DNA of 64,000 nucleotides from a virus. A program made the position numbers and the translations under genes. The notes below the pieces were generated by a model. It saw only the letters and a list, made by a program, of their open reading frames with translations. It had not been told where the DNA came from and searched no databases. Within the stretch, counting starts at the first letter, position 1. Each line of letters opens with the position of its first letter. The stretch is taken from the IMG/VR virus record IMGVR_UViG_3300042544_001590, positions 124,001-188,000 of that record. One strand, given 5' to 3'. This document shows positions 1 through 64,000 of this stretch, in pieces.

Positions 1-322
1 GCTTATATTTGATGATGCTTACAACATCATCAATGGAAATCTTTTCATTTTTCTTCTTACGCTTCAACATGAAGAACTTGAGAACCTTTTCATTCAGGGA
101 TTTCTCATAATCTTTCACAACTTGATGTTTGACTTGTTTATATTTCTCCTGAATGTTTGTCACATCTTCGGATGGAAATCCTCGTCCTCCTGACATATCC
201 CAAACAGCGTTTAGGTAATGTGTTGCCAGATGTCCAGCAATTTTTGTGGCTTCTTCTTTCTCTTCCATAGTCATCTCTTTGAGATGTTTTGCTGCGTTAT
301 TCAATTCGTTTATATTAACCAT
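1..322 (-). CDS. hypothetical protein, 3' end beyond the window
   Basis: The reading frame starts at the ATG at 320-322 and stays open to the left edge for 107 codons, so the gene is incomplete here. The product is highly charged and Lys/Glu-rich, beginning MVNINELNNAAKHLK, with a central stretch WDMSGGRGFP and a basic run KRKKKNEK near the visible end. It looks mainly helical, without signal peptide or membrane segment. It lies directly downstream of the small late gene at 327-563 and is probably co-transcribed with it. I do not recognise the family. Confidence 0.6.
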   Translation of the reverse strand, partial: MVNINELNNAAKHLKEMTMEEKEEATKIAGHLATHYLNAVWDMSGGRGFPSEDVTNIQEKYKQVKHQVVKDYEKSLNEKVLKFFMLKRKKKNEKISIDDVVSIIKYK

Positions 323-326
323 AATT

Positions 327-563
327 TTATCCTTCAATTACTCCCCCTTTGGGAGCAGTTCTCATATCAGCGGAATACCTCACAGCACCGCCCGTTTTCT
401 GCCCATGAAATTCGTTCAGAAGCTCTGTCATATCAATGCTCTTGGCACCAAATACATGTTGCTCGTAAATGTTTCCAATCTCTGCATTGATTCGATCCTG
501 CCCCCAAGCGTCCAAAATGGCACCAGCAGAACCCCCGTATTTTTGTGAAAAGTGTCCGCTCAT
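327..563 (-). CDS. small late protein, unknown function
   Basis: This 78-residue protein is rich in Gly and Ala and begins MSGHFSQKYGGSAG. A central helix (AEIGNIYEQHV) resembles the N-terminal helices of the other late cargo-like proteins in the window, especially that of 5895-6140. The start is fixed by a late box (ATAAATAA on the minus strand) exactly 4 nt upstream. The box overlaps the stop of the ATPase gene at 568. A small virion-associated protein is likely from the promoter, but the function is unknown. Confidence 0.7.
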   Translation of the reverse strand: MSGHFSQKYGGSAGAILDAWGQDRINAEIGNIYEQHVFGAKSIDMTELLNEFHGQKTGGAVRYSADMRTAPKGGVIEG

Positions 564-567
564 ATTT

Positions 568-575
568 TTATTTAT
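568..575 (-). promoter_or_regulatory. late promoter box ATAAATAA
   Basis: Minus-strand ATAAATAA, 4 nt before the ATG at 563. It is the variant closest to the T4 late -10 box TATAAATA. Confidence 0.7.
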
Positions 576-1359
576 TATTATTCACCAAATTTTCAATGAT
601 GTTCTTACATTCAGCCGAATAACCAGCCTCGATATCATAGATTTTAGCATCTAAATCCATCAGACAAACGAAAGGGGAATGAGTTGCCACGATGATCTGA
701 TAATCTTTAGACATGCGCTTCAGAAGAGCAAACAGTTCCATCTGCTTGGGCAACGACAATGCCCTCTCAGGCTCATCCAGAAGCAATGTAACCCTACCTG
801 TGCGTGGGAGAGAGCGAATGTAATCAACTTCTCCGACTTGGGCGGGATGGGAAGAAACATACTTGGTAAGATCGGGAGGGGTCTTGAGCATGTTGAAGAG
901 CTTATTGAGCTTTTTCATTCGATACTGGCCCGATGACGGCTTCTCAATCATGGCATCCATGTGTTCCTCTTCCGTGGTCATACCATCTTCCGATGAAATT
1001 TCCTTATGGGTAAACCAAGCCCATTGGTCAATCTTCACATCTCCCTCGTTATAGAATGTGGCAGTTCCGTCCCATCCCACGATACAATCGGATTGACCGG
1101 GAGAATATGCGCGATACACATAAGGAAAATGACTTTTCTGTTGCGCTCCCAAAGCAAGTTCAGAGGAAATCCTTGACCATCCTGCAAATCCATTGGGAAT
1201 GCCACAATATGCTTTGAGCATTTTTAGAACACTGGTCTTACCTCCCCCGTTACTCGATGATAAAATATTTAGTCCTTCCGTGAAATGAAACTCAATACCC
1301 GGATGAAAATTCGGGAGTTCCGTGGCGTATCCGTTTAGTATTTTAATACTTGAAATCAT
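568..1359 (-). CDS. stand-alone ABC/AAA-type ATPase
   Basis: A 263-residue ATPase of the ABC-like AAA type also seen in OLD and RecF-like proteins. Visible motifs are Walker A NGGGKT (37-42), an ABC-signature-like SSGQ (142-145), Walker B LLLDEPE (192-198) and the H-loop ATHSP (225-229). No coiled coil, nuclease or TOPRIM domain follows, so it is a minimal ATPase whose effector would be a separate protein. The ATG at 1357-1359 lies 1 nt past the end of the upstream gene. It sits in the late block, unlike the phage's recombination ATPases. Its role is unknown; DNA repair, packaging or interference with the host or rival phages are all possible. Confidence 0.8.
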   Translation of the reverse strand: MISSIKILNGYATELPNFHPGIEFHFTEGLNILSSSNGGGKTSVLKMLKAYCGIPNGFAGWSRISSELALGAQQKSHFPYVYRAYSPGQSDCIVGWDGTATFYNEGDVKIDQWAWFTHKEISSEDGMTTEEEHMDAMIEKPSSGQYRMKKLNKLFNMLKTPPDLTKYVSSHPAQVGEVDYIRSLPRTGRVTLLLDEPERALSLPKQMELFALLKRMSKDYQIIVATHSPFVCLMDLDAKIYDIEAGYSAECKNIIENLVNNNK

Positions 1360-1360
1360 A

Positions 1361-1723
1361 TCATTTCACTCCCCAAGATGTTCCATTAAACCACTCATGT
1401 CCCGATGGGTTATTCAGCGTTGCTTCCCTACGTTTGAAAGGTTCCGGTTGAACGGGTTGTTGCGCGATTTGTTCAGCCTTCAATCTTTCAATTGATTCTC
1501 TTTTCATTCGCTCCATTTCACTATCAATTTTATTGATTTCTTCTTGGTATTCTTCGGTTGTTAAATATTCACCAAAAAGAGGATACCAATCTCTTCCAAC
1601 CAATACATCATCATCGTCATTGTTTACAGAACTGACATGGGAATCATCTTTAAGATCATCCGTTTCGTCCGTTGTTGTAAACCTGAAATTCTCATCCTCC
1701 TGTGCTTTGATTTCCACTTGCAT
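1361..1723 (-). CDS. hypothetical acidic/coiled-coil late protein
   Basis: A 120-residue protein starting MQVEIKAQEDEN. It has an Asp-rich stretch (NNDDDDV) near residue 35, a Glu/Lys helical region with coiled-coil character in the middle, and a C-terminus HEWFNGTSWGVK. An in-frame TTG lies further upstream, but the ATG at 1721-1723 is the better start. It sits between two late genes. No family recognised. Confidence 0.55.
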   Translation of the reverse strand: MQVEIKAQEDENFRFTTTDETDDLKDDSHVSSVNNDDDDVLVGRDWYPLFGEYLTTEEYQEEINKIDSEMERMKRESIERLKAEQIAQQPVQPEPFKRREATLNNPSGHEWFNGTSWGVK

Positions 1724-1752
1724 GATAGGATTTATGGAGACGTTTAGGAATG

Positions 1753-2460
1753 TCAAGGAATTGATATTTGTTCAGTGGAAGGATTATAAATAAAATGTTG
1801 TAAAGTCCGTTGTAAAGTCCCATTATTATTAGTTAATATATATACGTCCACATTTATAGTACCATCTCGATTATTTCCAGTAATTTTAATACTTCCCACA
1901 GTATTATAACCAGCATCTTCCAATGCATACCTAATTTGGTCGGTGCTGGAAGCAAGCTGTCTGTCTGGTCCTCTAACTCTTTTAGCTGTCCTAGTTTTCG
2001 GATCAAATTTAACAATATATGTCGATTTATCAGCAGAGTATGTTCTACCCAATTTAGGATCACCCGTCTGTGGATCATTTACCAACTCCCCCACTTTAAT
2101 GGTTGCGGTATATGTCCCATCAGCGTTTCGTTTCGGATTCCAATTGAGCTTTTCACCTCGCTCTTCGTGGAATCCATCTTCATGAATGTAATCCAATGTA
2201 ATTTGATCTTTAGTCATTGAAGCCCTTTGACCTTTTTCAGCGGCATTTCTTCTCCATTCCGTTCCTTTCCTTATAGGATTCATTATTTCCGGTGCTACCG
2301 TATCAGCAATGGAACCAGCCCAAGATAATGCTTTAGTAGTATTTGGAAATTTTTTTATTAATTTTTCCTTCCCCTTTCCGATATTATCCATAATACCGCT
2401 TGCAGTAAAATTATTCCAAAATCCCTCGGAAAGTAAATCTTTTTGACTGATTTTATGCAT
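1753..2460 (-). CDS. late virion-associated protein with cleavable-looking N-terminus
   Basis: This 235-residue protein begins MHKISQKDLLSEGFWNNF. The L-x-EGFW/EGWM type of N-terminus is shared with 61059-61775 (LLEEGWM) and resembles a head-targeting, prohead-protease-cleaved leader. The remainder has a basic linker and a C-terminal beta-rich region (about 85-235) with YTATIKVGELV and STYIVKFDP. The ATG overlaps the end of the retropepsin-like gene by 8 nt, so the two are translationally linked. A structural or internal head protein is inferred, not proven. Confidence 0.55.
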   Translation of the reverse strand: MHKISQKDLLSEGFWNNFTASGIMDNIGKGKEKLIKKFPNTTKALSWAGSIADTVAPEIMNPIRKGTEWRRNAAEKGQRASMTKDQITLDYIHEDGFHEERGEKLNWNPKRNADGTYTATIKVGELVNDPQTGDPKLGRTYSADKSTYIVKFDPKTRTAKRVRGPDRQLASSTDQIRYALEDAGYNTVGSIKITGNNRDGTINVDVYILTNNNGTLQRTLQHFIYNPSTEQISIP

Positions 2461-2911
2461 CGGTTGCTAGGTGTTGGTCTGCCACATTTCGCAATGCAAC
2501 GTCGATGAGAGCATCAAGCTCATTTTTTATAAATCCCTTCCCAATTAAAACCTTATGATCGTTGTCCGCTCTATTACCAATTGAAAATGGTGTGTTTGGA
2601 AATTTCTTACCGCCAATCATACAATCAAATAAACAGATTGGACGTTCCTCCGTATTACCAGCCCCGAGATTGATGGTGATGGTATCTTTGACTGGTTTTT
2701 CTAAGCGTATGGAATTCATGGTTGTAAATCTTACTATGGGTTGGTTTGTTTGGCGATCTTTTCCGAATTCAAGGTCTTCCCCGTGTAAAACATTGTAAGC
2801 ACCATTACCCGTATCCAATTTGGCGGATATGGTTCCAACACCATCAACTATGATGTCCTCTTCCAAACCGAGGATGTTTTTTTCCACAAAGAATTGCTTG
2901 AAACTTCTCAT
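2453..2911 (-). CDS. retropepsin-like aspartic protease domain protein
   Basis: A 152-residue protein whose core resembles the RimB/'ATP-dependent zinc protease' family, which has a retropepsin fold. It has a catalytic-type motif AKLDTGNGAYNVL near residue 30 and a second flap/core strand VLIGKGFI near 120, matching the D-T-G and (I/V)LIG signatures. The N-terminus MRSFKQFFVEKN looks like a T4 capsid-targeting sequence. Such domains cut peptides as dimers, and a substrate could be a head protein or a host protein after injection. The fold is inferred from short motifs, and activity is not shown. Confidence 0.55.
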   Translation of the reverse strand: MRSFKQFFVEKNILGLEEDIIVDGVGTISAKLDTGNGAYNVLHGEDLEFGKDRQTNQPIVRFTTMNSIRLEKPVKDTITINLGAGNTEERPICLFDCMIGGKKFPNTPFSIGNRADNDHKVLIGKGFIKNELDALIDVALRNVADQHLATDA

Positions 2912-2915
2912 TCAT

Positions 2916-3182
2916 TTAAATTACTGGTTTTTCATTAACATCAACACCCATGCTTTCGTAAATTCGTTTCACGTTTCTATGTGCGGATGAAATCTCCCCA
3001 ATGTTTGGGAATTTTGGTTTAGGTTTATCAGGAGTGCTATGGAACATTGAATAATTATTAATTGTTTTTATCATATGTTCAATCATGTGTTTGGAATCCA
3101 TTAGAAGAGACAAATGATCTTGAGAAGAATCTGTTTTCAAAGATTCCCACATGATTTCATTTTCTTCTAATTTTGATATCAT
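2916..3182 (-). CDS. small late protein, EEN..WES family N-terminus
   Basis: An 88-residue protein starting MISKLEENEIMWESLK. The N-terminus matches that of its upstream neighbour (EENAVLWESF), so the two share a leader or arose by duplication. The remainder is helical and ends IYESMGVDVNEKPVI. The start at 3180-3182 is chosen because a longer frame would run deep into the upstream gene. A head-internal or core protein is the best guess from the leader and context. Confidence 0.6.
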   Translation of the reverse strand: MISKLEENEIMWESLKTDSSQDHLSLLMDSKHMIEHMIKTINNYSMFHSTPDKPKPKFPNIGEISSAHRNVKRIYESMGVDVNEKPVI

Positions 3183-3192
3183 ATTAAAATTG

Positions 3193-3645
3193 TTAGTAGT
3201 CGTCGGCTTGTTCAAAACCAGTGTTGGCGAAATCTGCCTTGGCATCCAGACGATGCCAAACATCGGAAACATATGTGGATGCAATCGTGATGGCGGAAAC
3301 CATCCAATCCTCAAATTCACATTCGTTTTTCATGTCATACAAACGATCTGCGTATTCAGCGAGTTTTTTCAACTCTGCCACAAGAACTTCATTAACTTCA
3401 TGCTTCTCGACATGACCAACTGGTTCAATTTCCATAACCATTCCATGTGCTTCAGGCTCATCGTCGTCACCGAAGTCATCGTCGTCACCAAAATCTGGCA
3501 TCATTCCATAATCATCATCGTCATCAAAATCATCACCCATATCATCACCAAAGTCATCATCCATCTCGTCATCGAATCTTTTGTTCATAACTCCACTACG
3601 GAAAGATTCCCAAAGCACGGCATTTTCTTCTCCTTTGAATTTCAT
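3193..3645 (-). CDS. Asp-rich late protein, prohead core/scaffold-like
   Basis: A 150-residue protein with leader MKFKGEENAVLWESF, then an extremely acidic segment (about 24-62) of repeated DDDFGDD-type units, then a helical C-terminal domain with ELKKLAEYADRLYD and DWMVSAITIAS. Very acidic small proteins with a targeting leader are typical of T4 prohead core components such as gp67/gp68, although no direct homology can be claimed. A late box lies 4 nt before the ATG. Confidence 0.65.
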   Translation of the reverse strand: MKFKGEENAVLWESFRSGVMNKRFDDEMDDDFGDDMGDDFDDDDDYGMMPDFGDDDDFGDDDEPEAHGMVMEIEPVGHVEKHEVNEVLVAELKKLAEYADRLYDMKNECEFEDWMVSAITIASTYVSDVWHRLDAKADFANTGFEQADDY

Positions 3646-3649
3646 AGTA

Positions 3650-3657
3650 ATATTTAG
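3650..3657 (-). promoter_or_regulatory. late promoter box CTAAATAT
   Basis: Minus-strand CTAAATAT, 4 nt upstream of the ATG at 3645. It overlaps the last codons of the upstream gene. Confidence 0.75.
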
Positions 3658-4055
3658 TCCATCTGATCTAAATTATCCCGAATGTCCTGTCCTTGTTGTG
3701 CGGGACGGATGATTGGGAGGACTTTTGATTGATATAAATCCTTGGCGGTCTGTCCCGATGCTTGGATTTTCTTGATATTATCAGGTCTGCGTAGTAAATC
3801 TAAGATGTTTTCCAGAGCGATGCGATCAGTGCCGCTAGGAGGTTCCATGAGAGCCGCCAGAACCACATCCTCCATGTATCGGATTTCAGCGGGAGAACTC
3901 AGGGGGATCGTCTCCGCTGGCTCTTCTGGGGGCATCTCAGGTGCAGGAGCTTGACCTTCTTGGGGTGCCTGTTCCATACCAGCTTCAGGATTTTGTTCAT
4001 CCTGTTCCAGAATGGATTGATATCTTTCGATAAGTTGTAAGGTTTTTGATTTCAT
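3654..4055 (-). CDS. Pro/Glu-rich late protein
   Basis: A 133-residue protein starting MKSKTLQLIERYQSILEQDEQ, with the helix-plus-(I/L)xE pattern of a capsid-targeting leader. A Pro/Glu/Gln-rich linker follows (about 22-50, AQPEMPPEE-like), then a compact helical C-terminal domain with RYMEDVVLAALMEPP and ENILDLLRRPD. The ATG at 4053-4055 is preferred over a TTG three codons upstream, which lies inside the preceding gene. The function is unknown; a head-internal protein is likely. Confidence 0.6.
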   Translation of the reverse strand: MKSKTLQLIERYQSILEQDEQNPEAGMEQAPQEGQAPAPEMPPEEPAETIPLSSPAEIRYMEDVVLAALMEPPSGTDRIALENILDLLRRPDNIKKIQASGQTAKDLYQSKVLPIIRPAQQGQDIRDNLDQMD

Positions 4056-4056
4056 A

Positions 4057-4503
4057 TTAAACAACGTTAAATTTCTTCGTTTTGGATTTTTGAACTGCTT
4101 TTTTCAAGCTATCAGTATTTCTTTTATATGCGTCAATCGCTTGTCCAGCAACATTTTCACGTTCTTTTGCAACCCTTTTGGCTTTTTGAGCTTTGGTCAT
4201 AGCAAGTGGCCCAAGATTCGGTAATGAAGACTTGGCACCAAGTTTTTCAACTTCAGAATCAATATCATATGAACCAACCGTTTGTTGTTCTTCCTCTGGG
4301 AGATCACCCATATCTTGACGGGCTTGCATACCCACAGCTTCCAGAATGATATCCCCTTGTTCAGCATGAAGGATGATTTGGGAACCTTTGGAACTGAATG
4401 GAACTTCCTGTTCATATAGGAAGAATTTTGCCTGAAATGCGGCATCCATCTTGGATTGGTTCGCAGGATCGTGTTGTTCAAGAATCTCAAGAAATTTGCT
4501 CAT
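4057..4503 (-). CDS. late protein, probable head-internal
   Basis: A 148-residue protein beginning MSKFLEILEQHDPANQ, a short amphipathic leader ending in an LEQ pattern. It continues with a beta-rich section (SSKGSQIILHAEQGDIILEA), an acidic linker and a Lys-rich C-terminal third (KAQKAKRVAKER, KKAVQKSKTKK), the charge pattern expected of a DNA-contacting internal protein. A perfect late box (CTAAATAA) stands 4 nt before the ATG. No named family recognised. Confidence 0.65.
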   Translation of the reverse strand: MSKFLEILEQHDPANQSKMDAAFQAKFFLYEQEVPFSSKGSQIILHAEQGDIILEAVGMQARQDMGDLPEEEQQTVGSYDIDSEVEKLGAKSSLPNLGPLAMTKAQKAKRVAKERENVAGQAIDAYKRNTDSLKKAVQKSKTKKFNVV

Positions 4504-4507
4504 GACA

Positions 4508-4515
4508 TTATTTAG
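4508..4515 (-). promoter_or_regulatory. late promoter box CTAAATAA
   Basis: Perfect minus-strand CTAAATAA, 4 nt upstream of the ATG at 4503. It overlaps the stop of the upstream gene. Confidence 0.8.
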
Positions 4516-5008
4516 TGAAAATTATCATTTTGTTCACCACATCCTGAAAGTATTTCTCATTTAGGAATGTAAGACCTTCTTTTTCCAAATATTTGTAAAT
4601 CTTGCGAAATGATGGTGGTTTGCGATTGAGGAAAGCCATCTCCAATCCAGAGATGGTTGAGCATTCCCTAATATCGATCAGGTATTCCAGATGTTCCAAA
4701 TCATAATTGGCATCCCAAATCCTGATCTTGAAGATTCGCCGGATTTTAGCCAAAAGCTGGTTGCGGAACTTATCCTTGGTAAGAGCATTGGAAAAGAAAA
4801 TGAAATCCGTGTGGGTATTGTATTTCAGGAATTGTGTCGTGGTCTTTATGAACTCATGGGTGTAGAGTTTCTTGTTATTCCGCTTGGAGAAATCAAAGGT
4901 GGTGATCAATCCAAGGGATTCCAAAAGGATTGCGAAGTTGGTATTCGTATCCCGAAATATCTCATCAATATCGATGATCTTTCTATTTTCAAATTGAATC
5001 CTTGTCAC
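4508..5008 (-). CDS. hypothetical protein downstream of a GIY-YIG gene
   Basis: A 166-residue basic protein beginning MTRIQFENRKIIDIDE, rich in Lys, Phe and Ile, with mixed alpha/beta pattern and no recognisable catalytic motif. It overlaps the end of the GIY-YIG gene by 4 nt, so the two form a translationally coupled pair served by the late box at 5471. A partner or accessory of the nuclease is possible. The family is not recognised. Confidence 0.6.
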   Translation of the reverse strand: MTRIQFENRKIIDIDEIFRDTNTNFAILLESLGLITTFDFSKRNNKKLYTHEFIKTTTQFLKYNTHTDFIFFSNALTKDKFRNQLLAKIRRIFKIRIWDANYDLEHLEYLIDIRECSTISGLEMAFLNRKPPSFRKIYKYLEKEGLTFLNEKYFQDVVNKMIIFTK

Positions 5009-5466
5009 AGTTTCAAAATAGCAGGATCACGTTCAATGTCAACAAATCCTTTTGGGATTACGCCAATGCGACAATTTAAAATGCCATTGTAAAATCTCTT
5101 GTCCAGTAAAGCATTACATTTGATCTGCCAAATTAGCTCACTGTATGTCATATGGAATTTTGAGTGACACACCTCTATCACTTCCCTTGAAAAATGCTCA
5201 ATCCCGTATTTCTCAATATCCGATAGCAATTCCTTGGACGATCCCCAATACTTCTCCACATCATTATCCACAAATGAAATGCGATTGCGTGTCTTACCTT
5301 TCAATGGTTTGCGCTTCACGCGCTTCAACAATTGCTTTTTCCCAATGTAAAAACGTCTGCTTCCTTTGTTTTGGATCACATCTGGATGATTGTTGCGGAT
5401 GAGGTAAACGAAGCCCACAACACCTTCCGTATCGGCTGGGAAATTTTTCCATGTGGTTTGCTCCAT
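5005..5466 (-). CDS. GIY-YIG endonuclease, SegE-like
   Basis: A 153-residue protein with the GIY-YIG core in the SegE-type form: VGFVYLIRN (about 16-24), RRFYIGKKQLL (about 37-47), then KYWGSSKELL and HFSREVIEVC. The catalytic Tyr/Tyr-Ile-Gly strands, conserved Arg and a Glu in YSELIWQ are visible. These nucleases act in gene mobility and marker exclusion between T-even phages. The start is fixed by a late box CTAAATAG 4 nt upstream, and a longer frame would run into the promoter. Late expression of a homing-type enzyme is unusual. No separate DNA-binding domain is visible. Confidence 0.75.
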   Translation of the reverse strand: MEQTTWKNFPADTEGVVGFVYLIRNNHPDVIQNKGSRRFYIGKKQLLKRVKRKPLKGKTRNRISFVDNDVEKYWGSSKELLSDIEKYGIEHFSREVIEVCHSKFHMTYSELIWQIKCNALLDKRFYNGILNCRIGVIPKGFVDIERDPAILKL

Positions 5467-5470
5467 TTTC

Positions 5471-5478
5471 CTATTTAG
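5471..5478 (-). promoter_or_regulatory. late promoter box CTAAATAG
   Basis: Minus-strand CTAAATAG, 4 nt upstream of the ATG at 5466. It decides the start of the GIY-YIG gene. Confidence 0.75.
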
Positions 5479-5496
5479 TGGCACGAATCCAGCTAT

Positions 5497-5515
5497 AAAG
5501 CTTATCATAAGCTTT
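5497..5515. repeat. perfect 8-bp stem-loop (AAAGCTTA / TAAGCTTT)
   Basis: A perfect inverted repeat with 8-bp arms and a TCA loop, just upstream of the late box at 5471 and at the edge of the AT-rich region. It lacks a U-tract, so it is not a classical terminator. It may be a protein-binding site or part of the putative origin. Confidence 0.55.
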
Positions 5516-5727
5516 GGTGAGAAAATTAATTTGATTGATTTGTTATCTTGTAATGTTTCTATTTTTATTCTCTTAACAAGTATTAATTATAACGATTTCT
5601 AATTAATATCTGATAATAAGCTGATTGATTTCAATTAATTTTTATTTCTTTTGTTTCTTTCTTTAGTTATCTTTAATCATAGTTAATATCTAATCAAAAA
5701 CTAATAGTAAGAAAATTAATTATAAGG

Positions 5728-5795
5728 TATTGACTTTTGAAATAGTCGAGTTAAAGTAACAGGGTGGAGGGAGGGCTATGGTCTTATGTACAAAC
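5728..5795 (+). promoter_or_regulatory. tandem promoter unit 1 with G-tract leader
   Basis: A sigma70-like TTGACT (5730-5735) and TAAAGT (5752-5757, 16-bp spacer) are followed at once by GGGTGGAGGGAGGG (5762-5775) and, further on, TGTACAAAC (5787-5795). The same order of elements recurs in unit 2. Transcription would run right, antisense to 5895-6140 and into the DUF4326-UvsW operon. Confidence 0.55.
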
Positions 5796-5830
5796 AATAA
5801 TAAGAAAATTGAAAATAATTCATATTACAC

Positions 5831-5890
5831 TATTGACAAACTAATATGGCGAGTATAATTAAGGGTGGCGGGTGGGCTTGGTGTACAAAC
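5831..5890 (+). promoter_or_regulatory. tandem promoter unit 2 with G-tract leader
   Basis: TTGACA (5833-5838) and a consensus TATAAT (5854-5859, 15-bp spacer) are followed by GGGTGGCGGGTGGG (5863-5876) and TGTACAAAC (5882-5890). It is a diverged copy of unit 1. Four G-runs separated by single bases could form a two-layer G-quadruplex or favour an R-loop. Confidence 0.6.
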
Positions 5891-5894
5891 TTTA

Positions 5895-6140
5895 TTACTT
5901 CCGAACACGCTTTTTCTTCCGCTTTTTACCCGATTTCGCGCTCAGTCGCCCACTTCTCGTGCTGATTCCCAACCCATACGGATTTCTGGCATCCCCCGGA
6001 GCAAACCAATCCGTGTTTTCAATTCCAGCATGTCCAGCAATATCACCCCCGAACGCACCTCCGCTTGTCATATCCTCATTCAACATGGTTTGATAAATAT
6101 TAGCAATTTCAATCTTGTCATTGACAAAGGGATGGTTCAT
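5895..6140 (-). CDS. small basic late protein
   Basis: An 81-residue protein starting MNHPFVNDKIEIANIYQTML. The IANIYQTMLNEDM helix resembles the capsid-targeting-like helices of other late genes. A Gly-rich middle (SGGAFGGDIAGHAG) and a very basic C-terminus (SGKKRKKKRVRK) follow, suggesting nucleic-acid contact inside the head. The start at 6138-6140 is set by a late box 4 nt upstream; a longer frame would run into the divergent DUF4326 gene. Family not recognised. Confidence 0.7.
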   Translation of the reverse strand: MNHPFVNDKIEIANIYQTMLNEDMTSGGAFGGDIAGHAGIENTDWFAPGDARNPYGLGISTRSGRLSAKSGKKRKKKRVRK

Positions 6141-6144
6141 GTTA

Positions 6145-6152
6145 TTATTTAG
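6145..6152 (-). promoter_or_regulatory. late promoter box CTAAATAA
   Basis: Perfect minus-strand CTAAATAA, 4 nt upstream of the ATG at 6140. It ends 3 nt before the divergent start codon at 6156. Confidence 0.8.
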
Positions 6153-6155
6153 TAA

Positions 6156-6512
6156 ATGATCCGAGTAGTGAACAAATCCAAACATAAACCAACTCCCGAT
6201 GATTTCTACATCGGGCGCGGTTCCGTCATGGGTAATCCTTATCACCACAAGGAATCCAATCATCCCCAAGCCCTGTATAAGGTGGATACGGTGGAAGAAG
6301 CGATTGAGGGATATGAATCATATTTTCAAAATTGTTACTTTTCCACAGATGAAGGATTCAGGCGACAAGTTCAAAAATTGATTGATCGGGAATCAAACGA
6401 TCAAAACACTAATCTCGTCTGTTATTGCGCTCCCGATAAATGTCATGGGGATGTTATCAAAAAATTTGTAGAGGACGCAGCAAGCCAAATTAAGTGGGGA
6501 GCTTTCATGTAA
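6156..6512 (+). CDS. DUF4326 domain protein
   Basis: A 118-residue protein matching DUF4326. Visible signatures are IRVVNKSKHK at the N-terminus, FYIGRGSVMGNPY (about 22-34) and LVCYCAPDKCHGDVI (about 85-99). These GRGS-GNP and CYCAP-CHGD motifs define the family, which is common in phages and is thought to bind a nucleotide or small ligand; its reaction is not established. It is the first gene of the rightward operon, downstream of the tandem promoters, and is followed 4 nt later by the UvsY candidate. Confidence 0.85.
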   Translation: MIRVVNKSKHKPTPDDFYIGRGSVMGNPYHHKESNHPQALYKVDTVEEAIEGYESYFQNCYFSTDEGFRRQVQKLIDRESNDQNTNLVCYCAPDKCHGDVIKKFVEDAASQIKWGAFM

Positions 6513-6516
6513 AATT

Positions 6517-6915
6517 ATGAGTTTAGAATTAATTAAAAGATATCAAATACAGTTTGAAGAGTTCACCAAAATAACGGACTTCAACCTTGAGGAAATTACG
6601 AAGAGAGTTCCAGCAGAGAAGCATTTCTGGGTATGCCGTCTGATTGATGCGAAGATCGAGAAGGACAAGCTTTACAAGATCAAGGCATCCACCAAGCATA
6701 CCTTACAGAAGAAGCTGATGGAAGAGTCTCCCGTGGCTCTCAACAAGCAAGTGATGGACGATCTGGACAAGACCCCCTCGCTGGAGAACATCAACCAGAA
6801 GATCAAGGAACAAGAGTATCTGGTAGAATATCTGGATCGCGTGGTAGGATTAATCACTTTTATTTCCCAAGATATTAAAAATATTTTAAGTCTTAAACAA
6901 TTGGAGGAGCATTAA
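6517..6915 (+). CDS. uvsY: UvsY-like recombination mediator (candidate)
   Basis: A 132-residue, largely helical protein; T4 UvsY has 137. The pattern fits the family: a basic middle (IEKDKLYKIKASTKHTLQKKL) and a C-terminal amphipathic region (EYLVEYLDRVVGLITFISQDI) where UvsY oligomerises. UvsY loads UvsX onto gp32-covered single-stranded DNA. Its position immediately before uvsW, as part of the T4 uvsW-uvsY neighbourhood, supports the call. Identity rests on length, charge pattern and synteny rather than a diagnostic motif. Confidence 0.6.
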   Translation: MSLELIKRYQIQFEEFTKITDFNLEEITKRVPAEKHFWVCRLIDAKIEKDKLYKIKASTKHTLQKKLMEESPVALNKQVMDDLDKTPSLENINQKIKEQEYLVEYLDRVVGLITFISQDIKNILSLKQLEEH

Positions 6916-6918
6916 ATT

Positions 6919-7170
6919 ATGAAAATTAAACCAAAATTTGATTATGTTACAGGGGAATTTGATACTGATATTAATAAATTAATATGCGTCAAATCCCCAA
7001 AATATGGTATTGTTGATTTATGTTTTGATAATGAGGGTGGATTTAATCTACCATTCGCAAGAATCAAATTACATTCCAGCGATAAAGCGGTGGATGCTAA
7101 AAATGTTGTAGAAGATGCGTATGCGTTAGGTGAAGAAATAGCGAGAAGATGGAATGAATTTAAAGAATGA
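6919..7170 (+). CDS. hypothetical protein in the uvsY-uvsW operon
   Basis: An 83-residue protein with a beta-rich N-terminal half (FDYVTGEFDTD, GIVDLCFDNEGG) and a C-terminal helix (VVEDAYALGEEIARRWNEF). It begins at a stop-ATT-ATG junction with the previous gene, with GGAGGA 10 nt upstream of the ATG, and overlaps the UvsW start by 4 nt. Function unknown. Confidence 0.65.
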   Translation: MKIKPKFDYVTGEFDTDINKLICVKSPKYGIVDLCFDNEGGFNLPFARIKLHSSDKAVDAKNVVEDAYALGEEIARRWNEFKE

Positions 7171-8579
7171 TTATTTTTGACTATAAACCATCCAAACGAC
7201 AAGGACAGATCATTACCGATTCTGAAACCCTTGGTATGATTCGTAGTCATTTTTCAGTCAAGAATGACGGGGCATTTTTCGCCAAGAAGAAAGGACATAG
7301 ATTTGTCAAGGATCGAAAGTATGCCATCACTGCCACCGGATTGTTTGATTTTGGATTTCATGGGGAGATTCTGAAATATCTCAGAGACAATCAGATCACC
7401 GACATATCCCTAACGGATGCTTTCAAAAAGAGATTGAAATGTGGTGTGGGAATCGAGGAATTTTGGAATGATTTGAAATATGATGCGCGGTATTACCAGA
7501 AAGATTCAGTGATTGCTGGTCTGAAAAAAGGATTCGGGACATTTCTATTAGCCACATCTGCTGGGAAAAGTTTGGCTCAAGCCTTACTCATTGAAAATTA
7601 CACTCGAAACGTATCATTTGATACTTTCAAATGTCTCATAGTAGTCCCCGGTTTGTCTCTTGTGAACCAATTACAGGGGGATTTTGAGGATTATGGCGTG
7701 ACATTCACGTATTCAGGATGGACGGGGGGAACAGAACCTCAAGATACTCAAGTTGTGATATGCAATTCTGAGAACCTTCTTTCTCAATTTACCAACAATC
7801 CGTGGATTTTGAGCGTGAATCTGCTCATAACAGATGAGTGTCACAAGGTAGCAAGCGAGAATCAGATTTCCAAAATCATAAACAAAATCCACACACCCAA
7901 CAAATTCGGATTCACGGGAACGCTTTCCGATAAACCCATCGACCAATGGAAAACAATCGGGACATTTGGCTCCGTTATATATGAGAAGAAATCCAAGGAA
8001 CTTAGGGATGAGGGTTATATTTCCGATGTGGAAATCACAGCCCTGCAACTCAATCATCCCAAAACGATAAAATTTAAATATAAAGATGAACTGGAATATC
8101 TATACAAACACGAAAAAAGAAATCAGATCATCGCTAAATTGGCTGATTCAATCAGTGGTAATGTCCTTATCATGGTTAATCATCTTGATCACGGAGATAG
8201 TCTATTATCTCTTATGTCTTCCCGATCTGATAAAAGAGTGTTCTTTGTTAAAGGGGAAATGGAAGTGGAAAAAAGGAAAGAAATAATTGACATGATGGAA
8301 AAGAATGATAACATCATTTGTATTGCCATGGCATCCATCTTTTCAACTGGTATCAATATCAAGAATCTCCCCAATATCATATTTGCGGGACTTGGGAAGT
8401 CATTCATTCGGGTTGTACAATCCATTGGTCGGGGACTCCGGTTGCATGATAACAAATCCAAGCTACGCATCATTGATGTTTCGGATAATTTGAAGTATTC
8501 CATGTCCCATGCGTTACACAGGCAGGAAATATACGATCAAGAGCAAATTTTATGGAAAATTAAGGAGGTGTCGCTGTGA
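7167..8579 (+). CDS. uvsW: UvsW-like superfamily 2 DNA helicase
   Basis: A 470-residue SF2 helicase (T4 UvsW has 503). Visible motifs are Walker A ATSAGKS (129-135), DECH (223-226), motif III FTGTLSD near 255 and motif VI QSIGRGLR near 424, with a small N-terminal domain preceding the motor core. UvsW drives fork regression, Holliday-junction migration and R-loop removal, and helps switch T4 from origin to recombination-dependent replication. That fits a candidate R-loop origin about 1.3 kb upstream. Confidence 0.95.
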   Translation: MIIFDYKPSKRQGQIITDSETLGMIRSHFSVKNDGAFFAKKKGHRFVKDRKYAITATGLFDFGFHGEILKYLRDNQITDISLTDAFKKRLKCGVGIEEFWNDLKYDARYYQKDSVIAGLKKGFGTFLLATSAGKSLAQALLIENYTRNVSFDTFKCLIVVPGLSLVNQLQGDFEDYGVTFTYSGWTGGTEPQDTQVVICNSENLLSQFTNNPWILSVNLLITDECHKVASENQISKIINKIHTPNKFGFTGTLSDKPIDQWKTIGTFGSVIYEKKSKELRDEGYISDVEITALQLNHPKTIKFKYKDELEYLYKHEKRNQIIAKLADSISGNVLIMVNHLDHGDSLLSLMSSRSDKRVFFVKGEMEVEKRKEIIDMMEKNDNIICIAMASIFSTGINIKNLPNIIFAGLGKSFIRVVQSIGRGLRLHDNKSKLRIIDVSDNLKYSMSHALHRQEIYDQEQILWKIKEVSL

Positions 8580-8845
8580 TCGAACGTAGTAAGGAAGACA
8601 TTCAAAAGATCGTTGAAAAGTGGAGTTATCTTTTAAATGCACCGTTATCTGGTAACAAAACAGCAATGTTGATTGAATCACAAGAAAAAACATATACGCT
8701 GGATCAGGTAATAGAAAGTATTGAAGATAAAGTGTTTAAACAATATGTTGAAAATTTCAAGCACGACAATGATCATTATAATCCCGATGGATATATTTCG
8801 GTTTTAGTCAAACATCACATTAACAAACACAATATCAATTTATGA
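8576..8845 (+). CDS. hypothetical protein between uvsW and gene 55
   Basis: An 89-residue protein starting at a GTG that overlaps the uvsW stop, with a strong Shine-Dalgarno AGGAGGTG 6 nt upstream. This is one of the clearest ribosome binding sites in the window. It is mostly helical (SKEDIQKIVEKWSYLL, ESIEDKVFKQYVENF). It overlaps the start of gene 55 by 4 nt. No family recognised. Confidence 0.7.
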   Translation: MIERSKEDIQKIVEKWSYLLNAPLSGNKTAMLIESQEKTYTLDQVIESIEDKVFKQYVENFKHDNDHYNPDGYISVLVKHHINKHNINL

Positions 8846-9291
8846 CAGAAAAAAATGCCAAGAAACCACATTATGTTAATTCCAAGCTGTTCAAACAGCA
8901 ATTGGTGGAATACTATGAGACGGGAGCAAATCTGGACGAATTGGGAGTTCATCTGATGAACATTGCAGAGGGTTTGTCATATAAAATTAACTTTATTAGA
9001 TATTCTCAAAGCTGGAAATCTGAAATGATCGGGGATGCAGTTCTGAAAATGTATGCGGCTCTGGAAAAGAAATTGTATAACATCGAATCAGACTTCAACC
9101 CATTCTCATATTTCAACCGCATTGCTTGGAATGCTTTCTGCAACCGCATCAAGAAGGAGAACGGACAACACAAGGGTCTGGAGGACTACAAGGAGATGGT
9201 GTATATGGAAAGCATGAGTGGGCCAGATTCCATGGGACATGTTTACGTGAAACCGAATTTGGAGGGGGATGAATATGATGACAATGATTAA
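8842..9291 (+). CDS. 55: late-transcription sigma factor gp55
   Basis: A 149-residue protein matching T4 gp55, the highly diverged sigma70-family factor that directs host RNA polymerase to late promoters together with gp33 and the gp45 clamp. The conserved region-2-like core is visible: YSQSWKSEMIGDAVLKMYAAL (from about 54) followed by DFNPFSYFNRIAWNAFCNRI (about 82-101). It explains the CTAAATAA-type boxes through the window. The acidic C-terminus EGDEYDDND differs from the hydrophobic clamp-binding tail described in T4, so clamp contact here may be made differently. Confidence 0.9.
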   Translation: MTEKNAKKPHYVNSKLFKQQLVEYYETGANLDELGVHLMNIAEGLSYKINFIRYSQSWKSEMIGDAVLKMYAALEKKLYNIESDFNPFSYFNRIAWNAFCNRIKKENGQHKGLEDYKEMVYMESMSGPDSMGHVYVKPNLEGDEYDDND

Positions 9292-10303
9292 GAAACCTAA
9301 AATAGCACTATTTTCAGACCTTCATTTGGGTCTGTATGGAAATTCGACAGAGTGGCATGAAATCGCCTTGAAATGGGCTGATTGGATTGTGTCTGATCTG
9401 AAGAAAAAGAAGATTACGGATATATTTTTCCTTGGTGATTTCTTCCACAATCGTTCGGAGATTTCAGTCCAGACAATACATGTTGCATCAGAATTGATTG
9501 CCAAGTTCAAGGATTTCAACCTCTTGATGGTGATAGGAAACCACGATGCGTTCTACAAGAACCGTTCCGATGTCCATAGCTTGGGATTCCTCAAGGGACA
9601 TGATAACATCACCATCATTGATCAGAACTTGGAATTTGATGCATTTAATAAGAAATTGCTATTTGTCCCATGGAATCACGAATTACCCGAAGGTAAATTT
9701 GACTACATCTTTGGTCATTTTGAAATTCAAACATTCCAAATGAACAATTATAAGGTATGTGATCACGGATTCCAAGTCATGGATTTTCTAGCATCCCGAA
9801 CGACTAATGTTTGGAGCGGTCACTTCCACACCAAGAGCATCAAGAAATACAATGAAGGAACGATTCGATATATTGGCAACACATTCCACCACGATTTCAA
9901 CGATTGTGGAGATGACAAGGGTTATCACATTCTGAATCTGGAAGATGATTCCGTCGAATTTGTGAAAAATACGGTGTCTCCTGAATTTATTAAGATTCCC
10001 CTGTCCAAGATCAAGGACTACAAAGCGGAGGATGTGGAAGGAAACATAATCAAGCTAATCATTGACAAAGATGTGGAAGATGATAAGGTGGAGAAGTTCA
10101 AGATTTACCTGTCCAACTTTGCTCCTTTCCGTCTTACCACGGAATACAACGTGGCAACAAAGACAATTGGGGATGTTGAACAGGTGGATTCCATTGATAT
10201 TGTTGGTATGTTTGACGAATTTTATGAACAACTCAAGCTGGACGACGAACAATTAGTAAGAGTGAAGAAAATTAACGATGAATTGTATGACAAATGTAAG
10301 TAA
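9269..10303 (+). CDS. 47: recombination nuclease subunit gp47 (SbcD/Mre11-like)
   Basis: A 344-residue metallophosphoesterase. Metal-binding motifs are SDLHLG (16-21), GDFFHNR (56-62), GNHD (90-93), GH (149-150) and GHFH (184-187). With gp46 it forms the Mre11/Rad50-type complex that resects double-strand ends for recombination-dependent replication. Several in-frame ATGs lie at the start; the one at 9284 would begin MIKKPKIALFSDLH and is closest to the family start. It overlaps gene 55. Its C-terminal peptide (ELYDKCK) is echoed 268 nt downstream, see the repeats. Confidence 0.93.
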   Translation: MNMMTMIKKPKIALFSDLHLGLYGNSTEWHEIALKWADWIVSDLKKKKITDIFFLGDFFHNRSEISVQTIHVASELIAKFKDFNLLMVIGNHDAFYKNRSDVHSLGFLKGHDNITIIDQNLEFDAFNKKLLFVPWNHELPEGKFDYIFGHFEIQTFQMNNYKVCDHGFQVMDFLASRTTNVWSGHFHTKSIKKYNEGTIRYIGNTFHHDFNDCGDDKGYHILNLEDDSVEFVKNTVSPEFIKIPLSKIKDYKAEDVEGNIIKLIIDKDVEDDKVEKFKIYLSNFAPFRLTTEYNVATKTIGDVEQVDSIDIVGMFDEFYEQLKLDDEQLVRVKKINDELYDKCK

Positions 10304-10304
10304 T
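10280..10304 (+). repeat. gp47 3'-end repeat, copy 1
   Basis: Twenty-five bases covering the last codons of gene 47 (ELYDKCK and stop). They recur at 10548-10572 with 3 mismatches, in an order that would encode ELYEKCK and stop. Confidence 0.6.
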
Positions 10305-10541
10305 CCCCTGTTAAGAGCTTTCAAACATACAATAAAAATATCGGAACGCGAAAGAGATGTTCCCATGGAGGAATATATACACAAATATATATTAATGCAT
10401 GGAAGTTGTCTCATAATGGATAGAATCTTGAAAAGAGTTGGCGATAAGGATTCATTAACATTTGATGTTACATATATTTTCAATGATAATCCAACAGATG
10501 ATAAAATTGTCGAAGCTTTGATAAAAATAAACGCATTATAA
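10287..10541 (+). CDS. hypothetical protein, probable inserted cistron
   Basis: An 84-residue protein starting MTNVSNPLLRAF, with a helical N-terminal half (PMEEYIHKYILMHGSCLIM) and a beta-rich C-terminus (SLTFDVTYIFND). Its start lies inside the 3' end of gene 47 in another frame. A second copy of that 3' end follows the gene, so the cistron looks gained by recombination at the gene 47 tail. Function unknown. Confidence 0.6.
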   Translation: MTNVSNPLLRAFKHTIKISERERDVPMEEYIHKYILMHGSCLIMDRILKRVGDKDSLTFDVTYIFNDNPTDDKIVEALIKINAL

Positions 10542-10547
10542 TGAAAC

Positions 10548-10572
10548 GAATTGTATGAAAAGTGTAAGTGAT
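10548..10572 (+). repeat. gp47 3'-end repeat, copy 2
   Basis: A near copy (22 of 25 bases by eye) of 10280-10304. It overlaps the start of the next small gene in the same relative way that copy 1 overlaps the start of 10287-10541. Confidence 0.6.
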
Positions 10573-10791
10573 TTTGATTTGAAAAAGGTTTTTGTCGAAG
10601 AGGTCACTGAGCGTATTGGTCAACATGTTTTGGCAAGTAAGGTCAGAGATGCTACGATAGAAGATATTGAAAAAGAATTGGAAAATCATAAAAATGGTAA
10701 ATGTGGACATTCTATTGTTGAAGACACATATGGGTGGTTGTATGATTTTAGGGGGTGTGCTATTTGTGGAAAGGGACTTGGAACTGTATGA
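10555..10791 (+). CDS. small protein with Cys pairs
   Basis: A 78-residue protein starting MKSVSDFDLKKVFVEE. The C-terminal half holds CGHS, then CAIC (GCAICGKGLG), a possible zinc-binding knuckle. Its start sits inside the second gp47-tail copy, and its stop overlaps the start of the gp46 N-terminal half by 4 nt. It therefore lies between the two genes of a nuclease complex that are normally adjacent. Function unknown. Confidence 0.6.
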   Translation: MKSVSDFDLKKVFVEEVTERIGQHVLASKVRDATIEDIEKELENHKNGKCGHSIVEDTYGWLYDFRGCAICGKGLGTV

Positions 10792-11708
10792 AAAAAATAA
10801 TTTATAAAAAATTAAAAGGTCAAAATTTCCTTAGCATTGGCAACGATCAGATTGTGATTGATTTTCAATCTGGTTTCAATCTGATCACTGCTAAGAATAT
10901 CGACAACCCTGATCGCCAAAACGGGGGAGGCAAGTCAACATTGGCGGAACTTTTCTATTTCGCCCAATTTGGTAAAACCATCCGTGAAATTAAAAAGGAT
11001 TTCATCATCAACAATATCACCAAAGGAAAAGGTGCTATTGAATTGACGTTTGACGTAGAGACTGATAATGACACTCAGACATACACAATCAAGCGACAAC
11101 TCAAACCAAGCTCTGTAACTCTCTTAAAAGGAGATGAAGATATCACTAAGGATTCAATTGCCAATACTGATAAATTCATCTGTGATCTGATCGGTTCCAA
11201 TCCTGTGATCTGCCGTAGTTGTGATATTCTATCTCTTTCCGATAACATCCCGTTCATGGCGAAGAAACCAGAGGAGAAGCGCAAGTTTATCAATGATATT
11301 TTCTCTTTGGAAGTCTTTGGTAAGATGAGTAATGAATTGAAGAATCTGATTCGTGATAATAAAGGGGAGATGAACATTTCCACTGCAAGATTGGAAGAAC
11401 TTAACCACACTCTGGAAACGCTGAATGATCAGCAAGCGGATTATCTGAAGAAAGTCCAAGAACGGGAAGCAATCCTCGAACAAAAGCGTAAGGAGATCCA
11501 AGAGAAGATCGACGAAACGGAGGAAAAGATTGCTAAAATATCCATAACGGATGTCTCAACAATACAATTGGAGCAAGAGAAGTATCATGAAGCTTGGAGA
11601 AAATTGGATGGGAAGATCGGTCATGTGAACGATGCGATTTCATCCAAGGAGACTTTGAGAAAGTTGAAGGTGAAAGAAATTGAACAAATTGAGAAAGTAA
11701 CAAAATGA
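10788..11708 (+). CDS. 46: recombination ATPase gp46, N-terminal half (SbcC/Rad50-like)
   Basis: A 306-residue N-terminal half of a Rad50-type ATPase: Walker A NGGGKST (45-51), a Q-loop region, then the ascending coiled coil (about 190-306). It stops at the tip of the coil, before the zinc hook. The remainder of the protein is encoded from 12034. The TGA stop lies in the ATGA overlap with the inserted cistron at 11705. The start at 10788 is used because the residues before it do not fit the family. The two halves could assemble through their antiparallel coils and the gp47 partner. Confidence 0.9.
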   Translation: MKKIIYKKLKGQNFLSIGNDQIVIDFQSGFNLITAKNIDNPDRQNGGGKSTLAELFYFAQFGKTIREIKKDFIINNITKGKGAIELTFDVETDNDTQTYTIKRQLKPSSVTLLKGDEDITKDSIANTDKFICDLIGSNPVICRSCDILSLSDNIPFMAKKPEEKRKFINDIFSLEVFGKMSNELKNLIRDNKGEMNISTARLEELNHTLETLNDQQADYLKKVQEREAILEQKRKEIQEKIDETEEKIAKISITDVSTIQLEQEKYHEAWRKLDGKIGHVNDAISSKETLRKLKVKEIEQIEKVTK

Positions 11709-12031
11709 ACACGGAATGTGAAAATTTATCTGGAAGTATAGATATTGGAGAATACCAGAAAATGTTGGCAAGTGTCCCCAAAGCAGCTAAAGAATGTGGG
11801 ATGATTCAACATGAGGATGGATTGTATAAAATGTGGGTTGATTGTAAAGTGATTGATAAATTCACCAAAAACAAATTGTTTGGGGGTAGAAAATATTATT
11901 TTGTTCTCAATATCATGGGAATAACCAAAGAAATTCAAGTGGATGAAAATAATTACTACAATCAATCAGAGATGAATAGAATACATATGTATTCTGAAGA
12001 CCGTAAAACATGGTTCCCAACCAGACAATAA
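11705..12031 (+). CDS. unknown protein inserted into gene 46, paralogue of 18603-18935
   Basis: A 108-residue protein lying precisely between the two halves of gene 46. Residues from about 37 on (DGLYKMWVDCKVIDKFTKNK, GGRKYYFVLN, YYNQSE, KTWFPTR) match the protein at 18603-18935. The DNA is about 85% identical by my hand alignment, including an exact run of about 40 bases, while the first 35 residues are unrelated. It has no GIY-YIG, HNH or LAGLIDADG motif. A mobile or duplicated cistron is likely; its biochemical role is unknown. Confidence 0.8.
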   Translation: MNTECENLSGSIDIGEYQKMLASVPKAAKECGMIQHEDGLYKMWVDCKVIDKFTKNKLFGGRKYYFVLNIMGITKEIQVDENNYYNQSEMNRIHMYSEDRKTWFPTRQ

Positions 12032-12033
12032 AA

Positions 12034-12906
12034 ATGATTAAATGCGACAAATGCCTCCAAGATATTCCCCATACTCATGTGGAACATCTGGAGAAGATGA
12101 AAGAACAATATCAATCGGAATTGGATGATATTGTCAAGGAAATTGATGAATTGAAAGAACAAAAATCTCAATTCCATTCGAAAAAAGAAAAGGTTCAAGC
12201 TAAGGTAGCTGAGTTTCAGGATCAAATCAATGAATCGAAAGTCACCAAACAAAAATTGGAAGGTCTGGAAAACAGTCTCAAGCAATACAAAGATTCTTTG
12301 AACAACTTGAAGCTGGAAGAATTACCTAAACCAAATTTTGAGGAAAGTATTCAAAATACTTGGGTGAGACAAAATACTGAGAATGATAATTTCCGAATGC
12401 TTAAACAGAAATCAGATGATTATGAAATCTGTAAGTTCGTTCTTGGTGAAGAAGGTGTTCGTAGCTTTGTGGTGAAGAGACTTCTTTCCATGATGAACGC
12501 AAGCATTCAGCAATACATCAACGATCTTGGTATGTCCATCCGTTGTAAATTTGACGAATACTTTGATGAGCAGCTTTCCAATGACAAAGGTAAGGAGATT
12601 TCCTACTGGAACTTGAGCGGTGGTGAACGTAGAACAGTTGACCTCGCGTGTGCGTGGGCGTTCAAGGACTTGAAAAGGAAGATTTCGGGAGTGTCATCCA
12701 ATGTGGAATTTTTTGATGAATACCTCGATTCCACCCTAGATTCCACAGGAATTGATAAGTTGATCGAACAAATCAAACAACGAATTGATAGATTTGATCT
12801 TTCTGTTTATGTGATTTCCCATAGAACAGAAACCGCCAAACATGTTACAGGATCAGTAATTGAACTCGCTAAAGAAGGTGGAGTTACTAGGAGAATTTAT
12901 AATTGA
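12034..12906 (+). CDS. 46: recombination ATPase gp46, C-terminal half with zinc hook
   Basis: A 290-residue C-terminal half of gp46. It begins MIKCDKC, the CxxC zinc hook at residues 4-7, followed by the descending coiled coil (about 17-130), ABC signature LSGGERR (194-200), Walker B VEFFDEYLD (224-232) and H-loop SH (262-263). Nothing of the family appears to be missing between the two halves, which total about 596 residues. The ATG lies 2 nt after the stop of the inserted gene, so an ordinary internal Met codon seems to have become a start. Confidence 0.9.
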   Translation: MIKCDKCLQDIPHTHVEHLEKMKEQYQSELDDIVKEIDELKEQKSQFHSKKEKVQAKVAEFQDQINESKVTKQKLEGLENSLKQYKDSLNNLKLEELPKPNFEESIQNTWVRQNTENDNFRMLKQKSDDYEICKFVLGEEGVRSFVVKRLLSMMNASIQQYINDLGMSIRCKFDEYFDEQLSNDKGKEISYWNLSGGERRTVDLACAWAFKDLKRKISGVSSNVEFFDEYLDSTLDSTGIDKLIEQIKQRIDRFDLSVYVISHRTETAKHVTGSVIELAKEGGVTRRIYN

Positions 12907-12915
12907 CAAATGGAA

Positions 12916-12941
12916 AAACATGAATAAATCTCTTCATGTTT
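12916..12941 (+). promoter_or_regulatory. 9-bp hairpin enclosing a start codon
   Basis: AAACATGAA (12916-12924) and TTCATGTTT (12933-12941) form a perfect stem with an 8-nt loop. The 3' arm contains the ATG at 12936 of the glycosyltransferase gene, so translation could be blocked unless the hairpin is opened. There is no U-tract, so it is not a terminator. Confidence 0.55.
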
Positions 12942-14129
12942 CAAAAGTCTCCGTTTCCATCTCCTTTTGCTAAGAATCCCTATGCTGTAAAAAACACCAC
13001 CCAAGAACCCCCTAAAAAGGGCAACACTTATTTAAACTTCGGAGCCGATAGAGGGGGTTGTGGACAATGGCGCATAGGTTGGCCTGAATTACATATCAAT
13101 ATGTGTGGATTGGGGGATTCTTCCACCATTACCAAGATGGTTCTCAACAAGGATTGGTATCGGGATGTGAAAACCATCAAGCTCCAACGCCAATGTTCGA
13201 CTCAACAGAAAGAATTCTTTAAATTTCTCAAGAGTATCCAACCAGAATGCGGTTTCAAAATCATCTATGAAGTGGATGATGTGGTATTCCACGAAGAGAT
13301 TCCCGATTACAATTCCTACAAACACGCATTTGCTTCCGATGAGATTCGCCAGAACTGCGTGGACATGATGAACATGGCAGATGAGGTGACGGTGACATGT
13401 AAATACATGCGCGATCTTTTCATTGAGAAAACAGGACAACAAAAGACTTCCGTGATTCCCAACTTCCCTCCCGAATGGTGGATTGGTTCTCATTACAATT
13501 ATGGGAAGGTTATCCAGAACTTTGATAGGAACAAGAAAAAGCCGCGCATCCTCTATTCAGGATCGGGAGCGCACTTTGATGTGAAGAATGTCACGGGACA
13601 GCAAGATGATTTTTCCCATGTCCTGAAATTCATCATCGATAACCGTCATAAATATCAGTTCATTTTCATTGGTGCTTACCCACCTCCCCTGCATCCATAT
13701 ATCGAAAGTAAGGAAATAGAATTTCATCCATGGCAATCCCTGATGGATTATCCGAAGTTCATTGCTTCTTTGAATCCCCAATTGCTTCTTGCACCCCTGA
13801 AGGATATTCCGTTCAACAGGTCAAAGTCTGATATCAAATATATTGAGGGAGCTTGTTTGGGTATCCCCTGTATGGTTCAGGATATGGTGACGTATCAGGA
13901 TGCTCCCGATTTCCTAAAATTCACGGATTCCACCGATTTGGAACAGAAAGTGGAGACAATTCTGAATTGGAAGAACCGTTTCAAGTATTACAAGCTGGTT
14001 CCCGAGTTGAGAAAGCTTGGGGAAAGCAGATTCCTTGAAAGACCGGAGAATATCGGAGCGTTTATGGAAGCCCTGAATACACCATTCGGTGATCCTTCTC
14101 GCAGATTCATGAAATATTGGAATGATTAA
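12936..14129 (+). CDS. glycosyltransferase, GT-B (GT4-like)
   Basis: A 397-residue protein resembling GT-B fold glycosyltransferases of marine T4-like phages. Features are an N-terminal Gly-rich loop GADRGGCGQWRIGWP, the EVDDVV strand near 111, VTVTCKYMRDLF, then the C-terminal donor domain with RILYSGSGAHFDV, FIFIGAYPPP and SDIKYIEGACLGIPCMV, the position of the sugar-nucleotide contact. The acceptor may be a virion protein or modified DNA base; the sequence does not decide. The ATG lies within a 9-bp hairpin. It converges on 14126-14407 with a 4-nt overlap. Confidence 0.75.
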   Translation: MFQKSPFPSPFAKNPYAVKNTTQEPPKKGNTYLNFGADRGGCGQWRIGWPELHINMCGLGDSSTITKMVLNKDWYRDVKTIKLQRQCSTQQKEFFKFLKSIQPECGFKIIYEVDDVVFHEEIPDYNSYKHAFASDEIRQNCVDMMNMADEVTVTCKYMRDLFIEKTGQQKTSVIPNFPPEWWIGSHYNYGKVIQNFDRNKKKPRILYSGSGAHFDVKNVTGQQDDFSHVLKFIIDNRHKYQFIFIGAYPPPLHPYIESKEIEFHPWQSLMDYPKFIASLNPQLLLAPLKDIPFNRSKSDIKYIEGACLGIPCMVQDMVTYQDAPDFLKFTDSTDLEQKVETILNWKNRFKYYKLVPELRKLGESRFLERPENIGAFMEALNTPFGDPSRRFMKYWND

Positions 14130-14407
14130 TTCTTACCAAATTGGGAATATTGAGCGAGCGTTGGGCGGAGCCTTTCAAACATACCTTTTAAGTTTTCAAA
14201 GCTATTCATATTCGAAGGATTATTGAAAAAGGCTTTTTTATTGTTTTGGTAAAAATTGATAGTTCCTTTTAGATAATTTTCAATATACGAACAAAGTTCA
14301 TGCGCCTTTGCCTTGACTTTTTCTGTCTGTGGGTCATAATCATCGTAGGATGATTCCATATCAAGATTTTCGTAAATCATACTCAAGTCTTTGAAATAAT
14401 TATCCAT
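14126..14407 (-). CDS. late cargo-like protein
   Basis: A 93-residue helical protein beginning MDNYFKDLSMIYENLDMES, nearly the same leader as 27254-27751 (MNNYFKELGLIYENIL). After an acidic linker comes a helical domain with ELCSYIENYLKGTINFY and LKGMFERLRPTL. A late box lies 4 nt upstream of the ATG. A head-internal protein is inferred from leader and promoter. Confidence 0.7.
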   Translation of the reverse strand: MDNYFKDLSMIYENLDMESSYDDYDPQTEKVKAKAHELCSYIENYLKGTINFYQNNKKAFFNNPSNMNSFENLKGMFERLRPTLAQYSQFGKN

Positions 14408-14411
14408 AACA

Positions 14412-14419
14412 ATATTTAG
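14412..14419 (-). promoter_or_regulatory. late promoter box CTAAATAT
   Basis: Minus-strand CTAAATAT, 4 nt upstream of the ATG at 14407. Confidence 0.75.
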
Positions 14420-14442
14420 TGAATGATGTGGTGAATTATAAT

Positions 14443-15843
14443 TTATCTACTTATTTCTTCCCAGTCTATTGAGCCATGAACAAATTCTGTGTTTGTGCTT
14501 GCTGTTACAGCTAATGTTAATTCATAAGGTGTGCTTGTAAAGCTATTTCTCTCAAGTTGAAACTTGAACAGAGCTTCTTTAAGAATGTCTATCGATGTTG
14601 CTCCCTGAGCATTGGAAGTAAAATATCCTGATGCTAATACTCTACCTCCCGATAGACTGGTTCCATCTAGTTTATATTCCACGGAGGAATTAACTCCTGC
14701 ATCAGTCCATGTACCGCCAGAAGTCGTTCCAGATGCAACCACTTGCCACTTGTAGATACCCGTATTGACCCCCATTAGCGACAACGCAGTTAGAATTACA
14801 ATACCATCTAATCTTGTTGATTTTAACCGTATGGAAACGATAGGATAAAAGGTTCCTGCTGTTGTAAGAGCTTTGGGAGCAGTTATTGTCGTACCTGCTG
14901 CTTGTTGCAATCCTCTTAACTCATAACCACCCTCCGAAATAACTGTACTACAAACTTGTTTTAATTTACTTGAACCTGAAGTTGCAGCTTTATTTTCAAT
15001 TTCATATCTAAGCGGCAGTGACCCCGTTGTAATGTATGTCGTGTCAATCAAGTTAGCGTGATGGAAGTAATGACAAGGTACAAACTGACCATTGATAACA
15101 AATCCTGTTCTCACAGAGCCTAATCCGAGCCATTCGATGTCAATCCATAGAATTTGAGCCTTTGTAATATCAAGTGTGATACCAGATGAACCCGACCCAT
15201 CCAAGCGATCTACATTCCATTGCGATTGTGGGACACGAGTTTCAGTGAGCGAGCCTGATGTAATGCTACGTTCAACCACGTAAAGGGTATTGTCATCCAA
15301 TTCCAAGTAGATACCATTATCAGTGCCAAAATACCCAACACGTTGTCTAAGATTTGTTTTAGCTTGGTTAAAAGTAAATGTGCTTAAAATTTGTAAACTT
15401 TTACCGGGTTGATAAGCAAACACTTTTGTGGTTTCACGATATATTTTAGAACCGCTTAGAGCATCAACTTTCAATTCAACAATACCTTGCGTTTGGATAA
15501 ATTGTGCAGAAGCGGAGGTTGTTGTAGTTCCTCCTGATAATGTTGACCAGAGATTATTATCTGCATACCTATGAGACGAATCGAAAAGAGTCAAAGGACT
15601 TGATGTTCTCGTTCTTCCAAATGCATCACTCGCCATGTTGTAATTACCGCTAAAGTTGGTCGAAGTGTCATCGATATTTTTCACCAAAACCGCATATTTC
15701 GGATATTCGACTATTTGAGTAGAGCCAAAAGATGGATCGGACACTGCCGATGTTGCTGGGAATCTGGCATCATTTACGATCTCAACAAATTTTCCGCTTT
15801 CGGTATTTGCGGCATTTGTCCACACTTTAGTATTAATTGCCAT
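14443..15843 (-). CDS. virion structural protein
   Basis: A 466-residue beta-rich, Ser/Thr-rich protein beginning MAINTKVWTNAANTESGKF. The stretch DAFGRTRTSSPLTLFDSSHR (about 72-91) is characteristic of a structural protein family frequent in marine T4-like phages. No signal peptide, membrane segment or enzyme motif is seen. Size, composition and late promoter suggest a fibre, decoration or tail-surface protein. The exact location in the virion cannot be told. Confidence 0.7.
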   Translation of the reverse strand: MAINTKVWTNAANTESGKFVEIVNDARFPATSAVSDPSFGSTQIVEYPKYAVLVKNIDDTSTNFSGNYNMASDAFGRTRTSSPLTLFDSSHRYADNNLWSTLSGGTTTTSASAQFIQTQGIVELKVDALSGSKIYRETTKVFAYQPGKSLQILSTFTFNQAKTNLRQRVGYFGTDNGIYLELDDNTLYVVERSITSGSLTETRVPQSQWNVDRLDGSGSSGITLDITKAQILWIDIEWLGLGSVRTGFVINGQFVPCHYFHHANLIDTTYITTGSLPLRYEIENKAATSGSSKLKQVCSTVISEGGYELRGLQQAAGTTITAPKALTTAGTFYPIVSIRLKSTRLDGIVILTALSLMGVNTGIYKWQVVASGTTSGGTWTDAGVNSSVEYKLDGTSLSGGRVLASGYFTSNAQGATSIDILKEALFKFQLERNSFTSTPYELTLAVTASTNTEFVHGSIDWEEISR

Positions 15844-15847
15844 ATTT

Positions 15848-15855
15848 TTATTTAA
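15848..15855 (-). promoter_or_regulatory. late promoter box TTAAATAA
   Basis: Minus-strand TTAAATAA, 4 nt upstream of the ATG at 15843. It lies back to back with the gene 43 promoter. Confidence 0.75.
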
Positions 15856-15879
15856 TCATTCGATGAAGTTAATATTGTA

Positions 15880-15907
15880 TTGACTTTGGCATTTTATGGT
15901 TTATCAT
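15880..15907 (+). promoter_or_regulatory. sigma70-like promoter for gene 43
   Basis: TTGACT (15880-15885), 16-bp spacer, TATCAT (15902-15907). The -10 ends 6 nt before the ATG at 15914, so transcription would begin at or next to the start codon. Confidence 0.55.
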
Positions 15908-15913
15908 TTTTTT

Positions 15914-18418
15914 ATGTATAGAAATTGTGTGTATGATCAAAAAAATCGTAAAATTTTTATTTGGACTTGGGACGAAAACGGGGAGCGAATCCGCGAAGAA
16001 CATGATTTCAAGCCATACATCCTTTTGGAAGATAAAAAGGGAACGGAGAAGTCCATTTATGGCACGGCTCTCAAAAAACGCGAATTTCAATCCAGCTATG
16101 ACAGGAATAATTTCGTCAAGGATAGTAATATCAAGCGAATTTACGAGAACCTACCACCATATCAACAATTCCTAATTGACAATTATTGGTCGGTTTGTGA
16201 GAATGATAATTTCTCCCAATATCCCCTGAAGGTGGCTTTTTTTGATATTGAATGTCCCGGAATATCCTTTCCAGAACCAGAATTGGCGGAATCAGTGATT
16301 AACCTGATCACGATCTATAATTCTGAGTCCAAGATGTATCATGTATTTGGTTTGAAAGATTTCCACACCATGAGAGATGATGTGAAGTATTATCGGTGTA
16401 AATCCGAAGAGGACTTGTTGAAATCGTTTATCAAATACCTTCAAAAGGAAGGTTTTGATGTTCTCAGTGGATGGAACATAGCAGCATTTGATGTTCCTTA
16501 TCTTGTAAATCGAATCACTTTCCAATTGGGAAAGGAATGGGCTGATAAGCTGTCCCCAACGGGTAGGATTTACGAAAAGACCAATCCAAATGGTAAATTT
16601 GGGATGCCTTCCAAGGAGTATGTGATTGAAGGGCTATCAATTTTGGATTATTATGTGATTTATCAGAAGTTCAATTTGGAGAAACAGGAATCGTATAAAT
16701 TGGATAATATTGGGGAAGTTGAATTGGGAATCAATAAGATTCAACACGAAGGCAATCTATGGGAACTCATGAAAAATGATTGGAACACTTACACGGATTA
16801 CAATATACGTGATGTGGAAATCGTTGTGGGGTTAGATCAGAAAAAGGGGTATATTAATCTAATCCGATTCCTTGCATATACTGGATTATGTGATCTGGAA
16901 AGCGCGATTAGAACACTCCCGGCAATGAACGGGGCAATTGCCATACGCGCCCGTATGCGGGGGGAATACATTCCTACGTTCATTCGTCCCGTGACGGACT
17001 ACCGCGCCCCCGGTGGGTATGTGGCAGAGCCAAAAATAGGTTTTGCGGAGAATATCGTATCCTTTGATGCCAACTCTCTGTATCCATCGGTTATGATTTC
17101 CCTGAATCTCTCCCCCGAAACGAAAATCGGAAGGGTTGAGAAGGATGGAGATAAAGTGAAAATCCATCATGTATCAGGTAGATTGTTTGAGATGACTCCT
17201 GAGAACTTCAAGAAATTTATTGATGAGGAGCAAGCGGCATTAACTAAAGCAGGATTTCTCTTCTCTCAGAAGAAACGTGGTCTGGTTCCCGAATTCCTTG
17301 ACAATCTTTACACCAAACGGAAGGAAATGAAGAGTAAGATGATGGAATGCCGCAAGAAGGGGGATAAAGAAGGGGAGCAGAAATTCGACAGCATCCAATA
17401 TGCTTACAAAATCCATCTCAATTCCCTCTATGGATATATGCTCAACAAATACGCTCCCCTTGGAGATGAGGATATTGGAACATCGGTGACACTGACGGGA
17501 CAAGCGGTAATCAAGAAGAGTAATGATCTGTTTCAGGATTATGTGAGGGAAAATCTACCGGATTTGTCAGAGTCCTTATTGCAACAAAGTTGTGTTTACG
17601 GTGATACGGATAGCTTTTTCGTTTCCTTGAAAATGTTTGGCATGGATGCTAAATCTGATGAATTTTATGAATTATGTGAAGATATTGAAAATTATATCAA
17701 TGAACGAATCATTGAATGGGCTAGAAAAGCTCTGAGAAGCACTGATCCTCGCTTCGTATTCAAGCGGGAAACCATCTGTGACGCGGGAATCTTCATTGGT
17801 AAGAAATATTATGTCCTTCATGTTCTGGACGATGAGGGAACCAAGGTGGATAAGTTCAAGTATCGGGGGGTTGATGTCGTAAAAACCACAATGCCCAAGA
17901 AGGTGAAGCCTTATGTCAAGAAAGTCATTGAACATATGATCATGTCCCAATCTTTGAAGGAAACCAATGACATGTTCAACGAGGCTTACGAGGAATTCAA
18001 GAATCTGTCCATTGCGGAGATTTCCAAGATTTCGGGTATGAACAACTTTGCGGAATATTCGGCTAGGTGTAATGGTATGAACACCGTGAAAGGTATGCCA
18101 TCCCATCTCAAAGCTGCTTATTTTCATGACATGATCATGGAACAGAACGGATGGGGTTCCAAATACGAGAAATTCAAGACGGGGGATAAGGTTCGCATGG
18201 TTTATGTTAAGAAACCCAACAAATACAATTTGGAAATGATCGGATTCAAGGGTGGTTGGCCGGAAGAATTTGATAACATTTTCACTGTTGACTTTGAAAA
18301 GATGTTTAGTAAAGTCTTCTATGCAGCGATTGAGAGATTTTACGAAGCGGTCGGTTGGAAACTCAGAAAACCTAGCGAAAATCTCACCGTAGAATTGGAC
18401 GACTTGTTTGGCGAATGA
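15914..18418 (+). CDS. 43: DNA polymerase gp43, family B with 3'-5' exonuclease
   Basis: An 834-residue replicative polymerase (T4 gp43 has 898). Exonuclease motifs are FDIE (110-113), GWNIAAFD (186-193) and YNIRD (296-300). Polymerase motifs are A DANSLYPS (385-392), B LNSLYGYM and C YGDTDS. The C-terminus LDDLFG resembles the T4 gp43 tail that binds the gp45 clamp. The ATG at 15914 is preferred because an earlier in-frame ATG at 15896 lies inside the promoter. The gene is not split or interrupted. It heads the rightward operon leading to uvsX. Confidence 0.97.
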   Translation: MYRNCVYDQKNRKIFIWTWDENGERIREEHDFKPYILLEDKKGTEKSIYGTALKKREFQSSYDRNNFVKDSNIKRIYENLPPYQQFLIDNYWSVCENDNFSQYPLKVAFFDIECPGISFPEPELAESVINLITIYNSESKMYHVFGLKDFHTMRDDVKYYRCKSEEDLLKSFIKYLQKEGFDVLSGWNIAAFDVPYLVNRITFQLGKEWADKLSPTGRIYEKTNPNGKFGMPSKEYVIEGLSILDYYVIYQKFNLEKQESYKLDNIGEVELGINKIQHEGNLWELMKNDWNTYTDYNIRDVEIVVGLDQKKGYINLIRFLAYTGLCDLESAIRTLPAMNGAIAIRARMRGEYIPTFIRPVTDYRAPGGYVAEPKIGFAENIVSFDANSLYPSVMISLNLSPETKIGRVEKDGDKVKIHHVSGRLFEMTPENFKKFIDEEQAALTKAGFLFSQKKRGLVPEFLDNLYTKRKEMKSKMMECRKKGDKEGEQKFDSIQYAYKIHLNSLYGYMLNKYAPLGDEDIGTSVTLTGQAVIKKSNDLFQDYVRENLPDLSESLLQQSCVYGDTDSFFVSLKMFGMDAKSDEFYELCEDIENYINERIIEWARKALRSTDPRFVFKRETICDAGIFIGKKYYVLHVLDDEGTKVDKFKYRGVDVVKTTMPKKVKPYVKKVIEHMIMSQSLKETNDMFNEAYEEFKNLSIAEISKISGMNNFAEYSARCNGMNTVKGMPSHLKAAYFHDMIMEQNGWGSKYEKFKTGDKVRMVYVKKPNKYNLEMIGFKGGWPEEFDNIFTVDFEKMFSKVFYAAIERFYEAVGWKLRKPSENLTVELDDLFGE

Positions 18419-18606
18419 TAACACAATTAAATCCCACGATACCAGTAGTCACCCCAAAAGGGAAGGGTTACGCACATCTGGTCATAGATTATTCCCAAGA
18501 ACATGATTTATATTGGGTTTGTTTTATAAATGATACGAAAGAATGCTGGACATTTGGGAATTCTGAGATAAGAATAGATGACAACATAACATTACAGAGA
18601 AAATGA
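18415..18606 (+). CDS. small conserved phage protein
   Basis: A 63-residue beta-rich protein with GKGYAHLVIDYSQEHDLYWV and KECWTFGNSEIR, a pattern seen in small phage proteins encoded near replication genes. It overlaps the gene 43 stop by 4 nt and the next gene by 4 nt, so it is translated as part of the operon. No function is known to me. Confidence 0.7.
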   Translation: MITQLNPTIPVVTPKGKGYAHLVIDYSQEHDLYWVCFINDTKECWTFGNSEIRIDDNITLQRK

Positions 18607-18935
18607 AAATTGAAACGAATTATCAGTGCATTTCTGGAGTATGTGATGCAAGTCATTTTGATCACTATTCCAAAGACTCAATCCAATTGGCACAAGAACG
18701 AGGACATTGGCCATACGAAGATGGTCTATATAAAATGTGGGTTGATTGTAAAGTGATTGATAAATTCACTAAGAACAAATTGTTCGGGGGTAGAAAATAT
18801 TATTTCGTTTTGAATCTTATGGGAACGACGAAAGAACTTCAAGTCAATCAAAGCAATTACTATAATCAATCTGAGGTGAATGAGATACATGTGTATTCCG
18901 AAGACGGTAAAACATGGTTCCCAACCAGAATATAA
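18603..18935 (+). CDS. unknown protein, paralogue of the gene-46 insert
   Basis: A 110-residue protein whose residues from about 39 (DGLYKMWVDCKVIDKFTKNK through KTWFPTRI) repeat the protein at 11705-12031. The N-terminal 38 residues differ and carry two Cys (CISGVCDASH), so a common body is joined to different heads. It starts in an ATGA overlap with the upstream gene, exactly as the other copy does. No nuclease or known domain is visible. Confidence 0.8.
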   Translation: MKIETNYQCISGVCDASHFDHYSKDSIQLAQERGHWPYEDGLYKMWVDCKVIDKFTKNKLFGGRKYYFVLNLMGTTKELQVNQSNYYNQSEVNEIHVYSEDGKTWFPTRI

Positions 18936-18938
18936 ATT

Positions 18939-19475
18939 ATGATGAACGAATATAAAATAATGTGGGAGCAATTCTTGAAAGAATCTCCATGGGCGACTTC
19001 ACCGACACCCAATTCATTCAATGATAGAATGGAAAATTTCGACACCAATATTATCGGATCATATGATAATATTGGTAATTTTGAAGATTATGAGGTTTAT
19101 CAAAATGATAACGGGAACGAATTATTCTTCATGCTTGGGGATGATTTTGTTGCTTATTATCGATACGAGATTGATGATAGAAATGTTTGTCACACTAAAA
19201 TGACTTGGAATCACAAGAACCACCAAGGAACGTTTCTCAAGTTGTTTGGGGAATACTTGATACCGAAATTTAAAATAATTGAATCTGATGATATGATGAC
19301 ACCTCAAGCATTTTCCATGTGGCAGAAGTTGATCGGACATTATACGGATTATAAATATTACGTTAAAACCGGAGACGAACTTATACCAATTGACAATCCA
19401 TATGAAGTGCATAATTATTCAGAGAAATTGGCGATAAACGGAAAATCAAACTCAACATTTTTAGTAACTGTATGA
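18939..19475 (+). CDS. cargo-like protein with possible GNAT-type domain
   Basis: A 178-residue protein starting MMNEYKIMWEQFLKESPW, a leader like the WES leaders at 2916-3645. Downstream, HKNHQGTFLKLFGEYLIPKF followed by SDDMMTPQAFSMWQKLI recalls phage acetyltransferase-like proteins, in which an N-(H/R)-G turn precedes the cofactor-binding helix. The acetyl-CoA loop is not canonical, so the assignment is tentative. It follows the previous gene by the stop-ATT-ATG junction. A second ATG at 18942 is an alternative start. Confidence 0.45.
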   Translation: MMNEYKIMWEQFLKESPWATSPTPNSFNDRMENFDTNIIGSYDNIGNFEDYEVYQNDNGNELFFMLGDDFVAYYRYEIDDRNVCHTKMTWNHKNHQGTFLKLFGEYLIPKFKIIESDDMMTPQAFSMWQKLIGHYTDYKYYVKTGDELIPIDNPYEVHNYSEKLAINGKSNSTFLVTV

Positions 19476-19729
19476 ATATTACACCACAGCAAGCATATTT
19501 AAAAGGGTTGACGGATGCCGAAGACCGAATCATCGACAACCTGATCAATCTCCTAAATGATTCCAAATATGACGTTCCGTTTCCCAACCCCAAGTTGGAA
19601 ATCGTGAGACATATCATCAAGGATCGCTCGGATTATTATCACAATCTTGCCAAGAGAATTAATAATATGGGTGGATCATTTAGAAAAAAATTGGCACAAC
19701 AAAAGGATTATCTTGACAACGCCAGATAA
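19472..19729 (+). CDS. hypothetical helical protein
   Basis: An 85-residue, highly charged helical protein (AEDRIIDNLINLLND, KRINNMGGSFRKKLAQQKDYL). It starts in a 4-nt overlap with the upstream gene. No family recognised; a small early protein of the uvsX operon. Confidence 0.6.
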   Translation: MNITPQQAYLKGLTDAEDRIIDNLINLLNDSKYDVPFPNPKLEIVRHIIKDRSDYYHNLAKRINNMGGSFRKKLAQQKDYLDNAR

Positions 19730-19747
19730 ACAATTAAATCTACACAT

Positions 19748-20104
19748 ATGAAAGAAAACAAGCACATCGTAATCATCGACAATATTGGGCGCAACATCAT
19801 CGGCAAGCTGGTGAACGAAACCGACACCACCCTGACACTCCATAATCCGGTGATCGTATTTGTCCAGCCAGAACAAAGCGGACAGATTCAGGTTCAGAGC
19901 TTCCCCGTATTCTTCTTTGAGTTCATCAACAAGGACTTCAGGGGGCAAAACAATTGGACTTATCAGAAGGCTAATATCACCACAAGTGATGTTGTTCTAG
20001 ATGATAGGATTCTCATTCAATATGAGAAGATCAACACTCCTCCGGAGGAACCACAGGCGGCTCCAAGCGCATCGCCTAAAATTATTTCAATCGATTCTCT
20101 GTAA
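19748..20104 (+). CDS. hypothetical protein with LSm/SH3-barrel-like N-terminus
   Basis: A 118-residue protein whose first half (IVIIDNIGRNIIGKLVNE, TLTLHNPVIVFV) has the strand pattern of LSm or SH3-like barrels, in which a G-x-L turn follows a long first strand. The C-terminus is a Pro/Ala-rich tail (NTPPEEPQAAPSASP). There is no Shine-Dalgarno site, only an A-rich leader. RNA binding is a guess from pattern only. Confidence 0.55.
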   Translation: MKENKHIVIIDNIGRNIIGKLVNETDTTLTLHNPVIVFVQPEQSGQIQVQSFPVFFFEFINKDFRGQNNWTYQKANITTSDVVLDDRILIQYEKINTPPEEPQAAPSASPKIISIDSL

Positions 20105-20370
20105 TGTCACCTTCTGATTTCGCATACTGGTTGACCGGATACTTTGAAATCTCCGATAGTAATAATCTGAGTCCTCAACAGGTTCAGATTATTCGGGATC
20201 ATCTGGCTTTGGTATTTGAAAAGGTTACACCCGATAGAAAGGGATATGAACCGTTGGATACCAGATCTACCGGATTATCAGCTATAGGATTGTGTGGACA
20301 ACCGCAAGAGATTGATTGGACGAAATTACCGAAAATGAAATCATATAAAGTAGAAACAAGATACTGTTAA
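20104..20370 (+). CDS. conserved small phage protein upstream of uvsX
   Basis: An 88-residue protein beginning MSPSDFAYWLTGYFEIS, with LSPQQVQIIRDHLALVFEKV. This DFAYWL..FFE..QVQ.I.DHL pattern is widespread among tailed-phage hypothetical proteins of unknown function. It shares one base with the previous stop and is followed by uvsX through a stop-ATT-ATG junction. Confidence 0.75.
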   Translation: MSPSDFAYWLTGYFEISDSNNLSPQQVQIIRDHLALVFEKVTPDRKGYEPLDTRSTGLSAIGLCGQPQEIDWTKLPKMKSYKVETRYC

Positions 20371-20373
20371 ATT

Positions 20374-21498
20374 ATGTCAAAAGAAATAGATAAAGAATTA
20401 TTCGCCTCCCTGAAATCGTTGGATGATGTGGTGCCTTATGCATCGTTCCTAAGTGAATCCACGCTGTCATCGGTTGATGATTGGATTGATACGGGAAGTA
20501 TGGTGTTGAATGCCCTGATTTCCGGTTCTCTATATGGGGGTGTCCCCAAGGGACGATTGGTGCAATTTGCGGGTCCATCAATGTGTGGAAAATCATACTT
20601 CGCATTGCAAATCGCCGCAAATGCCCAAAAGAAAGGTATGATTCCCGTCATCTTTGATTCGGAAGGTGCCATTGATCCTGAGACTGCCAAGAACTTCGGT
20701 TTGGATACCACCAAGGTCAAGTATGTGGGCTGTGAATCGGCGGAACAAACAAGAAACGCTATTTTCAAGTTCCTGACAAGTGTTAGGGAGAAGAAACAGA
20801 ATGGTAAGTTTATTATCATCATTGACTCTCTGGCAAACCTCAATTCTGAGATGGAATTGAAGAGGATGGATAAGGATTCCACTTCTGCTGACATGGGAAC
20901 CTTCGCCAAATCGGTGAAGAGTCTGTTGAAGACTTGCACCAATATGGGAACCTTAACAAAGACTCCGATCATCATCACCAACCATGTGTATGATGATCCT
21001 AGCCAAATGTATCCATCATTGGAGAAGAACATGTCGGGTGGTAAGTCCGCTGTTTATCTTCCATCGGTGAACGTGCAGCTTGCCAGAGAATTGGTTCGGG
21101 ATGAGAAAAATACCCAAGTTGTGGATAAGCTTTCCGCTTCCCAGAAGAATTACTCCGGTGTCGTGCTACACGCTCTGATCACCAAGAACCGCTTTGCCAA
21201 ACAATATCTGGAAGGTAAGATTTATCTCTCCTTTAGCAAGGGTCTGGACAAGTATTTCGGTCTTCTTGATATCATGAAGGGTATGGGTGTTGTCACATTG
21301 GATGGACAGACATACAGCGATTGGGAGAAGAATAAAATCGGCAAATATAAAACATGGTCGAAGGACATTGATTTATGGGAAAATAGATTGCTTCCAGAAC
21401 TTGAGAAGCGCATCAAAATCCATTGGGCATATGGTTCTTCTCCTGAAGACGATGATCTGGTGGCATTGGAAGAGGATGATGAATTAGATGCAGATTGA
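20374..21498 (+). CDS. uvsX: UvsX RecA-like recombinase
   Basis: A 374-residue recombinase (T4 UvsX has 391). Visible are Walker A GPSMCGKS (67-74), the FDSEGA strand with the catalytic Glu near 96, Walker B KFIIIIDSLANL near 145, and an acidic C-terminal tail (EDDDLVALEEDDELDAD). UvsX catalyses strand invasion with gp32 and UvsY and sustains recombination-dependent replication. The last codons overlap the start of a methyltransferase remnant. Confidence 0.95.
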   Translation: MSKEIDKELFASLKSLDDVVPYASFLSESTLSSVDDWIDTGSMVLNALISGSLYGGVPKGRLVQFAGPSMCGKSYFALQIAANAQKKGMIPVIFDSEGAIDPETAKNFGLDTTKVKYVGCESAEQTRNAIFKFLTSVREKKQNGKFIIIIDSLANLNSEMELKRMDKDSTSADMGTFAKSVKSLLKTCTNMGTLTKTPIIITNHVYDDPSQMYPSLEKNMSGGKSAVYLPSVNVQLARELVRDEKNTQVVDKLSASQKNYSGVVLHALITKNRFAKQYLEGKIYLSFSKGLDKYFGLLDIMKGMGVVTLDGQTYSDWEKNKIGKYKTWSKDIDLWENRLLPELEKRIKIHWAYGSSPEDDDLVALEEDDELDAD

Positions 21499-21604
21499 AA
21501 AAGGTATCCACTTGTTTCATGGTGATTGCTTGGAAGTCCTCAAAAAGATTCCAAGCAATTTTTGTAATGATCACCAATCGCTATTAAGATTATCTTTCGG
21601 GTAA
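21488..21604 (+). pseudogene. DNA methyltransferase N-terminal remnant
   Basis: An open frame of 38 codons starting at the ATG overlapping the uvsX stop. Residues 7-24 read IHLFHGDCLEVLKKIPSN, which is the N-terminal HGDCLEVLK-IP(D/S)NS motif of N4/N6 DNA methyltransferases, normally followed by the DPPY catalytic region. After SN the sequence turns into unrelated residues and stops, and the DNA becomes the 3' end of the convergent Mom-like gene. The gene has evidently been cut off by replacement of its body. Confidence 0.75.
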
Positions 21605-22215
21605 GGCATTGGTTTGTGTTTCAATTCACTTATTATTCTTTTACGGTCTTTTTTATGTAGAATGTAAACGTATCTATGTTTTTTCTTTATTTTGACCCTT
21701 TCATAATTGGGATCAATTTTAAGCAATTCTTCGCGTTTAATCGTGTTATATACAACACAAACACTTCTTTGATTTGTGAGTTTTCCATTTATTCTATGTA
21801 AATAACCTTGTCCAAGCGAAAGGTTATTACCTTGATATATCCAATTCGTTGCTTGATAAATAGTTCCTAAATGATTCGCCATTGGATCGGAATAACTGAC
21901 CAAAACTTTTATATTGGTATTTTTTCTCAACCAATCAAAGGTTTTGCCTATGAAATAGCTTTCACTATTTTTAGGTGCTTCATCAACAAGCCACAATCTT
22001 TTCAGTTCCAAAACATCTTTATTCTCTAAATTGGGGGTAATGGATTTAACAGTTTGTCTGCCAACGGGAAACCCATACACGGCAACACCGATCAAATTAT
22101 CCTCATCAAATAATCCCAATGAATACCTAGAAGGAGTCCAACTGTGGGAATAGTGGTTTTCCTTTATTAACTTTTTCGCCAAGTTTGTATCTATTAAATC
22201 AATCGTGTAATTCAT
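21571..22215 (-). CDS. Mom-like DNA modification protein (adenine acyl-type modification)
   Basis: A 214-residue protein resembling the Mom family, GNAT-related enzymes that convert adenine in phage DNA to a bulky carbamoyl-methyl form and block restriction. Motifs are LIKENHYSHSW (about 17-27), LIGVAVYGFPVGRQ (about 41-54), LELKRLWLVDE, NSESYFIGK, LVSYSDP and HLGTIYQATNWIYQG. The C-terminal tail is basic. Its 3' end overlaps the methyltransferase remnant. There is no late box; 11 nt separate it from the upstream late gene, so read-through expression is likely. Identity is from motif recall, not a search. Confidence 0.65.
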   Translation of the reverse strand: MNYTIDLIDTNLAKKLIKENHYSHSWTPSRYSLGLFDEDNLIGVAVYGFPVGRQTVKSITPNLENKDVLELKRLWLVDEAPKNSESYFIGKTFDWLRKNTNIKVLVSYSDPMANHLGTIYQATNWIYQGNNLSLGQGYLHRINGKLTNQRSVCVVYNTIKREELLKIDPNYERVKIKKKHRYVYILHKKDRKRIISELKHKPMPYPKDNLNSDW

Positions 22216-22226
22216 GATTCAATTTA

Positions 22227-23876
22227 TCACTCATTCAAAAACAACCAATGAGCATAATTTATGGGTTTTTTAAATCCACGATCTCTATACTCTCCGATGT
22301 TGTTGAGATGTCTGTCTTTATTGACCTGTTCGGTCATGTAACCCATGACACCTTCTTCATCTTCGGGATTATCTTTTTTGAGTTTGATTAGATATTTGGA
22401 TATGGCATCAATTTTTTCATAATCTGGATCATCATCATCCATCATTTCTCTTAATTTTTCTTCAATTTCTGGTGCCGACAATCCAGCAACTTCACCTTCA
22501 ATATTAATCTTCGGTTTCTTTACACCCTTTTCCTTTAATTTTTTTTCAGCTTCCCATTTCTTACCTCGTTTTTCATATTCTCCTTGACGAATCATTCTCG
22601 CGTCTTCTCTAGATTGAGCTTTTTCAGCCTTTTCATCATCTCTTGAAGATTTACTCACTATTGATAGTTTAAGTTTCGATAGAATATTTCTCCAGTTTGA
22701 TAATATTCCACTTTCTTCGTCAGTTATAATCCCCTCATTAACCAAATCATCCAGAAGACCATCATCCAAAGTATCATATACAGATTGATATCTGTCTTTC
22801 TTGAGTAGCATTTCCGCTTCGTTTTGGTATGAAGAAGTCTTTAAATTTCTTTTATAATATTTTAAAACCACTCCACCCGCATTACCCATAACATTAATTA
22901 TAAATTTTTGAATTTTTTCATCGGTGATGTCTTGATTAGATTCAATACGAGCCTCAATATTTCTCAGTACTTCATTAAATGTTGCTTGGGGGGTATTCTT
23001 CAACAAGTCTCTTTCATATTTGATGTTTTCTTGAGTGTCTAAACCCACACCTCTCATCTCTTCATCATTATCTTTATTCAAATTTGCAATTTGTTGTTTA
23101 TATGAAATCAACTGTTTTAGAGTATCCCTAAATATAGTAAGGGGAGTGTTGTTATCAACATCGAGTTCTGGTTGAACGAAATTTGTATCGGCATGATAGA
23201 TAGACGAAGTTATACCTTTTGGTAATTTTTTAGATTTTTTAAGTTTTTGAATTATTGAACGGGCTTTATTTTGAATAATATAAGCCTCTTCCATACTCAT
23301 ACCAAACATTTCTTCTTTTTTTGCTGTTGTTCCATATGCGAAATTGGAGCTTCCTCTTTTTTGGAAGTGCTTATCAGCATAATCATAAATATTTTTTTGA
23401 TTTAATAATTTTTTTGCAAATTGCTGGGACAACGCAATTTCTGGATACGCTTTCACTATCAATCTCAACATAAATTCTTGTTGTAATTGTGTATTATCTG
23501 CATTTTTTGGAGCAAATTTAGCATATTCGGGTGTATATGCTCTTGTTTTTCTACTTCCTATTCTTTCTTCCGGCGTGAGTGGTCTGATTGCTAAATCTTG
23601 AACACTTTGGTCAAACCCAACACTTTTATTAATTCCAATCTTTGCAAGATTCTCCGCAGATAAAAAATTGAATAAAGATTTGGTCACGTATTCCAACCTT
23701 CTATGTCCGAGAGTTGGGCTAGGTGGTGCTTTTGGGTGTCCTTTCATTATTCCCTGCACCTGTAAATATAAATTTTCAAAGTCTGGAAATTCATTTCTCC
23801 AAAAGGGACTAAATCGAGCCATTTCGTTCAATACCTGCACTTTTTCCACTAGATAATCAAAGCCGTAATTTCTCAT
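22227..23876 (-). CDS. large late protein with capsid-targeting-like leader
   Basis: A 549-residue, charged, mainly helical protein starting MRNYGFDYLVEKVQVLNEMA. The leader plus a late box 4 nt upstream points to a virion or head-internal protein. The C-terminal third has a Lys/Glu coiled-coil region (EKAEKAQSREDARM, KRGKKWEAEKKLKEK) and an acidic stretch MMDDDDPDYE. No enzyme motif is recognised. A large injected or core protein, analogous in size to T4 Alt but without visible ADP-ribosyltransferase motifs, is one possibility. Confidence 0.6.
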   Translation of the reverse strand: MRNYGFDYLVEKVQVLNEMARFSPFWRNEFPDFENLYLQVQGIMKGHPKAPPSPTLGHRRLEYVTKSLFNFLSAENLAKIGINKSVGFDQSVQDLAIRPLTPEERIGSRKTRAYTPEYAKFAPKNADNTQLQQEFMLRLIVKAYPEIALSQQFAKKLLNQKNIYDYADKHFQKRGSSNFAYGTTAKKEEMFGMSMEEAYIIQNKARSIIQKLKKSKKLPKGITSSIYHADTNFVQPELDVDNNTPLTIFRDTLKQLISYKQQIANLNKDNDEEMRGVGLDTQENIKYERDLLKNTPQATFNEVLRNIEARIESNQDITDEKIQKFIINVMGNAGGVVLKYYKRNLKTSSYQNEAEMLLKKDRYQSVYDTLDDGLLDDLVNEGIITDEESGILSNWRNILSKLKLSIVSKSSRDDEKAEKAQSREDARMIRQGEYEKRGKKWEAEKKLKEKGVKKPKINIEGEVAGLSAPEIEEKLREMMDDDDPDYEKIDAISKYLIKLKKDNPEDEEGVMGYMTEQVNKDRHLNNIGEYRDRGFKKPINYAHWLFLNE

Positions 23877-23880
23877 ACTG

Positions 23881-23888
23881 TTATTTAG
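23881..23888 (-). promoter_or_regulatory. late promoter box CTAAATAA
   Basis: Minus-strand CTAAATAA, 4 nt upstream of the ATG at 23876. It is divergent from the box at 23898 with 9 bp between them. Confidence 0.8.
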
Positions 23889-23897
23889 TCATAATAA

Positions 23898-23905
23898 TTA
23901 AATAA
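23898..23905 (+). promoter_or_regulatory. late promoter box TTAAATAA
   Basis: Plus-strand TTAAATAA, 4 nt upstream of the kinase-like gene start at 23910. Confidence 0.75.
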
Positions 23906-23909
23906 TGTT

Positions 23910-24641
23910 ATGATTTCATTCTCACAATACTTTCTAATCAAAGAAGCGTTTGATACTGTCACCGAATTCATGTTAAATCCTGAAAATTCAGATAAGGATT
24001 ATGATGAACTTATTGCAGAATTCGAGGCATCAGGTGGGGAGGTCATCGGTTCCGGTTCGTTTGGTATCGTGTATTCCCATCCTAAGTGGCCGTATGTTCT
24101 AAAGGTTTTCTCTTGGGATGATCCTTACTTAAAATTCGCTAGATATGCTCACGATAATCCTCATCCATCTTTTCCCAAATTCTTCGGCAAACCACAAAGA
24201 GTAGTCCCCCAATTCACACGATACAAGGACGAAGCAAAACAATATTTGGCTAGAATTGAAAGGCTTAATCCGACTCCTGTTAATGTTTTGGGACTAATAG
24301 ATAATAATCTGATGCTTTATTTTCATTTGAAAGAAAATCCTAAATTAATACAAGATAGGACACAATTCATGAAATTGTCTTCCAAAGTTAAATCTTTACC
24401 AAAAGCTGTTTATAATCTGTTGGAAGGATGGTATCTGCTCCGCAGAGATTTACCTGATCTGAATCCCGATTTACACGGAGATAATGTGATGATGCGAGAT
24501 GATGGTCAATATGTTTGGGTTGATCCGGTCTGGACAGGAGATGAGAATATTGATAATCCTCTGACTGCCGCTATGACATCCAAGGATTACGAACCTAGTA
24601 ACATGCTTAAAGGAGGGAGAACAAAGTTGACTTCCCGATAA
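23910..24641 (+). CDS. protein-kinase-like protein with capsid-targeting-like leader
   Basis: A 243-residue kinase-fold protein. A Gly-rich loop IGSGSFGIV (46-54), the ATP-anchoring Lys in YVLKVF (K65), catalytic-loop DLHGDNVM with D187 and N192, and a metal-binding Asp in VDPVW (D205) are all present. The catalytic loop is closer to UbiB/APH-type kinases than to Ser/Thr kinases. The leader MISFSQYFLIKEA resembles the T4 internal-protein leader MKTYQEFIAEA. With its late promoter this suggests a kinase packed in the head and injected with the DNA. Substrate unknown. Confidence 0.75.
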   Translation: MISFSQYFLIKEAFDTVTEFMLNPENSDKDYDELIAEFEASGGEVIGSGSFGIVYSHPKWPYVLKVFSWDDPYLKFARYAHDNPHPSFPKFFGKPQRVVPQFTRYKDEAKQYLARIERLNPTPVNVLGLIDNNLMLYFHLKENPKLIQDRTQFMKLSSKVKSLPKAVYNLLEGWYLLRRDLPDLNPDLHGDNVMMRDDGQYVWVDPVWTGDENIDNPLTAAMTSKDYEPSNMLKGGRTKLTSR

Positions 24642-24660
24642 GACATGGTAAGGTAATTCC

Positions 24661-25341
24661 ATGGAAAATACTAACGTCTCGTCCAACATCGCCATTTTTA
24701 CGGCAACAAAAGGTAATAACGGACAATTCCCATTAGCCCAAACAGCGTTGAAATTGAATCTGGATGAATTTATTCACCCAAAATTCAACAATCGCCAAGG
24801 ATTACCCAAGGTTTACAACGAATTCCTAGACTTGGCTATTAGGGAGAAATTTGAATACGTCATGTTCATCCACGATGATGTCCATCTGGAACACGATCCC
24901 CGCCCAAAGCTGGAGAAGCTGTTTCAGGAATACGATATCGTAGGTGTGGCAGGATGTTCCAAAGCAGAAATAGAGTCCCCCGCACTTTGGCACATCATGG
25001 GTGGGGGGTTTGGAGGTGGCTTTCTACATGGTGCGGTAGCTCACGGCAACGCTGATAGGAAGCACATGACGAGCTTTGGTGTATATCCCCATCGCGTGGT
25101 GATGATTGATGGTGTTTTCATGGCATTTAATCGGAAAGCGATTGAAACGGTGAGATTTGACGAGGCTTGCCCATCAAGCTTTCATTTTTACGATCTTTGC
25201 ATGTGTGCTTCAGCTTTAGAAAGAGGCTTGAAAATTGGGGTGGGGGATGTTATGATAACTCACGAGTCACCGGGATTGCGAGAATTTACAGAGGATTGGA
25301 AAGCTGGGGAGTCTTACTACCTAAACAAATATGGAAAATAA
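24661..25341 (+). CDS. glycosyltransferase, GT-A (GT2-like)
   Basis: A 226-residue GT-A type transferase of the StrF-like glycosyl transferase group. Visible are the N-terminal strand IAIFTATKGN, the metal/donor motif FIHDDV (DDV near 76), VVMIDGVFMAFNRKAI in the acceptor region and HFYDLCMCASAL, with the catalytic-type F-Y-D. The start ATG has AAGGTAA a few bases upstream. Unusually, it sits among early genes leading to gp41. The acceptor is not identifiable. Confidence 0.8.
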   Translation: MENTNVSSNIAIFTATKGNNGQFPLAQTALKLNLDEFIHPKFNNRQGLPKVYNEFLDLAIREKFEYVMFIHDDVHLEHDPRPKLEKLFQEYDIVGVAGCSKAEIESPALWHIMGGGFGGGFLHGAVAHGNADRKHMTSFGVYPHRVVMIDGVFMAFNRKAIETVRFDEACPSSFHFYDLCMCASALERGLKIGVGDVMITHESPGLREFTEDWKAGESYYLNKYGK

Positions 25342-25711
25342 AGAAGAAATAGTCCTCATTAAAGGAGAAGAGTGGAAGATGACGATGATTGATGCTCCTG
25401 ATTATACCGGAAAGTCTGATAGACTCAACCCCAAGTATAATTTTGAATACAAATCGGATTTTTCGTGGGGGGATTACACGAAAGTTATTTACGATTTTAT
25501 TAATGATAATTTGAAATCCGCACTGAAGAAGGATAATGTTGAAGACCTGACAGATGATGAGAAATTTGCCATTGCCCAATCAGCGGGAGTTCGTATGAAT
25601 AATTTGATGGTTGATGATAAATTCAAATTGCAAACAGAAAAATGTGGCATCATTAAGGATGGTGATAAGTGGGTGGTATTAACTGAAAATGAAGGATGGA
25701 TAATGAGATGA
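25331..25711 (+). CDS. hypothetical protein
   Basis: A 126-residue acidic protein with mixed structure (IVLIKGEEWKMTMIDAPDY, YTKVIYDFINDNLKSAL). It begins inside the end of the glycosyltransferase gene and ends in an ATGA overlap with the next gene. No recognised domain. Confidence 0.6.
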   Translation: MENKEEIVLIKGEEWKMTMIDAPDYTGKSDRLNPKYNFEYKSDFSWGDYTKVIYDFINDNLKSALKKDNVEDLTDDEKFAIAQSAGVRMNNLMVDDKFKLQTEKCGIIKDGDKWVVLTENEGWIMR

Positions 25712-25920
25712 GTGAAAAATTTGAAGAACCGGAATGGTCGAAGGAAGCATCGAAAGAATTTTCTAAAGAATATTGTGAAAAAGTTGACAAGTCATTTGTA
25801 GAAGCCATTAATCATTATTACAATATTCTCGGAGAAACTGATAAAATTGACATCAAAAGGTGTTTACAACAGTGTATAGATAATACCACCAAGAGTTACG
25901 GATTTAAAGTGAATGAGTGA
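25708..25920 (+). CDS. small acidic helical protein upstream of gene 41
   Basis: A 70-residue acidic protein starting MSEKFEEPEWSKEASKEF, chosen because its ATG forms an ATGA overlap with the previous stop. The C-terminal helix contains two Cys (RCLQQCIDNTTKSYGF). It overlaps gene 41 by 8 nt. Function unknown; a helicase-associated role is only suggested by position. Confidence 0.6.
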   Translation: MSEKFEEPEWSKEASKEFSKEYCEKVDKSFVEAINHYYNILGETDKIDIKRCLQQCIDNTTKSYGFKVNE

Positions 25921-27229
25921 AATTGATTTTGATTATTTTGAGAAAGTTCTGGTGAAGAACGCGATCACAAATGGGTCTTATCTCGCTTCCATCGCTGATT
26001 ACGTCCAACCAAAATATTTTACTGATAAAAATATCGCAAAATATTTTGAGATTGTCGCGGATTTCTATGAGAAACGGCAAGCTCTTCCCACATTTTCAGA
26101 GGTTAAAACGTATCTCACCACTGATGAACTCAAGACCAACTTCAAAAAGCTGATTGAGTCTTTCAAGGAGATTGATTCCAACCACAATGAGGATGAATTA
26201 TACGAGAATACGGAAAGATTTCTCAAGGAACGGGGGATGTATCACTCCATTTTGGAGTCAGCGGAAGAAATATCGGAAGGAGAAGCTGATACTGCCAAGA
26301 TCGTGGAGAAATTTGAGAAGATTGCGGGTATTAATCTCAATGTTGACAAGGGAATTGAGCTTTATGGTGATGTTGAGAAGGTTATTGATGACATTCTGAG
26401 TGATGAAGCTACCATTTCTTCCAAATGGCCATGGTTGGATGAGGCTCTTGGTGGAGGATTTCAAGAAGCTGGTAAGGCTCTGTATGTGTTTGCTGGACAA
26501 TCCAACATTGGTAAGAGTATCTTCCTTGGTAACGTTGCTGCAAACATGGCATCCCAAGGTAAGCATGTGCTTGTGGTGACTTTGGAGATGAGTGAAACGC
26601 TCTATGCCAAGAGAATTGCGTCCAATGTGACGAAGATTCCCATGAAGGAGTTCCGAAATTGTGTTCCCACGCTTAGACATGCTCTGGAAGAGGAACATAA
26701 GAACACTGATGGTAGAATTTACATCAAGGAATTTCCCCCATCAACGATTACTCCCAAGCAATTGGGAGCGTTCATCAAGAAGATGAAGGATTCTGGTATT
26801 AGGATTGATGCTATTGTTCTTGACTACATCACCTTGATGACTGCTGCTGGTGTAAATTCCTATGAGAAAGGCAAGAACATCTGTGAACAGATCAGAGCGT
26901 TGACGTATGTATTTAAATGCCCTATAATTAGCGCATGTCAGCTAAATCGATCTGCTGTGGGGCAAAATAACCCTGATATGTCGGGTGTTGCAGAGAGTTT
27001 GGCAATTGTCATGACTGCTGACGTTATCACATCCATCTTCCAGAACGAGGAAGATCAGGAAATGGGTATTATCCGTCTGGGAATGATGAAAAACCGATTT
27101 GGTATGCGGGGAATGGTTCAAGCCATGAGGATTGACTACCAAACGCTCACCGTTTATCAATCGGAGGAAGATGAGGAAGAGTTGATGAACGATGAAGAAC
27201 TTAGTCTGCTTGAGAAGCTTTCGGAATAA
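25913..27229 (+). CDS. 41: replicative DNA helicase gp41 (DnaB-like)
   Basis: A 438-residue DnaB-family helicase (T4 gp41 has 475). An N-terminal helical domain is followed by the RecA core with Walker A GQSNIGKS (195-202), the H1a Glu in VTLEMSETL, Walker B AIVLDYITLM near 297 and the SACQLNRSA sensor loop with a Gln and Arg typical of DnaB helicases. It forms the hexamer that unwinds the fork and partners the gp61 primase encoded at 38597. Confidence 0.95.
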   Translation: MSEIDFDYFEKVLVKNAITNGSYLASIADYVQPKYFTDKNIAKYFEIVADFYEKRQALPTFSEVKTYLTTDELKTNFKKLIESFKEIDSNHNEDELYENTERFLKERGMYHSILESAEEISEGEADTAKIVEKFEKIAGINLNVDKGIELYGDVEKVIDDILSDEATISSKWPWLDEALGGGFQEAGKALYVFAGQSNIGKSIFLGNVAANMASQGKHVLVVTLEMSETLYAKRIASNVTKIPMKEFRNCVPTLRHALEEEHKNTDGRIYIKEFPPSTITPKQLGAFIKKMKDSGIRIDAIVLDYITLMTAAGVNSYEKGKNICEQIRALTYVFKCPIISACQLNRSAVGQNNPDMSGVAESLAIVMTADVITSIFQNEEDQEMGIIRLGMMKNRFGMRGMVQAMRIDYQTLTVYQSEEDEEELMNDEELSLLEKLSE

Positions 27230-27241
27230 AAAACAATTTTA

Positions 27242-27249
27242 CTAAATAA
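27242..27249 (+). promoter_or_regulatory. late promoter box CTAAATAA
   Basis: Perfect plus-strand CTAAATAA, 4 nt upstream of the ATG at 27254, directly after gene 41. Confidence 0.8.
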
Positions 27250-27253
27250 TTAA

Positions 27254-27751
27254 ATGAATAATTATTTCAAAGAATTGGGTTTAATTTATGAAAATATTTT
27301 ATTAGAGGCAAATTTATCAAATAAAAATCTTTTTTATGGCTTAAAAAGTATGCTGGATGGTGGAGATGATTTTGTATTGTTGACTGATAGAAACATCGAC
27401 ACGGACAACCAACAAACTATGAGTTGTCAATTTATTTATAAAGGAACTAGACATATTAAAGTTTTCACAGGAGCATTTTTTGAAAATAAAAATTATAATA
27501 ATGTTTCACATATTACTGTTACTATATTTGAAGTAACCCCAGAGGGTAAAACAATATCTAAATTGGATACTAATGTATTCTATAATAAAGGTGGACACCT
27601 TGATCTTTCACACGATCCAGTAATATCTACGGTTGAGAATTTTGTAAAATATGTAAAATCAGTATTGGATAGGTCTGATAGGGATGGTGATGATGAAATA
27701 TTACCACCGAAATCTCCAAGCCCGATGAGTAAAAAATTGTTATCAGTTTGA
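27254..27751 (+). CDS. late cargo-like protein
   Basis: A 165-residue protein starting MNNYFKELGLIYENILLEA, a leader shared with 14126-14407 and typical of the window's cargo-like set. The body is beta-rich (DFVLLTDRNIDTD, SHITVTIFEVTPEG) with a Pro/Ser-rich C-terminus. A late gene embedded among early genes suggests movement as a self-contained promoter-plus-cistron unit. Function unknown. Confidence 0.7.
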   Translation: MNNYFKELGLIYENILLEANLSNKNLFYGLKSMLDGGDDFVLLTDRNIDTDNQQTMSCQFIYKGTRHIKVFTGAFFENKNYNNVSHITVTIFEVTPEGKTISKLDTNVFYNKGGHLDLSHDPVISTVENFVKYVKSVLDRSDRDGDDEILPPKSPSPMSKKLLSV

Positions 27752-27765
27752 TAGTGTCCTTTGTA

Positions 27766-27793
27766 TTGATTTGTCCTGATCCCATGCTAAGAT
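27766..27793 (+). promoter_or_regulatory. sigma70-like promoter for the DHH gene
   Basis: TTGATT (27766-27771), 16-bp spacer, TAAGAT (27788-27793), 6 nt before the ATG at 27800. As at gene 43, a leaderless or near-leaderless transcript is predicted. Confidence 0.5.
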
Positions 27794-27799
27794 TCCTAC

Positions 27800-28699
27800 A
27801 TGGAATCACCCCTTGACAAATTCATAGAGAATACTAATTATAGTATGTCTCGCGTATTTGCTTGGGTCAACTCAGATTTAGATGGAATTGGATCAACAAT
27901 TCTATTGGGAAACCTTTTCAAAAATTTTGAGTATCGCCACTGTTTCTTCGGTAAATTTGAGGAGCAATACCTACCATGGGCGAAGGAAAACGCGGATGAT
28001 TATGATAAAATCTTCATCGTTGGCATGGTCTTGGATCAAAATCTAATCAAAAAGATTGATGATCACCGTGTCGTGTTCGTTTCAGACCGTCCCGATGACT
28101 TCAAAACATGGGATTCCACCAAGATTCAGGAAGAATGTTCATCTTGCACCAAGATGTTATATAAAAAATTCAAGGAAAAGGTGGAATTTACTAAAGATTT
28201 GAAGAAATTTTTCCTTTACGTTGACGATTATAATTCATATGATCTGAAACATGAGGAAACCAAGTATCTTAATGCTCTTTACCGCAAATCAGGGGGAAAT
28301 CGCTTTATTAATTTTGTAAATCGCTTCTGGAACGGGTTTGATGGGTTCACCACTACCGAAGTTAAGCTTGCTGAAGATTTTTTTGAGAGATTAGACGATG
28401 AATTGGTTGATATTACATTATATTCAGGAGAGTGGGAAGGATATAAGGTCATCTCCACGATTTCCAAGTTCTCCGTGAATGAATTATCCCATGCCATCAT
28501 GGAAAATTACCAAGGAGACGCTGTGATTGTAATGAATGCGGATACTCAATTTGTATCTTTTAGGAAATACAAAGGATCAGAGGTTGACATTGCGAAAATG
28601 GCTGGTAATCTGTGTGACGGTGGTGGCGGCGAATGGGCTGCTGGTGGAAAAATCACCAAGGAATTTTTGAAATTTAGTGAAACATTGAGAGAAATATAA
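27800..28699 (+). CDS. DHH-family phosphoesterase
   Basis: A 299-residue protein of the DHH/DHHA1 superfamily (NrnA, RecJ and cyclic-dinucleotide phosphodiesterase relatives). The first metal motif appears as NSDLDGIGS (24-32), the signature third motif as DDHR (87-90) rather than DHH, a further metal Asp in LYVDDYNSYD, and the C-terminal substrate-binding Gly-rich motif as GGGGEWAAGG. Targets could be short oligoribonucleotides or nucleotide second messengers. Its 3' end is duplicated after the next gene. Confidence 0.8.
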   Translation: MESPLDKFIENTNYSMSRVFAWVNSDLDGIGSTILLGNLFKNFEYRHCFFGKFEEQYLPWAKENADDYDKIFIVGMVLDQNLIKKIDDHRVVFVSDRPDDFKTWDSTKIQEECSSCTKMLYKKFKEKVEFTKDLKKFFLYVDDYNSYDLKHEETKYLNALYRKSGGNRFINFVNRFWNGFDGFTTTEVKLAEDFFERLDDELVDITLYSGEWEGYKVISTISKFSVNELSHAIMENYQGDAVIVMNADTQFVSFRKYKGSEVDIAKMAGNLCDGGGGEWAAGGKITKEFLKFSETLREI

Positions 28700-28705
28700 A
28701 TTATG
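28654..28705 (+). repeat. 52-bp direct repeat, copy 1 (DHH gene 3' end)
   Basis: Covers the last codons of the DHH gene plus the start of the next. The copy at 29037-29088 matches 47 of 52 bases by my count. Confidence 0.85.
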
Positions 28706-29053
28706 GAACAGATACAATACCCAATTAAAGTTTATGGTTATACTATAAAAGGATTTAATATTGATGGATTTAATATATTTGAAAGAATTTTTGATCATCC
28801 ATCAGATGGAATCGTAGATGAAATAGATGATGGTAAATTTATTAGAAAAACACCAGAGGATGTTGTAAAATTTAAATCTGATAATATGTTTAATTATAAA
28901 AGTTATTGGGTGAATTTTGACGAATTTAAATTATTTATGTGTGAACAAATTAAAGATTTTAAATTGAAGGCTGATGTAGAGTATAAAAATAAAATTGAAA
29001 ATATGAATGAATGTATGGTGGAATTGGAAAAAATAACACCAAGGAATTTTTGA
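28703..29053 (+). CDS. hypothetical protein on an apparently inserted cassette
   Basis: A 116-residue AT-rich gene product beginning MEQIQYPIKVYGYTIKGF, with a Lys/Glu helical C-terminus. The gene is flanked by 52-bp direct repeats made of the DHH gene's 3' end, and its own last codons (KITPRNF) are read from the second repeat in a different frame. Loop-out between the repeats would remove it exactly. No family recognised. Confidence 0.65.
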   Translation: MEQIQYPIKVYGYTIKGFNIDGFNIFERIFDHPSDGIVDEIDDGKFIRKTPEDVVKFKSDNMFNYKSYWVNFDEFKLFMCEQIKDFKLKADVEYKNKIENMNECMVELEKITPRNF

Positions 29054-29088
29054 AATTTAGCGAAACACTGAACGAAATTTAAATTATG
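29037..29088 (+). repeat. 52-bp direct repeat, copy 2 (relic of DHH gene 3' end)
   Basis: In the DHH frame this copy still reads TKEFLKFSETLNEI and stop, against TKEFLKFSETLREI in the DHH protein, so it is a homologous coding end and not a chance match. Confidence 0.85.
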
Positions 29089-29373
29089 AGTAATCCTTCT
29101 CCATCTTCTGCAATTATAGAAAGCGAAAGCGATCACCTATTCCTTTGCTATTGTTCCTTCGTGAACCATCTCAAGGGCAAGAAATTGTCCATCCAGAACG
29201 TTTTCGTGACCACTCTCCAAGAGGAGAAGCTGAAAACGATCCTGAAAACGATATTGTCTCTTGACTCTGATCAGGAACTTGTTAAGGTTTTCCTAGACCA
29301 AGACAACGCTCTTGCAAAGTCGAAATACGTTACGAAATTTATCAGGGGGGAACAGAAGAAGAAAAAGAAATGA
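29086..29373 (+). CDS. hypothetical protein
   Basis: A 95-residue protein starting MSNPSPSSAIIESES. It has a hydrophobic, Cys-containing helix (HLFLCYCSFVNHL) and ends in a run of six lysines. Its start lies in the second 52-bp repeat, at a stop-ATT-ATG junction that originally followed the DHH gene. It overlaps the next gene by 4 nt. Family unknown. Confidence 0.6.
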   Translation: MSNPSPSSAIIESESDHLFLCYCSFVNHLKGKKLSIQNVFVTTLQEEKLKTILKTILSLDSDQELVKVFLDQDNALAKSKYVTKFIRGEQKKKKK

Positions 29374-29669
29374 AATACACATACTCAATCCAATGCCCAT
29401 GTCTAAACGATTGGAACTCTTTCATCAAAGACGAAATCAAATCTTATTGCGATGGCTACATGGATGCCATGAAAGGAGAGATGCCACGGATTCACCTGAG
29501 AATGGTTCGTTCAGATGGTAAGATCATCAGAGAAATAACAGAACACGATGATGTGGGTATTGGCATGATCGCTGGATTTCCCACTGCCGAACAATATGAA
29601 CGGGCTGCGGAGAGGGCATTGGAGAGAGCAAGGAAAATTAGGGAAAATCAAGAGAAGAACAGACGATGA
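29370..29669 (+). CDS. hypothetical protein
   Basis: A 99-residue protein with a Cys pair near the N-terminus (IQCPCLNDW) and a strongly charged C-terminal helix (EQYERAAERALERARKIREN). It overlaps neighbours by 4 nt on both sides. Part of the gp41-gp32 operon; no known function. Confidence 0.6.
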   Translation: MKYTYSIQCPCLNDWNSFIKDEIKSYCDGYMDAMKGEMPRIHLRMVRSDGKIIREITEHDDVGIGMIAGFPTAEQYERAAERALERARKIRENQEKNRR

Positions 29670-29986
29670 TTACTAATTTAGGCGATACTGGTTCACAACA
29701 TTCCCATCGCAATTATTATTGTCCAACATGTAAATGTTTTGGTTGGAGAACACCACACGAAGAAGGCTGCGTTGGGGAGAAGGTTATGATTTCAGCCACC
29801 GCTAGAATACCGAGAAAAAATGCTTCTAAAAAGACATGGGATGAATTTTATGATAAGTTCGTCCTCCAGAAAGATTTGAAAGAATTTTTATCAAAACCTA
29901 AAAAAGAATCCAAATCAATGAAGACTTGGAGAATACGGAGAAAGTTGAAATCATTCGACGTTAAAACCAATAAATGGTATGACTGA
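29666..29986 (+). CDS. hypothetical basic protein with Cys/His cluster
   Basis: A 106-residue basic protein. The N-terminal HSHRNYYCPTCKCFGW followed by HEEGC could bind zinc. The C-terminal half is Lys/Arg-rich (KPKKESKSMKTWRIRRKLK), suggesting nucleic-acid contact. It overlaps the next gene by 8 nt. No family recognised. Confidence 0.6.
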   Translation: MITNLGDTGSQHSHRNYYCPTCKCFGWRTPHEEGCVGEKVMISATARIPRKNASKKTWDEFYDKFVLQKDLKEFLSKPKKESKSMKTWRIRRKLKSFDVKTNKWYD

Positions 29987-30605
29987 TTTTCAAAAAAGAA
30001 TATATAACTCCCATCTCGCCATCTCCCGCAAGATGCGTGACAAACCATTTCGGATTAGAAAAGATTTCTCCGATATGGATCAAACCAAGCTGGATTACCT
30101 TGCTTCTCTGGAAAGGTTCTTCAATAGTTATAATAATATTAAAATTGATGATTACTTCTCTGCTCCTTATAGGATTTTTGAGGACACTGATTATTTTGAT
30201 TTGGAATTCTACTTGACTTCCAAGGCGAAGAAGGCATACTCCCAATATATGAAGAAGATTGAGATGGACGATCCCGATTCCGAAAGCTCTCTCAAGCGAT
30301 TGGCAGATAGTCTCAAATTTGTCAAAAATTTCTGCAAAGAAAAGGGCTTGACTTTGGAAGAATATCCACTATATATAGAGGTATCGCTGCCGAACATGAT
30401 TGAGCATCTAAAGAACCATCACATTAATATGTATTGTTTGCATTCTTTGGGTGTCTCAAAAATCGAGGTGGATAATCGGATTTTGGATTTCATATTCTCG
30501 GATTTTTGGATTACATTCCAGAAGACGAAGAATAAATACTTTCTCAGTAAGAAAATGAAGGATTTTGGGAAAAAAGCAATAACAAAAATACGAACACAAT
30601 TATGA
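29979..30605 (+). CDS. conserved marine-phage-type protein between gp41 and gp32
   Basis: A 208-residue basic, helical protein. RIRKDFSDMDQTKLDYLASL, DDYFSAPYRIFED and YFDLEFYLTSKAKKAYSQYM belong to a conserved family of T4-like marine phages, recalled from pattern. T4 encodes its helicase loader gp59 (217 residues) next to gene 32, and this gene has similar length, charge and place. I see no sequence signature that proves it is a loader. Confidence 0.6.
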   Translation: MTDFQKRIYNSHLAISRKMRDKPFRIRKDFSDMDQTKLDYLASLERFFNSYNNIKIDDYFSAPYRIFEDTDYFDLEFYLTSKAKKAYSQYMKKIEMDDPDSESSLKRLADSLKFVKNFCKEKGLTLEEYPLYIEVSLPNMIEHLKNHHINMYCLHSLGVSKIEVDNRILDFIFSDFWITFQKTKNKYFLSKKMKDFGKKAITKIRTQL

Positions 30606-30844
30606 ACATGCGAGCTAAATTCAGAGTAACAGAAGTTAAAACACCATACGAAGGTCAGGAAGAATTACATTGGGTTCCCGTGACGGAATCTCCATTTAAT
30701 GAGCATGGTATTAGTGAAGATAATACTTATTCAAAATGGACACCCAGCGGTGAACTTAGAATGGTAATCACTAATCCAGCACTACTTGGAAAATATGAAG
30801 TCGGGGATAAATATTATCTCGACTTCATAAAAGCAGAACAATAA
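30602..30844 (+). CDS. conserved small phage protein
   Basis: An 80-residue beta-rich protein: MRAKFRVTEVK, TPSGELRMVITNPALLG and GDKYYLDFIKAEQ. This pattern (MRAKF.V ... TPSG.L.M.I.NP ... YY.DF..A) is a very common tailed-phage protein of unknown function, often encoded near DNA-metabolism genes. It overlaps its upstream neighbour by 4 nt. Confidence 0.8.
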   Translation: MNMRAKFRVTEVKTPYEGQEELHWVPVTESPFNEHGISEDNTYSKWTPSGELRMVITNPALLGKYEVGDKYYLDFIKAEQ

Positions 30845-30877
30845 TCTCACAACAAAAACAAACAAAATAACTAAAAT

Positions 30878-31792
30878 ATGAGCAATACAAAAACAAAAAG
30901 CAAATTCGGCGCAGCTATGTTCGATTCGATCAAAGCAGCATTAAACAAGAGCAACGATTCATCGGGAGGTCAATTCTCCAATATCATGAGTTTCCCCGCA
31001 GGACACACCTACACGCTTAGGTTGATCCCCAACGTGGAAAACTTTGAGAAGAGCGTCTTTGCTCATTGGGTGCATGGATTTACCAGCAAGGCGAGTGGTA
31101 AATACATGAGCTTTCTTGGTCTTCAAACCATGGGAGATCGTGATCCGATTTCAGATCTTCGTTGGAAGCTTTTCAAAAGCTGGAAAGAAGCAAATCCCAA
31201 GGCTGAAAACAAAGAATACAAGGCGGAAATCTCTCAAAAGGAGCAATGGCTTGTGAATGTCTATGTGATCAACGATCCCGCAAAGCCTGAGAACAATGGC
31301 ACGGTGAAGATTCTTCGCATGGGTCCACAACTCAAGAAGATCATTGACGATGCTACCGAAGGGGAGCGTTCCGATGAACTTGGATGGGATATCTTTGATC
31401 CTACCAAGGGACATGATTTCAAGATCGTGGCAGAGAAGAAAGGTGATTACACCACGTTTGAATCTTCGTTCATCACCACCAAATCCAAGACTGTTCTGGA
31501 TGAGGAAGAGATTGAAAAGATTTGTTCGGAAATCCATGATCTGGAAGCTGTGTATTCCGTGAAGACTTATGATGAGCTTCAGGAAGTTCTCAATGAACAC
31601 TTCTTCGTTGGCGAGGAAAAGGAAGAGCGTAAGCCTCTTAAACAAGCCAAGCAGGAAGCAGCTAAAGTTGAGGACGACGATGACGACATTCCCATGGTTC
31701 ACGAAGAAAAGAAATCAGCGGCAAAACCCAAGAAAGTGGAAAAGCAAGAGGACGATGAAATTGACGAACTCCTTGCAGGACTAGATGACTAA
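30878..31792 (+). CDS. 32: single-stranded DNA binding protein gp32
   Basis: A 304-residue protein in the T4 gp32 family (301 residues in T4). The N-terminal region carries basic residues for cooperativity. The OB-fold core contains FPAGHTYTLRLIPNVENF, HWVHGF, WLVNVYVI and GHDFKIVAEKKGDYTTFESSF. The acidic tail (EDDEIDELLAGLDD) is the protein-interaction arm. The core lacks the three cysteines that bind zinc in T4 gp32. The leader is A-rich without a Shine-Dalgarno site. A strong terminator follows. Confidence 0.92.
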   Translation: MSNTKTKSKFGAAMFDSIKAALNKSNDSSGGQFSNIMSFPAGHTYTLRLIPNVENFEKSVFAHWVHGFTSKASGKYMSFLGLQTMGDRDPISDLRWKLFKSWKEANPKAENKEYKAEISQKEQWLVNVYVINDPAKPENNGTVKILRMGPQLKKIIDDATEGERSDELGWDIFDPTKGHDFKIVAEKKGDYTTFESSFITTKSKTVLDEEEIEKICSEIHDLEAVYSVKTYDELQEVLNEHFFVGEEKEERKPLKQAKQEAAKVEDDDDDIPMVHEEKKSAAKPKKVEKQEDDEIDELLAGLDD

Positions 31793-31799
31793 CCCGATT

Positions 31800-31836
31800 C
31801 CCTCCCCATCAAGTCGGTGGGGAGGGTTTCCTTTTT
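31800..31836 (+). terminator. Rho-independent terminator after gene 32
   Basis: CCCTCCCC (31800-31807) pairs with GGGGAGGG (31819-31826), extended by one A-T pair, and is followed by TTTCCTTTTT. It is the only textbook terminator I see in the window and would limit read-through from the highly expressed gp32 gene. Confidence 0.9.
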
Positions 31837-31842
31837 AATAAT

Positions 31843-32259
31843 ATGAATCCAGAAATTCCAGAAGAATACAAAACGATGGCTGCTCTGCTTGGGGAGAGTG
31901 CTGCCATTGATTCGTTGATGATTAATAATCCAACGACATTGGCTACCAATACCAACACCCTCAAACGAGGCATTGCTGAATACCAAGAGCAACAGAAGCG
32001 GGAACGTATGCAACCACAACAACCCGTTCCAACCCATTATTATGGTGAAACTGCAACAGCGGTTCCCGTTTATATCCCACCCCAACCTCTTCCACAAGCT
32101 CCCCAATATGCTCCCATGCCCCAAAAAGTGGATGATGGACAATTGGAACTGAATCTGGAACCATCCAAGGCGGATATCATCATCAATCTGTTGAAAGAGA
32201 TTTCCGTAAAGTTGACAAAACAAAATAGTATGTTAGAAAAAAAACAAACCGGAAAATAA
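31843..32259 (+). CDS. Pro/Gln-rich hypothetical protein
   Basis: A 138-residue protein with a helical N-terminus (EEYKTMAALLGESAAIDSLM), a Pro/Gln/Tyr-rich disordered middle (QPQQPVPTHYYG, PPQPLPQAPQYAPMP) and a C-terminal helix (ADIIINLLKEISVKLTKQNSM). It begins right after the gp32 terminator, so it needs read-through or its own promoter. No family known. Confidence 0.65.
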   Translation: MNPEIPEEYKTMAALLGESAAIDSLMINNPTTLATNTNTLKRGIAEYQEQQKRERMQPQQPVPTHYYGETATAVPVYIPPQPLPQAPQYAPMPQKVDDGQLELNLEPSKADIIINLLKEISVKLTKQNSMLEKKQTGK

Positions 32260-32261
32260 TT

Positions 32262-32390
32262 ATGGGTGATTGGATAGCTTTTATTTCATTTTGGGTGGTT
32301 TTCACAGTTGGATTGATAGTATCAATTTGTGGTATTTTATCATTTTTAATTAAAATTTTAAACAAATTTACTGATTGGGAGAGACGATGA
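32262..32390 (+). CDS. small single-pass membrane protein
   Basis: A 42-residue protein starting MGDWIAFISFWVVF. One long hydrophobic segment covers about residues 5-32 (FTVGLIVSICGILSFLI), followed by a short basic tail (KILNKFTDWERR). It starts 2 nt after the previous stop and ends in an ATGA overlap with gene 45. An inner-membrane micropeptide is likely; its role is unknown. Confidence 0.65.
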   Translation: MGDWIAFISFWVVFTVGLIVSICGILSFLIKILNKFTDWERR

Positions 32391-33094
32391 ATTTAAATCT
32401 AAAGAAAAAAGAATTTCAATATCTCCTTCAAAGCCTCGCCCAAATCCATGACACGTGTGTTCTGGAACTGAGGGAAGATGGTATCCACGGGATTGCCTCC
32501 AGCGAGGATAATTCCATGTTTGCCCATGCTTATCTGTCAGGAGAGTATGAGGATCAGAATCTCAATCTACCTTCTCTGAAGAAGCTTTCCAAAGCTTTGG
32601 ATATGATTTCTTCCGATGATATCAAGCTCAAGCTGAATAATAATCATCTGGAATACAAGAACAAGTCTCTGAAGTTCAAGTATCATCTCCATGAAGATGG
32701 GGTGATCACCAAACCGAAGTTGTCTCTGGAAAAGATTCGTAATTTTGAATACAATCTCCAATTTGATCTGGATTTTGAGTTCCTTTCCAATGTTCTCCAA
32801 AAATCATCCATCACAAATACCAACAAGCTCTATCTATTTACTGAGAACGATTCTCTGGTGTGGAAGCTGGGGGATGAGACGGTTCCCAATAGTGATACTC
32901 TGAGCATCGTGGGAGATGAGGTGGATTTTGAATTGGAATCTTTTATTCTAAAGATCGATAATCTAAAGCTGCTGTCCAAGGTATCCAAGACGGGAAACAT
33001 TTTCAAGATCAATTCCAAGCTTGGGGTCGGCTGCATCATCACGAAGAGTGGAGATTTTGAGATGGAATACATTTTATCGAGCCTTAAAAACTAG
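32387..33094 (+). CDS. 45: sliding clamp gp45
   Basis: A 235-residue clamp subunit (T4 gp45 has 228). The two-domain clamp pattern is visible: N-terminal LKKKEFQYLLQSLAQIHDTC and DGIHGIASSEDNSMFAHAYL, and C-terminal LKIDNLKLLSKVSKTGN with a final strand GDFEMEYILSSL. The trimer tethers gp43 and is the mobile activator of late transcription. The start is set by the ATGA overlap with the membrane micropeptide. The repeated TTAAAAACTAGA element covers its stop codon. Confidence 0.88.
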   Translation: MNLNLKKKEFQYLLQSLAQIHDTCVLELREDGIHGIASSEDNSMFAHAYLSGEYEDQNLNLPSLKKLSKALDMISSDDIKLKLNNNHLEYKNKSLKFKYHLHEDGVITKPKLSLEKIRNFEYNLQFDLDFEFLSNVLQKSSITNTNKLYLFTENDSLVWKLGDETVPNSDTLSIVGDEVDFELESFILKIDNLKLLSKVSKTGNIFKINSKLGVGCIITKSGDFEMEYILSSLKN

Positions 33095-33102
33095 AATACA
33101 AT
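33084..33102 (+). promoter_or_regulatory. TTAAAAACTAGA-N-TACAAT element, copy 1
   Basis: Overlaps the gene 45 stop (TAG of the element) and runs into the start codon at 33101. It is one of five copies, with identical TTAAAAACTAGA and a -10-like TACAAT. Confidence 0.7.
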
Positions 33103-33223
33103 GAATGACCTTGAAAAAATATTGGATGATATTTTGGAAATTACCGAAAGGAAATATATCATTCCTGAAATTGAAGATTATTACAACGATTTGAAAGAAA
33201 TTAAACAACGAATTGAAAATTAA
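33101..33223 (+). CDS. small acidic helical protein
   Basis: A 40-residue protein MNDLEKILDDILEITER and onward, entirely charged and helical, ending EIKQRIEN. It starts within the repeated promoter-like element and is followed 1 nt later by the next gene. Amino-acid composition and tight packing support a real gene; function unknown. Confidence 0.5.
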   Translation: MNDLEKILDDILEITERKYIIPEIEDYYNDLKEIKQRIEN

Positions 33224-33224
33224 C

Positions 33225-33437
33225 ATGCAACAACACAGATTCAGGATTGAGGAGACTAAAGCAGTCATTGAACAGCTTCAACAAGCACAGAATAATCTCT
33301 ATGATGCGCTAATCGATATGATCGAACCAACAGAAGAACAAGAGCCTTGGTTATGGGATTACGTGTTCAACACATACCCCAAGGACAATTCGGAATACAA
33401 CCAGATGGTGGAAAGGGGAATTTACGGTGAGCTATAA
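33225..33437 (+). CDS. hypothetical protein
   Basis: A 70-residue protein starting MQQHRFRIEETKAVIEQL, with a helical N-terminal half and an aromatic acidic C-terminus (EPWLWDYVFNTYPKDNSEY). An in-frame TTG upstream is less likely than the ATG at 33225. It overlaps the GTG of the next gene by 11 nt. Confidence 0.6.
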   Translation: MQQHRFRIEETKAVIEQLQQAQNNLYDALIDMIEPTEEQEPWLWDYVFNTYPKDNSEYNQMVERGIYGEL

Positions 33438-33675
33438 CGATATAACTTTGAAAGCAATAAAGACTGGCATCCAGAACAAAGCCTATGATGAGGGTTGGGA
33501 GCGCATCTTCGCCAAGAAGACCGCTCATGAATGGCTTGAAACAATGCCCGATATTCGGCTGCTTGATCCTGATGGATGGAGATGGGATGATGGGGTGACT
33601 ATGGATACTCCTATCAAATGGTCGGATTTCAATAATCGTTTGAACCACTCAACGCTCACTGGATTGATTAAATAA
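33427..33675 (+). CDS. small conserved phage protein
   Basis: An 82-residue protein using a GTG start inside the previous gene. KTAHEWLETMPDIRLLDPDG and DTPIKWSDFNNRLNHST match the LDPDGWR...P(I).F..R...ST pattern of small phage proteins of unknown function. Its stop codon is contained in the late box of the following gene. Confidence 0.65.
   Translation: MSYNDITLKAIKTGIQNKAYDEGWERIFAKKTAHEWLETMPDIRLLDPDGWRWDDGVTMDTPIKWSDFNNRLNHSTLTGLIK
33668..33675 (+). promoter_or_regulatory. late promoter box TTAAATAA
   Basis: Plus-strand TTAAATAA, 4 nt before the ATG at 33680. It includes the stop codon of the upstream gene. Confidence 0.7.
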
Positions 33676-33679
33676 GTAA

Positions 33680-34279
33680 ATGCGTCCGTTTTACGATTTT
33701 TATCTAGAGAAATTTTCTGATTTGGGTAAATTATCCCCCGAACAATTGAGAAAAGGTCAGAGACTTGATCCAAACAACCCCGATAACTTCCAACAGGTGA
33801 GCGGGAGGGTGTTTTCTCAAGCCCTTACCAACATCACAAAGAATGATGAATTTCGCCGAACGGTAAATCCAAAGTTTTTCAAGAATATCAAGAACAATCT
33901 CAGTGTTTATAAAGTTGAAGAATATCAGCGCATGAAATGTTTCCTTGGAAAGAACAATTCCAGTGGTTTTGCCATCAAGGATGGGGATGAATTGGTGTCA
34001 GTATTCTCTTCTCAAGAATCTTCTGGTAATGCGCTGGTTCAGGAAGCGATTCGGCAAGGTGCCACACGATTGGATTGTTTTGCCACACAAGATGAAAACG
34101 GTAATATCAAGGATGAGGGTTTATACAGGCTTTATAGTAGGAATGGGTTTGTGATTGACAAAACGCTGAACATGGACGGAGAATATCCTGTCAAGAATGG
34201 GATATCCTACTTCGTGGACGAAAATGGAAATGTTGATCCCACCAATCCTACCGTGGTGATCTTCATGGTTAAAAACTAG
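33680..34279 (+). CDS. cargo-like protein with acetyltransferase-like domain
   Basis: A 199-residue protein with leader MRPFYDFYLEKFSD and a C-terminal region like phage GNAT-type domains: MKCFLGKNNSSGFAIKDGDE, LVSVFSS, ALVQEAIRQGATRLDCFA, then LYRLYSRNGFVIDK, the (L/F)Y...GF strand that closes the acetyl-CoA site. Late promoter plus targeting-like leader suggest packaging in the head. Substrate unknown. The catalytic assignment is inferred from pattern. Confidence 0.55.
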   Translation: MRPFYDFYLEKFSDLGKLSPEQLRKGQRLDPNNPDNFQQVSGRVFSQALTNITKNDEFRRTVNPKFFKNIKNNLSVYKVEEYQRMKCFLGKNNSSGFAIKDGDELVSVFSSQESSGNALVQEAIRQGATRLDCFATQDENGNIKDEGLYRLYSRNGFVIDKTLNMDGEYPVKNGISYFVDENGNVDPTNPTVVIFMVKN

Positions 34280-34287
34280 AATACAAT
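34269..34287 (+). promoter_or_regulatory. TTAAAAACTAGA-N-TACAAT element, copy 2
   Basis: Covers the stop of 33680-34279 (TAG inside the element). TACAAT ends 7 nt before the ATG at 34295. Confidence 0.75.
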
Positions 34288-34294
34288 TTAATCA

Positions 34295-34591
34295 ATGAAG
34301 ATACTTTATCCTGAAAAATATCAAGAAAACGCGCCAAAATCAGAAGATGTTGATTTTGATAATATCGTCAATTTTCACATTGGAAATAATTTGTCTGGTT
34401 TTTTAGATACTGTTGTGATTGTGGTGGAACACTGTGTAAATGTTCATTATTTGAATTTTGAATCTTGGATTGAAGGAAGGGCGAATACCATTTATGTGAA
34501 AACATTGGTTGATTGTAGATATCACTCTGATAATCTCAAGTTCTTGATTGAGAAATTTAGAAAAATTGAGGAGGTTTGGAATGAAGGATGA
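34295..34591 (+). CDS. hypothetical protein
   Basis: A 98-residue protein with a central beta region (VDFDNIVNFHIGNNLSGFL, TVVIVVEHCVNVHYLNFE) and a helical C-terminus. It is expressed from the repeated TACAAT element and overlaps the next gene by 11 nt. No recognised family. Confidence 0.6.
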   Translation: MKILYPEKYQENAPKSEDVDFDNIVNFHIGNNLSGFLDTVVIVVEHCVNVHYLNFESWIEGRANTIYVKTLVDCRYHSDNLKFLIEKFRKIEEVWNEG

Positions 34592-35399
34592 TTTAAACAT
34601 ACGGGAGCTTTACCAAAAGATAATTGAGGAGAGGGCGGCAGCTAGAGGCGTGATCTTGATGGAAAATGTGAAGATTCCTTCCAATAATTCCAGTCCCGAT
34701 CAGGTCAATTTTGATGGAAAGTCATATTCTTATGAATTGGGGGACGCTTTTTCCCTCATAGGAGACACACTTTACCATACGGAGAACACCCACCCATACA
34801 TTTTCAATTCACTTTTAAAAATTAAAAACGATCCAAAGGATTTTAAGAGGATATTAAAATCGTATTATGTGGAAATATGTGGAAAATTCAACAAATCCGA
34901 TTTGGAATACTTTTTCAATAACCAGAAAGCGGAAAGCATGGGAGATACCAGAATCAACACTCAATCTGGAAGAATCTGGAAAGATATCACCTCAACATCC
35001 GCTAAAAAGGATGTGTCGGTGGTGGTGTTTTGGTGTAGGGAGAAAGATATCCAACCGGACACGCTTAAAAAAATCAAGAAGTGTTTTACTAAAAATGATA
35101 TTTTTTGGGCTGCAACCGATTCCAAGAATTTCAACCATTTTGGGGATTCTTATCAAGACACTCCATCTGGAGAAATCAAGGAATTGAAAAGTAAAATATA
35201 TCCAGAGCTTTCTCACGAAGATATTGTGGATATCCTGATGAGAGCGCATTCAAATTTCAAGATATCTCCCTTTGAGAAGAAGGTGGTGTGGGAATTCCGA
35301 GGAATCAACCCAGAAGATTTGAAAGTTATTGATGGAGGATACCCATCGGTGGCGGAATTCAGGGATAAACAAAAATTTAGCGAAAATTATGAAAAATAA
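34581..35399 (+). CDS. cargo-like protein, unknown function
   Basis: A 272-residue protein starting MKDDLNIRELYQKIIEERAA, a leader of the LYQ-type seen in the cargo-like set. The ATG at 34581 has a good Shine-Dalgarno GAGGAGG 6 nt upstream, within the previous gene. The body is mixed alpha/beta with VSVVVFWCREKDI, DIFWAATDSKNF and VVWEFRGINPEDLKV; the last resembles the strand pairs of ADP-ribosyltransferase-like phage proteins, but no R-S-E triad is certain. It overlaps 35389-36048. Confidence 0.55.
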   Translation: MKDDLNIRELYQKIIEERAAARGVILMENVKIPSNNSSPDQVNFDGKSYSYELGDAFSLIGDTLYHTENTHPYIFNSLLKIKNDPKDFKRILKSYYVEICGKFNKSDLEYFFNNQKAESMGDTRINTQSGRIWKDITSTSAKKDVSVVVFWCREKDIQPDTLKKIKKCFTKNDIFWAATDSKNFNHFGDSYQDTPSGEIKELKSKIYPELSHEDIVDILMRAHSNFKISPFEKKVVWEFRGINPEDLKVIDGGYPSVAEFRDKQKFSENYEK

Positions 35400-36048
35400 A
35401 TTTGATGAATTGTATGAACAGGTGATTATTGAAAGTGGTCTTTCAAGAGTATGGAGAAAGATTCAAAATCATTCTTCTGGCACCATCACGGCTTTTAGGG
35501 GTGATGTCCCATATCAGCAGAATATTAGAAATAATAAAAAGATACTTGCTTATCTACAATCTAAAGGATATTCGGTGACATCTATTATGGGGACATACAT
35601 TGAAAATTTTAGAGATGAAGAAAAAAAGGAGGAGATTCACGCTAGAAATGCTGGAGGTGATCCATATGATCCCGAAGAAAGACATGTTCAAGAAAGATCA
35701 TTTTTAGTAGTAAATGATAGGGTGGAAGGTGATGATGGTGGTAAATTGGCGCACGATCTTTTTAAATTGGGGGTAGCTTTTGATCAGGATTCGGTTATGA
35801 TTATTCCCGTTGGTGGTAATAACGCATATCTGTGGGGAACATCCAAAAGAGAAGAATCGTATCCCGGTTACAATATCAAAGCTCCAGTTGGTAGTGGTAA
35901 ATATGGAAAAACATCAGGAGCATTTTTATCTAAGATTAAGGGGCGAGAATTCGCGTTTGAGGCTATCAAATCACCACAAACCATAAATGGCAAGCGTGGT
36001 CAAATGATTTCGTTGAAAGAAGTTAAGAAACAACTCAATGAAATATAA
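35389..36048 (+). CDS. cargo-like conserved phage protein
   Basis: A 219-residue protein starting MKNKFDELYEQVIIESG, one of the clearest capsid-targeting-like leaders (F-x-x-L-Y plus an IIE site). The conserved body contains SFLVVNDRVE, LGVAFDQDSVMIIPVGGNNA and GYNIKAPVGSGKYGKTSGAF, a domain I recall from several phage proteins, of unknown function. No late box precedes it, so it may be co-expressed with the upstream cargo-like gene. Confidence 0.6.
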   Translation: MKNKFDELYEQVIIESGLSRVWRKIQNHSSGTITAFRGDVPYQQNIRNNKKILAYLQSKGYSVTSIMGTYIENFRDEEKKEEIHARNAGGDPYDPEERHVQERSFLVVNDRVEGDDGGKLAHDLFKLGVAFDQDSVMIIPVGGNNAYLWGTSKREESYPGYNIKAPVGSGKYGKTSGAFLSKIKGREFAFEAIKSPQTINGKRGQMISLKEVKKQLNEI

Positions 36049-36439
36049 TATTTTTCTGGACGACATTCGGTTTCCCAAGGATGCTTTTCTCCAAAAAGAA
36101 TTGGCATATCTCACGGAATATTCTAAAATTCCTGAAAACGAATGGGTGATCGTGAGGAATTATGAGGATTTTGTGAAAACGATTGAAGAACGCGGTATTC
36201 CAGCGGCAGCGAGTTTTGATTGTGATTTAAATTCTGAACATTTTAGACATTATGTTAAGGATAGTATTAATTCCGGTATTTATGAATGGGAAAATTTCAA
36301 ATCTAAATGTGGAATTCATTGTGCTTTATATTTGAAATCTTTATTGTGTGATGGAGATGACACAAAAGTTTTTATACATAGTGCTAATATTATTGGTAGT
36401 ATGATTATTAGAGAAATGATGAGGGCATATTTATTTTAA
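36038..36439 (+). CDS. cyclic-phosphate processing receiver-like domain (cREC)
   Basis: A 133-residue protein matching the cREC family: IFLDDIR at the N-terminus (acidic pair), WVIVRNYEDF, ASFDCDLNSEHF where the family usually has SFDHDL, and HSANIIG near the C-terminus. The family is predicted to act on RNA or nucleotide ends with cyclic phosphate and is frequent in phages. The Asp-His to Asp-Cys change in the second motif is notable. It converges with the homing endonuclease, overlapping by 4 nt. Confidence 0.75.
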   Translation: MKYNIFLDDIRFPKDAFLQKELAYLTEYSKIPENEWVIVRNYEDFVKTIEERGIPAAASFDCDLNSEHFRHYVKDSINSGIYEWENFKSKCGIHCALYLKSLLCDGDDTKVFIHSANIIGSMIIREMMRAYLF

Positions 36440-37398
36440 ATATTTTTATTTTTTGGGATTAAAATCCATCCTTTATGTATTCCTGTTTTTGATGGTTTGT
36501 TTTCTTTTCCAGCTTTTGCTAAAAAATTAAAATCCAAATTTTTTTCTCTACAAAATTCCGCGACATTATGTATTAAATATTCCTCTCCAGTGTAAATATT
36601 TTTAATAATTCTTTTAGTTTCTTGAAAAGAATCAATATTTTTTATAAATTTTTCATATTTTCTATCTAATCTAATAGATTTTGTAGAATCTTTATAAATC
36701 CATTCCAAAAATTTGAATGCATCTTTTTGAATTGATATACTACAAAGGTTTACATATTTAGTATAATATATTTCTTGAGTTGTTATCTCTATGGTTTTTA
36801 GATAATCTTTAATAAAAATTAGACATTCTGAAGTGCTTAGAAGATTTATTCTGTATCTGTTATTGATAATAGTAACATTACCATCTCCATCAAATATACC
36901 CCTAACGAAGTGTGAATAATATTTTTCTTCGATAATTGGAAATTTAAAAGATTTTGATTTATTTTCATCAACACCGTGATTTTTTATATATTGGCAAAAT
37001 TCTTTAGAATTGACTTGTAAAAATTCTATATCATAGGTTTTTCCTGTACGTTTGTCATATCTATTGATACTTGAAATTGGACTTCCAGAATCTATAGCCT
37101 TTTTAAATTTTGGTAAAACATCTTTATCCTTTACACCAATAGTTAATTTATAGCCAGATTTTTGAATACATCCATCTGCAACAATAAAACCCAACCAGTA
37201 AGCTTTTTCGGCAGAATCAATTTTTTCGAAATATTTTATATCTAATGATCTTTTTCTCATAGGTGTTGGAATTCCATTAGAATCTAATATTTTTTTGATA
37301 TGTCTAACTGTTATGTTTAAATTCTTAGAAACCTTACTCAAACTTTGGAGCTTGAGGTATTCATCTATAACTGTTTGATGTTTTATAAATTCTTTCAT
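36436..37398 (-). CDS. free-standing LAGLIDADG homing endonuclease
   Basis: A 320-residue protein. An N-terminal helix-turn-helix (SLSKVSKNLNITVRHIKKIL, about 18-37) is followed by two LAGLIDADG helices, AYWLGFIVADGCI (about 66-78) and FVRGIFDGDGNV (about 162-173), and a C-terminal DNA-binding tail (ITGEEYL-type, FCREKNLDF). The gene is more AT-rich than its neighbours, opposite to them, and fills an intergenic site, which marks recent entry. It is not inside an intron or intein: both flanking genes are intact. Confidence 0.88.
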   Translation of the reverse strand: MKEFIKHQTVIDEYLKLQSLSKVSKNLNITVRHIKKILDSNGIPTPMRKRSLDIKYFEKIDSAEKAYWLGFIVADGCIQKSGYKLTIGVKDKDVLPKFKKAIDSGSPISSINRYDKRTGKTYDIEFLQVNSKEFCQYIKNHGVDENKSKSFKFPIIEEKYYSHFVRGIFDGDGNVTIINNRYRINLLSTSECLIFIKDYLKTIEITTQEIYYTKYVNLCSISIQKDAFKFLEWIYKDSTKSIRLDRKYEKFIKNIDSFQETKRIIKNIYTGEEYLIHNVAEFCREKNLDFNFLAKAGKENKPSKTGIHKGWILIPKNKNI

Positions 37399-37481
37399 AA
37401 TTATTCGGGTGTATGTTTATACTTAGTCTCCTAATCTAAAAAAACGCGTATTATCCGTGATATTATGAAAGAATATCTTGC

Positions 37482-37512
37482 TTGACATCCAAAATTCTTC
37501 ATTAAGTATTAA
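37482..37512 (+). promoter_or_regulatory. sigma70-like promoter after the homing endonuclease
   Basis: A consensus TTGACA (37482-37487) with a -10 either at TAAGTA (37503-37508, 15-bp spacer) or TATTAA (37507-37512, 19-bp). The ATG follows at 37514, so the leader would be absent or nearly so. Confidence 0.45.
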
Positions 37513-37513
37513 C

Positions 37514-37864
37514 ATGAAGAACAACGTAAGCACACAGGGGTATTTCATCAAGAGACTTAGAGATTCTGGATTCGCTACCATCAAGCTGTTTGACAATTAT
37601 GCACAACACGATCCTCGCAAGTGGTCGATCATGGTCGATCCCAATAATACTTCCGTGATCATCACTTGTTACCAGAACAAGGAAGCTGTGGGTGATGTGA
37701 TGTTTGAGTTCAATGATGGGGGTAATCGCTTCATTAAGAACTTTAATCTCAAGACGCAGAGCATGGAAATCGTTGTCACCACCCTGATTGAAAAAGGGGT
37801 GGAGCAAATGAATATCAACTCTGAGTATGTAAAGTCTAAGTATGAATATGGCCAAGAAGGATGA
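37514..37864 (+). CDS. conserved phage protein
   Basis: A 116-residue beta-rich protein with YFIKRLRDSGFATIKLFDNY and DPRKWSIMVDPNNTSVIITC. This is a conserved phage pattern, recalled from T4-like genomes, without assigned function. It is the first gene of the operon leading to the primase and overlaps the next gene. Confidence 0.65.
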   Translation: MKNNVSTQGYFIKRLRDSGFATIKLFDNYAQHDPRKWSIMVDPNNTSVIITCYQNKEAVGDVMFEFNDGGNRFIKNFNLKTQSMEIVVTTLIEKGVEQMNINSEYVKSKYEYGQEG

Positions 37865-38165
37865 TGATCAACCGGAGGAAATCTTCAAGGATGAGCAGGT
37901 TTTGGAAGTTCTTCGGGAATCCCTGAAAAAGAAGCTTAGGAATGAGCGTAAGAAAGGTTCTCCACCACTGACAAATGATGCTCTGAAGGCTATTTTAAAG
38001 GAGTTCATGGTTTGTGGGAAACTTTTCGGATATGATCTGGATGGGAATGTCGTGGAAATCGCATTCCACGACAATAAGATGGAGGATAATGCCATGCAGA
38101 ACCTTTTTATTCAGAAATTTGGAGAGTTCATGGCTGGTAGGATGAATATTTTGGATGATTTTTAA
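37848..38165 (+). CDS. hypothetical protein, weak candidate for the late co-activator gp33
   Basis: A 105-residue charged helical protein starting MAKKDDDQPEEIFKD and ending GRMNILDDF. A hydrophobic-acidic C-terminus of this kind is how T4 gp33 (112 residues) and gp43 bind the gp45 clamp (tails LDFLL and LDFLF type). Size and tail fit gp33, but the body shows no diagnostic motif. An ATG two codons earlier is an alternative start. Confidence 0.55.
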   Translation: MAKKDDDQPEEIFKDEQVLEVLRESLKKKLRNERKKGSPPLTNDALKAILKEFMVCGKLFGYDLDGNVVEIAFHDNKMEDNAMQNLFIQKFGEFMAGRMNILDDF

Positions 38166-38180
38166 AAACTAGATTACCAT
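38162..38180 (+). promoter_or_regulatory. TTAAAAACTAGA-N-TACCAT element, copy 3
   Basis: Here the upstream stop is TAA inside TTTTAAAAAC and not TAG, so the element is conserved independently of the reading frame. TACCAT ends 6 nt before the ATG at 38187. Confidence 0.75.
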
Positions 38181-38186
38181 CCACGT

Positions 38187-38345
38187 ATGGGAAATTACAA
38201 CATATACGAAATCGAAACATTTGACGATAAGTGTCCGAATTGTGGATTGGATATTTACCAATTATTACACGTTGAAGAGTGGGGTAGGACTTTTTGTGTC
38301 GATTGTTTGGACAGAGAACTTGAAAAATATGATAAACATTTTTAA
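38187..38345 (+). CDS. small zinc-ribbon protein
   Basis: A 52-residue protein with two Cys pairs, CPNCG (about residues 16-20) and FCVDC (about 37-41), a complete zinc-ribbon arrangement in a micropeptide. It begins MGNYNIYEIETF and ends with a charged helix. The start follows the repeated TACCAT element by 6 nt. Its 3' end overlaps the next gene. Such small zinc proteins often bind host transcription proteins, but the target here is unknown. Confidence 0.65.
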   Translation: MGNYNIYEIETFDDKCPNCGLDIYQLLHVEEWGRTFCVDCLDRELEKYDKHF

Positions 38346-38604
38346 AAAACAAAAGATCAAAAAAGGTGACGTTTACGCAGTCCAAACTGGTGATTTCGTT
38401 GGGCAGCTATTCAATTTCATTAAAAAAGATGGGGATGATTACGTGTTTCTCTCCGTTCCAGATATAAAAATCCAAAGGGTTCCGATAGAAAAATTTGACT
38501 TTGGCAAAGAACATGAGATTATCGAATTCGTTGAACATCTCCCAAAAAATATCCGCCGCGTTATCGAAGCCCAATACGAAGTCCTTGCAAAAGAGGATGA
38601 TTGA
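38329..38604 (+). CDS. hypothetical protein upstream of the primase
   Basis: A 91-residue protein starting MINIFKKQKIKKGDVYAV, with an SH3-like strand pattern (KKGDVYAVQTGDFVGQLFNF, DDYVFLSVPDIKIQRV). It overlaps the zinc-ribbon gene by 17 nt and ends in an overlap with gene 61. Function unknown. Confidence 0.6.
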   Translation: MINIFKKQKIKKGDVYAVQTGDFVGQLFNFIKKDGDDYVFLSVPDIKIQRVPIEKFDFGKEHEIIEFVEHLPKNIRRVIEAQYEVLAKEDD

Positions 38605-39619
38605 GTTTCCCACGGATTATGTGGTGTCCAAATTCTACGAATATGGATATAAAGTTTCTTTTAGCTCCCATAATGGAAATTATAATTGCTGTTGCCCCAT
38701 ATGCAGAGAGGGTAAAAGCTGGGGCAAAAAGAAAAGATGTTTCTACATTCCCGAAAATGACAATATCTTCTGTCATAATTGCGGTTGGTCGTCCAAACCT
38801 TTCAAATGGATTAAGGAAGTGTCGGGACTGTCATTCAATCAGATGGTGGATGAAATCGAGAAAGGTAATTACGGGATGATAAATGTCATGGACATGGAGG
38901 ATAAGCAGGAAAAGCCCAAATCAGCATCCCTACCCATTGATAGTATCAACTTATTTGATAAAACCCAGACGGATTACTACAAGAACAATAAGATCGTCCA
39001 AAAAGCTCTGGCTTACATCAAGGAAAGACGGCTGGATACCGCTGTAAATCGACCAGATGCCTTCTACATCTCTTTGAAGGATGAGAAGCATGATAAGCGT
39101 CTGGTGATCCCCTTCAAGGACGAGACGGGCAAGATTGTTTATTACCAAAGCAGACGATTGATGGATGATGAATCTCCTTCTTATCTCTCAAAAGATGGGG
39201 GTGACAAGAGTATCTTTGGAATTGAGCGCATATCCCCCGATCTGGATAAGGTTTTCCTTATTGAAGGTCCATTGGATGCCTGTTTTGTTAAAAATGGGCT
39301 TGGTCTGGGGGGTATTACTAAGGGAGATCAGCTTTTCACCGCATATCAACAGGAACAGATGGATGGTCTGAAGTTCTTTGAGCGTATTTGGGTGTTGGAC
39401 TCGCAGTGGATAGATGAAACGGCGCGAAAGAAGACCCTAAAGCTCATAGAAATGGGGGAAAAGGTGTTTATCTGGCCTGAATACGATGGTAAACGCTTTA
39501 AAGACATAAATGCCGTGTGTATGGCTTATGAAATGAACGAATATCCCACAGATTTGATTTTAAAAAATAGCTGCAAAGGTTTGGCAGCTACGGTAAAAAT
39601 GAAAATGATTAAAAACTAG
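38597..39619 (+). CDS. 61: DNA primase gp61 (DnaG/TOPRIM type)
   Basis: A 340-residue primase (T4 gp61 has 342). An N-terminal zinc-binding domain uses CPIC (33-36) and CHNC (59-62). The catalytic TOPRIM core has FLIEGPLDACFV with the Glu and IWVLDSQWID with the acidic pair. It makes RNA primers on the lagging strand in complex with the gp41 hexamer. The start is set by the ATG overlapping the upstream stop. The repeated element covers its own stop. Confidence 0.92.
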   Translation: MIEFPTDYVVSKFYEYGYKVSFSSHNGNYNCCCPICREGKSWGKKKRCFYIPENDNIFCHNCGWSSKPFKWIKEVSGLSFNQMVDEIEKGNYGMINVMDMEDKQEKPKSASLPIDSINLFDKTQTDYYKNNKIVQKALAYIKERRLDTAVNRPDAFYISLKDEKHDKRLVIPFKDETGKIVYYQSRRLMDDESPSYLSKDGGDKSIFGIERISPDLDKVFLIEGPLDACFVKNGLGLGGITKGDQLFTAYQQEQMDGLKFFERIWVLDSQWIDETARKKTLKLIEMGEKVFIWPEYDGKRFKDINAVCMAYEMNEYPTDLILKNSCKGLAATVKMKMIKN

Positions 39620-39627
39620 AATATACT
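39609..39627 (+). promoter_or_regulatory. TTAAAAACTAGA-N-TATACT element, copy 4
   Basis: Overlaps the stop of gene 61 (TAG in the element). TATACT ends 6 nt before the ATG at 39634. Confidence 0.7.
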
Positions 39628-39633
39628 ACGATT

Positions 39634-39966
39634 ATGGAAATTGAAATTTTTGACCAACAAATTATTCAAAAAAAGTGGAAAAATTATGATGCTCATACGC
39701 AAGATTATTTACCACATATTGGTTACGGTGCGTCTGGTACATATGACTCTATAACAAAAAAGGGAACGATTAGATCGTATATGAAAAAATGTAAGGAACT
39801 TGAAAAGGCAGGTTACAAAAATTTAAAATTTTGTAACGGGGGCGATGACGACTGGTTGGTGGTAGATCACGATGCCAAAGAATTTGGATTTTTTGAAGAT
39901 TACGCTCCCTCTTTAGAAAGGGCTGTGAAATTTGACAACCTCACCACACTTTGGAATAATCATTGA
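39634..39966 (+). CDS. hypothetical protein
   Basis: A 110-residue protein starting MEIEIFDQQIIQKKW, with an aromatic, Gly-containing middle (YLPHIGYGASGTYDS) and an acidic C-terminus (GGDDDWLVVDHDAKEFGFFED). It converges on the late gene at 39960 with a 7-nt overlap. No family recognised. Confidence 0.6.
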   Translation: MEIEIFDQQIIQKKWKNYDAHTQDYLPHIGYGASGTYDSITKKGTIRSYMKKCKELEKAGYKNLKFCNGGDDDWLVVDHDAKEFGFFEDYAPSLERAVKFDNLTTLWNNH

Positions 39967-40376
39967 GACTTTTTAGCAGTCATAAACGATTGTTGAAGAG
40001 CAGCAAGATCAGAAGCAATGCGACCAATCTTCACTTGTTGATTCTTCAGATTGCCCAACATCGACTCAGGATTGGCGGTAGCCAGAACGCTCTGAATGCT
40101 GTTTGGTTGATCACCATTGAGATAACCAAGGAACTTATCAATATTTGCATTCCACTTATCAACAACACTAACCATTTGCTCATTCTGACGAGCCATAGCA
40201 TCCCCAATCTCATCAACAGCGGATGGATCAACTTCCATATCCACATCATAATCATCCATGGCAACATCGTCGTCTAAGGACATCTCAGCAGCATCGCGCT
40301 CCAAATCAGGATCGATGTCAAGTTGGGGAGCTTCTTGGAGAATACGGAGGAATTTAGCGTGGAATTTATTAGCCAT
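39960..40376 (-). CDS. late protein with capsid-targeting-like leader
   Basis: A 138-residue protein starting MANKFHAKFLRILQEAPQLD, followed by a very acidic segment (LSLDDDVAMDDYDVDMEVD-like, about 32-52) and a helical C-terminal domain (DKFLGYLNGDQ, GRIASDLAALQQSFM). The leader-acid-helix layout parallels the Asp-rich protein at 3193-3645 and suits a prohead core or internal protein. A perfect late box lies 4 nt upstream. Confidence 0.65.
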   Translation of the reverse strand: MANKFHAKFLRILQEAPQLDIDPDLERDAAEMSLDDDVAMDDYDVDMEVDPSAVDEIGDAMARQNEQMVSVVDKWNANIDKFLGYLNGDQPNSIQSVLATANPESMLGNLKNQQVKIGRIASDLAALQQSFMTAKKSQ

Positions 40377-40380
40377 ACCT

Positions 40381-40388
40381 TTATTTAG
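40381..40388 (-). promoter_or_regulatory. late promoter box CTAAATAA
   Basis: Perfect minus-strand CTAAATAA, 4 nt upstream of the ATG at 40376. Confidence 0.8.
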
Positions 40389-40409
40389 TCAAAAGTGTTA
40401 AATATCTAT

Positions 40410-40760
40410 ATGTCTGCTTCAAATTCTCCCTATTCCACCGCAATCGCCTCTGGTGCCATTGATTTCGACTTTGAAAGTTCGTTGAATCCTTCGGAACAGA
40501 TGCGAAAATACAAGACGGATGAGAAAGAAGCCAAGGCTCCCCACACTTTACCGTTTGAATTCGGAGAATTGCCCCAACAAATGGCAAATATCGTGGATAA
40601 TGCGTTTGCAGCGTCCAAAAATCTGGAAAATCTCCTGAAAATGGAGGAATTCCAGAAAAACGGGGAACTCATCAAGCTCAAGGGTAATCTGGAGAAGATG
40701 ATCATGTATTTGATGCAGAACGGGGATAAAACGCTTGAGAAATTCACGATTGGTGTTTAA
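40410..40760 (+). CDS. hypothetical protein
   Basis: A 116-residue protein starting MSASNSPYSTAIASGAIDFD, with a disordered Ser-rich N-terminus and a helical C-terminal half (NIVDNAFAASKNLENLLKM, LKGNLEKMIMYLMQNGDK). An in-frame GTG at 40395 is a less likely start. It is divergent from the late gene at 39960. No family recognised. Confidence 0.6.
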   Translation: MSASNSPYSTAIASGAIDFDFESSLNPSEQMRKYKTDEKEAKAPHTLPFEFGELPQQMANIVDNAFAASKNLENLLKMEEFQKNGELIKLKGNLEKMIMYLMQNGDKTLEKFTIGV

Positions 40761-40775
40761 AAACTAGACTACAAT
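40757..40775 (+). promoter_or_regulatory. TTAAAAACTAGA-N-TACAAT element, copy 5
   Basis: The upstream stop is TAA in GTTTAAAAAC. TACAAT ends 5 nt before the ATG at 40781. Confidence 0.75.
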
Positions 40776-40780
40776 AGGGT

Positions 40781-40951
40781 ATGACTTCAAAAACACTTCA
40801 AGACTTCCCCAGAGATGAGCAACTTGCGATTCTGAAAGATATCTGTAACAAAATTTATATCGCTCGGAACATTTCAATGTCTCCTGACACGATTATTGAG
40901 AATCTGGAAGAGATTGATAGGCTTTTTCGAGATAACGAAAATTATAATTGA
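40781..40951 (+). CDS. small acidic helical protein
   Basis: A 56-residue protein starting MTSKTLQDFPRDEQLAIL, with helices KDICNKIYIARNISM and ENLEEIDRLFRDNEN. It begins 5 nt after the repeated TACAAT element, the main support for the start. No function is known. Confidence 0.6.
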   Translation: MTSKTLQDFPRDEQLAILKDICNKIYIARNISMSPDTIIENLEEIDRLFRDNENYN

Positions 40952-40984
40952 TGGTAATAAGTGGCACATATCCAAGGTAAAATA

Positions 40985-41368
40985 ATGAAAAATCAGCAAA
41001 AATGGCTAACATCCAAGCTCAAAGGTTCTTGGGTGGACAAGGATGGACTATTGGAAATATGTATTTTTGAATCTCTTGTTCATTTTGTGGAGAAAGAGCG
41101 TGGTCTTTGTGATAATCTTGATGAATTATACAAAGAACAACTTGAGAAAGGGTATGTGACGCAAGAGACTGTTGATCTAATCAAGACCAGAGAAGGATTA
41201 CTCAAACATTGCTACGATTGGATTAAAGTGGAGCGGGTTGAAATACAAAAATTGCTTGACTCTATTGAGGATTGGAGAGAATATGAGCGGATTGAACAAG
41301 AACTTTATGATGAGGATTCAGCGGTAATGAAAATTATCATTGAACAGCGCGGATACCTCTGGACATGA
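40985..41368 (+). CDS. hypothetical helical protein
   Basis: A 127-residue charged helical protein starting MKNQQKWLTSKLKGSWVDKD, with long helices (HFVEKERGLCDNLDELYKE, IQKLLDSIEDWREYERIEQ). A GTG at 40961 is an alternative start; the ATG has AAGGT 8 nt upstream. It ends in an ATGA overlap with the membrane protein. Family unknown. Confidence 0.6.
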   Translation: MKNQQKWLTSKLKGSWVDKDGLLEICIFESLVHFVEKERGLCDNLDELYKEQLEKGYVTQETVDLIKTREGLLKHCYDWIKVERVEIQKLLDSIEDWREYERIEQELYDEDSAVMKIIIEQRGYLWT

Positions 41369-41907
41369 AAATTATGAACGAAAAAACAAAAAGAATAGGA
41401 TTGCAAATATTGGGAGGAATTGGCATTTCCCTCGGATTGGCATTCGGGTTGACTACAAATGAGACAGATTTCCTACGGTATTTCGTATTATCTATGATTG
41501 GATGTGTAGTGGGAATGTTCTGGTGGGACAACCGCAAGCAAAAGGATGACAGGGTTGCCGATTTAGAGAACCAGCTTGAGAAAAAGCAGACTGATGAGCG
41601 TGTGATTGCTCTGGAAAAGATGCTTCAGGAAGCGGATGGCGTGATGGTTGAACAGGAGGATGTGATTAAAAACTACGAGAGTATGTTGGACGAAGCGACT
41701 GTTAGATTTCCCTGCAATTGTGGACAGAACATGTTTGAGGGGATATTCAAACCGGAGGAGGAATATGAAGTGAAATGTGATGCCTGTAACAACACGTATT
41801 CCGTCACTCTAAAGATTGATAGCATACTAATTACCGAACCAATTGAAGACTTGAACATAGATAATCTAATTAAAACAAAACTGAATGATAACAATAAAAA
41901 CAAATAA
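41365..41907 (+). CDS. membrane protein with coiled coil and zinc ribbon
   Basis: A 180-residue protein with two hydrophobic segments near the N-terminus (LQILGGIGISLGLAFGL, about 12-28; FVLSMIGCVVGMFWW, about 40-54), then a Glu/Lys coiled coil (about 62-115), then a zinc-ribbon-like section with CNCG and CDAC. The soluble part would face the cytoplasm. It is an unusual membrane-tethered zinc protein in an early operon; membrane anchoring of a phage complex is one idea. Confidence 0.65.
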   Translation: MKIMNEKTKRIGLQILGGIGISLGLAFGLTTNETDFLRYFVLSMIGCVVGMFWWDNRKQKDDRVADLENQLEKKQTDERVIALEKMLQEADGVMVEQEDVIKNYESMLDEATVRFPCNCGQNMFEGIFKPEEEYEVKCDACNNTYSVTLKIDSILITEPIEDLNIDNLIKTKLNDNNKNK

Positions 41908-42115
41908 AAAGGGGTTGGTCAAAATGACCATGGAGGAATTTGCAAAATGGGCTTGCTTGGTGGAAGCATTCCATTTCATTCAACAGAGGGCGGAAGAGCT
42001 TGAAGTGAATCCAATCAACATGATCAAACCAGCAGCAATCGAAAAGTATATTGAGGAAAGATTTGAGGCAATGCTTTGGGACACTCGGATTGAACATCAA
42101 TTAGGAAATATTTGA
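41885..42115 (+). CDS. small helical protein
   Basis: A 76-residue protein overlapping the end of the membrane-protein gene. MTMEEFAKWACLVEAFHFIQ and AAIEKYIEERFEAMLWDT form amphipathic helices. The ATG at 41924 (MTMEEF) would avoid the overlap and is equally possible. It converges on the glycosyltransferase gene with a 15-nt overlap. Function unknown. Confidence 0.55.
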   Translation: MITIKTNKKGLVKMTMEEFAKWACLVEAFHFIQQRAEELEVNPINMIKPAAIEKYIEERFEAMLWDTRIEHQLGNI

Positions 42116-42940
42116 TAACATAACAGCTTCCACTTCAATCTTGTTCATATCATCCACGGATACAACACTTTTGAACTGTTCCTTGAGAACTTTGGTATCC
42201 TGTCCCAATTCGTGGTGTCCAATCATGTAATTGCGGAAGCGATCCTTTAGGTCGTTCTTGTATGGAATGCCAGCGGGACGTTCAAAGCGGTGTAGCCAGC
42301 GCAGGAAGGGCAAGCAGAGCGTCTTCTTACCGTGTTGGCGATACTTCTCATGGATATACTTCTCCTCGCCTCCAAAGCCCCGAAACGCCTTGTTAAAGCC
42401 CAACCATGAGTCTGTTCTACAAGAGAACAATCCCATGCCTTGGGCTGGTATTTCAAATGGGGGAGCATCAACATCCTTTCCTCTTTCATCTGTTTGCCAA
42501 GTTCCCCACATGTGGGAACTCCAAGTGTCGTCAAAGTGGGTGGAATAATGATGGAAATCGTCATATAGTAATGGACCTTGTAAAAGATTTCCAGCATCTC
42601 CCCCACAATCATACAAATGAATCAGCTTTTTCAAAGCACCGGGGACGATCATCACATGACTGTCCATGCAAAGGGTGTATGGGGTATCGGACAGGGAAAA
42701 AACCTTATTTTTAACGGTTGATGCGTTGTATTTGGTGAATGGTAGATACTGATAGGGTTCCTTGATCCAATTTGTCAGATTTCTATTTGATTGTCCATGG
42801 GGGGAATCTGGATTATTATCAATGATAATAAATTCAATATTATTTAGGACTTCTCGATGATATGTTCTAATGGCTTGAATGCTGAAATATAATCCGTCGT
42901 AATCATTGTAGGTGGGAATACCAATCGTGAGTTTTCGCAT
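42101..42940 (-). CDS. glycosyltransferase family 2 (GalNAc-transferase-like)
   Basis: A 279-residue GT-A transferase: TIGIPTYNDYDGLYFSIQAI at the N-terminus, FIIIDNNPDSP, metal-binding CMDSHVMI (DSH, the D-x-H form used by polypeptide GalNAc-transferases), PAQGMGLFSCRTDSWLGF in the acceptor region, and GFGGEEKYIHEKYRQHG with the catalytic-type acidic pair. It is encoded directly downstream of a mucin-like Thr/Pro-rich protein, its probable acceptor. Expression is probably late, from the tail-fibre operon. Confidence 0.8.
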   Translation of the reverse strand: MRKLTIGIPTYNDYDGLYFSIQAIRTYHREVLNNIEFIIIDNNPDSPHGQSNRNLTNWIKEPYQYLPFTKYNASTVKNKVFSLSDTPYTLCMDSHVMIVPGALKKLIHLYDCGGDAGNLLQGPLLYDDFHHYSTHFDDTWSSHMWGTWQTDERGKDVDAPPFEIPAQGMGLFSCRTDSWLGFNKAFRGFGGEEKYIHEKYRQHGKKTLCLPFLRWLHRFERPAGIPYKNDLKDRFRNYMIGHHELGQDTKVLKEQFKSVVSVDDMNKIEVEAVMLSNIS

Positions 42941-42951
42941 GTGAATAATTA

Positions 42952-43437
42952 TCAGAACCCAAGCTTTTTACAATAACTTTCACATTCAATAGGCACAACT
43001 GTTCCAGTTCTTGGAACAGTTGTTGTGGTCGTTGTGGTCGTAGTCGTTGTTGTGGTGGTCGTAGTTATTTGAATGGTGAATGGATTGAGAGATGTCGGGG
43101 GTATTAGATCAATAACTAACGGGGGAATGGTTCGTGTTGTAAAGTTCGGAATGACGGGGGAATTGATTACTGGTGGGTTTGGAGGGGGCGCACAGCAATC
43201 ACTTAAAGATGGTGTCGTGGAAGAACCTGATGGTGTTGTTCCAGTGGTGCTTGTGGGGGGTTCTGGCGTGGTGGTGCCTGAGAGAGTAGTGGTGGTGCTT
43301 GTGGGGGGTTCTGTAGTGATGGGGGGTTCTGGCGTGGTGCTGGTAGTACTCGTGGTGCCTGAGAGAGTAGTGCTGGTGCTTGTGGTGGGTTCTGGCGTGG
43401 TGGTGCCTGAGAGAGTAGTGGTGGTGCTTGTGGGCAT
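42952..43437 (-). CDS. mucin-like Thr/Ser/Pro-rich protein
   Basis: A 161-residue low-complexity protein. The first 75 residues repeat units like STTTTLSGTTTPEPPTST. A short Cys- and Pro-containing section follows (SDCCAPPPNPP), then a beta-like stretch, then an unbroken run of about 17 threonines and a C-terminus CESYCKKLGF. This composition is that of a densely O-glycosylated stalk. No signal peptide is present, so glycosylation would occur in the cytoplasm. Location between fibre genes and the glycosyltransferase suggests a virion fibre or surface spike. Confidence 0.75.
   Translation of the reverse strand: MPTSTTTTLSGTTTPEPTTSTSTTLSGTTSTTSTTPEPPITTEPPTSTTTTLSGTTTPEPPTSTTGTTPSGSSTTPSLSDCCAPPPNPPVINSPVIPNFTTRTIPPLVIDLIPPTSLNPFTIQITTTTTTTTTTTTTTTTVPRTGTVVPIECESYCKKLGF
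43018..43069 (-). repeat. poly-threonine (ACN) trinucleotide run
   Basis: Consecutive Thr codons of mixed third base encode about 17 threonines near the C-terminus of the mucin-like protein. Mixed codons argue that the tract is kept for its amino acids and is not a recent slippage product. Confidence 0.7.
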
Positions 43438-43460
43438 TACAGTGTCAAAGTATATTTACA

Positions 43461-43928
43461 TTATACGATCATATAATTTACATCGGAAACGATGTAAAAA
43501 GTGTTGGAATCGTTGGAAGCCGATAGTGTTGACCACTCAACCGAAGTGACCCGAACCAGATTATCAATCTGAACACCCCCCAGAGCTTGGTTTGTATCAC
43601 TAATCACACCAGAACCTCCAATTTTTTCCCAATCGGATAATAGAGAACCATCATTTACAGATAGGCGATATAATACATTCGCATCACTATTATATGCTAG
43701 ATCGCCAATTTCAGCAGGGGCAAAGATAGTAACATCTGGATTCGATCCTTTAAACACATTACCTGTCAACACTCCCCCATTATCAGCACCATTCCCGATG
43801 AAAAGACGTTCGGTATCGGTGGTGAATGCGAATTCCCCGGAATTTAAAAGGACATTTAAACGTTCTGCGTTAGTTCCTTGACGGGCAAGCAACTTTAAAA
43901 GGGTGTCGTTGGTGATTGATATTGACAT
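43461..43928 (-). CDS. tail fibre/spike protein with RGTN attachment domain
   Basis: A 155-residue protein. The N-terminal module LLARQGTNAERLNVLLNSGE followed by FAFTTDTERLFIGNG is the phage fibre N-terminal domain related to Mtd (R-x-GT-x-A ... GE-x-x-x-TDT-x-R-x-x-x-G), which attaches fibres to the baseplate. The remainder is short and beta-rich. It lies 1 nt from the next upstream fibre gene, which carries the same module. Confidence 0.75.
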   Translation of the reverse strand: MSISITNDTLLKLLARQGTNAERLNVLLNSGEFAFTTDTERLFIGNGADNGGVLTGNVFKGSNPDVTIFAPAEIGDLAYNSDANVLYRLSVNDGSLLSDWEKIGGSGVISDTNQALGGVQIDNLVRVTSVEWSTLSASNDSNTFYIVSDVNYMIV

Positions 43929-43929
43929 A

Positions 43930-44988
43930 TTAGTATGTGAAGATTGGGATTGCGAATCTATTTACCGTTTTTCCGGTTTCGGATGTATTCCCCGCAAATG
44001 TGATGAATCCAGCGGAAGATAAGGTGATTGATATGGAAGAAAGACCATTGGAAGACAGTGCTGTGAAACTTGTCAATTGTATTCCGGGAACCACACCATC
44101 CGTGAGTTGTGATGGACTACCATTGAATAGTGTGGATAGGGAATTATTGGTGGAATTTCCAGTCAGAGTATCATAAATTGTCAGCGCGTCCTTGGAAATG
44201 GCTTCCCAATTTGATAATGCCGTGGATGGCAATGATTGTAATTGGTAGATTACTTTATCAACCGATGCAGTGTTCCCTACTTTGGCGGGAAGTCCACTGA
44301 GGGCATTATAGGCAGACACGGGGAGGTGTGATTGGGTGTTTAGACCATAAGCTGAAATTCTGGCGTAATTTGCCGAAAGTATTCCAGACTGGAATGTGAA
44401 ATCGGTGGGGGAAACGGTCAGAGATATCGGTCTTCCATTACCACCACTCAATCCATTGCTAAATGAAGACGATAAAAGTTCTCTTGTAGTGATTCCACCA
44501 GTCTTGATTGAAAGTTGGTTGGATGATATTTCAAAAAAGTTTGTTCTATAATTTAGTTGGATTTTTCCATCAATGATATTGACACCATTTGTAACGGTGT
44601 TTGGGTTAATTTTGGAAGCGGATAATCCACTAACAGCCATATTAACGGTGGAAGACGAATCATATATAAATTCGGAAGAGAATTTGGTTCTCATGTCCCC
44701 CCAATTTGTTATGACACTATAAGGGGATGCTGTAAGCTGATACCAGATGGAATTAACGGAAACTAAGTCTCCAACTTCAGCCAAAGTGGTGCTAAGGCTA
44801 TAATAATTATTCAGAGGGGGGTGAATTTTGCTGGAAACTGGATTACCCCCACTCAACACTCCATTACCAACGAATAGACGTTTGGAATCTGTTGCGTGAA
44901 CAAGTTCTCCTTGGTCGAAACGGGTTGAATTGATCTCAGCGTTTGTTCCTCTACGAACTTTGATTTTTGAAATGTAAATGTCTGCCAT
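43930..44988 (-). CDS. tail fibre protein with RGTN attachment domain
   Basis: A 352-residue protein with the same N-terminal module (VRRGTNAEINSTRFDQGELV, HATDSKRLFVGNG) as 43461-43928, then a Ser/Asn/Gly-rich beta body with repeated SxYNALSGLP-like strands and the C-terminal LSSNGLSSISITLSS. A receptor-contacting fibre attached to the baseplate is likely. A weak late-box variant TAAAATAG lies 4 nt upstream. Confidence 0.75.
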   Translation of the reverse strand: MADIYISKIKVRRGTNAEINSTRFDQGELVHATDSKRLFVGNGVLSGGNPVSSKIHPPLNNYYSLSTTLAEVGDLVSVNSIWYQLTASPYSVITNWGDMRTKFSSEFIYDSSSTVNMAVSGLSASKINPNTVTNGVNIIDGKIQLNYRTNFFEISSNQLSIKTGGITTRELLSSSFSNGLSGGNGRPISLTVSPTDFTFQSGILSANYARISAYGLNTQSHLPVSAYNALSGLPAKVGNTASVDKVIYQLQSLPSTALSNWEAISKDALTIYDTLTGNSTNNSLSTLFNGSPSQLTDGVVPGIQLTSFTALSSNGLSSISITLSSAGFITFAGNTSETGKTVNRFAIPIFTY

Positions 44989-44992
44989 GGTT

Positions 44993-45000
44993 CTATTTTA
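44993..45000 (-). promoter_or_regulatory. possible late promoter box TAAAATAG
   Basis: Imperfect box at the standard 4-nt spacing before the ATG at 44988. It differs from CTAAATAG at two positions. Confidence 0.4.
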
Positions 45001-45630
45001 TTATGTTAAGCGTTTCCATATATAAACACCAAAAGACGGTGGGGTGATGTTATGTGCTAATGATCCACCCGTTTCTTCTATAATATTACTGTAAGAACCA
45101 TATTCCAAAATGCTGTCCATACCAGAAAAACCGTTTCCGTCTCTGAGTGTGTCGGTGTTTTCTCCCCCGGTGCCGTTCCTTACTCTGTGGCTATGTGCTG
45201 GAATTTCATTTGTTGTTAATGTGTGTTGATATTCTCCAGCATTTGATCCGGGAGATATCGTTTTATTTACCCCGTTGGTATCCGTTCCAGTGCCAACTCC
45301 CGCCAAGAATACACCATCAGAAATTTTAACCCAAGTGGTTCCCACAAATCGAGTTTGGGGATTGACATCTAAAGTATCAAGATAAACTGCCCCGACCGGA
45401 TAAAGATAATCGATAATACTGGGATAACCAGTCAATGTGAGACAATCCGCTGATAAACACCCACTAACAGATGCACCGTTTCCAGCAGAACCCAACCTTA
45501 AAGAAGATTTGTTACCCAATCCATCATAAACAGGGGGTAAATTTGCTTCAGATAGTGGAACATTTGCAGTGTGTAGAACACCTTTGTAACTATCAGCGAC
45601 GAATAAATTGGTTAAATCTGGTAAAGCCAT
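45001..45630 (-). CDS. short tail fibre/baseplate collar protein, gp12/gp10-like
   Basis: A 209-residue protein whose C-terminal two thirds match the tail-collar type domain: YPVGAVYLDT, NPQTRFVGTTWVKISDGVFL, AGEYQHTLTTNEIPAHSHRV, and the closing PPSFGVYIWKRL. In T4-like phages these domains form the trimeric head of short fibres or baseplate adaptors, with the AHSH histidines co-ordinating a metal. A late box 4 nt upstream sets the start. Confidence 0.8.
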   Translation of the reverse strand: MALPDLTNLFVADSYKGVLHTANVPLSEANLPPVYDGLGNKSSLRLGSAGNGASVSGCLSADCLTLTGYPSIIDYLYPVGAVYLDTLDVNPQTRFVGTTWVKISDGVFLAGVGTGTDTNGVNKTISPGSNAGEYQHTLTTNEIPAHSHRVRNGTGGENTDTLRDGNGFSGMDSILEYGSYSNIIEETGGSLAHNITPPSFGVYIWKRLT

Positions 45631-45634
45631 ATTG

Positions 45635-45642
45635 TTATTTAT
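45635..45642 (-). promoter_or_regulatory. late promoter box ATAAATAA
   Basis: Minus-strand ATAAATAA, 4 nt upstream of the ATG at 45630. Confidence 0.75.
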
Positions 45643-47417
45643 TCGGTGGATGTTAAGTTGGCAACTAATTGTTTTTGCAAGTTTGTCAATAATGTTAAAA
45701 TTCTTTGTAACATTAAAACGTTGATTGTTTCATTACCATTCATATAAAGATTGTTAGTGTCATATGTGATTTCCTGAATTTTGTTCAAAAACACATCATT
45801 TTTACCAATTGAATAGGAATTGGTGGCTTTGGTGTAAAGGGTTAATACATCTTTTAAAATATATGAGATGGTTTTATTTAAAAACAGACCAAAAGATGTG
45901 TCTGAACAACGGATACCGTCATATGTTTTCACCAAATCCAATGAAACGGATGCAAGATATGAATTTAATATATTTTGACGAATTGGATAGATTCTACCGG
46001 AATTTAGAAGAAACAAATAATTTTTATCTGATTTAGTAATACTATCAAACATATAATTAGTGAAAAAATTGGAATCCGTTGTTTCGGTGTTCCATTTTAA
46101 TACTCCATCACCGAATTTTTGTAAATAATTCTTGAATGTCTCTTTCTTCACATATTTTAGATTGTTTTCTCTCATTTGTCCCACTGGATATGTGGGGTTA
46201 GATATCATACGAGTGTGAGATTGCATAGTGCTATTCAAATAAAACACGTTTGAATCATAGGTTGAAAACGAAATTCTATAATTATCACTATCATTAAACT
46301 CGAAAATTTCCTGATCCAATAAACTGTTCTCTATATCAAGAGGGTCAAAAAATGTCACATGGAATTTTTCAGATTTTTTATGCAGGATGAGAACACAATC
46401 ATCAATAACCCTAATATTAACGTCCAATAGTTGATTAATACCAAGGGATTCTAAATTAAAGTCAACAATTTTATCAGTTGAATACTTATTTCTAAGAGTG
46501 AGGTTATCCCCTTCAATGGATGTTCTGTAATTATTGCCAAACCGTATGAATTCCGTGGAATATTCTGTGAGGTTATAAAATTTACGATTCCATTTACCAA
46601 TTAAATTTTTATATGCTTTTTGAGTTCCCCAAGTGAGAATTTCAGAATCAACATCCCCCAATTTAATACTGTCAATCAATACCAGAGTATCACATGTGAT
46701 ATAATTGATTGAATCATACACCAACAATTCCCCAAGAATGATGATTGTTATTTTATTTTCAAATTCATCATAATCAATCCCATATATCTCTTGCCCAAAT
46801 TCCAATTCTTGAATGGAATATTCAATATACCCCTCATCTGTAAATGATCCTTTAAGTGTATATAATTCAAATCCGGTGGAACAGAGGTATTTGAAAGTTT
46901 GATCCGAGCTAACGAATAATGCACCATATTTAATTTTTTCCAGAAATGCCCATTCCGGGGAATATCGAAATGGATCAATGTGGGAGATGTTTTTCTTCCC
47001 AAGCATGAGATCGTCATTTCTCATGTCAACGATGGTGGATGACAACCCGTAATAATGGGAGTCGTTTTCCGTGAAATTGATGATTTGAGGATTATTAACA
47101 ATCAGAGATTTGAAAACAATTAGATTATTCTGGTTGATGATGGATAATAATCTTTCCATCTCAACCTTGTTGAGAACATCAAAAACATTGGCTGTTATAT
47201 CGGATGTTTCCGTGATTGAATCAAATTGATTGTCAAATTCCATTTTATTGAGATAGAAATCTGAAATGAAAGTGTTCTTCGGAGTAAGTTGCTCAGAAGT
47301 CTCGCTTTTTTTGCGTTCCGTATATGCAACCCCTTCTTCAACGTGGAAGAATCCAGAGTAATCGGCACCATTTAAGGTAAATGCTTCACCGGATGTAAAT
47401 TTGAAATAGGAAATCAT
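45639..47417 (-). CDS. virion structural protein
   Basis: A 592-residue beta-rich protein beginning MISYFKFTSGEAFTLNGADY and GFFHVEEGVAYTERK, an N-terminus recalled from large structural proteins of marine T4-like phages. The body alternates short strands, perhaps a beta-propeller (repeated D-x-x-N/Y-x-I patterns). It lies in the baseplate/fibre block and overlaps its upstream neighbour by 4 nt. A box ATAAATAA lies 12 nt upstream but at non-standard spacing. Confidence 0.65.
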   Translation of the reverse strand: MISYFKFTSGEAFTLNGADYSGFFHVEEGVAYTERKKSETSEQLTPKNTFISDFYLNKMEFDNQFDSITETSDITANVFDVLNKVEMERLLSIINQNNLIVFKSLIVNNPQIINFTENDSHYYGLSSTIVDMRNDDLMLGKKNISHIDPFRYSPEWAFLEKIKYGALFVSSDQTFKYLCSTGFELYTLKGSFTDEGYIEYSIQELEFGQEIYGIDYDEFENKITIIILGELLVYDSINYITCDTLVLIDSIKLGDVDSEILTWGTQKAYKNLIGKWNRKFYNLTEYSTEFIRFGNNYRTSIEGDNLTLRNKYSTDKIVDFNLESLGINQLLDVNIRVIDDCVLILHKKSEKFHVTFFDPLDIENSLLDQEIFEFNDSDNYRISFSTYDSNVFYLNSTMQSHTRMISNPTYPVGQMRENNLKYVKKETFKNYLQKFGDGVLKWNTETTDSNFFTNYMFDSITKSDKNYLFLLNSGRIYPIRQNILNSYLASVSLDLVKTYDGIRCSDTSFGLFLNKTISYILKDVLTLYTKATNSYSIGKNDVFLNKIQEITYDTNNLYMNGNETINVLMLQRILTLLTNLQKQLVANLTSTE

Positions 47418-49681
47418 GGAATTGTTAAATTATTTATCTCTGTTGTAATCGGAGAACGATCAACAATCTCTGAAGATATACGATTATGAAGTCCAACCAT
47501 ATCAGAATCTTCCAATTCAACATTTTTGATGAATATATTAACAAAATTCGATTTATAAGCTTGATTGCTGCACACGCTTTGAAGGTATTCAACCGTGTCG
47601 GTGCTGTTCCTCATACCGCAAGGTAAAGTAATTGTAATTGGGTCTATTTTAGATTCCCCATCAAGCATTGGAGTGATAAATGCGAGATTTTCTGATGTAT
47701 ATTCTGTGGTTACACCAACTTTCAACAAGGTATTTTGGTTAAAAATGTCCTCATCATTCACCACAAAATCTCCAAACACCAATCTTTTCCCATAAAATTG
47801 GTAAATATCAAAAGTGTAATACCCCACAATTTGATTATTGAGAAAGAAATATAATTGTCCGGTCACAGTATCAATTGAAACACAAACAAAATTGCGCTGG
47901 GATGGTTTATACACAACCGTTTCCGTGAAAGTGGTGGTTTCAACGAATCCGGGATTATAAAGGTTCATTTCAAATATCAGATTATCACCTCTTTTTTCAA
48001 TGGTGAGTCCTCCATTGGTATTATTTCGTTTGCTTTTGAATTTCCAATTTTGTCTATTACCATCAAAATAAAATTTTACGGTGAATTTACCAGCATCATT
48101 CAATTGTTTGAAATAATTAATATTATTTCCGGTTGTTATTAGGGATTGACAGGGTGTTATCACCACCGGATCGGTTATAGATTCTTCCGCTTTAATTCTT
48201 TCATATGTATATTTTCCATTTGGAATGAATACCATATCGCTTTTTTTATCAAACACTGTGAAAGATGAGAGACTGTCTTGTATCGAGGTGTTTGCCGCCA
48301 CCAATTCCTCCACCACATCATCATATGTAGGATTGAATGAATTATCTCCCATCAGTGCTAAGGATTTTTCAATCAAATCGGGGTAATAGTAACGATCCAC
48401 CCAAACTTTTTCACTACCAAGGGGGGAACCGGACAACCAAGTGCATAGATATGTTTGCCCATCATCATAGCTCACTGAAACATCGGAGCGATATACCTTA
48501 TCTGCATATTCGGGCGTTGGATATCCAAATGCCCCCGATTCCACGAATTTTGTATCATTGATATTGATCCTGCTGAATGGGGACATGTTATCCGGCGCAG
48601 TAAAACGATTCAGTCCGGGAAGAATTTCATATGATTTGTTGTAAAGAACATAATTTAGAGCTAAAGTCTCATCTTTTTCAGTGTCAATATCATTGAAAAT
48701 GGATGTATAATTTCGCATACCATCAACGAAAAATTTCAGGTCTTGAGAAGATAGTAATGTGTTGCCCGATGTGAACGTATTGTCTTGGGTGAGTTGATTC
48801 TTTAGAACAATGATATCAGTTGAATCGTTTTCACGGTGTAACAGATAGTTATTCTCCAAATCCTTTAGTATTCCGTTTTCCGATATGGTATTATCGTCCT
48901 CATATTCGACATAAGAAGTATTTGGATTGATATTGAAATCGGAATATATGTCTTTGCTCAGATAAATGGGATTGGCATACACACTCGCTTTATTTGCGGA
49001 TGTAGATGGGGATAGTGTGAGGAGGTTTCCGGTTTTTCTGACAAAATGAGTAATCCCTGATAAGGTTTGAAATAGAAATATTGCCTTATTTGGGCGAGAA
49101 TATATGTATTTGAAATTAGATGCAGTTAATCCCAGATTTTGAGTGTAAAAATTTAATTCATCATTAGCATTTCTAGTCAAATAATACTTTTTGTAATCGT
49201 AATATTGGTAAATATCGCAGACATTATCAGATTTTAGTGTGATGACGAAATTGGTTGACAAAGTATCACCGTTGGTTGTGAAATTATAATTGCCATAGTA
49301 TTCACTCTCATTGTAAATACCCAATAATCCCAATTGTCTATTATCAGCATTTTGAAACGCCAAAAAATTACCCCCAAAGTTCAGATTGGTCAACAACGAA
49401 TCGGATTTCAGAATTTGATCTTCCTTTTCGAGAATGTTCGATACTTTGGTGTTTCTAGTCAGTAAGAAATTGGTATAATTCTTATTTTTGACATCAACGA
49501 TACCCGAAAGAGCGTTGTAAAACGTCAGAGTATAATCTCCTTGATAATATCTTGAAAAATTCTGAAACCTTACATCCTCCAAATTTGAGGAAAGGGGAAC
49601 AGATTCACAGGATGATAATTTATCAAACAAAATAGCCACAAGATTATTTAATGAGTAATTCCAATAGATAACCACCTTCAT
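47414..49681 (-). CDS. large tail structural protein with laminin-G-like C-terminal region
   Basis: A 755-residue protein. The C-terminal third (AGKFTVKFYFDGNRQNWKF, RNFVCVSIDTVTGQLYFFLN, QIVGYYTFDIYQFYGKRLVF) has the strand-turn pattern of a concanavalin/laminin-G carbohydrate-binding domain. The N-terminal part is Asn/Asp/Tyr-rich beta structure. It overlaps the upstream gene by 38 nt. A sugar-binding fibre or baseplate protein is likely; exact role unknown. Confidence 0.65.
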   Translation of the reverse strand: MKVVIYWNYSLNNLVAILFDKLSSCESVPLSSNLEDVRFQNFSRYYQGDYTLTFYNALSGIVDVKNKNYTNFLLTRNTKVSNILEKEDQILKSDSLLTNLNFGGNFLAFQNADNRQLGLLGIYNESEYYGNYNFTTNGDTLSTNFVITLKSDNVCDIYQYYDYKKYYLTRNANDELNFYTQNLGLTASNFKYIYSRPNKAIFLFQTLSGITHFVRKTGNLLTLSPSTSANKASVYANPIYLSKDIYSDFNINPNTSYVEYEDDNTISENGILKDLENNYLLHRENDSTDIIVLKNQLTQDNTFTSGNTLLSSQDLKFFVDGMRNYTSIFNDIDTEKDETLALNYVLYNKSYEILPGLNRFTAPDNMSPFSRININDTKFVESGAFGYPTPEYADKVYRSDVSVSYDDGQTYLCTWLSGSPLGSEKVWVDRYYYPDLIEKSLALMGDNSFNPTYDDVVEELVAANTSIQDSLSSFTVFDKKSDMVFIPNGKYTYERIKAEESITDPVVITPCQSLITTGNNINYFKQLNDAGKFTVKFYFDGNRQNWKFKSKRNNTNGGLTIEKRGDNLIFEMNLYNPGFVETTTFTETVVYKPSQRNFVCVSIDTVTGQLYFFLNNQIVGYYTFDIYQFYGKRLVFGDFVVNDEDIFNQNTLLKVGVTTEYTSENLAFITPMLDGESKIDPITITLPCGMRNSTDTVEYLQSVCSNQAYKSNFVNIFIKNVELEDSDMVGLHNRISSEIVDRSPITTEINNLTIP

Positions 49682-50129
49682 CAGTCACCAACTGATGAAT
49701 CTTTGAACCGCTCTGTAAATAATCTGTATTTACAAGCTTAACATCTCTCACTGATGTCGCATAATCATAGTTGGTGATGGATAAAGGTAATGTAAAAGTT
49801 GATATATCAGTATTGGTATAATATAAGGAAACCGTCGCTGTCAGTGTTTGGCTTGTGGAGATGGCAGATGGGAAGTATTCGTGTGTGTAGGTGGTCATCA
49901 GAAGAGATGAAAACACGTTGGATGCAATGTTTTGATTCTGTAGTATATCATTTTCAAAGAAATCTTCCACATTATCTCCCCAATCAATGGTTAGGTGTGT
50001 GGGAAAAATTCGTTCAGTGGCTCCCGATAACGATAATGTCAACAAGGTATGATCAACCACACCTATTGTTGAATAGGTGGTGGTTTGATTGGTGTTTGTT
50101 GAAGACAAGGATAGGAATTTGGTGTTCAT
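49644..50129 (-). CDS. Ig/PKD-like structural protein
   Basis: A 161-residue protein with LTIDWGDNVEDFF and MTTYTHEYFP, the WGDG...Y-x-H-x-Y signature of PKD/Ig-like domains, embedded in Ser/Thr-rich beta strands. Such domains decorate tail and baseplate proteins and aid surface adhesion. It overlaps both neighbours, so it is translated within the structural operon from the box at 52696. Confidence 0.65.
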   Translation of the reverse strand: MNTKFLSLSSTNTNQTTTYSTIGVVDHTLLTLSLSGATERIFPTHLTIDWGDNVEDFFENDILQNQNIASNVFSSLLMTTYTHEYFPSAISTSQTLTATVSLYYTNTDISTFTLPLSITNYDYATSVRDVKLVNTDYLQSGSKIHQLVTDEGGYLLELLIK

Positions 50130-52690
50130 CGTTGTTTGATTTGCTTATGGTTAATCATGGAGAACGGATTCAATTTGAAATCGAATTCCTGAATGATGAA
50201 TTGATTGTCCACGGTTTTCATGAGGAATGATATATTATATTGATCGGAGCGATTATCATAGGTGAACATGGGTTCTTCCGCCTTGATGTATGCTTCCGAT
50301 CCTCCCGACACAGCATAGAAGTTGGTCAAACCTCCCACTAAATGAATTTTTCTAATATGTTTGGTAGTATCAATTTCATAAATTGTTGGATATATTTTGA
50401 AATCGTTACCCACCACTGGATAAGTCTCAACATCCAATCTTGCGTAATACACCTTATCTTTTTTCTTATATCTCTTGGATATCTTTTGGTAAGGATTATC
50501 GTTGAACGATGTGACATATGTAGATTCTTTGGGATTTACAAATTCCCCGTTCTCGAAAAGGATTTTTTGGACGATTAGATTGTTATCGGTTTGGATAAAC
50601 ATGGTGTCACCCACCACTTCAAACGATAAAACACCTGACAATTCATTGTAAACGGAACTCAACAAGGTTGTTGAGAGATAACCGAATGTTGTTTGGAGTG
50701 GTTTCACTTCTTTGGTGTATGCATTTCTAACATACATGGTGCCAGTAGATGACAATCTTGTGAAATAATTCTCAGTGGGGGAAGATGAAAGATTGTAAAC
50801 GCTGGTTTGCAGCACTGTAGGATCGTAGTAGATGGATGGAAGCTGGAATTGTATATCACATAGCGAATTTGTTACTTTACCACCATCAATCATGAAAGTC
50901 GTTGTTTCATCGGGAACAATTTCTTGGGTAGCGTTTGCAGTCAGGGTTGGATACGAAGGATCAACCAAGGCTCTTTGCAGGGGGGACGAGTCATGAACAC
51001 CCCCTTCGATCAAACGGGAGTAATAGTAAGTGCCACTGAGAGGATAGCCACTCAAATCAGATGAAATGGTATCGGTCGCGGGAACTCCATTGCGGAAAAC
51101 ATTATAACCTTCCAGAATTTGACAACTTGGATAAAAATCGGGAGGATATACGAACTCATCAGTGAATTTACCACCAAAGAGGATATAATGACGGGAGAAA
51201 TCCGTGGTGAAACCTCCAGTGTATGAGGATAACCCCGATCTTGTGGTGTATGGGAAGGTGGAATCATCAACTGTTGAATAATCGAAGGCATATCCTTCCC
51301 CATATTTGAAATCGTAAAATGTGTGACCATCCAGAATGATATATTGTTTTTCCGTTTCGGGAATTACCTTGATGGTTTGCTTGAAGCTTCCATCATTTTT
51401 AAACAAACCATAGAGATTGTTATAGATATCCTCCTTGGCATCCTGAATGTAACCCGATTCAAACACCTTATCCAGATATTTGGAAGGTGTCGTCTCCGTT
51501 TGGGATATATAACCGTAATATTGGGAATCGCTTTTATTACTAATCGGTTGATTTTTGGCTTTTCCCGAAGAATCATTGCGTTTCAGGAACAAATCGTTGT
51601 TCACAAACGTGAGAACACCATCATTATTACCTCTGATATCAGGATCAGGAAAATAATAGATGGTATTTGGTTCCAAATTATTAAAATTGAAGGAATATGA
51701 AGGTCTTTCCCCATCAATTAAAATAATGGATAGCTTGTGGGGGCGAAAGAACCCCATTTCCATGGGTGTTTTGAACTCTTTTCTCTGCGTGGAGGCTGTT
51801 GTGGGGTATTTGGTATTGAAAAAAGAAGCTGCCGGATTATCAGCGTCCAACATCTTACCAGAAATAAAATCATATACAGTGGAACCCGTGGAAAGATAAT
51901 AATAATTGGAGGAAATATATTTTTCCGTCAATTTTCTTTTATTATCCAATAAGGAATCCCCTTCTTTCAGTTCTATCAGGGGAGCGGATACACCCGCGAA
52001 GATTTCAGGAATGAGTTCCGCATTGGTTTTGAGGAAAATATCCAACCCATAATCCAAATCCTTGTTGTCATATATCTGATCATTGGGAGTCTGATTGAAG
52101 TATTCAGGATATGTTTCATACAATTCTTCAATTTCAACTTCCAAATTGTTTTTCAGATTGGAAAAGTCATAATTGATCTTTCTGTTATCAATATTTTCCA
52201 GATAATTTATGGTGATATCCTTGATATCCTTGGTCAATCCAAAATTTGTTCCTGAAATTCGCTTCTTGGTGATCTGAAATTTGGCTTCTTCCCGTTTTTT
52301 ATTGTAATATTCCGAAATTTCAATCAATTTACGGGAATAAAACGGAATGGCAATATCAAGGTCAAGCGGATCATTGAAATCTAGCTTGGAAAGGAATTTC
52401 TGTTCCTCCAAAGTGGTGTATTCCAGATTGACATCCTGAATGAATTCCCGATAACGCTCAATGATTACGGAATTAGCATCAACAGTCTTGGTATTCTTTA
52501 CAAAATTCCATACCTTGAGATATGCTGTGTAATAATCCTGATTCTTGGAAGGATTGAACGACGCATCCATCGTTTTGATGAATTGTAGGAAAGAAAGGGG
52601 AGTATTCGCATCCAGAGCATCACGAACCATCACATTTGGATTGGTGATGGACTTGGGAATGTTCGGATAACCTAATGATGTTAGAGTCAT
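50126..52690 (-). CDS. large baseplate/tail structural protein
   Basis: An 854-residue protein. The N-terminal 200 residues are helical (FLQFIKTMDASFNPSKNQ, IAIPFYSRKLIEISEYYN) and conserved-looking, and the rest is beta-rich and aromatic. Position two genes after gp6 corresponds to the gp7/gp10 part of the T4 baseplate cluster, but no T4 signature is visible, so a specific name is not justified. A late box lies 5 nt upstream of the ATG. Confidence 0.65.
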   Translation of the reverse strand: MTLTSLGYPNIPKSITNPNVMVRDALDANTPLSFLQFIKTMDASFNPSKNQDYYTAYLKVWNFVKNTKTVDANSVIIERYREFIQDVNLEYTTLEEQKFLSKLDFNDPLDLDIAIPFYSRKLIEISEYYNKKREEAKFQITKKRISGTNFGLTKDIKDITINYLENIDNRKINYDFSNLKNNLEVEIEELYETYPEYFNQTPNDQIYDNKDLDYGLDIFLKTNAELIPEIFAGVSAPLIELKEGDSLLDNKRKLTEKYISSNYYYLSTGSTVYDFISGKMLDADNPAASFFNTKYPTTASTQRKEFKTPMEMGFFRPHKLSIILIDGERPSYSFNFNNLEPNTIYYFPDPDIRGNNDGVLTFVNNDLFLKRNDSSGKAKNQPISNKSDSQYYGYISQTETTPSKYLDKVFESGYIQDAKEDIYNNLYGLFKNDGSFKQTIKVIPETEKQYIILDGHTFYDFKYGEGYAFDYSTVDDSTFPYTTRSGLSSYTGGFTTDFSRHYILFGGKFTDEFVYPPDFYPSCQILEGYNVFRNGVPATDTISSDLSGYPLSGTYYYSRLIEGGVHDSSPLQRALVDPSYPTLTANATQEIVPDETTTFMIDGGKVTNSLCDIQFQLPSIYYDPTVLQTSVYNLSSSPTENYFTRLSSTGTMYVRNAYTKEVKPLQTTFGYLSTTLLSSVYNELSGVLSFEVVGDTMFIQTDNNLIVQKILFENGEFVNPKESTYVTSFNDNPYQKISKRYKKKDKVYYARLDVETYPVVGNDFKIYPTIYEIDTTKHIRKIHLVGGLTNFYAVSGGSEAYIKAEEPMFTYDNRSDQYNISFLMKTVDNQFIIQEFDFKLNPFSMINHKQIKQR

Positions 52691-52695
52691 TTATC

Positions 52696-52703
52696 TTATT
52701 TAA
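52696..52703 (-). promoter_or_regulatory. late promoter box TTAAATAA
   Basis: Minus-strand TTAAATAA, 5 nt upstream of the ATG at 52690. It overlaps the stop of the upstream gene. Confidence 0.7.
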
Positions 52704-54784
52704 GCCGAATGGAATAATGATAAAGACTGATAAAGAGTATCCCGCAAAGAAATGTTCATCATTTCCGAGTTATAATCAAAATCAAATTCCTCAAAGATCG
52801 GTTCCGATGTTTCAGTGAGAATTGGATCACCATTCTCATCCCTCAGAACATGTTTGGATGAAAGGTTATCATAGAGGGTGTAATCATACACAATGCTATT
52901 GTCAACGAGGGTGTTTTCATATCCTGATTGATATTCAAAGAACAGATAATACTTCTCCAGATCAGAATATTGGTATGTATCGGGAAGAACCAAAGGCCAA
53001 CCCCAATTTGCATTGTATCCAGATAGCATGTAAGCACTCAGTCCGGTTGATTCCGTGGGTTGCTCGGTGTTTAACAACACATAGCGGTTGGAGAATTTTT
53101 CGAGGGCTACAATGGGAGTTCCCGCTGATATGATGTAGGTATCAGTGTTTATCTCATCCCCCAGATTGGTTCCAAAGATTTCTTTGGAGGAGAATCCCTT
53201 GATATCAAAATTCTCCTTAAATTTGTTATTATATCCAATCAACTTGTTCTTGCTGATTGATCCCAAGTCCAGAATACGCTTGATTTTCTCAGGATATGTG
53301 AAAAGGTTGGATTCAAACACATCATTGTCAACTCCCGTCATTTTCATTTGGGAAATCAGGGAGAATATTTCTCCTCTATCCACATCTTGGGTGTTTTCCA
53401 CGAAATTGGTGATCTTTTCATAGATTTTCTTACCAAGGGTGTCATAAGAAGAACTAAGTGTTCCAAACGCCGATCCCATAAAATCATCAAACAATACCGT
53501 CTTATCCAAAAGGAATTCTTGGAATCTCAAACCCTTAAATGTCTCTTGGGCATCAAAATCTTCATTTCTCTTTTCAATGGAAATATAATTTTTAGGATAT
53601 ACGTCGAAATAATCGGTGACACCAGCCAAGGAATAAGAAGTTCCCTGATCGTTAGTGGTAGTGAGGGAAGCACTCAACTGGACATAATGAACAACACTAT
53701 CGATGTTGAATTTCACCTTACCTCTGGCCGAACCGTAATAAGCTCCCACATCTTCCAATTCATAATAGGAAGAATTCATAACATCGCCGCTTGACAATAC
53801 TATAACATTGACATCAGAAGCGGAAAGCAAGGGGAAGTTCTTGACGCTGAAATTCTCCGAATCCTTGATCTTGACTACAAATGGGATATCAACTTGAGCA
53901 AATTTTCTCCCATCAATGTTGAAAGAATCAATCTCATAGAATTCCCCATCCAGACCATTGCTGGTGATGGACAAATCTTCAACTTCATCATTATCCACGA
54001 TAAGAGCCGATAGAGAAATCTTGGCATTATTCCGATTGTTGAGATATTCCACACTTCTATCGAAAAACAGGTCAATGTTGATTCGGTTGATGGAATCATC
54101 CTTGAAATGGATATCCTTGGTTCCCGATACCCCCACAAAAAATGAATTGTTGTCGCTTTCCGTGGCATTTATCAGATTGGTTCCCGATATCTTGGCATAG
54201 ACGGAAGTATTTTCAGTGGTAATGCGATCAATCTCCTGATATTGGTAGCTTGAGAGATAATTATTATAAATTTTCTCGTGGAAAGCATAGGTCTTATCCA
54301 AATGACGGAATTTATCCACATCATCGAAGTAATAATCGCTGTTGCTGCCACTGATACGATAGAATAGGCTTGTGATGGGAATGGTGGGGGGATAATATGC
54401 TCGTATTGTGATAGGATCACTAATTTGCCCCAATTTCCATGAAATATTATCATAATAGGTGGGACTATCAAAATCTACGGTGAACGTGTGCTTGAGATAA
54501 TCAATGATGTGGATGATCTTGTATTCTGTGGAAATCACAGCATTGGAATAGCAATCATAGAGGGTGAAATTGACGACATATTTACCCGGATTTTCCCAAT
54601 ACTTCTGAGCAGTCAGAGAAGAGGAAATCGTACCATCTCCAAAGTCCCATAAGACCCGAACATAGCTGAAATCATCCAGATCGGGAATGAACCGAAGCGG
54701 TGTCTGTTCCAAAGCATAGGAACTCAATACATTTTCGTTCTTCCAATCCAGAACATCAAATTCAATATCGCTAAAAATGCTCAT
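52700..54784 (-). CDS. large baseplate/tail structural protein with PKD domain
   Basis: A 694-residue protein. Near the N-terminus, VRVLWDFGDGTISSSLTAQK and PGKYVVNFTLYDCYSNAV form a clear PKD domain (WDFGDG ... Y-x-V-x-F/L). The remainder is beta-rich with long helical stretches (FFLEYQSGYEN, KIYEKITNFVENTQDVD). It starts at the last base of gp6, so the two are coupled. It occupies the place of T4 gp7. The PKD may contact the cell surface or neighbouring baseplate proteins. Confidence 0.7.
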   Translation of the reverse strand: MSIFSDIEFDVLDWKNENVLSSYALEQTPLRFIPDLDDFSYVRVLWDFGDGTISSSLTAQKYWENPGKYVVNFTLYDCYSNAVISTEYKIIHIIDYLKHTFTVDFDSPTYYDNISWKLGQISDPITIRAYYPPTIPITSLFYRISGSNSDYYFDDVDKFRHLDKTYAFHEKIYNNYLSSYQYQEIDRITTENTSVYAKISGTNLINATESDNNSFFVGVSGTKDIHFKDDSINRINIDLFFDRSVEYLNNRNNAKISLSALIVDNDEVEDLSITSNGLDGEFYEIDSFNIDGRKFAQVDIPFVVKIKDSENFSVKNFPLLSASDVNVIVLSSGDVMNSSYYELEDVGAYYGSARGKVKFNIDSVVHYVQLSASLTTTNDQGTSYSLAGVTDYFDVYPKNYISIEKRNEDFDAQETFKGLRFQEFLLDKTVLFDDFMGSAFGTLSSSYDTLGKKIYEKITNFVENTQDVDRGEIFSLISQMKMTGVDNDVFESNLFTYPEKIKRILDLGSISKNKLIGYNNKFKENFDIKGFSSKEIFGTNLGDEINTDTYIISAGTPIVALEKFSNRYVLLNTEQPTESTGLSAYMLSGYNANWGWPLVLPDTYQYSDLEKYYLFFEYQSGYENTLVDNSIVYDYTLYDNLSSKHVLRDENGDPILTETSEPIFEEFDFDYNSEMMNISLRDTLYQSLSLFHSA

Positions 54785-56592
54785 TATTCGCTATCCGTGA
54801 TTAGGATTCTATCTCCGATTGTTTGTGGTCTATAAAAATATGGGAACTTGAAAAATGGAAGTGTTGTGGTTTGGTTCACAAATTCCTCATCAACCCCCTC
54901 ATAGACAGGATTCCAGCTTATGAAGGAGATTCCGTTGAAAATCTCGTTTCCGTTGCGGGTTCTGATCTTGTCAACACCTTCCAATCCAAGAATTGTGGAT
55001 GTCAGGTCTGATAGATCAAGTCTTTGTCCCAGAGAATTGTTGAGAGGATTGAAGAAATCCAGAATAATATTAATAATTCTCTTTTTCAGGTTTTCCTTGT
55101 TGATCTTGGAATTGGATGTGCGAACGATTTCCAGCTTGGATGTCAAATACACATCCTTATCAGCAGCTTGAGCCGAATATCCAATATCAAATGCCGTGTA
55201 GATCGGATCACGGGGAACAACTTCATGACTAAGCATCTTTTTATCGGAAGTGGAGTCGATGATTAGGTTTTTCAGGCTGTTTGAAAGGAATGGGGGATAC
55301 TCCGCATCCGTTTGAACCACGAATTTGGGAACCACGAAGATATTCACATTGTTGAAGTCACAAGAATCCGCAAAATTCACCTGATTTAGTATAACCCTGT
55401 TCGATTTGTTGGGGTCAACGCAGATACGATAAAAATAATCAATATATTCCCCAATGAATCGCTTGTTATTCACCACTTCCACCGATTGGAGAACATTGGA
55501 AAGGTTTTTGGTGAGATATGTATCATAATCCACCTCAGTCACAAGCCTAAGCTGGGAACTGAGATACTTGGGAACATTCTGGCGAATCTGATCCACTGTC
55601 TCCCCATCGGAGATTGCCGTGGAATTGGCAGTATTGGAGAAATTCAGGGTAGCATTGTTTGTCAGGTCAATTATGGATGAAGGATCGACGGTAATCACAT
55701 CATTGTAGATTGCCGTGAATTGGGAAGTGTTGAAATTGAACAATTTGTTACCATTGATGACGTTCTTGCTGATAATACCCTTGTTATTATCACTCAGGAT
55801 ATAATAAACGGCAACCTGATCACCTTCGGCAAGTTTCTTACCAAACACATCATTACCGAACTTGATTTCATAATGACCATTCTCATTGAGACGAACGCTG
55901 TAATATCTATCGGAATCGGGAGTGAGGAACAGATTGTCAATCTCTTCCCATTCATACCAAGTGGCATCTCCGATTTCTTTCACATAAACACTGAGAGTTC
56001 CATGGGCAATGAAACGGTCATCGTTCTCATCCACCAGATTATCCACAACAACAGGGAACGTTTCAAATTCCTTACCTTCCGCTGTGTAGATGGGGTATTC
56101 CTGAACGGTTCCCTGATACAGAATGAGATTATTTTCAATGGAATCAATTTTCTCCGATCCGCTTGTGGTTTTCTCAAAGGAGAAATCGTTCAGGACGGTG
56201 TATTGGATGTTATTGACAAGGAAATAGGAATACTTGCGGAGAGTGTAGTTCCCCGCTGCTAGAGAGGCACTGGCGGTGCAAGTAACGGGAACAAGGGACG
56301 TTTGCTTGCCCGTAGGATTGTAACCCACAAGGTTCACAATCTTGTTCATGTTTTCATAGAGCGATGTCTGGGAGAAAAGGGCTTCCGATCCCGTCTGGTT
56401 CAAATAGAAAAGCAGGGTGTGGTAGCTGTAAGCGATAATGTCGATGAAAGAAGCCAGATTACTCCCCTCGTAATTCTGATCCGTGAATTTGGGATTCTCA
56501 TTCAACCGTTGAATGATGAAATCTTTCAGGGACAACGCATCAAAGTTGATATAGGCGTTTTTGGGCAGGTTATACTCAAGAGAATCATTCAT
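54784..56592 (-). CDS. 6: baseplate wedge protein gp6
   Basis: A 602-residue protein of the gp6/J-like family (T4 gp6 has 660). Recognisable are the N-terminal NAYINFDALSLKDFIIQRL, EGSNLASFIDIIAYSYHTLL and LYENMNKIVNLVGYNPTGKQ, and later YSVRLNENGHYEIKFGNDVFG, the conserved gp6 core strand. gp6 dimers form the iris of the inner baseplate with gp25 and gp53. A late box lies 5 nt before the ATG, divergent from the box of the + strand gene at 56628. Confidence 0.9.
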   Translation of the reverse strand: MNDSLEYNLPKNAYINFDALSLKDFIIQRLNENPKFTDQNYEGSNLASFIDIIAYSYHTLLFYLNQTGSEALFSQTSLYENMNKIVNLVGYNPTGKQTSLVPVTCTASASLAAGNYTLRKYSYFLVNNIQYTVLNDFSFEKTTSGSEKIDSIENNLILYQGTVQEYPIYTAEGKEFETFPVVVDNLVDENDDRFIAHGTLSVYVKEIGDATWYEWEEIDNLFLTPDSDRYYSVRLNENGHYEIKFGNDVFGKKLAEGDQVAVYYILSDNNKGIISKNVINGNKLFNFNTSQFTAIYNDVITVDPSSIIDLTNNATLNFSNTANSTAISDGETVDQIRQNVPKYLSSQLRLVTEVDYDTYLTKNLSNVLQSVEVVNNKRFIGEYIDYFYRICVDPNKSNRVILNQVNFADSCDFNNVNIFVVPKFVVQTDAEYPPFLSNSLKNLIIDSTSDKKMLSHEVVPRDPIYTAFDIGYSAQAADKDVYLTSKLEIVRTSNSKINKENLKKRIINIILDFFNPLNNSLGQRLDLSDLTSTILGLEGVDKIRTRNGNEIFNGISFISWNPVYEGVDEEFVNQTTTLPFFKFPYFYRPQTIGDRILITDSE

Positions 56593-56597
56593 TGTTA

Positions 56598-56605
56598 TTA
56601 TTTAG
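56598..56605 (-). promoter_or_regulatory. late promoter box CTAAATAA
   Basis: Minus-strand CTAAATAA, 5 nt upstream of the gp6 start. The divergent box begins 11 bp further on. Confidence 0.8.
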
Positions 56606-56615
56606 GAGGATGATA

Positions 56616-56623
56616 TTAAATAA
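56616..56623 (+). promoter_or_regulatory. late promoter box TTAAATAA
   Basis: Plus-strand TTAAATAA, 4 nt upstream of the ATG at 56628. Confidence 0.75.
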
Positions 56624-56627
56624 TCAT

Positions 56628-57908
56628 ATGGAATTTGATAAGCTGTATCGTGAATTGATGTTGGAGTTCTCGGAAGGAGCGATCCGTAACATTGTGAAGA
56701 AATTCCAAAACGATGCCACGGAACAAGAAATCCGTAGAGAGGTTCAGGATTTTGAAAAGTATAAGAACGCTTTACAAAAGAAAGACCCTTTCCAATATAA
56801 ATCGTGGATAGAGTTCACGGAAGCGATCCATGCTGCAAAGGGTAAGGCTGAATTTAAAAGGAAAAAAGCACCAACCCAAGATGTTGTTGCCAATCAGGAT
56901 GATATCATAGCCGATGATGAGAACGTGACCATCTATCGGGGAGATTCCCAAGACAAGTGCGTGTTATATGGAAAGGGTTATTCTTTCTGTATCTCAAGAC
57001 AGGTTGGAGGTAATATGTTCTCTAACTATCGTTTGGGTAAAGAATCTACATTCTATTTCATATATTTCAAGAAGAAACCGAAGAGTGCGGTTGACCATAT
57101 TATGGTGTTGGATCATACCAAGCATGGGTATGAATGGACTTTTGCCGATAATGATACTAAAAAGGTGAATGGTGGGTGGGATGAGGTGGTGGGTAAATAT
57201 CCAGAATTAAAGAAATATGAAAAATTATTAGTTAATAAAAAGTTGGATGATGAAGAGAGTGAATTTATAAAAGTGTTAAAGAATTTTTCTAAAAATCCAA
57301 GATTAGAAAATTTTAATAAATTCTCTTATGAACAAAAAGCACAAGCTCTTAAAAGTGTTGTTGATTTAAGTGATCAAATATGGAACGCTTTAGATTCTAC
57401 TTTGAGAAATGAATTTTTGAGCATAGGTCCAAATTTAACAAAACATCAAGCATTTAATCTTAAACCTAATGAAATTGAACGGTATAAAAAAACAAGAAAT
57501 CTTTCCAGACAACATTTAATTGATGATTATAAATATAAGGAAAATATATTTGATTTTTCAGATGATGAAAGATTGGCATTGGAGTATATGGAAAAAGTTG
57601 GAAGTTCAAAATTTTTCAAAGATGATAGATTATCTAATAAAAAATTAAAGTTTGAAACATCTAATGATTATGAAAGGTCTATTTATGACTTGGTTTTTGA
57701 TGAAAACGGTGCATTAGTGACATATCAAAATATTGTAAGAGATGTTTTTGGGGGGAATCCAGATGATGTTTTATACATAAAGTATGATACGAATGGAAAT
57801 ATTATTAATATTGAATCAAGCTATGATGATATTGAAGATACTTCAAATTATAATGAATCTATCCATTTTGATAAATATTATCAAAAGATAATGTCAAGTC
57901 TCTTTTAA
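56628..57908 (+). CDS. cargo-like protein, conserved phage domain
   Basis: A 426-residue protein with leader MEFDKLYRELMLEFSEG. A conserved domain (about 95-200) contains NVTIYRGDSQDKCVLYGKGY, SFCISRQVGGNMFSNYRLG and ESTFYFIYFKKKP. I recall this YGKGYSFCISR...STFYFI domain from phage proteins, but not its function. The first strand IYRGDS recalls ADP-ribosyltransferases, without the remaining signature. From about 57230 the DNA becomes markedly more AT-rich, as if the C-terminal half had another origin. It is inserted, on the opposite strand, between gp6 and gp25. Confidence 0.6.
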   Translation: MEFDKLYRELMLEFSEGAIRNIVKKFQNDATEQEIRREVQDFEKYKNALQKKDPFQYKSWIEFTEAIHAAKGKAEFKRKKAPTQDVVANQDDIIADDENVTIYRGDSQDKCVLYGKGYSFCISRQVGGNMFSNYRLGKESTFYFIYFKKKPKSAVDHIMVLDHTKHGYEWTFADNDTKKVNGGWDEVVGKYPELKKYEKLLVNKKLDDEESEFIKVLKNFSKNPRLENFNKFSYEQKAQALKSVVDLSDQIWNALDSTLRNEFLSIGPNLTKHQAFNLKPNEIERYKKTRNLSRQHLIDDYKYKENIFDFSDDERLALEYMEKVGSSKFFKDDRLSNKKLKFETSNDYERSIYDLVFDENGALVTYQNIVRDVFGGNPDDVLYIKYDTNGNIINIESSYDDIEDTSNYNESIHFDKYYQKIMSSLF

Positions 57909-58390
57909 ATAATTGAATAACCCGTGGAATTCAGCTTCGATTTCAGGGAAAGCCCCTTGACACCCAGAGATGGAACATCAATTTGCAGAGACACATCATA
58001 TTCCTGCGCGTCCTCATTACCCACAACACTCACGTTTCTCACGACAATGCGTGGTTCCGAACGGGGTAATTTCCGTTCAATGTCATCCTGAATGTCTTCC
58101 GCTGTGAATTCATCCACTGGTTCAAACAGATAGCGTCTCAGATCAATGCCAAAGGTTGGATTGAGTATCTTTTGACCGGGAGATGTAAGGAAAGCATTGG
58201 AAATGCTTGTCTTGATGGCTTCCACATCGAAAATAGCCTGAATATCCTTCAGTTGCTCTTTGCGATTGAGTTGGTTGTTGAAAGAATACGAAGGTTCCAG
58301 ATCAAACGACACATCCTTGTAGAGATAATCGTTTTTCAGGGATACTTCATCAATCTTGGATGCTTGAAGTGATTTGATTTTGATGTTCAT
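57905..58390 (-). CDS. 25: baseplate wedge protein gp25
   Basis: A 161-residue gp25-family protein (T4 gp25 has 132; also found in contractile injection systems). The hallmark region is AIKTSISNAFLTSPGQKILN followed by PTFGIDLRRYLFEPVDEF, then the RIVVRNVSVV strand. gp25 initiates sheath assembly on the baseplate. It overlaps the convergent cargo-like gene by 4 nt and starts 1 nt after the upstream late gene ends. Confidence 0.92.
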   Translation of the reverse strand: MNIKIKSLQASKIDEVSLKNDYLYKDVSFDLEPSYSFNNQLNRKEQLKDIQAIFDVEAIKTSISNAFLTSPGQKILNPTFGIDLRRYLFEPVDEFTAEDIQDDIERKLPRSEPRIVVRNVSVVGNEDAQEYDVSLQIDVPSLGVKGLSLKSKLNSTGYSII

Positions 58391-60229
58391 TTACCAATTC
58401 TTGCAGCTTTCGGCTTTGGGGGTTCCGGGTTTCGCTTTATCGCAACCATGTCTTGCTCGAAATGCTTTCTTTCTATCAGTGTTTCCACTATCACCAGTTG
58501 CTTTCACACCTTTTTGTCCAAAATGGATTCTTTTATAACCCGAACCATCGGGGTCTTTTACACATTTAGTATATTTTTTACCCTTACGATCACTGGATGC
58601 TTTTTGAGTAACTTTGGTGCATTTCTTGGATTTTTCTAAGAACACGGCAACTTCCTGAAGATCAATCATGAAGTCGTTGATATCAACATTGAAAGATGAT
58701 GCGTATTTGTTTGCCAATTCATCAAAGGATTCGTTCACCGTTCCTTCATCTCTCATTCCTTGCACGGTGGACAACAATTGCGTTGCACTGTTAGCACCAC
58801 TTCTGGTTATAGACCAAAATCCCTTGAGTCGTGAATTGATAATATCCTTGGATGTTTTATTAAATGGTAAATTCTTGACAAGTTTCTTTAATTCTGGGAT
58901 GGCGGCATTCCATTGATCCTTTGACTTGATTTCTTCCAATTTCTTGATGAACTCTTCCATTGCCATATAACGGGGATCAACATCCAAATTCTCCAAAGGA
59001 ATGGTTTTTCTTTCCATACCTCGACCCGCAATGGAATTGAAGAATTTTTGTAATGATTGTGCTGGAAGTTCTCCGACTCTCCGCATCACTCCAATGTTTA
59101 TGTTGCGATTCAATGTGCGGGGATCAAAATTTTCCAATCCTCTATCGAATCGATTTACATGATAATCAATAAATGAAAATATGGGATTATCATCAGTTGT
59201 TAATTTTTTCAATAATCCCAATTTATAAAGAAAATCTGTTTTATTAACATTTAAAAAATCAACCCCGGTGGGTATTTCACTATCTGATATTCCATGCTCT
59301 ATTTTTAACATATCCAATATCCCTGCTGCTTTGTTGTTGATTAAACTTTTCACCTTCGCCAATACAGTATCATTGGATTTCATATTGTTGGATGTTTTTG
59401 TTTCTATTTTTGAATTTATTTCTTCAAATCGTTCATCCGCAGCGTTTGAAGCCTTTATAGCATTTATCAATTTTTTTTCAGCATCTTCTAATTTACTTTG
59501 AACGGAAGATAATTTTTTAACATCTTGTAAAAGAATAGATAATTCTATCTCCGCTTGCTGGATTTGACCGCTTAGGGTTTCCTTTTTTTCTTTAATCCTA
59601 GTATTCTTTTTTTCGGTTTTTTTTCTTTGGATAAAGGATTTGATTTGATCGATTCTATCACTACCATATAAAGAACTATCAAGAATTTCTTTGAGTCTAT
59701 TCACTTCGTCTCTCGCATCCGAAGCTTGTCCCGCTCTTTTTTGTTGAGAGACGAGAGCATTATTCCACTCTTTTTCATTATCATCATTTATAGTATCTAT
59801 TCTTAATCCTCCTACCAGTTTAATTTTACCATCTATATCTTCTTTCTTTTCACCGCTGTATATTTTTTTAAAATCTTCAAAGAATGTTTTGGAATTGAAT
59901 AGGATTGCAAAAGCATTAGCCATTTCTCTATCTCGCGCAGCTTTCAATTCATAGGTATCCTGTTGACTAACACCTTTGGAGGTGTCATAAAGATATTTTT
60001 TCATCTGATCTATTGGTTTTTGCTTTTCAAAATTGTCAACTTTGCCAACAGGACTGGACGAATAACCAGAGGAAGTTGATGCTCCAGCAACTCCCCCATC
60101 GGCTGTAATACCAGCTTGTTGCCCACTGATATTCTGTGGTCCTATATTTCGTTGCGCCCTAAAATACGCATCTCCCCCGCGAGTTCCCTTTGCTTCCAGC
60201 GCCAAATTATATAAATCATCAAAGTTCAT
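58391..60229 (-). CDS. late coiled-coil protein with targeting-like leader and DUF5872-like tail
   Basis: A 612-residue protein. The leader MNFDDLYNLALEAKGTRGGD matches the cargo-like pattern. The middle (about 150-280) is a long Lys/Glu coiled coil. The C-terminus RIHFGQKGV, DRKKAFRARHGCDKAKPGT and ESCKNW matches the DUF5872-type phage domain (RK(S/A)FRARH-C ... SC-x-x-W), a small Cys/His-containing module of unknown role. A late box lies 4 nt upstream. Possibly a core or injected DNA-associated protein. Confidence 0.65.
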   Translation of the reverse strand: MNFDDLYNLALEAKGTRGGDAYFRAQRNIGPQNISGQQAGITADGGVAGASTSSGYSSSPVGKVDNFEKQKPIDQMKKYLYDTSKGVSQQDTYELKAARDREMANAFAILFNSKTFFEDFKKIYSGEKKEDIDGKIKLVGGLRIDTINDDNEKEWNNALVSQQKRAGQASDARDEVNRLKEILDSSLYGSDRIDQIKSFIQRKKTEKKNTRIKEKKETLSGQIQQAEIELSILLQDVKKLSSVQSKLEDAEKKLINAIKASNAADERFEEINSKIETKTSNNMKSNDTVLAKVKSLINNKAAGILDMLKIEHGISDSEIPTGVDFLNVNKTDFLYKLGLLKKLTTDDNPIFSFIDYHVNRFDRGLENFDPRTLNRNINIGVMRRVGELPAQSLQKFFNSIAGRGMERKTIPLENLDVDPRYMAMEEFIKKLEEIKSKDQWNAAIPELKKLVKNLPFNKTSKDIINSRLKGFWSITRSGANSATQLLSTVQGMRDEGTVNESFDELANKYASSFNVDINDFMIDLQEVAVFLEKSKKCTKVTQKASSDRKGKKYTKCVKDPDGSGYKRIHFGQKGVKATGDSGNTDRKKAFRARHGCDKAKPGTPKAESCKNW

Positions 60230-60233
60230 ACTA

Positions 60234-60241
60234 TTATTTAG
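60234..60241 (-). promoter_or_regulatory. late promoter box CTAAATAA
   Basis: Minus-strand CTAAATAA, 4 nt upstream of the ATG at 60229. It is divergent from the box at 60251. Confidence 0.8.
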
Positions 60242-60250
60242 AACAAATGA

Positions 60251-60258
60251 CTAAATAA
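60251..60258 (+). promoter_or_regulatory. late promoter box CTAAATAA
   Basis: Plus-strand CTAAATAA, 4 nt upstream of the ATG at 60263. Nine bp separate it from the divergent minus-strand box. Confidence 0.8.
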
Positions 60259-60262
60259 TCCT

Positions 60263-61030
60263 ATGGGCAAGAAATTTGATGCTATCTATGAAGCTGTTGT
60301 GAGTCGTTCCGAAGTGGGGGGTTATCTTCCCGGCGATATCATAAAATTTAGGGATGGATATAAAAACACGGAAACTTACAAGTATATGCCATTCACTCTC
60401 AGGAAAGAAGTGGATGAATTGGCGACTTGCGGATTGAACATCAAAGTCGTTCAGGTTGGAGACAAACAATCAGGATATTCCATTGGAAATCAATTCAAAC
60501 CAGCATCCCAGATCGTTCTCACCATTGCTGCTGATCATGGTGGTGGTAGAACTTATGGTAGAGTGGTTGTCTGTCCCGCCATGGTTGATATGGTGGATGT
60601 GAGCGCAGGAGTTCCGGTTCCCGATCAATTCAAGCGCAAGGATACTGTCATCATCAAGCCCAAACCCTTAAAAATTGATCCAAAGATCATCACCAATGTC
60701 ACTGACAAGGGAAATGGTAAGAATACCCCCACCGATCTGAAATTGGCGGGAGAATCCAAGGCTTGGGAATCCACCAAGGAATTGGCTGATTTGTATATGG
60801 AATCTTTGGGGGAGGTTCCCCTGAGAAATATGCCTCCAGAAAAATCTTTAGGGGAGGTTCCTCGGCGTGATCCGAACACACAACCCCCAACAAAAAACAG
60901 ATTGAATTTGCTTTATGATAGATTACCAGAACTTAAAAAAGCTATAGAAGATGTGAGGTATGGTTCTTTTAAAGAGTTCTATAACAAAATTTCAGAGTTT
61001 AAGGATTTTCTTGATAACGAGTTTGTTTAA
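60263..61030 (+). CDS. cargo-like conserved phage protein
   Basis: A 255-residue protein starting MGKKFDAIYEAVVSRSEVGG. The conserved section GGYLPGDIIKFRDGYKN and IAADHGGGRTYGRVVVCPAM is recalled from T4-like phages, function unknown. The C-terminal third carries an imperfect repeat (ESLGEVPLRN, KSLGEVPRRD) and a helical end. Leader and promoter place it with the late head-associated set. Confidence 0.65.
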   Translation: MGKKFDAIYEAVVSRSEVGGYLPGDIIKFRDGYKNTETYKYMPFTLRKEVDELATCGLNIKVVQVGDKQSGYSIGNQFKPASQIVLTIAADHGGGRTYGRVVVCPAMVDMVDVSAGVPVPDQFKRKDTVIIKPKPLKIDPKIITNVTDKGNGKNTPTDLKLAGESKAWESTKELADLYMESLGEVPLRNMPPEKSLGEVPRRDPNTQPPTKNRLNLLYDRLPELKKAIEDVRYGSFKEFYNKISEFKDFLDNEFV

Positions 61031-61046
61031 AAATAACAATCAAATA

Positions 61047-61054
61047 ATAAATAA
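61047..61054 (+). promoter_or_regulatory. late promoter box ATAAATAA
   Basis: Plus-strand ATAAATAA, 4 nt upstream of the ATG at 61059. Confidence 0.75.
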
Positions 61055-61058
61055 CATC

Positions 61059-61775
61059 ATGGCACAATATAATAACAAAGATCAGCGCAATCTGGAAGAA
61101 CTCCTTGAAGAAGGGTGGATGGATCGTCTCAAGGCACGGGGAGCCGAAGCTTTGGGTTCCGTCAAAGGAGTGGGGCAACAAATCAAAGGTGGCTTTCAAC
61201 AAGCTGCTGGCAGTGGCTTGAGTAAGGCTGGAGATTGGCTTGAAAGCGATAAGATTTCTCGTAAAGGGGATAAATACACGCAACAAGGTCAAAAAAGTGA
61301 GCGAGAAGGAAGCGTCTCTGGTCACAATGCCAAAGTCCAGTATCTTCAGAAGAATATTGACAAACGTATTGACTCATTTGTTGCCGATATCAAAAATGAT
61401 ATTAAAAAGCTTGGTCTGGACATTGGTAACATTGAAATCGTGTCTGGTATCAATGCTGCTCTTGGACAACTCAAGAAAAGCGTGAGCGGTGCAACACCTC
61501 CTCCTTTACCACAACAATCTGGCGCAACACCTCCTCCTTTACCCCAACAATCTGGCGCAACACCCCCACCACTTCCAAAACAACAAACACCGGAGCCAGA
61601 AGAGGATGAGCCGGAAAATCCCGTGGAATACTCTTACAGAAAAGCTATTAGTAGGAAGAAAAAAACACAACCAAACACTAATCCCCGTAAAAGTAAGGTG
61701 AGAAAAGACCCATTTGCAAAATATGCCGCTCCCGAACAGGAAGAGGATTTGGACAAGATGTTTTGGGAACGCTAA
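61059..61775 (+). CDS. late virion-associated protein with EGWM leader and Pro-rich repeats
   Basis: A 238-residue protein starting MAQYNNKDQRNLEELLEEGW and then MDRLKARGAEALGSVKGVGQ. This LLEEGWMDRLKARG type of N-terminus is related to the LLSEGFW leader at 1753-2460. A helical region is followed by three 11-residue repeats of GATPPPLPQQS and a basic C-terminal part (SRKKKTQPNTNPRKSKVRK). The late box fixes the start. It converges with gene 44 with a 4-nt overlap. Confidence 0.65.
   Translation: MAQYNNKDQRNLEELLEEGWMDRLKARGAEALGSVKGVGQQIKGGFQQAAGSGLSKAGDWLESDKISRKGDKYTQQGQKSEREGSVSGHNAKVQYLQKNIDKRIDSFVADIKNDIKKLGLDIGNIEIVSGINAALGQLKKSVSGATPPPLPQQSGATPPPLPQQSGATPPPLPKQQTPEPEEDEPENPVEYSYRKAISRKKKTQPNTNPRKSKVRKDPFAKYAAPEQEEDLDKMFWER
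61488..61586 (+). repeat. three tandem 33-bp repeats (GATPPPLPQQS)
   Basis: Units at 61488-61520, 61521-61553 and 61554-61586. The first two are nearly identical and the third has diverged (ending PKQQ). They make a Pro-rich spacer that could vary in copy number. Confidence 0.85.
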
Positions 61776-62686
61776 AACAATTCCTCAAGCTGTAACAAGC
61801 AAGCAATACCACAAATCTCCCTGTCCGTAACGGATATCATCTTAAACAGGTTCTCCGCAATGATAAGGATAGCCTGTTTTTTTGTGGTATCATCCAAGGA
61901 TAAATCATAAAAATAGTTCAACAGGTCTTTCAGAAGGGATTCGTGATCGGAATCGAACAATTCCTCGTTCTCAATCAGAAATTTGCGTGTTTTCAGGGTA
62001 TCTCCCGATTTGAGATTGGTGTAAATCAAATCCATCACCTGATTGGTGTCTTTTTTCGTCTCAATGGAGAGAATCCCTGATTTTGAATATTTTTCCAATT
62101 CATTGATACATTTCCTGATATCGGGATAATGGCTTTTGATCAGGGCAACCAATGGTTTCTTCTGATCATCAGGAATCTCAATTTCCTCTTTTTTCAGAAT
62201 CTCCAGACACCTACGAGTAACATCTTTCAGGGATGTGTGGAGTGTGAGACTCTGGCAACGCGATTGGAGGGCGGGAATGATGCGATGCTTGTAATTGCCC
62301 GTGAGAATGAAACGTGTGGTGGATGAATAGGATTCCATGACATTCCTCAAAATTGCCATGGAACTTTTTGATAGATAATCAGCCTCATCCAAAATGACAA
62401 TTTTCAATCCCCCGTCAAAGCTCTTCGTTTGGGAGAATCCGATAACTTTATCCCTGATCGTATCCACCCCATTCTCATCGGAAGCGTTAATGTAAAGATA
62501 ATCACAATTTAGGATATCCTTTGCCAATATTTTGGCCAATGTTGTTTTACCAACACCACAAACCCCCGTCAATAATAGATTTGGAACATCTTTACCAAAA
62601 TCTTCGATGATTTTTCTGGTGGTGTCATCCACCATTAAATCGTCTAGCGTCTGTGGTCTGTAACGTTCTGTCCAAGGATTGCTCAT
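61772..62686 (-). CDS. 44: clamp loader large subunit gp44
   Basis: A 304-residue AAA+ clamp-loader ATPase (T4 gp44 has 319). It has ERYRPQTLDDLMV at the N-terminus, Walker A GVCGVGKTT (41-49), Walker B VILDEADYLS near 97-106, sensor 1 LTGNYKHR and the arginine-finger motif SRCQS. It opens the gp45 clamp with gp62, which is not visible in this window. Unlike T4, it is far from gene 45 and on the other strand. It overlaps the sugar-nucleotide gene by 4 nt. Confidence 0.93.
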   Translation of the reverse strand: MSNPWTERYRPQTLDDLMVDDTTRKIIEDFGKDVPNLLLTGVCGVGKTTLAKILAKDILNCDYLYINASDENGVDTIRDKVIGFSQTKSFDGGLKIVILDEADYLSKSSMAILRNVMESYSSTTRFILTGNYKHRIIPALQSRCQSLTLHTSLKDVTRRCLEILKKEEIEIPDDQKKPLVALIKSHYPDIRKCINELEKYSKSGILSIETKKDTNQVMDLIYTNLKSGDTLKTRKFLIENEELFDSDHESLLKDLLNYFYDLSLDDTTKKQAILIIAENLFKMISVTDREICGIACLLQLEELF

Positions 62687-63435
62687 ATGCCTACCAAACC
62701 AATAGCATGGTTTGAGCGATTGTCAATAGTCCGAACCAAATTTGCACAATCCAATAGACTGTCATATGTGCCAACGTCGAACCAAAATCCATCCAATTTC
62801 TCAACACCAACACCTTCTTTATCATTCATCATGCGAATCAGGTCAACAATTTCCAGTTCTCCTCTAGCAGATGGTTTGACTTTTTTAGCCATTTCCACAA
62901 CTTCATTGGAAAACACATAAAGACCAATCACTGCATCTTCGGAAATAAATTCTTTCGGTTTCTCCACAATTTGAATAATATTGCCATCTTCATCTGTTTC
63001 AACCACACCATAGGCGGATGGGTCTTTCACTTTATATGTGTAGATGGTGTTCGGTTGTGGTTGTATTGGGGAATTACCAATAATAACATTATCACCAAGA
63101 ATCAGGCAGATTTCATCTGCATCTTTGACAAATTCTTCCCCAACGATAAAAGCATCGACTAATCCTTTGGGAGAATCTTGGATTGCGTATGATAGATTTA
63201 ATCCGAATTTACTCCCATCTCCAAGTAGAATCTTGAATTGTTTTTGTTGATCCTCGTCGGCATTAATGATGAGGATATCAACATATCCCATATCTTTCAG
63301 CGTTTGAAGTGGAAATGCGATGCAGGGCTTGTTGAAAATTGGTAAAAGTTGCTTTGATATAACCTTGGTAATCGGGTATAATCTCGTAGCTTTTCCGCCC
63401 GCCAAAATTAGACCACGTTTAATCGTTTCTTGCAT
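62683..63435 (-). CDS. sugar-1-phosphate nucleotidyltransferase, RmlA-like
   Basis: A 250-residue nucleotidyltransferase similar to glucose-1-phosphate thymidylyltransferase. Visible are GLILAGGKATRLYPITKVIS with the Gly-rich nucleotide loop and Lys of KQLLPIFNKP, ILGDNVIIG with the metal-binding Asp, AYGVVETDEDG, IVEKPKEF, GLYVFSNEV and FDVGTYDSLLDCA. It would make dTDP- or UDP-sugar, the donor for the phage glycosyltransferases. It overlaps the upstream gene by 17 nt. Confidence 0.88.
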   Translation of the reverse strand: MQETIKRGLILAGGKATRLYPITKVISKQLLPIFNKPCIAFPLQTLKDMGYVDILIINADEDQQKQFKILLGDGSKFGLNLSYAIQDSPKGLVDAFIVGEEFVKDADEICLILGDNVIIGNSPIQPQPNTIYTYKVKDPSAYGVVETDEDGNIIQIVEKPKEFISEDAVIGLYVFSNEVVEMAKKVKPSARGELEIVDLIRMMNDKEGVGVEKLDGFWFDVGTYDSLLDCANLVRTIDNRSNHAIGLVGI

Positions 63436-64000
63436 ATTTCTCCTCTATTTCGTTTTTAATTCTCTTATCTTCCGCTTGTTTCTCAAGCATTTTCTCAAAA
63501 CATTCCTTCATCACATCCTTCTCAAATCGCATCTCATAGATTTCCTTTGATTTGGAGCCATCCAGAACACAATTGCTTCTTCCAGTGGCAATGGGAAGAT
63601 CGGCAAGATATACGAATTTCCAATTATCGTTGTGGAATCCGTATTCTTTCATGACATCACACACTTCCTGTGTGGTTAATGCCTGTGGATTGATGACATT
63701 GTAGATGTTCTGTCCTTTCCATTTACCGACTTTTTTAATCAAAAGATTCTTCACAAATTCGCAGAAATCGGGGATATATGTCTTGGAGTTCTTGAAATTG
63801 ATCAAATCGTCGTATTGTCTAATTTTGTTCAAATAATTCCTATTAGATGATTCGTAATGGAATGGCATACGAACCCTCAGAATGATATTATCCATATTTT
63901 TTGATAAATTTTCAAAAGCGTGTTTTGATTTGGAATAAAATGAAGCCCTATTACAGAATAATCCATAATTTGGGGAATCTTCCTCGTTCCACACTTTCTC
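63419..64000 (-). CDS. NAD-dependent sugar epimerase/reductase, C-terminal part
   Basis: The frame is open at the right edge, so the N-terminal Rossmann part lies outside. The visible 193 residues include NRASFYSKSKHAFENL, a Y-x-x-x-K catalytic pair as in RmlD/GalE-type short-chain dehydrogenases, then ILRVRMPFHYES, NIYNVINPQALTTQEVCDVM and SNCVLDGSK, typical of dTDP-4-dehydrorhamnose reductase-like proteins. Together with the RmlA-like enzyme it forms a sugar-nucleotide module. The stop overlaps the start of that gene. Confidence 0.8.
   Translation of the reverse strand, partial: EKVWNEEDSPNYGLFCNRASFYSKSKHAFENLSKNMDNIILRVRMPFHYESSNRNYLNKIRQYDDLINFKNSKTYIPDFCEFVKNLLIKKVGKWKGQNIYNVINPQALTTQEVCDVMKEYGFHNDNWKFVYLADLPIATGRSNCVLDGSKSKEIYEMRFEKDVMKECFEKMLEKQAEDKRIKNEIEEKYARND

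Follow-up and report, generated by a model that had tools for sequence, protein, structure and literature searches.

Several core genes of T4-like phages are known in split form, namely nrdA (Aeh1), gene 43 (44RR and phage 25), and genes 39/60 (T4) (PMC2988022). The two-piece reductase (nrdA) and the two-piece polymerase (gene 43) are active in T4-like phages, and for gene 43 the authors of that review suggest that a filler may enter an already split gene (PMC2988022). In the case of Rad50, the question of whether the hook must be continuous is normally studied using engineered mutants and chimeras, such as hook-for-hinge swaps (PMC6969161). In addition, the thermodynamics of a Rad50 hook have been resolved into −20.4 kcal/mol for the zinc-cysteine centre, −5.8 for the hairpin, and −2.1 for the coil, and the zinc-cysteine centre thus accounts for most of the stability of the hook dimer (PMC5093744).

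Here, we describe gp46 (phage Rad50/SbcC) of a group of uncultured T4-like phages. We propose, with a probability of about 0.75 judged from the sequences, that it is a naturally split and most likely functional two-chain protein, and that the junction between its halves serves as an exchange site for small genes. No report of a split gp46 or a hook-split Rad50 was found in the literature that we searched (open-licence papers). Such a gene bears on the question of whether the Rad50 hook is an obligatory continuous hairpin or a mere meeting place of two coil ends and a zinc ion.

Position of the break and conservation of the two halves

The window analysed in this study is a stretch of 64,000 nucleotides from a virus record of 207,489 bp. 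An earlier note on this DNA had claimed that gene 46 is split at its zinc hook into two cistrons flanking a 108-codon gene, and the reading frames were confirmed at the claimed positions. The features of the region are as follows:

9269..10303, + strand: gp47 (Mre11/SbcD-like nuclease subunit), the partner of gp46; phrog_100, E 1.8e-67
10287..10541, + strand: small ORF of 84 aa in the gp47/gp46 junction; its start overlaps the end of gp47; no family match
10555..10791, + strand: small ORF of 78 aa between gp47 and gp46, with a stop that overlaps the start of the gp46 N-half (ATGA)
10788..11708, + strand: gp46 N-half, 306 aa; Walker A and the ascending coil up to the hook loop
11705..12031, + strand: inserted cistron (filler A), an orphan of 108 aa; ATGA overlap with the stop of the N-half
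12034..12906, + strand: gp46 C-half, 290 aa; CxxC hook near the N-terminus, descending coil, signature, Walker B, and H-loop
18603..18935, + strand: paralogue of filler A, 110 aa, 63-65% identical

Both halves match different stretches of one SbcC-like phage family, phrog_77. The N-half was assigned from positions 293-561 of this family, Pfam AAA_23, and the alignment with intact gp46, and the C-half from positions 629-951 and a motif check. The gene lies directly downstream of gp47, the Mre11-like partner. However, the head, coil, and hook, which share a single polypeptide in gp46, Rad50, and SbcC, are here divided between two cistrons with stops between them.

The junctions are as exact as had been claimed. 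The N-half ends with ...EIEQIEKVTK and the stop TGA at 11706-11708, the ATG of filler A overlaps this stop (ATGA), and the C-half begins with MIKCDKC..., 2 nt past the TAA of filler A. In the window, the N-half ends ACAAAATGA; in alleles with fillers B-E (described below), it ends ATATGA, and the next ATG lies inside this ATATGA. An alternative in-frame ATG at 12010 would give a C-half of 298 aa (eight more residues). The start at 12034 is favoured because all seven split alleles have ATG-ATH-AAA-TGY at that place as the beginning of the C-half.

A scan of IMG/VR using the C-half as query yielded 71 relatives, and gp46 was one continuous frame in 41 of the 41 non-split relatives examined. In the intact genes, the counterparts of N304 and C2 are separated by exactly three residues (...KEIDKFSSV-EDG-IQCDKC...), and the window also has three residues (T, K, M) at the place of EDG. 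Furthermore, the two halves add up to 306 + 290 = 596 residues, the length of the closest complete intact gp46 (596 aa). The claim that no residues were lost is therefore upheld, and a missing middle segment, looked for in the alignment of both halves with the intact relatives, is absent. A split intein was also considered and rejected, with only the three residues T, K, and M between the homologous parts and no intein family match.

In an AlphaFold2 model of the intact gp46 of L006, built with 31 sequences (mean pLDDT 73, with low values in the loop), residues 257-302 and 319-396 are helical, and residues 303-318 form the loop that contains the invariant cysteines, 310 and 313. The break therefore falls inside the hook loop, and the first cysteine of the invariant CxxC is four residues further on. 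A fold search matched Rad50 and SMC proteins. In addition, the last residues of the N-half are EIEQIEKV in most split alleles, whereas they are EIDKFSSV in intact genes; this change may be an adaptation to a free C-terminus.

To estimate the spread of the split, the split-type start pattern (MIKCDKCLQ followed by D or E) was searched in IMG/VR, and it was found in 16 further contigs from 15 metagenomes. With this recurrence, the split cannot be an assembly error confined to one sample. One of these contigs, L002, is identical to the window over both halves. After merging identical or nearly identical copies, there were seven distinct split alleles (window/L002, L003, L014, L015/L016, L017 and its copies, L028, and L029). 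Meanwhile, no obvious hook split was seen in 60 records sampled from 3,629 isolate records with gp46 homologues. Two suspected isolates, phiKp_17 and CPX, were rejected on inspection, as gp46 is one-piece in both; they also carry a small ORF in the gp47/gp46 junction.

The ABC head is bipartite, with Walker A (NGGGKS) in the N-half and the signature (LSGGE), Walker B (VEFFDE), and H-loop (ISHR) in the C-half. CDKC, the CxxC hook at the tip of the antiparallel coil, is present in all split alleles, and zinc binding is predicted. The reading frame of each half is open in every one of the seven alleles. All seven encode Walker A, the hook, and the signature; Walker B and the H-loop are found in the six alleles with contigs long enough to include them. 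The median pairwise dN/dS (Nei-Gojobori) of the split alleles was 0.080 for the N-half and 0.074 for the C-half, compared with 0.119 and 0.072 in intact relatives. Purifying selection on both halves is thus as strong as in intact relatives (dN/dS about 0.08), and part of the divergence behind these values may have arisen in intact genes, because split and intact alleles recombine. Since the motifs are kept and both halves are under purifying selection, the halves are most likely working proteins. The two-piece Rad50-type ATPase that the earlier note had envisaged would fit this conservation.

In the whole-gene tree, the split alleles are scattered, which we read as the outcome of recombination rather than of many origins. 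Identity along gp46 is mosaic between split and intact alleles, and in a permutation test, the split alleles did not consistently resemble one another outside the junction. Because gene segments move between split and intact alleles, the body of the protein would work alike in both versions.

Contents of the hook junction and its neighbourhood

Five different contents (A-E) occupy the same hook junction:

Filler A, in the window: orphan of 108 aa
Filler B, in L015-L022, L024, L025, and L029: orphan family of 102 aa
Filler C, in L003: ORF of 70 aa without a stop, in frame into MIKCDKC
Filler D, in L014: GNAT acetyltransferase of about 155 aa
Filler E, in L028: remnant of 48 nt
L003 4791-5861: filler C and the gp46 C-half as one in-frame run without a stop

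The fillers are 48 to 469 nt long, and their GC content is 26-33%, compared with 36-39% in the gp46 halves. The hook half of L003 may carry a 70-residue N-terminal extension from filler C. About 1.4 kb behind gp46, the same contig has a partial second gp46 C-terminus (7289-7402, 38 codons, 63% identical). In two contigs with filler B, a 697-aa open frame was suspected and rejected, as nine stops were found between the halves.

The resident cistron had been taken to be what split the gene, and this claim is not supported. The five unrelated fillers share one junction, and the flanks of the window and L003 are nearly identical (94-98% in the final 200 nt of the N-half, 92-100% in the first 650 nt of the C-half), whereas their fillers are unrelated. 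Mainly because of this comparison, the split is better read as older than the present insert, the filler having been exchanged while the split stayed. None of the 17 split records has a split allele with an empty junction, so that this split-first order is inferred. The gene was probably split once, as argued from the shared junction codons, not from the tree. Subsequently, the hook junction probably became an exchange site for small AT-rich cistrons, as at the neighbouring gp47/gp46 junction.

The gp47/gp46 junction is itself variable. The two genes directly overlap in L003, L006, L009, L012, L013, and L064, and other relatives have assorted small ORFs there, with HNH-like ORFs in L008, L026, and L072 (those of L026 and L072 gave weak Pfam matches). 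In L015 and L029, this junction holds a 94% homologue of the ORF at 10555..10791. In the window, the two small ORFs of 10287-10791 are joined by a five-codon mini-ORF (10541-10558), and near-copies of GAAYTGTATGA from the end of gp47 lie at each joint, as if cassettes had been inserted at the overlap or had copied it.

Filler A had no match in isolate phages (tblastn), PHROGs, Pfam, NCBIfam, or the genome contigs, and nothing convincing among PDB chains. Its only match in IMG/VR was a contig identical to the window, and its AlphaFold2 model was unusable (pLDDT 42). The paralogue at 18603..18935 belongs to a series of coupled small ORFs that follows the DNA polymerase gene. At 18415-18935, a small ORF overlaps the polymerase stop (ATGA) and the paralogue follows through another ATGA overlap; the central parts of filler A and the paralogue are nearly identical. 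Meanwhile, filler B is under purifying selection (L017/L035, dN 0.12, dS 1.38), and L035, in which gp46 is intact, has a homologue of it (80% identity) between gp47 and gp46.

Fillers A-D gave no match to a homing endonuclease family (HNH, GIY-YIG, LAGLIDADG, or other). Elsewhere in the window, there are a free-standing LAGLIDADG-type endonuclease gene (36436-37398, − strand; Pfam LAGLIDADG_3), a GIY-YIG gene matching the SegE family (5005-5508, − strand; Pfam SegE_GIY-YIG), and a match to the Mom DNA-modification protein family (21571-22215, − strand; Pfam Mom, E 7e-56).

Proposed origin and working of a two-chain gp46

We propose that the stop/start overlap arose once from hook codons through a small change, and that the three cistrons are translated in a coupled manner, with ribosomes re-initiating on the filler after finishing the N-half and then again on the C-half. 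Separate translation of the halves would be needed because there are several stops between them and the frame offset varies (0, 1, 2) across alleles. The two chains would then pair through the ABC head, to which the N-half gives Walker A and the C-half the signature and Walker B, and the antiparallel coil would offer a second pairing surface. As the CxxC is supplied by the C-half alone, the zinc hook could still link two gp46 molecules, and the hook could survive a single backbone break in its loop because the zinc-cysteine centre dominates its stability (PMC5093744). The two-chain gp46 would work with gp47 as usual. Moreover, because the hook junction tolerates an extra cistron, small accessory genes would have come to be exchanged there, as at the gp47/gp46 junction.

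Splitting usually inactivates a gene, and it might be supposed that the split gp46 is decaying or dead, with the phage relying on host SbcCD or another copy. We consider this improbable, since the halves are open in seven alleles, the motifs are kept, dN/dS is about 0.08, and no second gp46 copy that could rescue it was found in the virus record (G000; possibly incomplete). It is even harder to credit that one full-length gp46 is still made through RNA or intein splicing, readthrough, frameshifting, or ribosomal bypassing. The exact junctions would permit such a product, and the gap of 48 nt in L028 is near the size of the bypass in T4 gene 60, which is 50 nt. However, an Rfam scan of 8800-14500 found no intron and no group I intron core, no intein family was matched, and there are no extra residues at the ends of the halves. 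In addition, the N frame meets several stops, the offsets are 0, 1, and 2 in different alleles, and the fillers, from 48 to 469 nt long, have conserved ORFs.

Homing deserves more weight as the origin of the break, and it remains the less probable account. A mobile endonuclease gene would have split gp46 at the hook, and the present ORFs would be later replacements or decayed remains. Core genes of T4-like phages have been split by homing insertions, such as mobE in Aeh1 nrdA (PMC2988022). HNH-like ORFs occur in the adjacent gp47/gp46 junction of L008, L026, and L072, the window contains LAGLIDADG and GIY-YIG genes, and the filler of L028 resembles a remnant. However, the fillers match no endonuclease family, one of them (filler D) being a GNAT acetyltransferase, and no endonuclease was seen at the hook junction in 17 of the 17 records. 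A co-conversion tract would make the split alleles unusually similar near the junction, and no consistent excess identity of this kind was found there. Over most of gp46, they were no more alike than expected; the value of P = 0.018 in one of the 14 windows (−228 to −114) lost significance on correction, and the sub-window closest to the break was too short to compute. It has also to be asked whether the fillers are functional partners of gp46/gp47, placed at the hook for co-production or tethering. The filler of L003, which runs without a stop and in frame into MIKCDKC, and the purifying selection on filler B would agree with this, but the fillers are mutually unrelated, and we regard it as unlikely in general. 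For fillers A and B in particular, a hook-specific role is unlikely because filler B adjoins an intact gp46 and the paralogue of filler A follows the DNA polymerase gene.

A split, two-chain gp46 with an exchangeable filler thus remains the preferred reading, and the hook-split gene would be a natural test of what holds the Rad50 machine together. The backbone cut at the hook appears to be kept by selection in several phage alleles, for which the intact sister alleles are matched controls. An internal point of a core recombination gene behaves like the boundary between two genes: unrelated small genes replace one another there, and the enzyme is preserved. This suggests that a split core gene does not need a homing endonuclease between its halves in order to persist. 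As a rather speculative extension, a hook-split Rad50-type ATPase with free arm ends might be a platform for exchangeable proteins acting on Mre11-Rad50. In this doubtful proposal, such proteins would be mounted through coupled translation or, as in L003, through direct fusion.

Comparison with known split genes

Like other genes in pieces of T4-like phages, gp46 is continuous in relatives and split here, with a small ORF between the halves and no homologous part lost. The nrdA gene of Aeromonas phage Aeh1 is likewise a T4-like core gene in two, with a small gene between (PMC2988022). The two-piece ribonucleotide reductase of Aeh1 is active (PMC2988022), whereas the activity of two-piece gp46 is predicted from purifying selection and the conserved motifs. 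Furthermore, the filler of Aeh1 is the homing endonuclease mobE, while gp46 is a Rad50-type ATPase with several unrelated fillers, none a recognisable endonuclease.

In gene 43 (43A/43B) of Aeromonas phages 44RR and 25, the contents of the gap differ between related phages (PMC2988022), as they do at gp46. However, the enzyme is a DNA polymerase, and there are two contents, an untranslated spacer or a seg endonuclease, compared with five at gp46. Genes 39/60 of T4 (topoisomerase large subunit, with mobA) also correspond to a single chain in relatives and have a small gene between them, but the enzyme is different and the filler is a mob-type endonuclease.

Nearer to the locus itself, T4-like phages have small ORFs between gp47 and gp46 that overlap or abut their neighbours and vary among relatives, like those of the hook junction. 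However, that junction separates two genes, and the hook junction interrupts a stretch that relatives encode as a single gene.

For crystallography, recombinant Rad50 heads have been built as separate N- and C-segments, and the two pieces form a working ATPase head without the connecting hook. These proteins are engineered and lack most of the coil, whereas the cut in gp46 is natural, lies at the hook, and leaves full coils. The split gp46 is thus different from known split genes in its enzyme, a Rad50-type ATPase, in the zinc-hook position of the break, and in the number of unrelated non-nuclease fillers.
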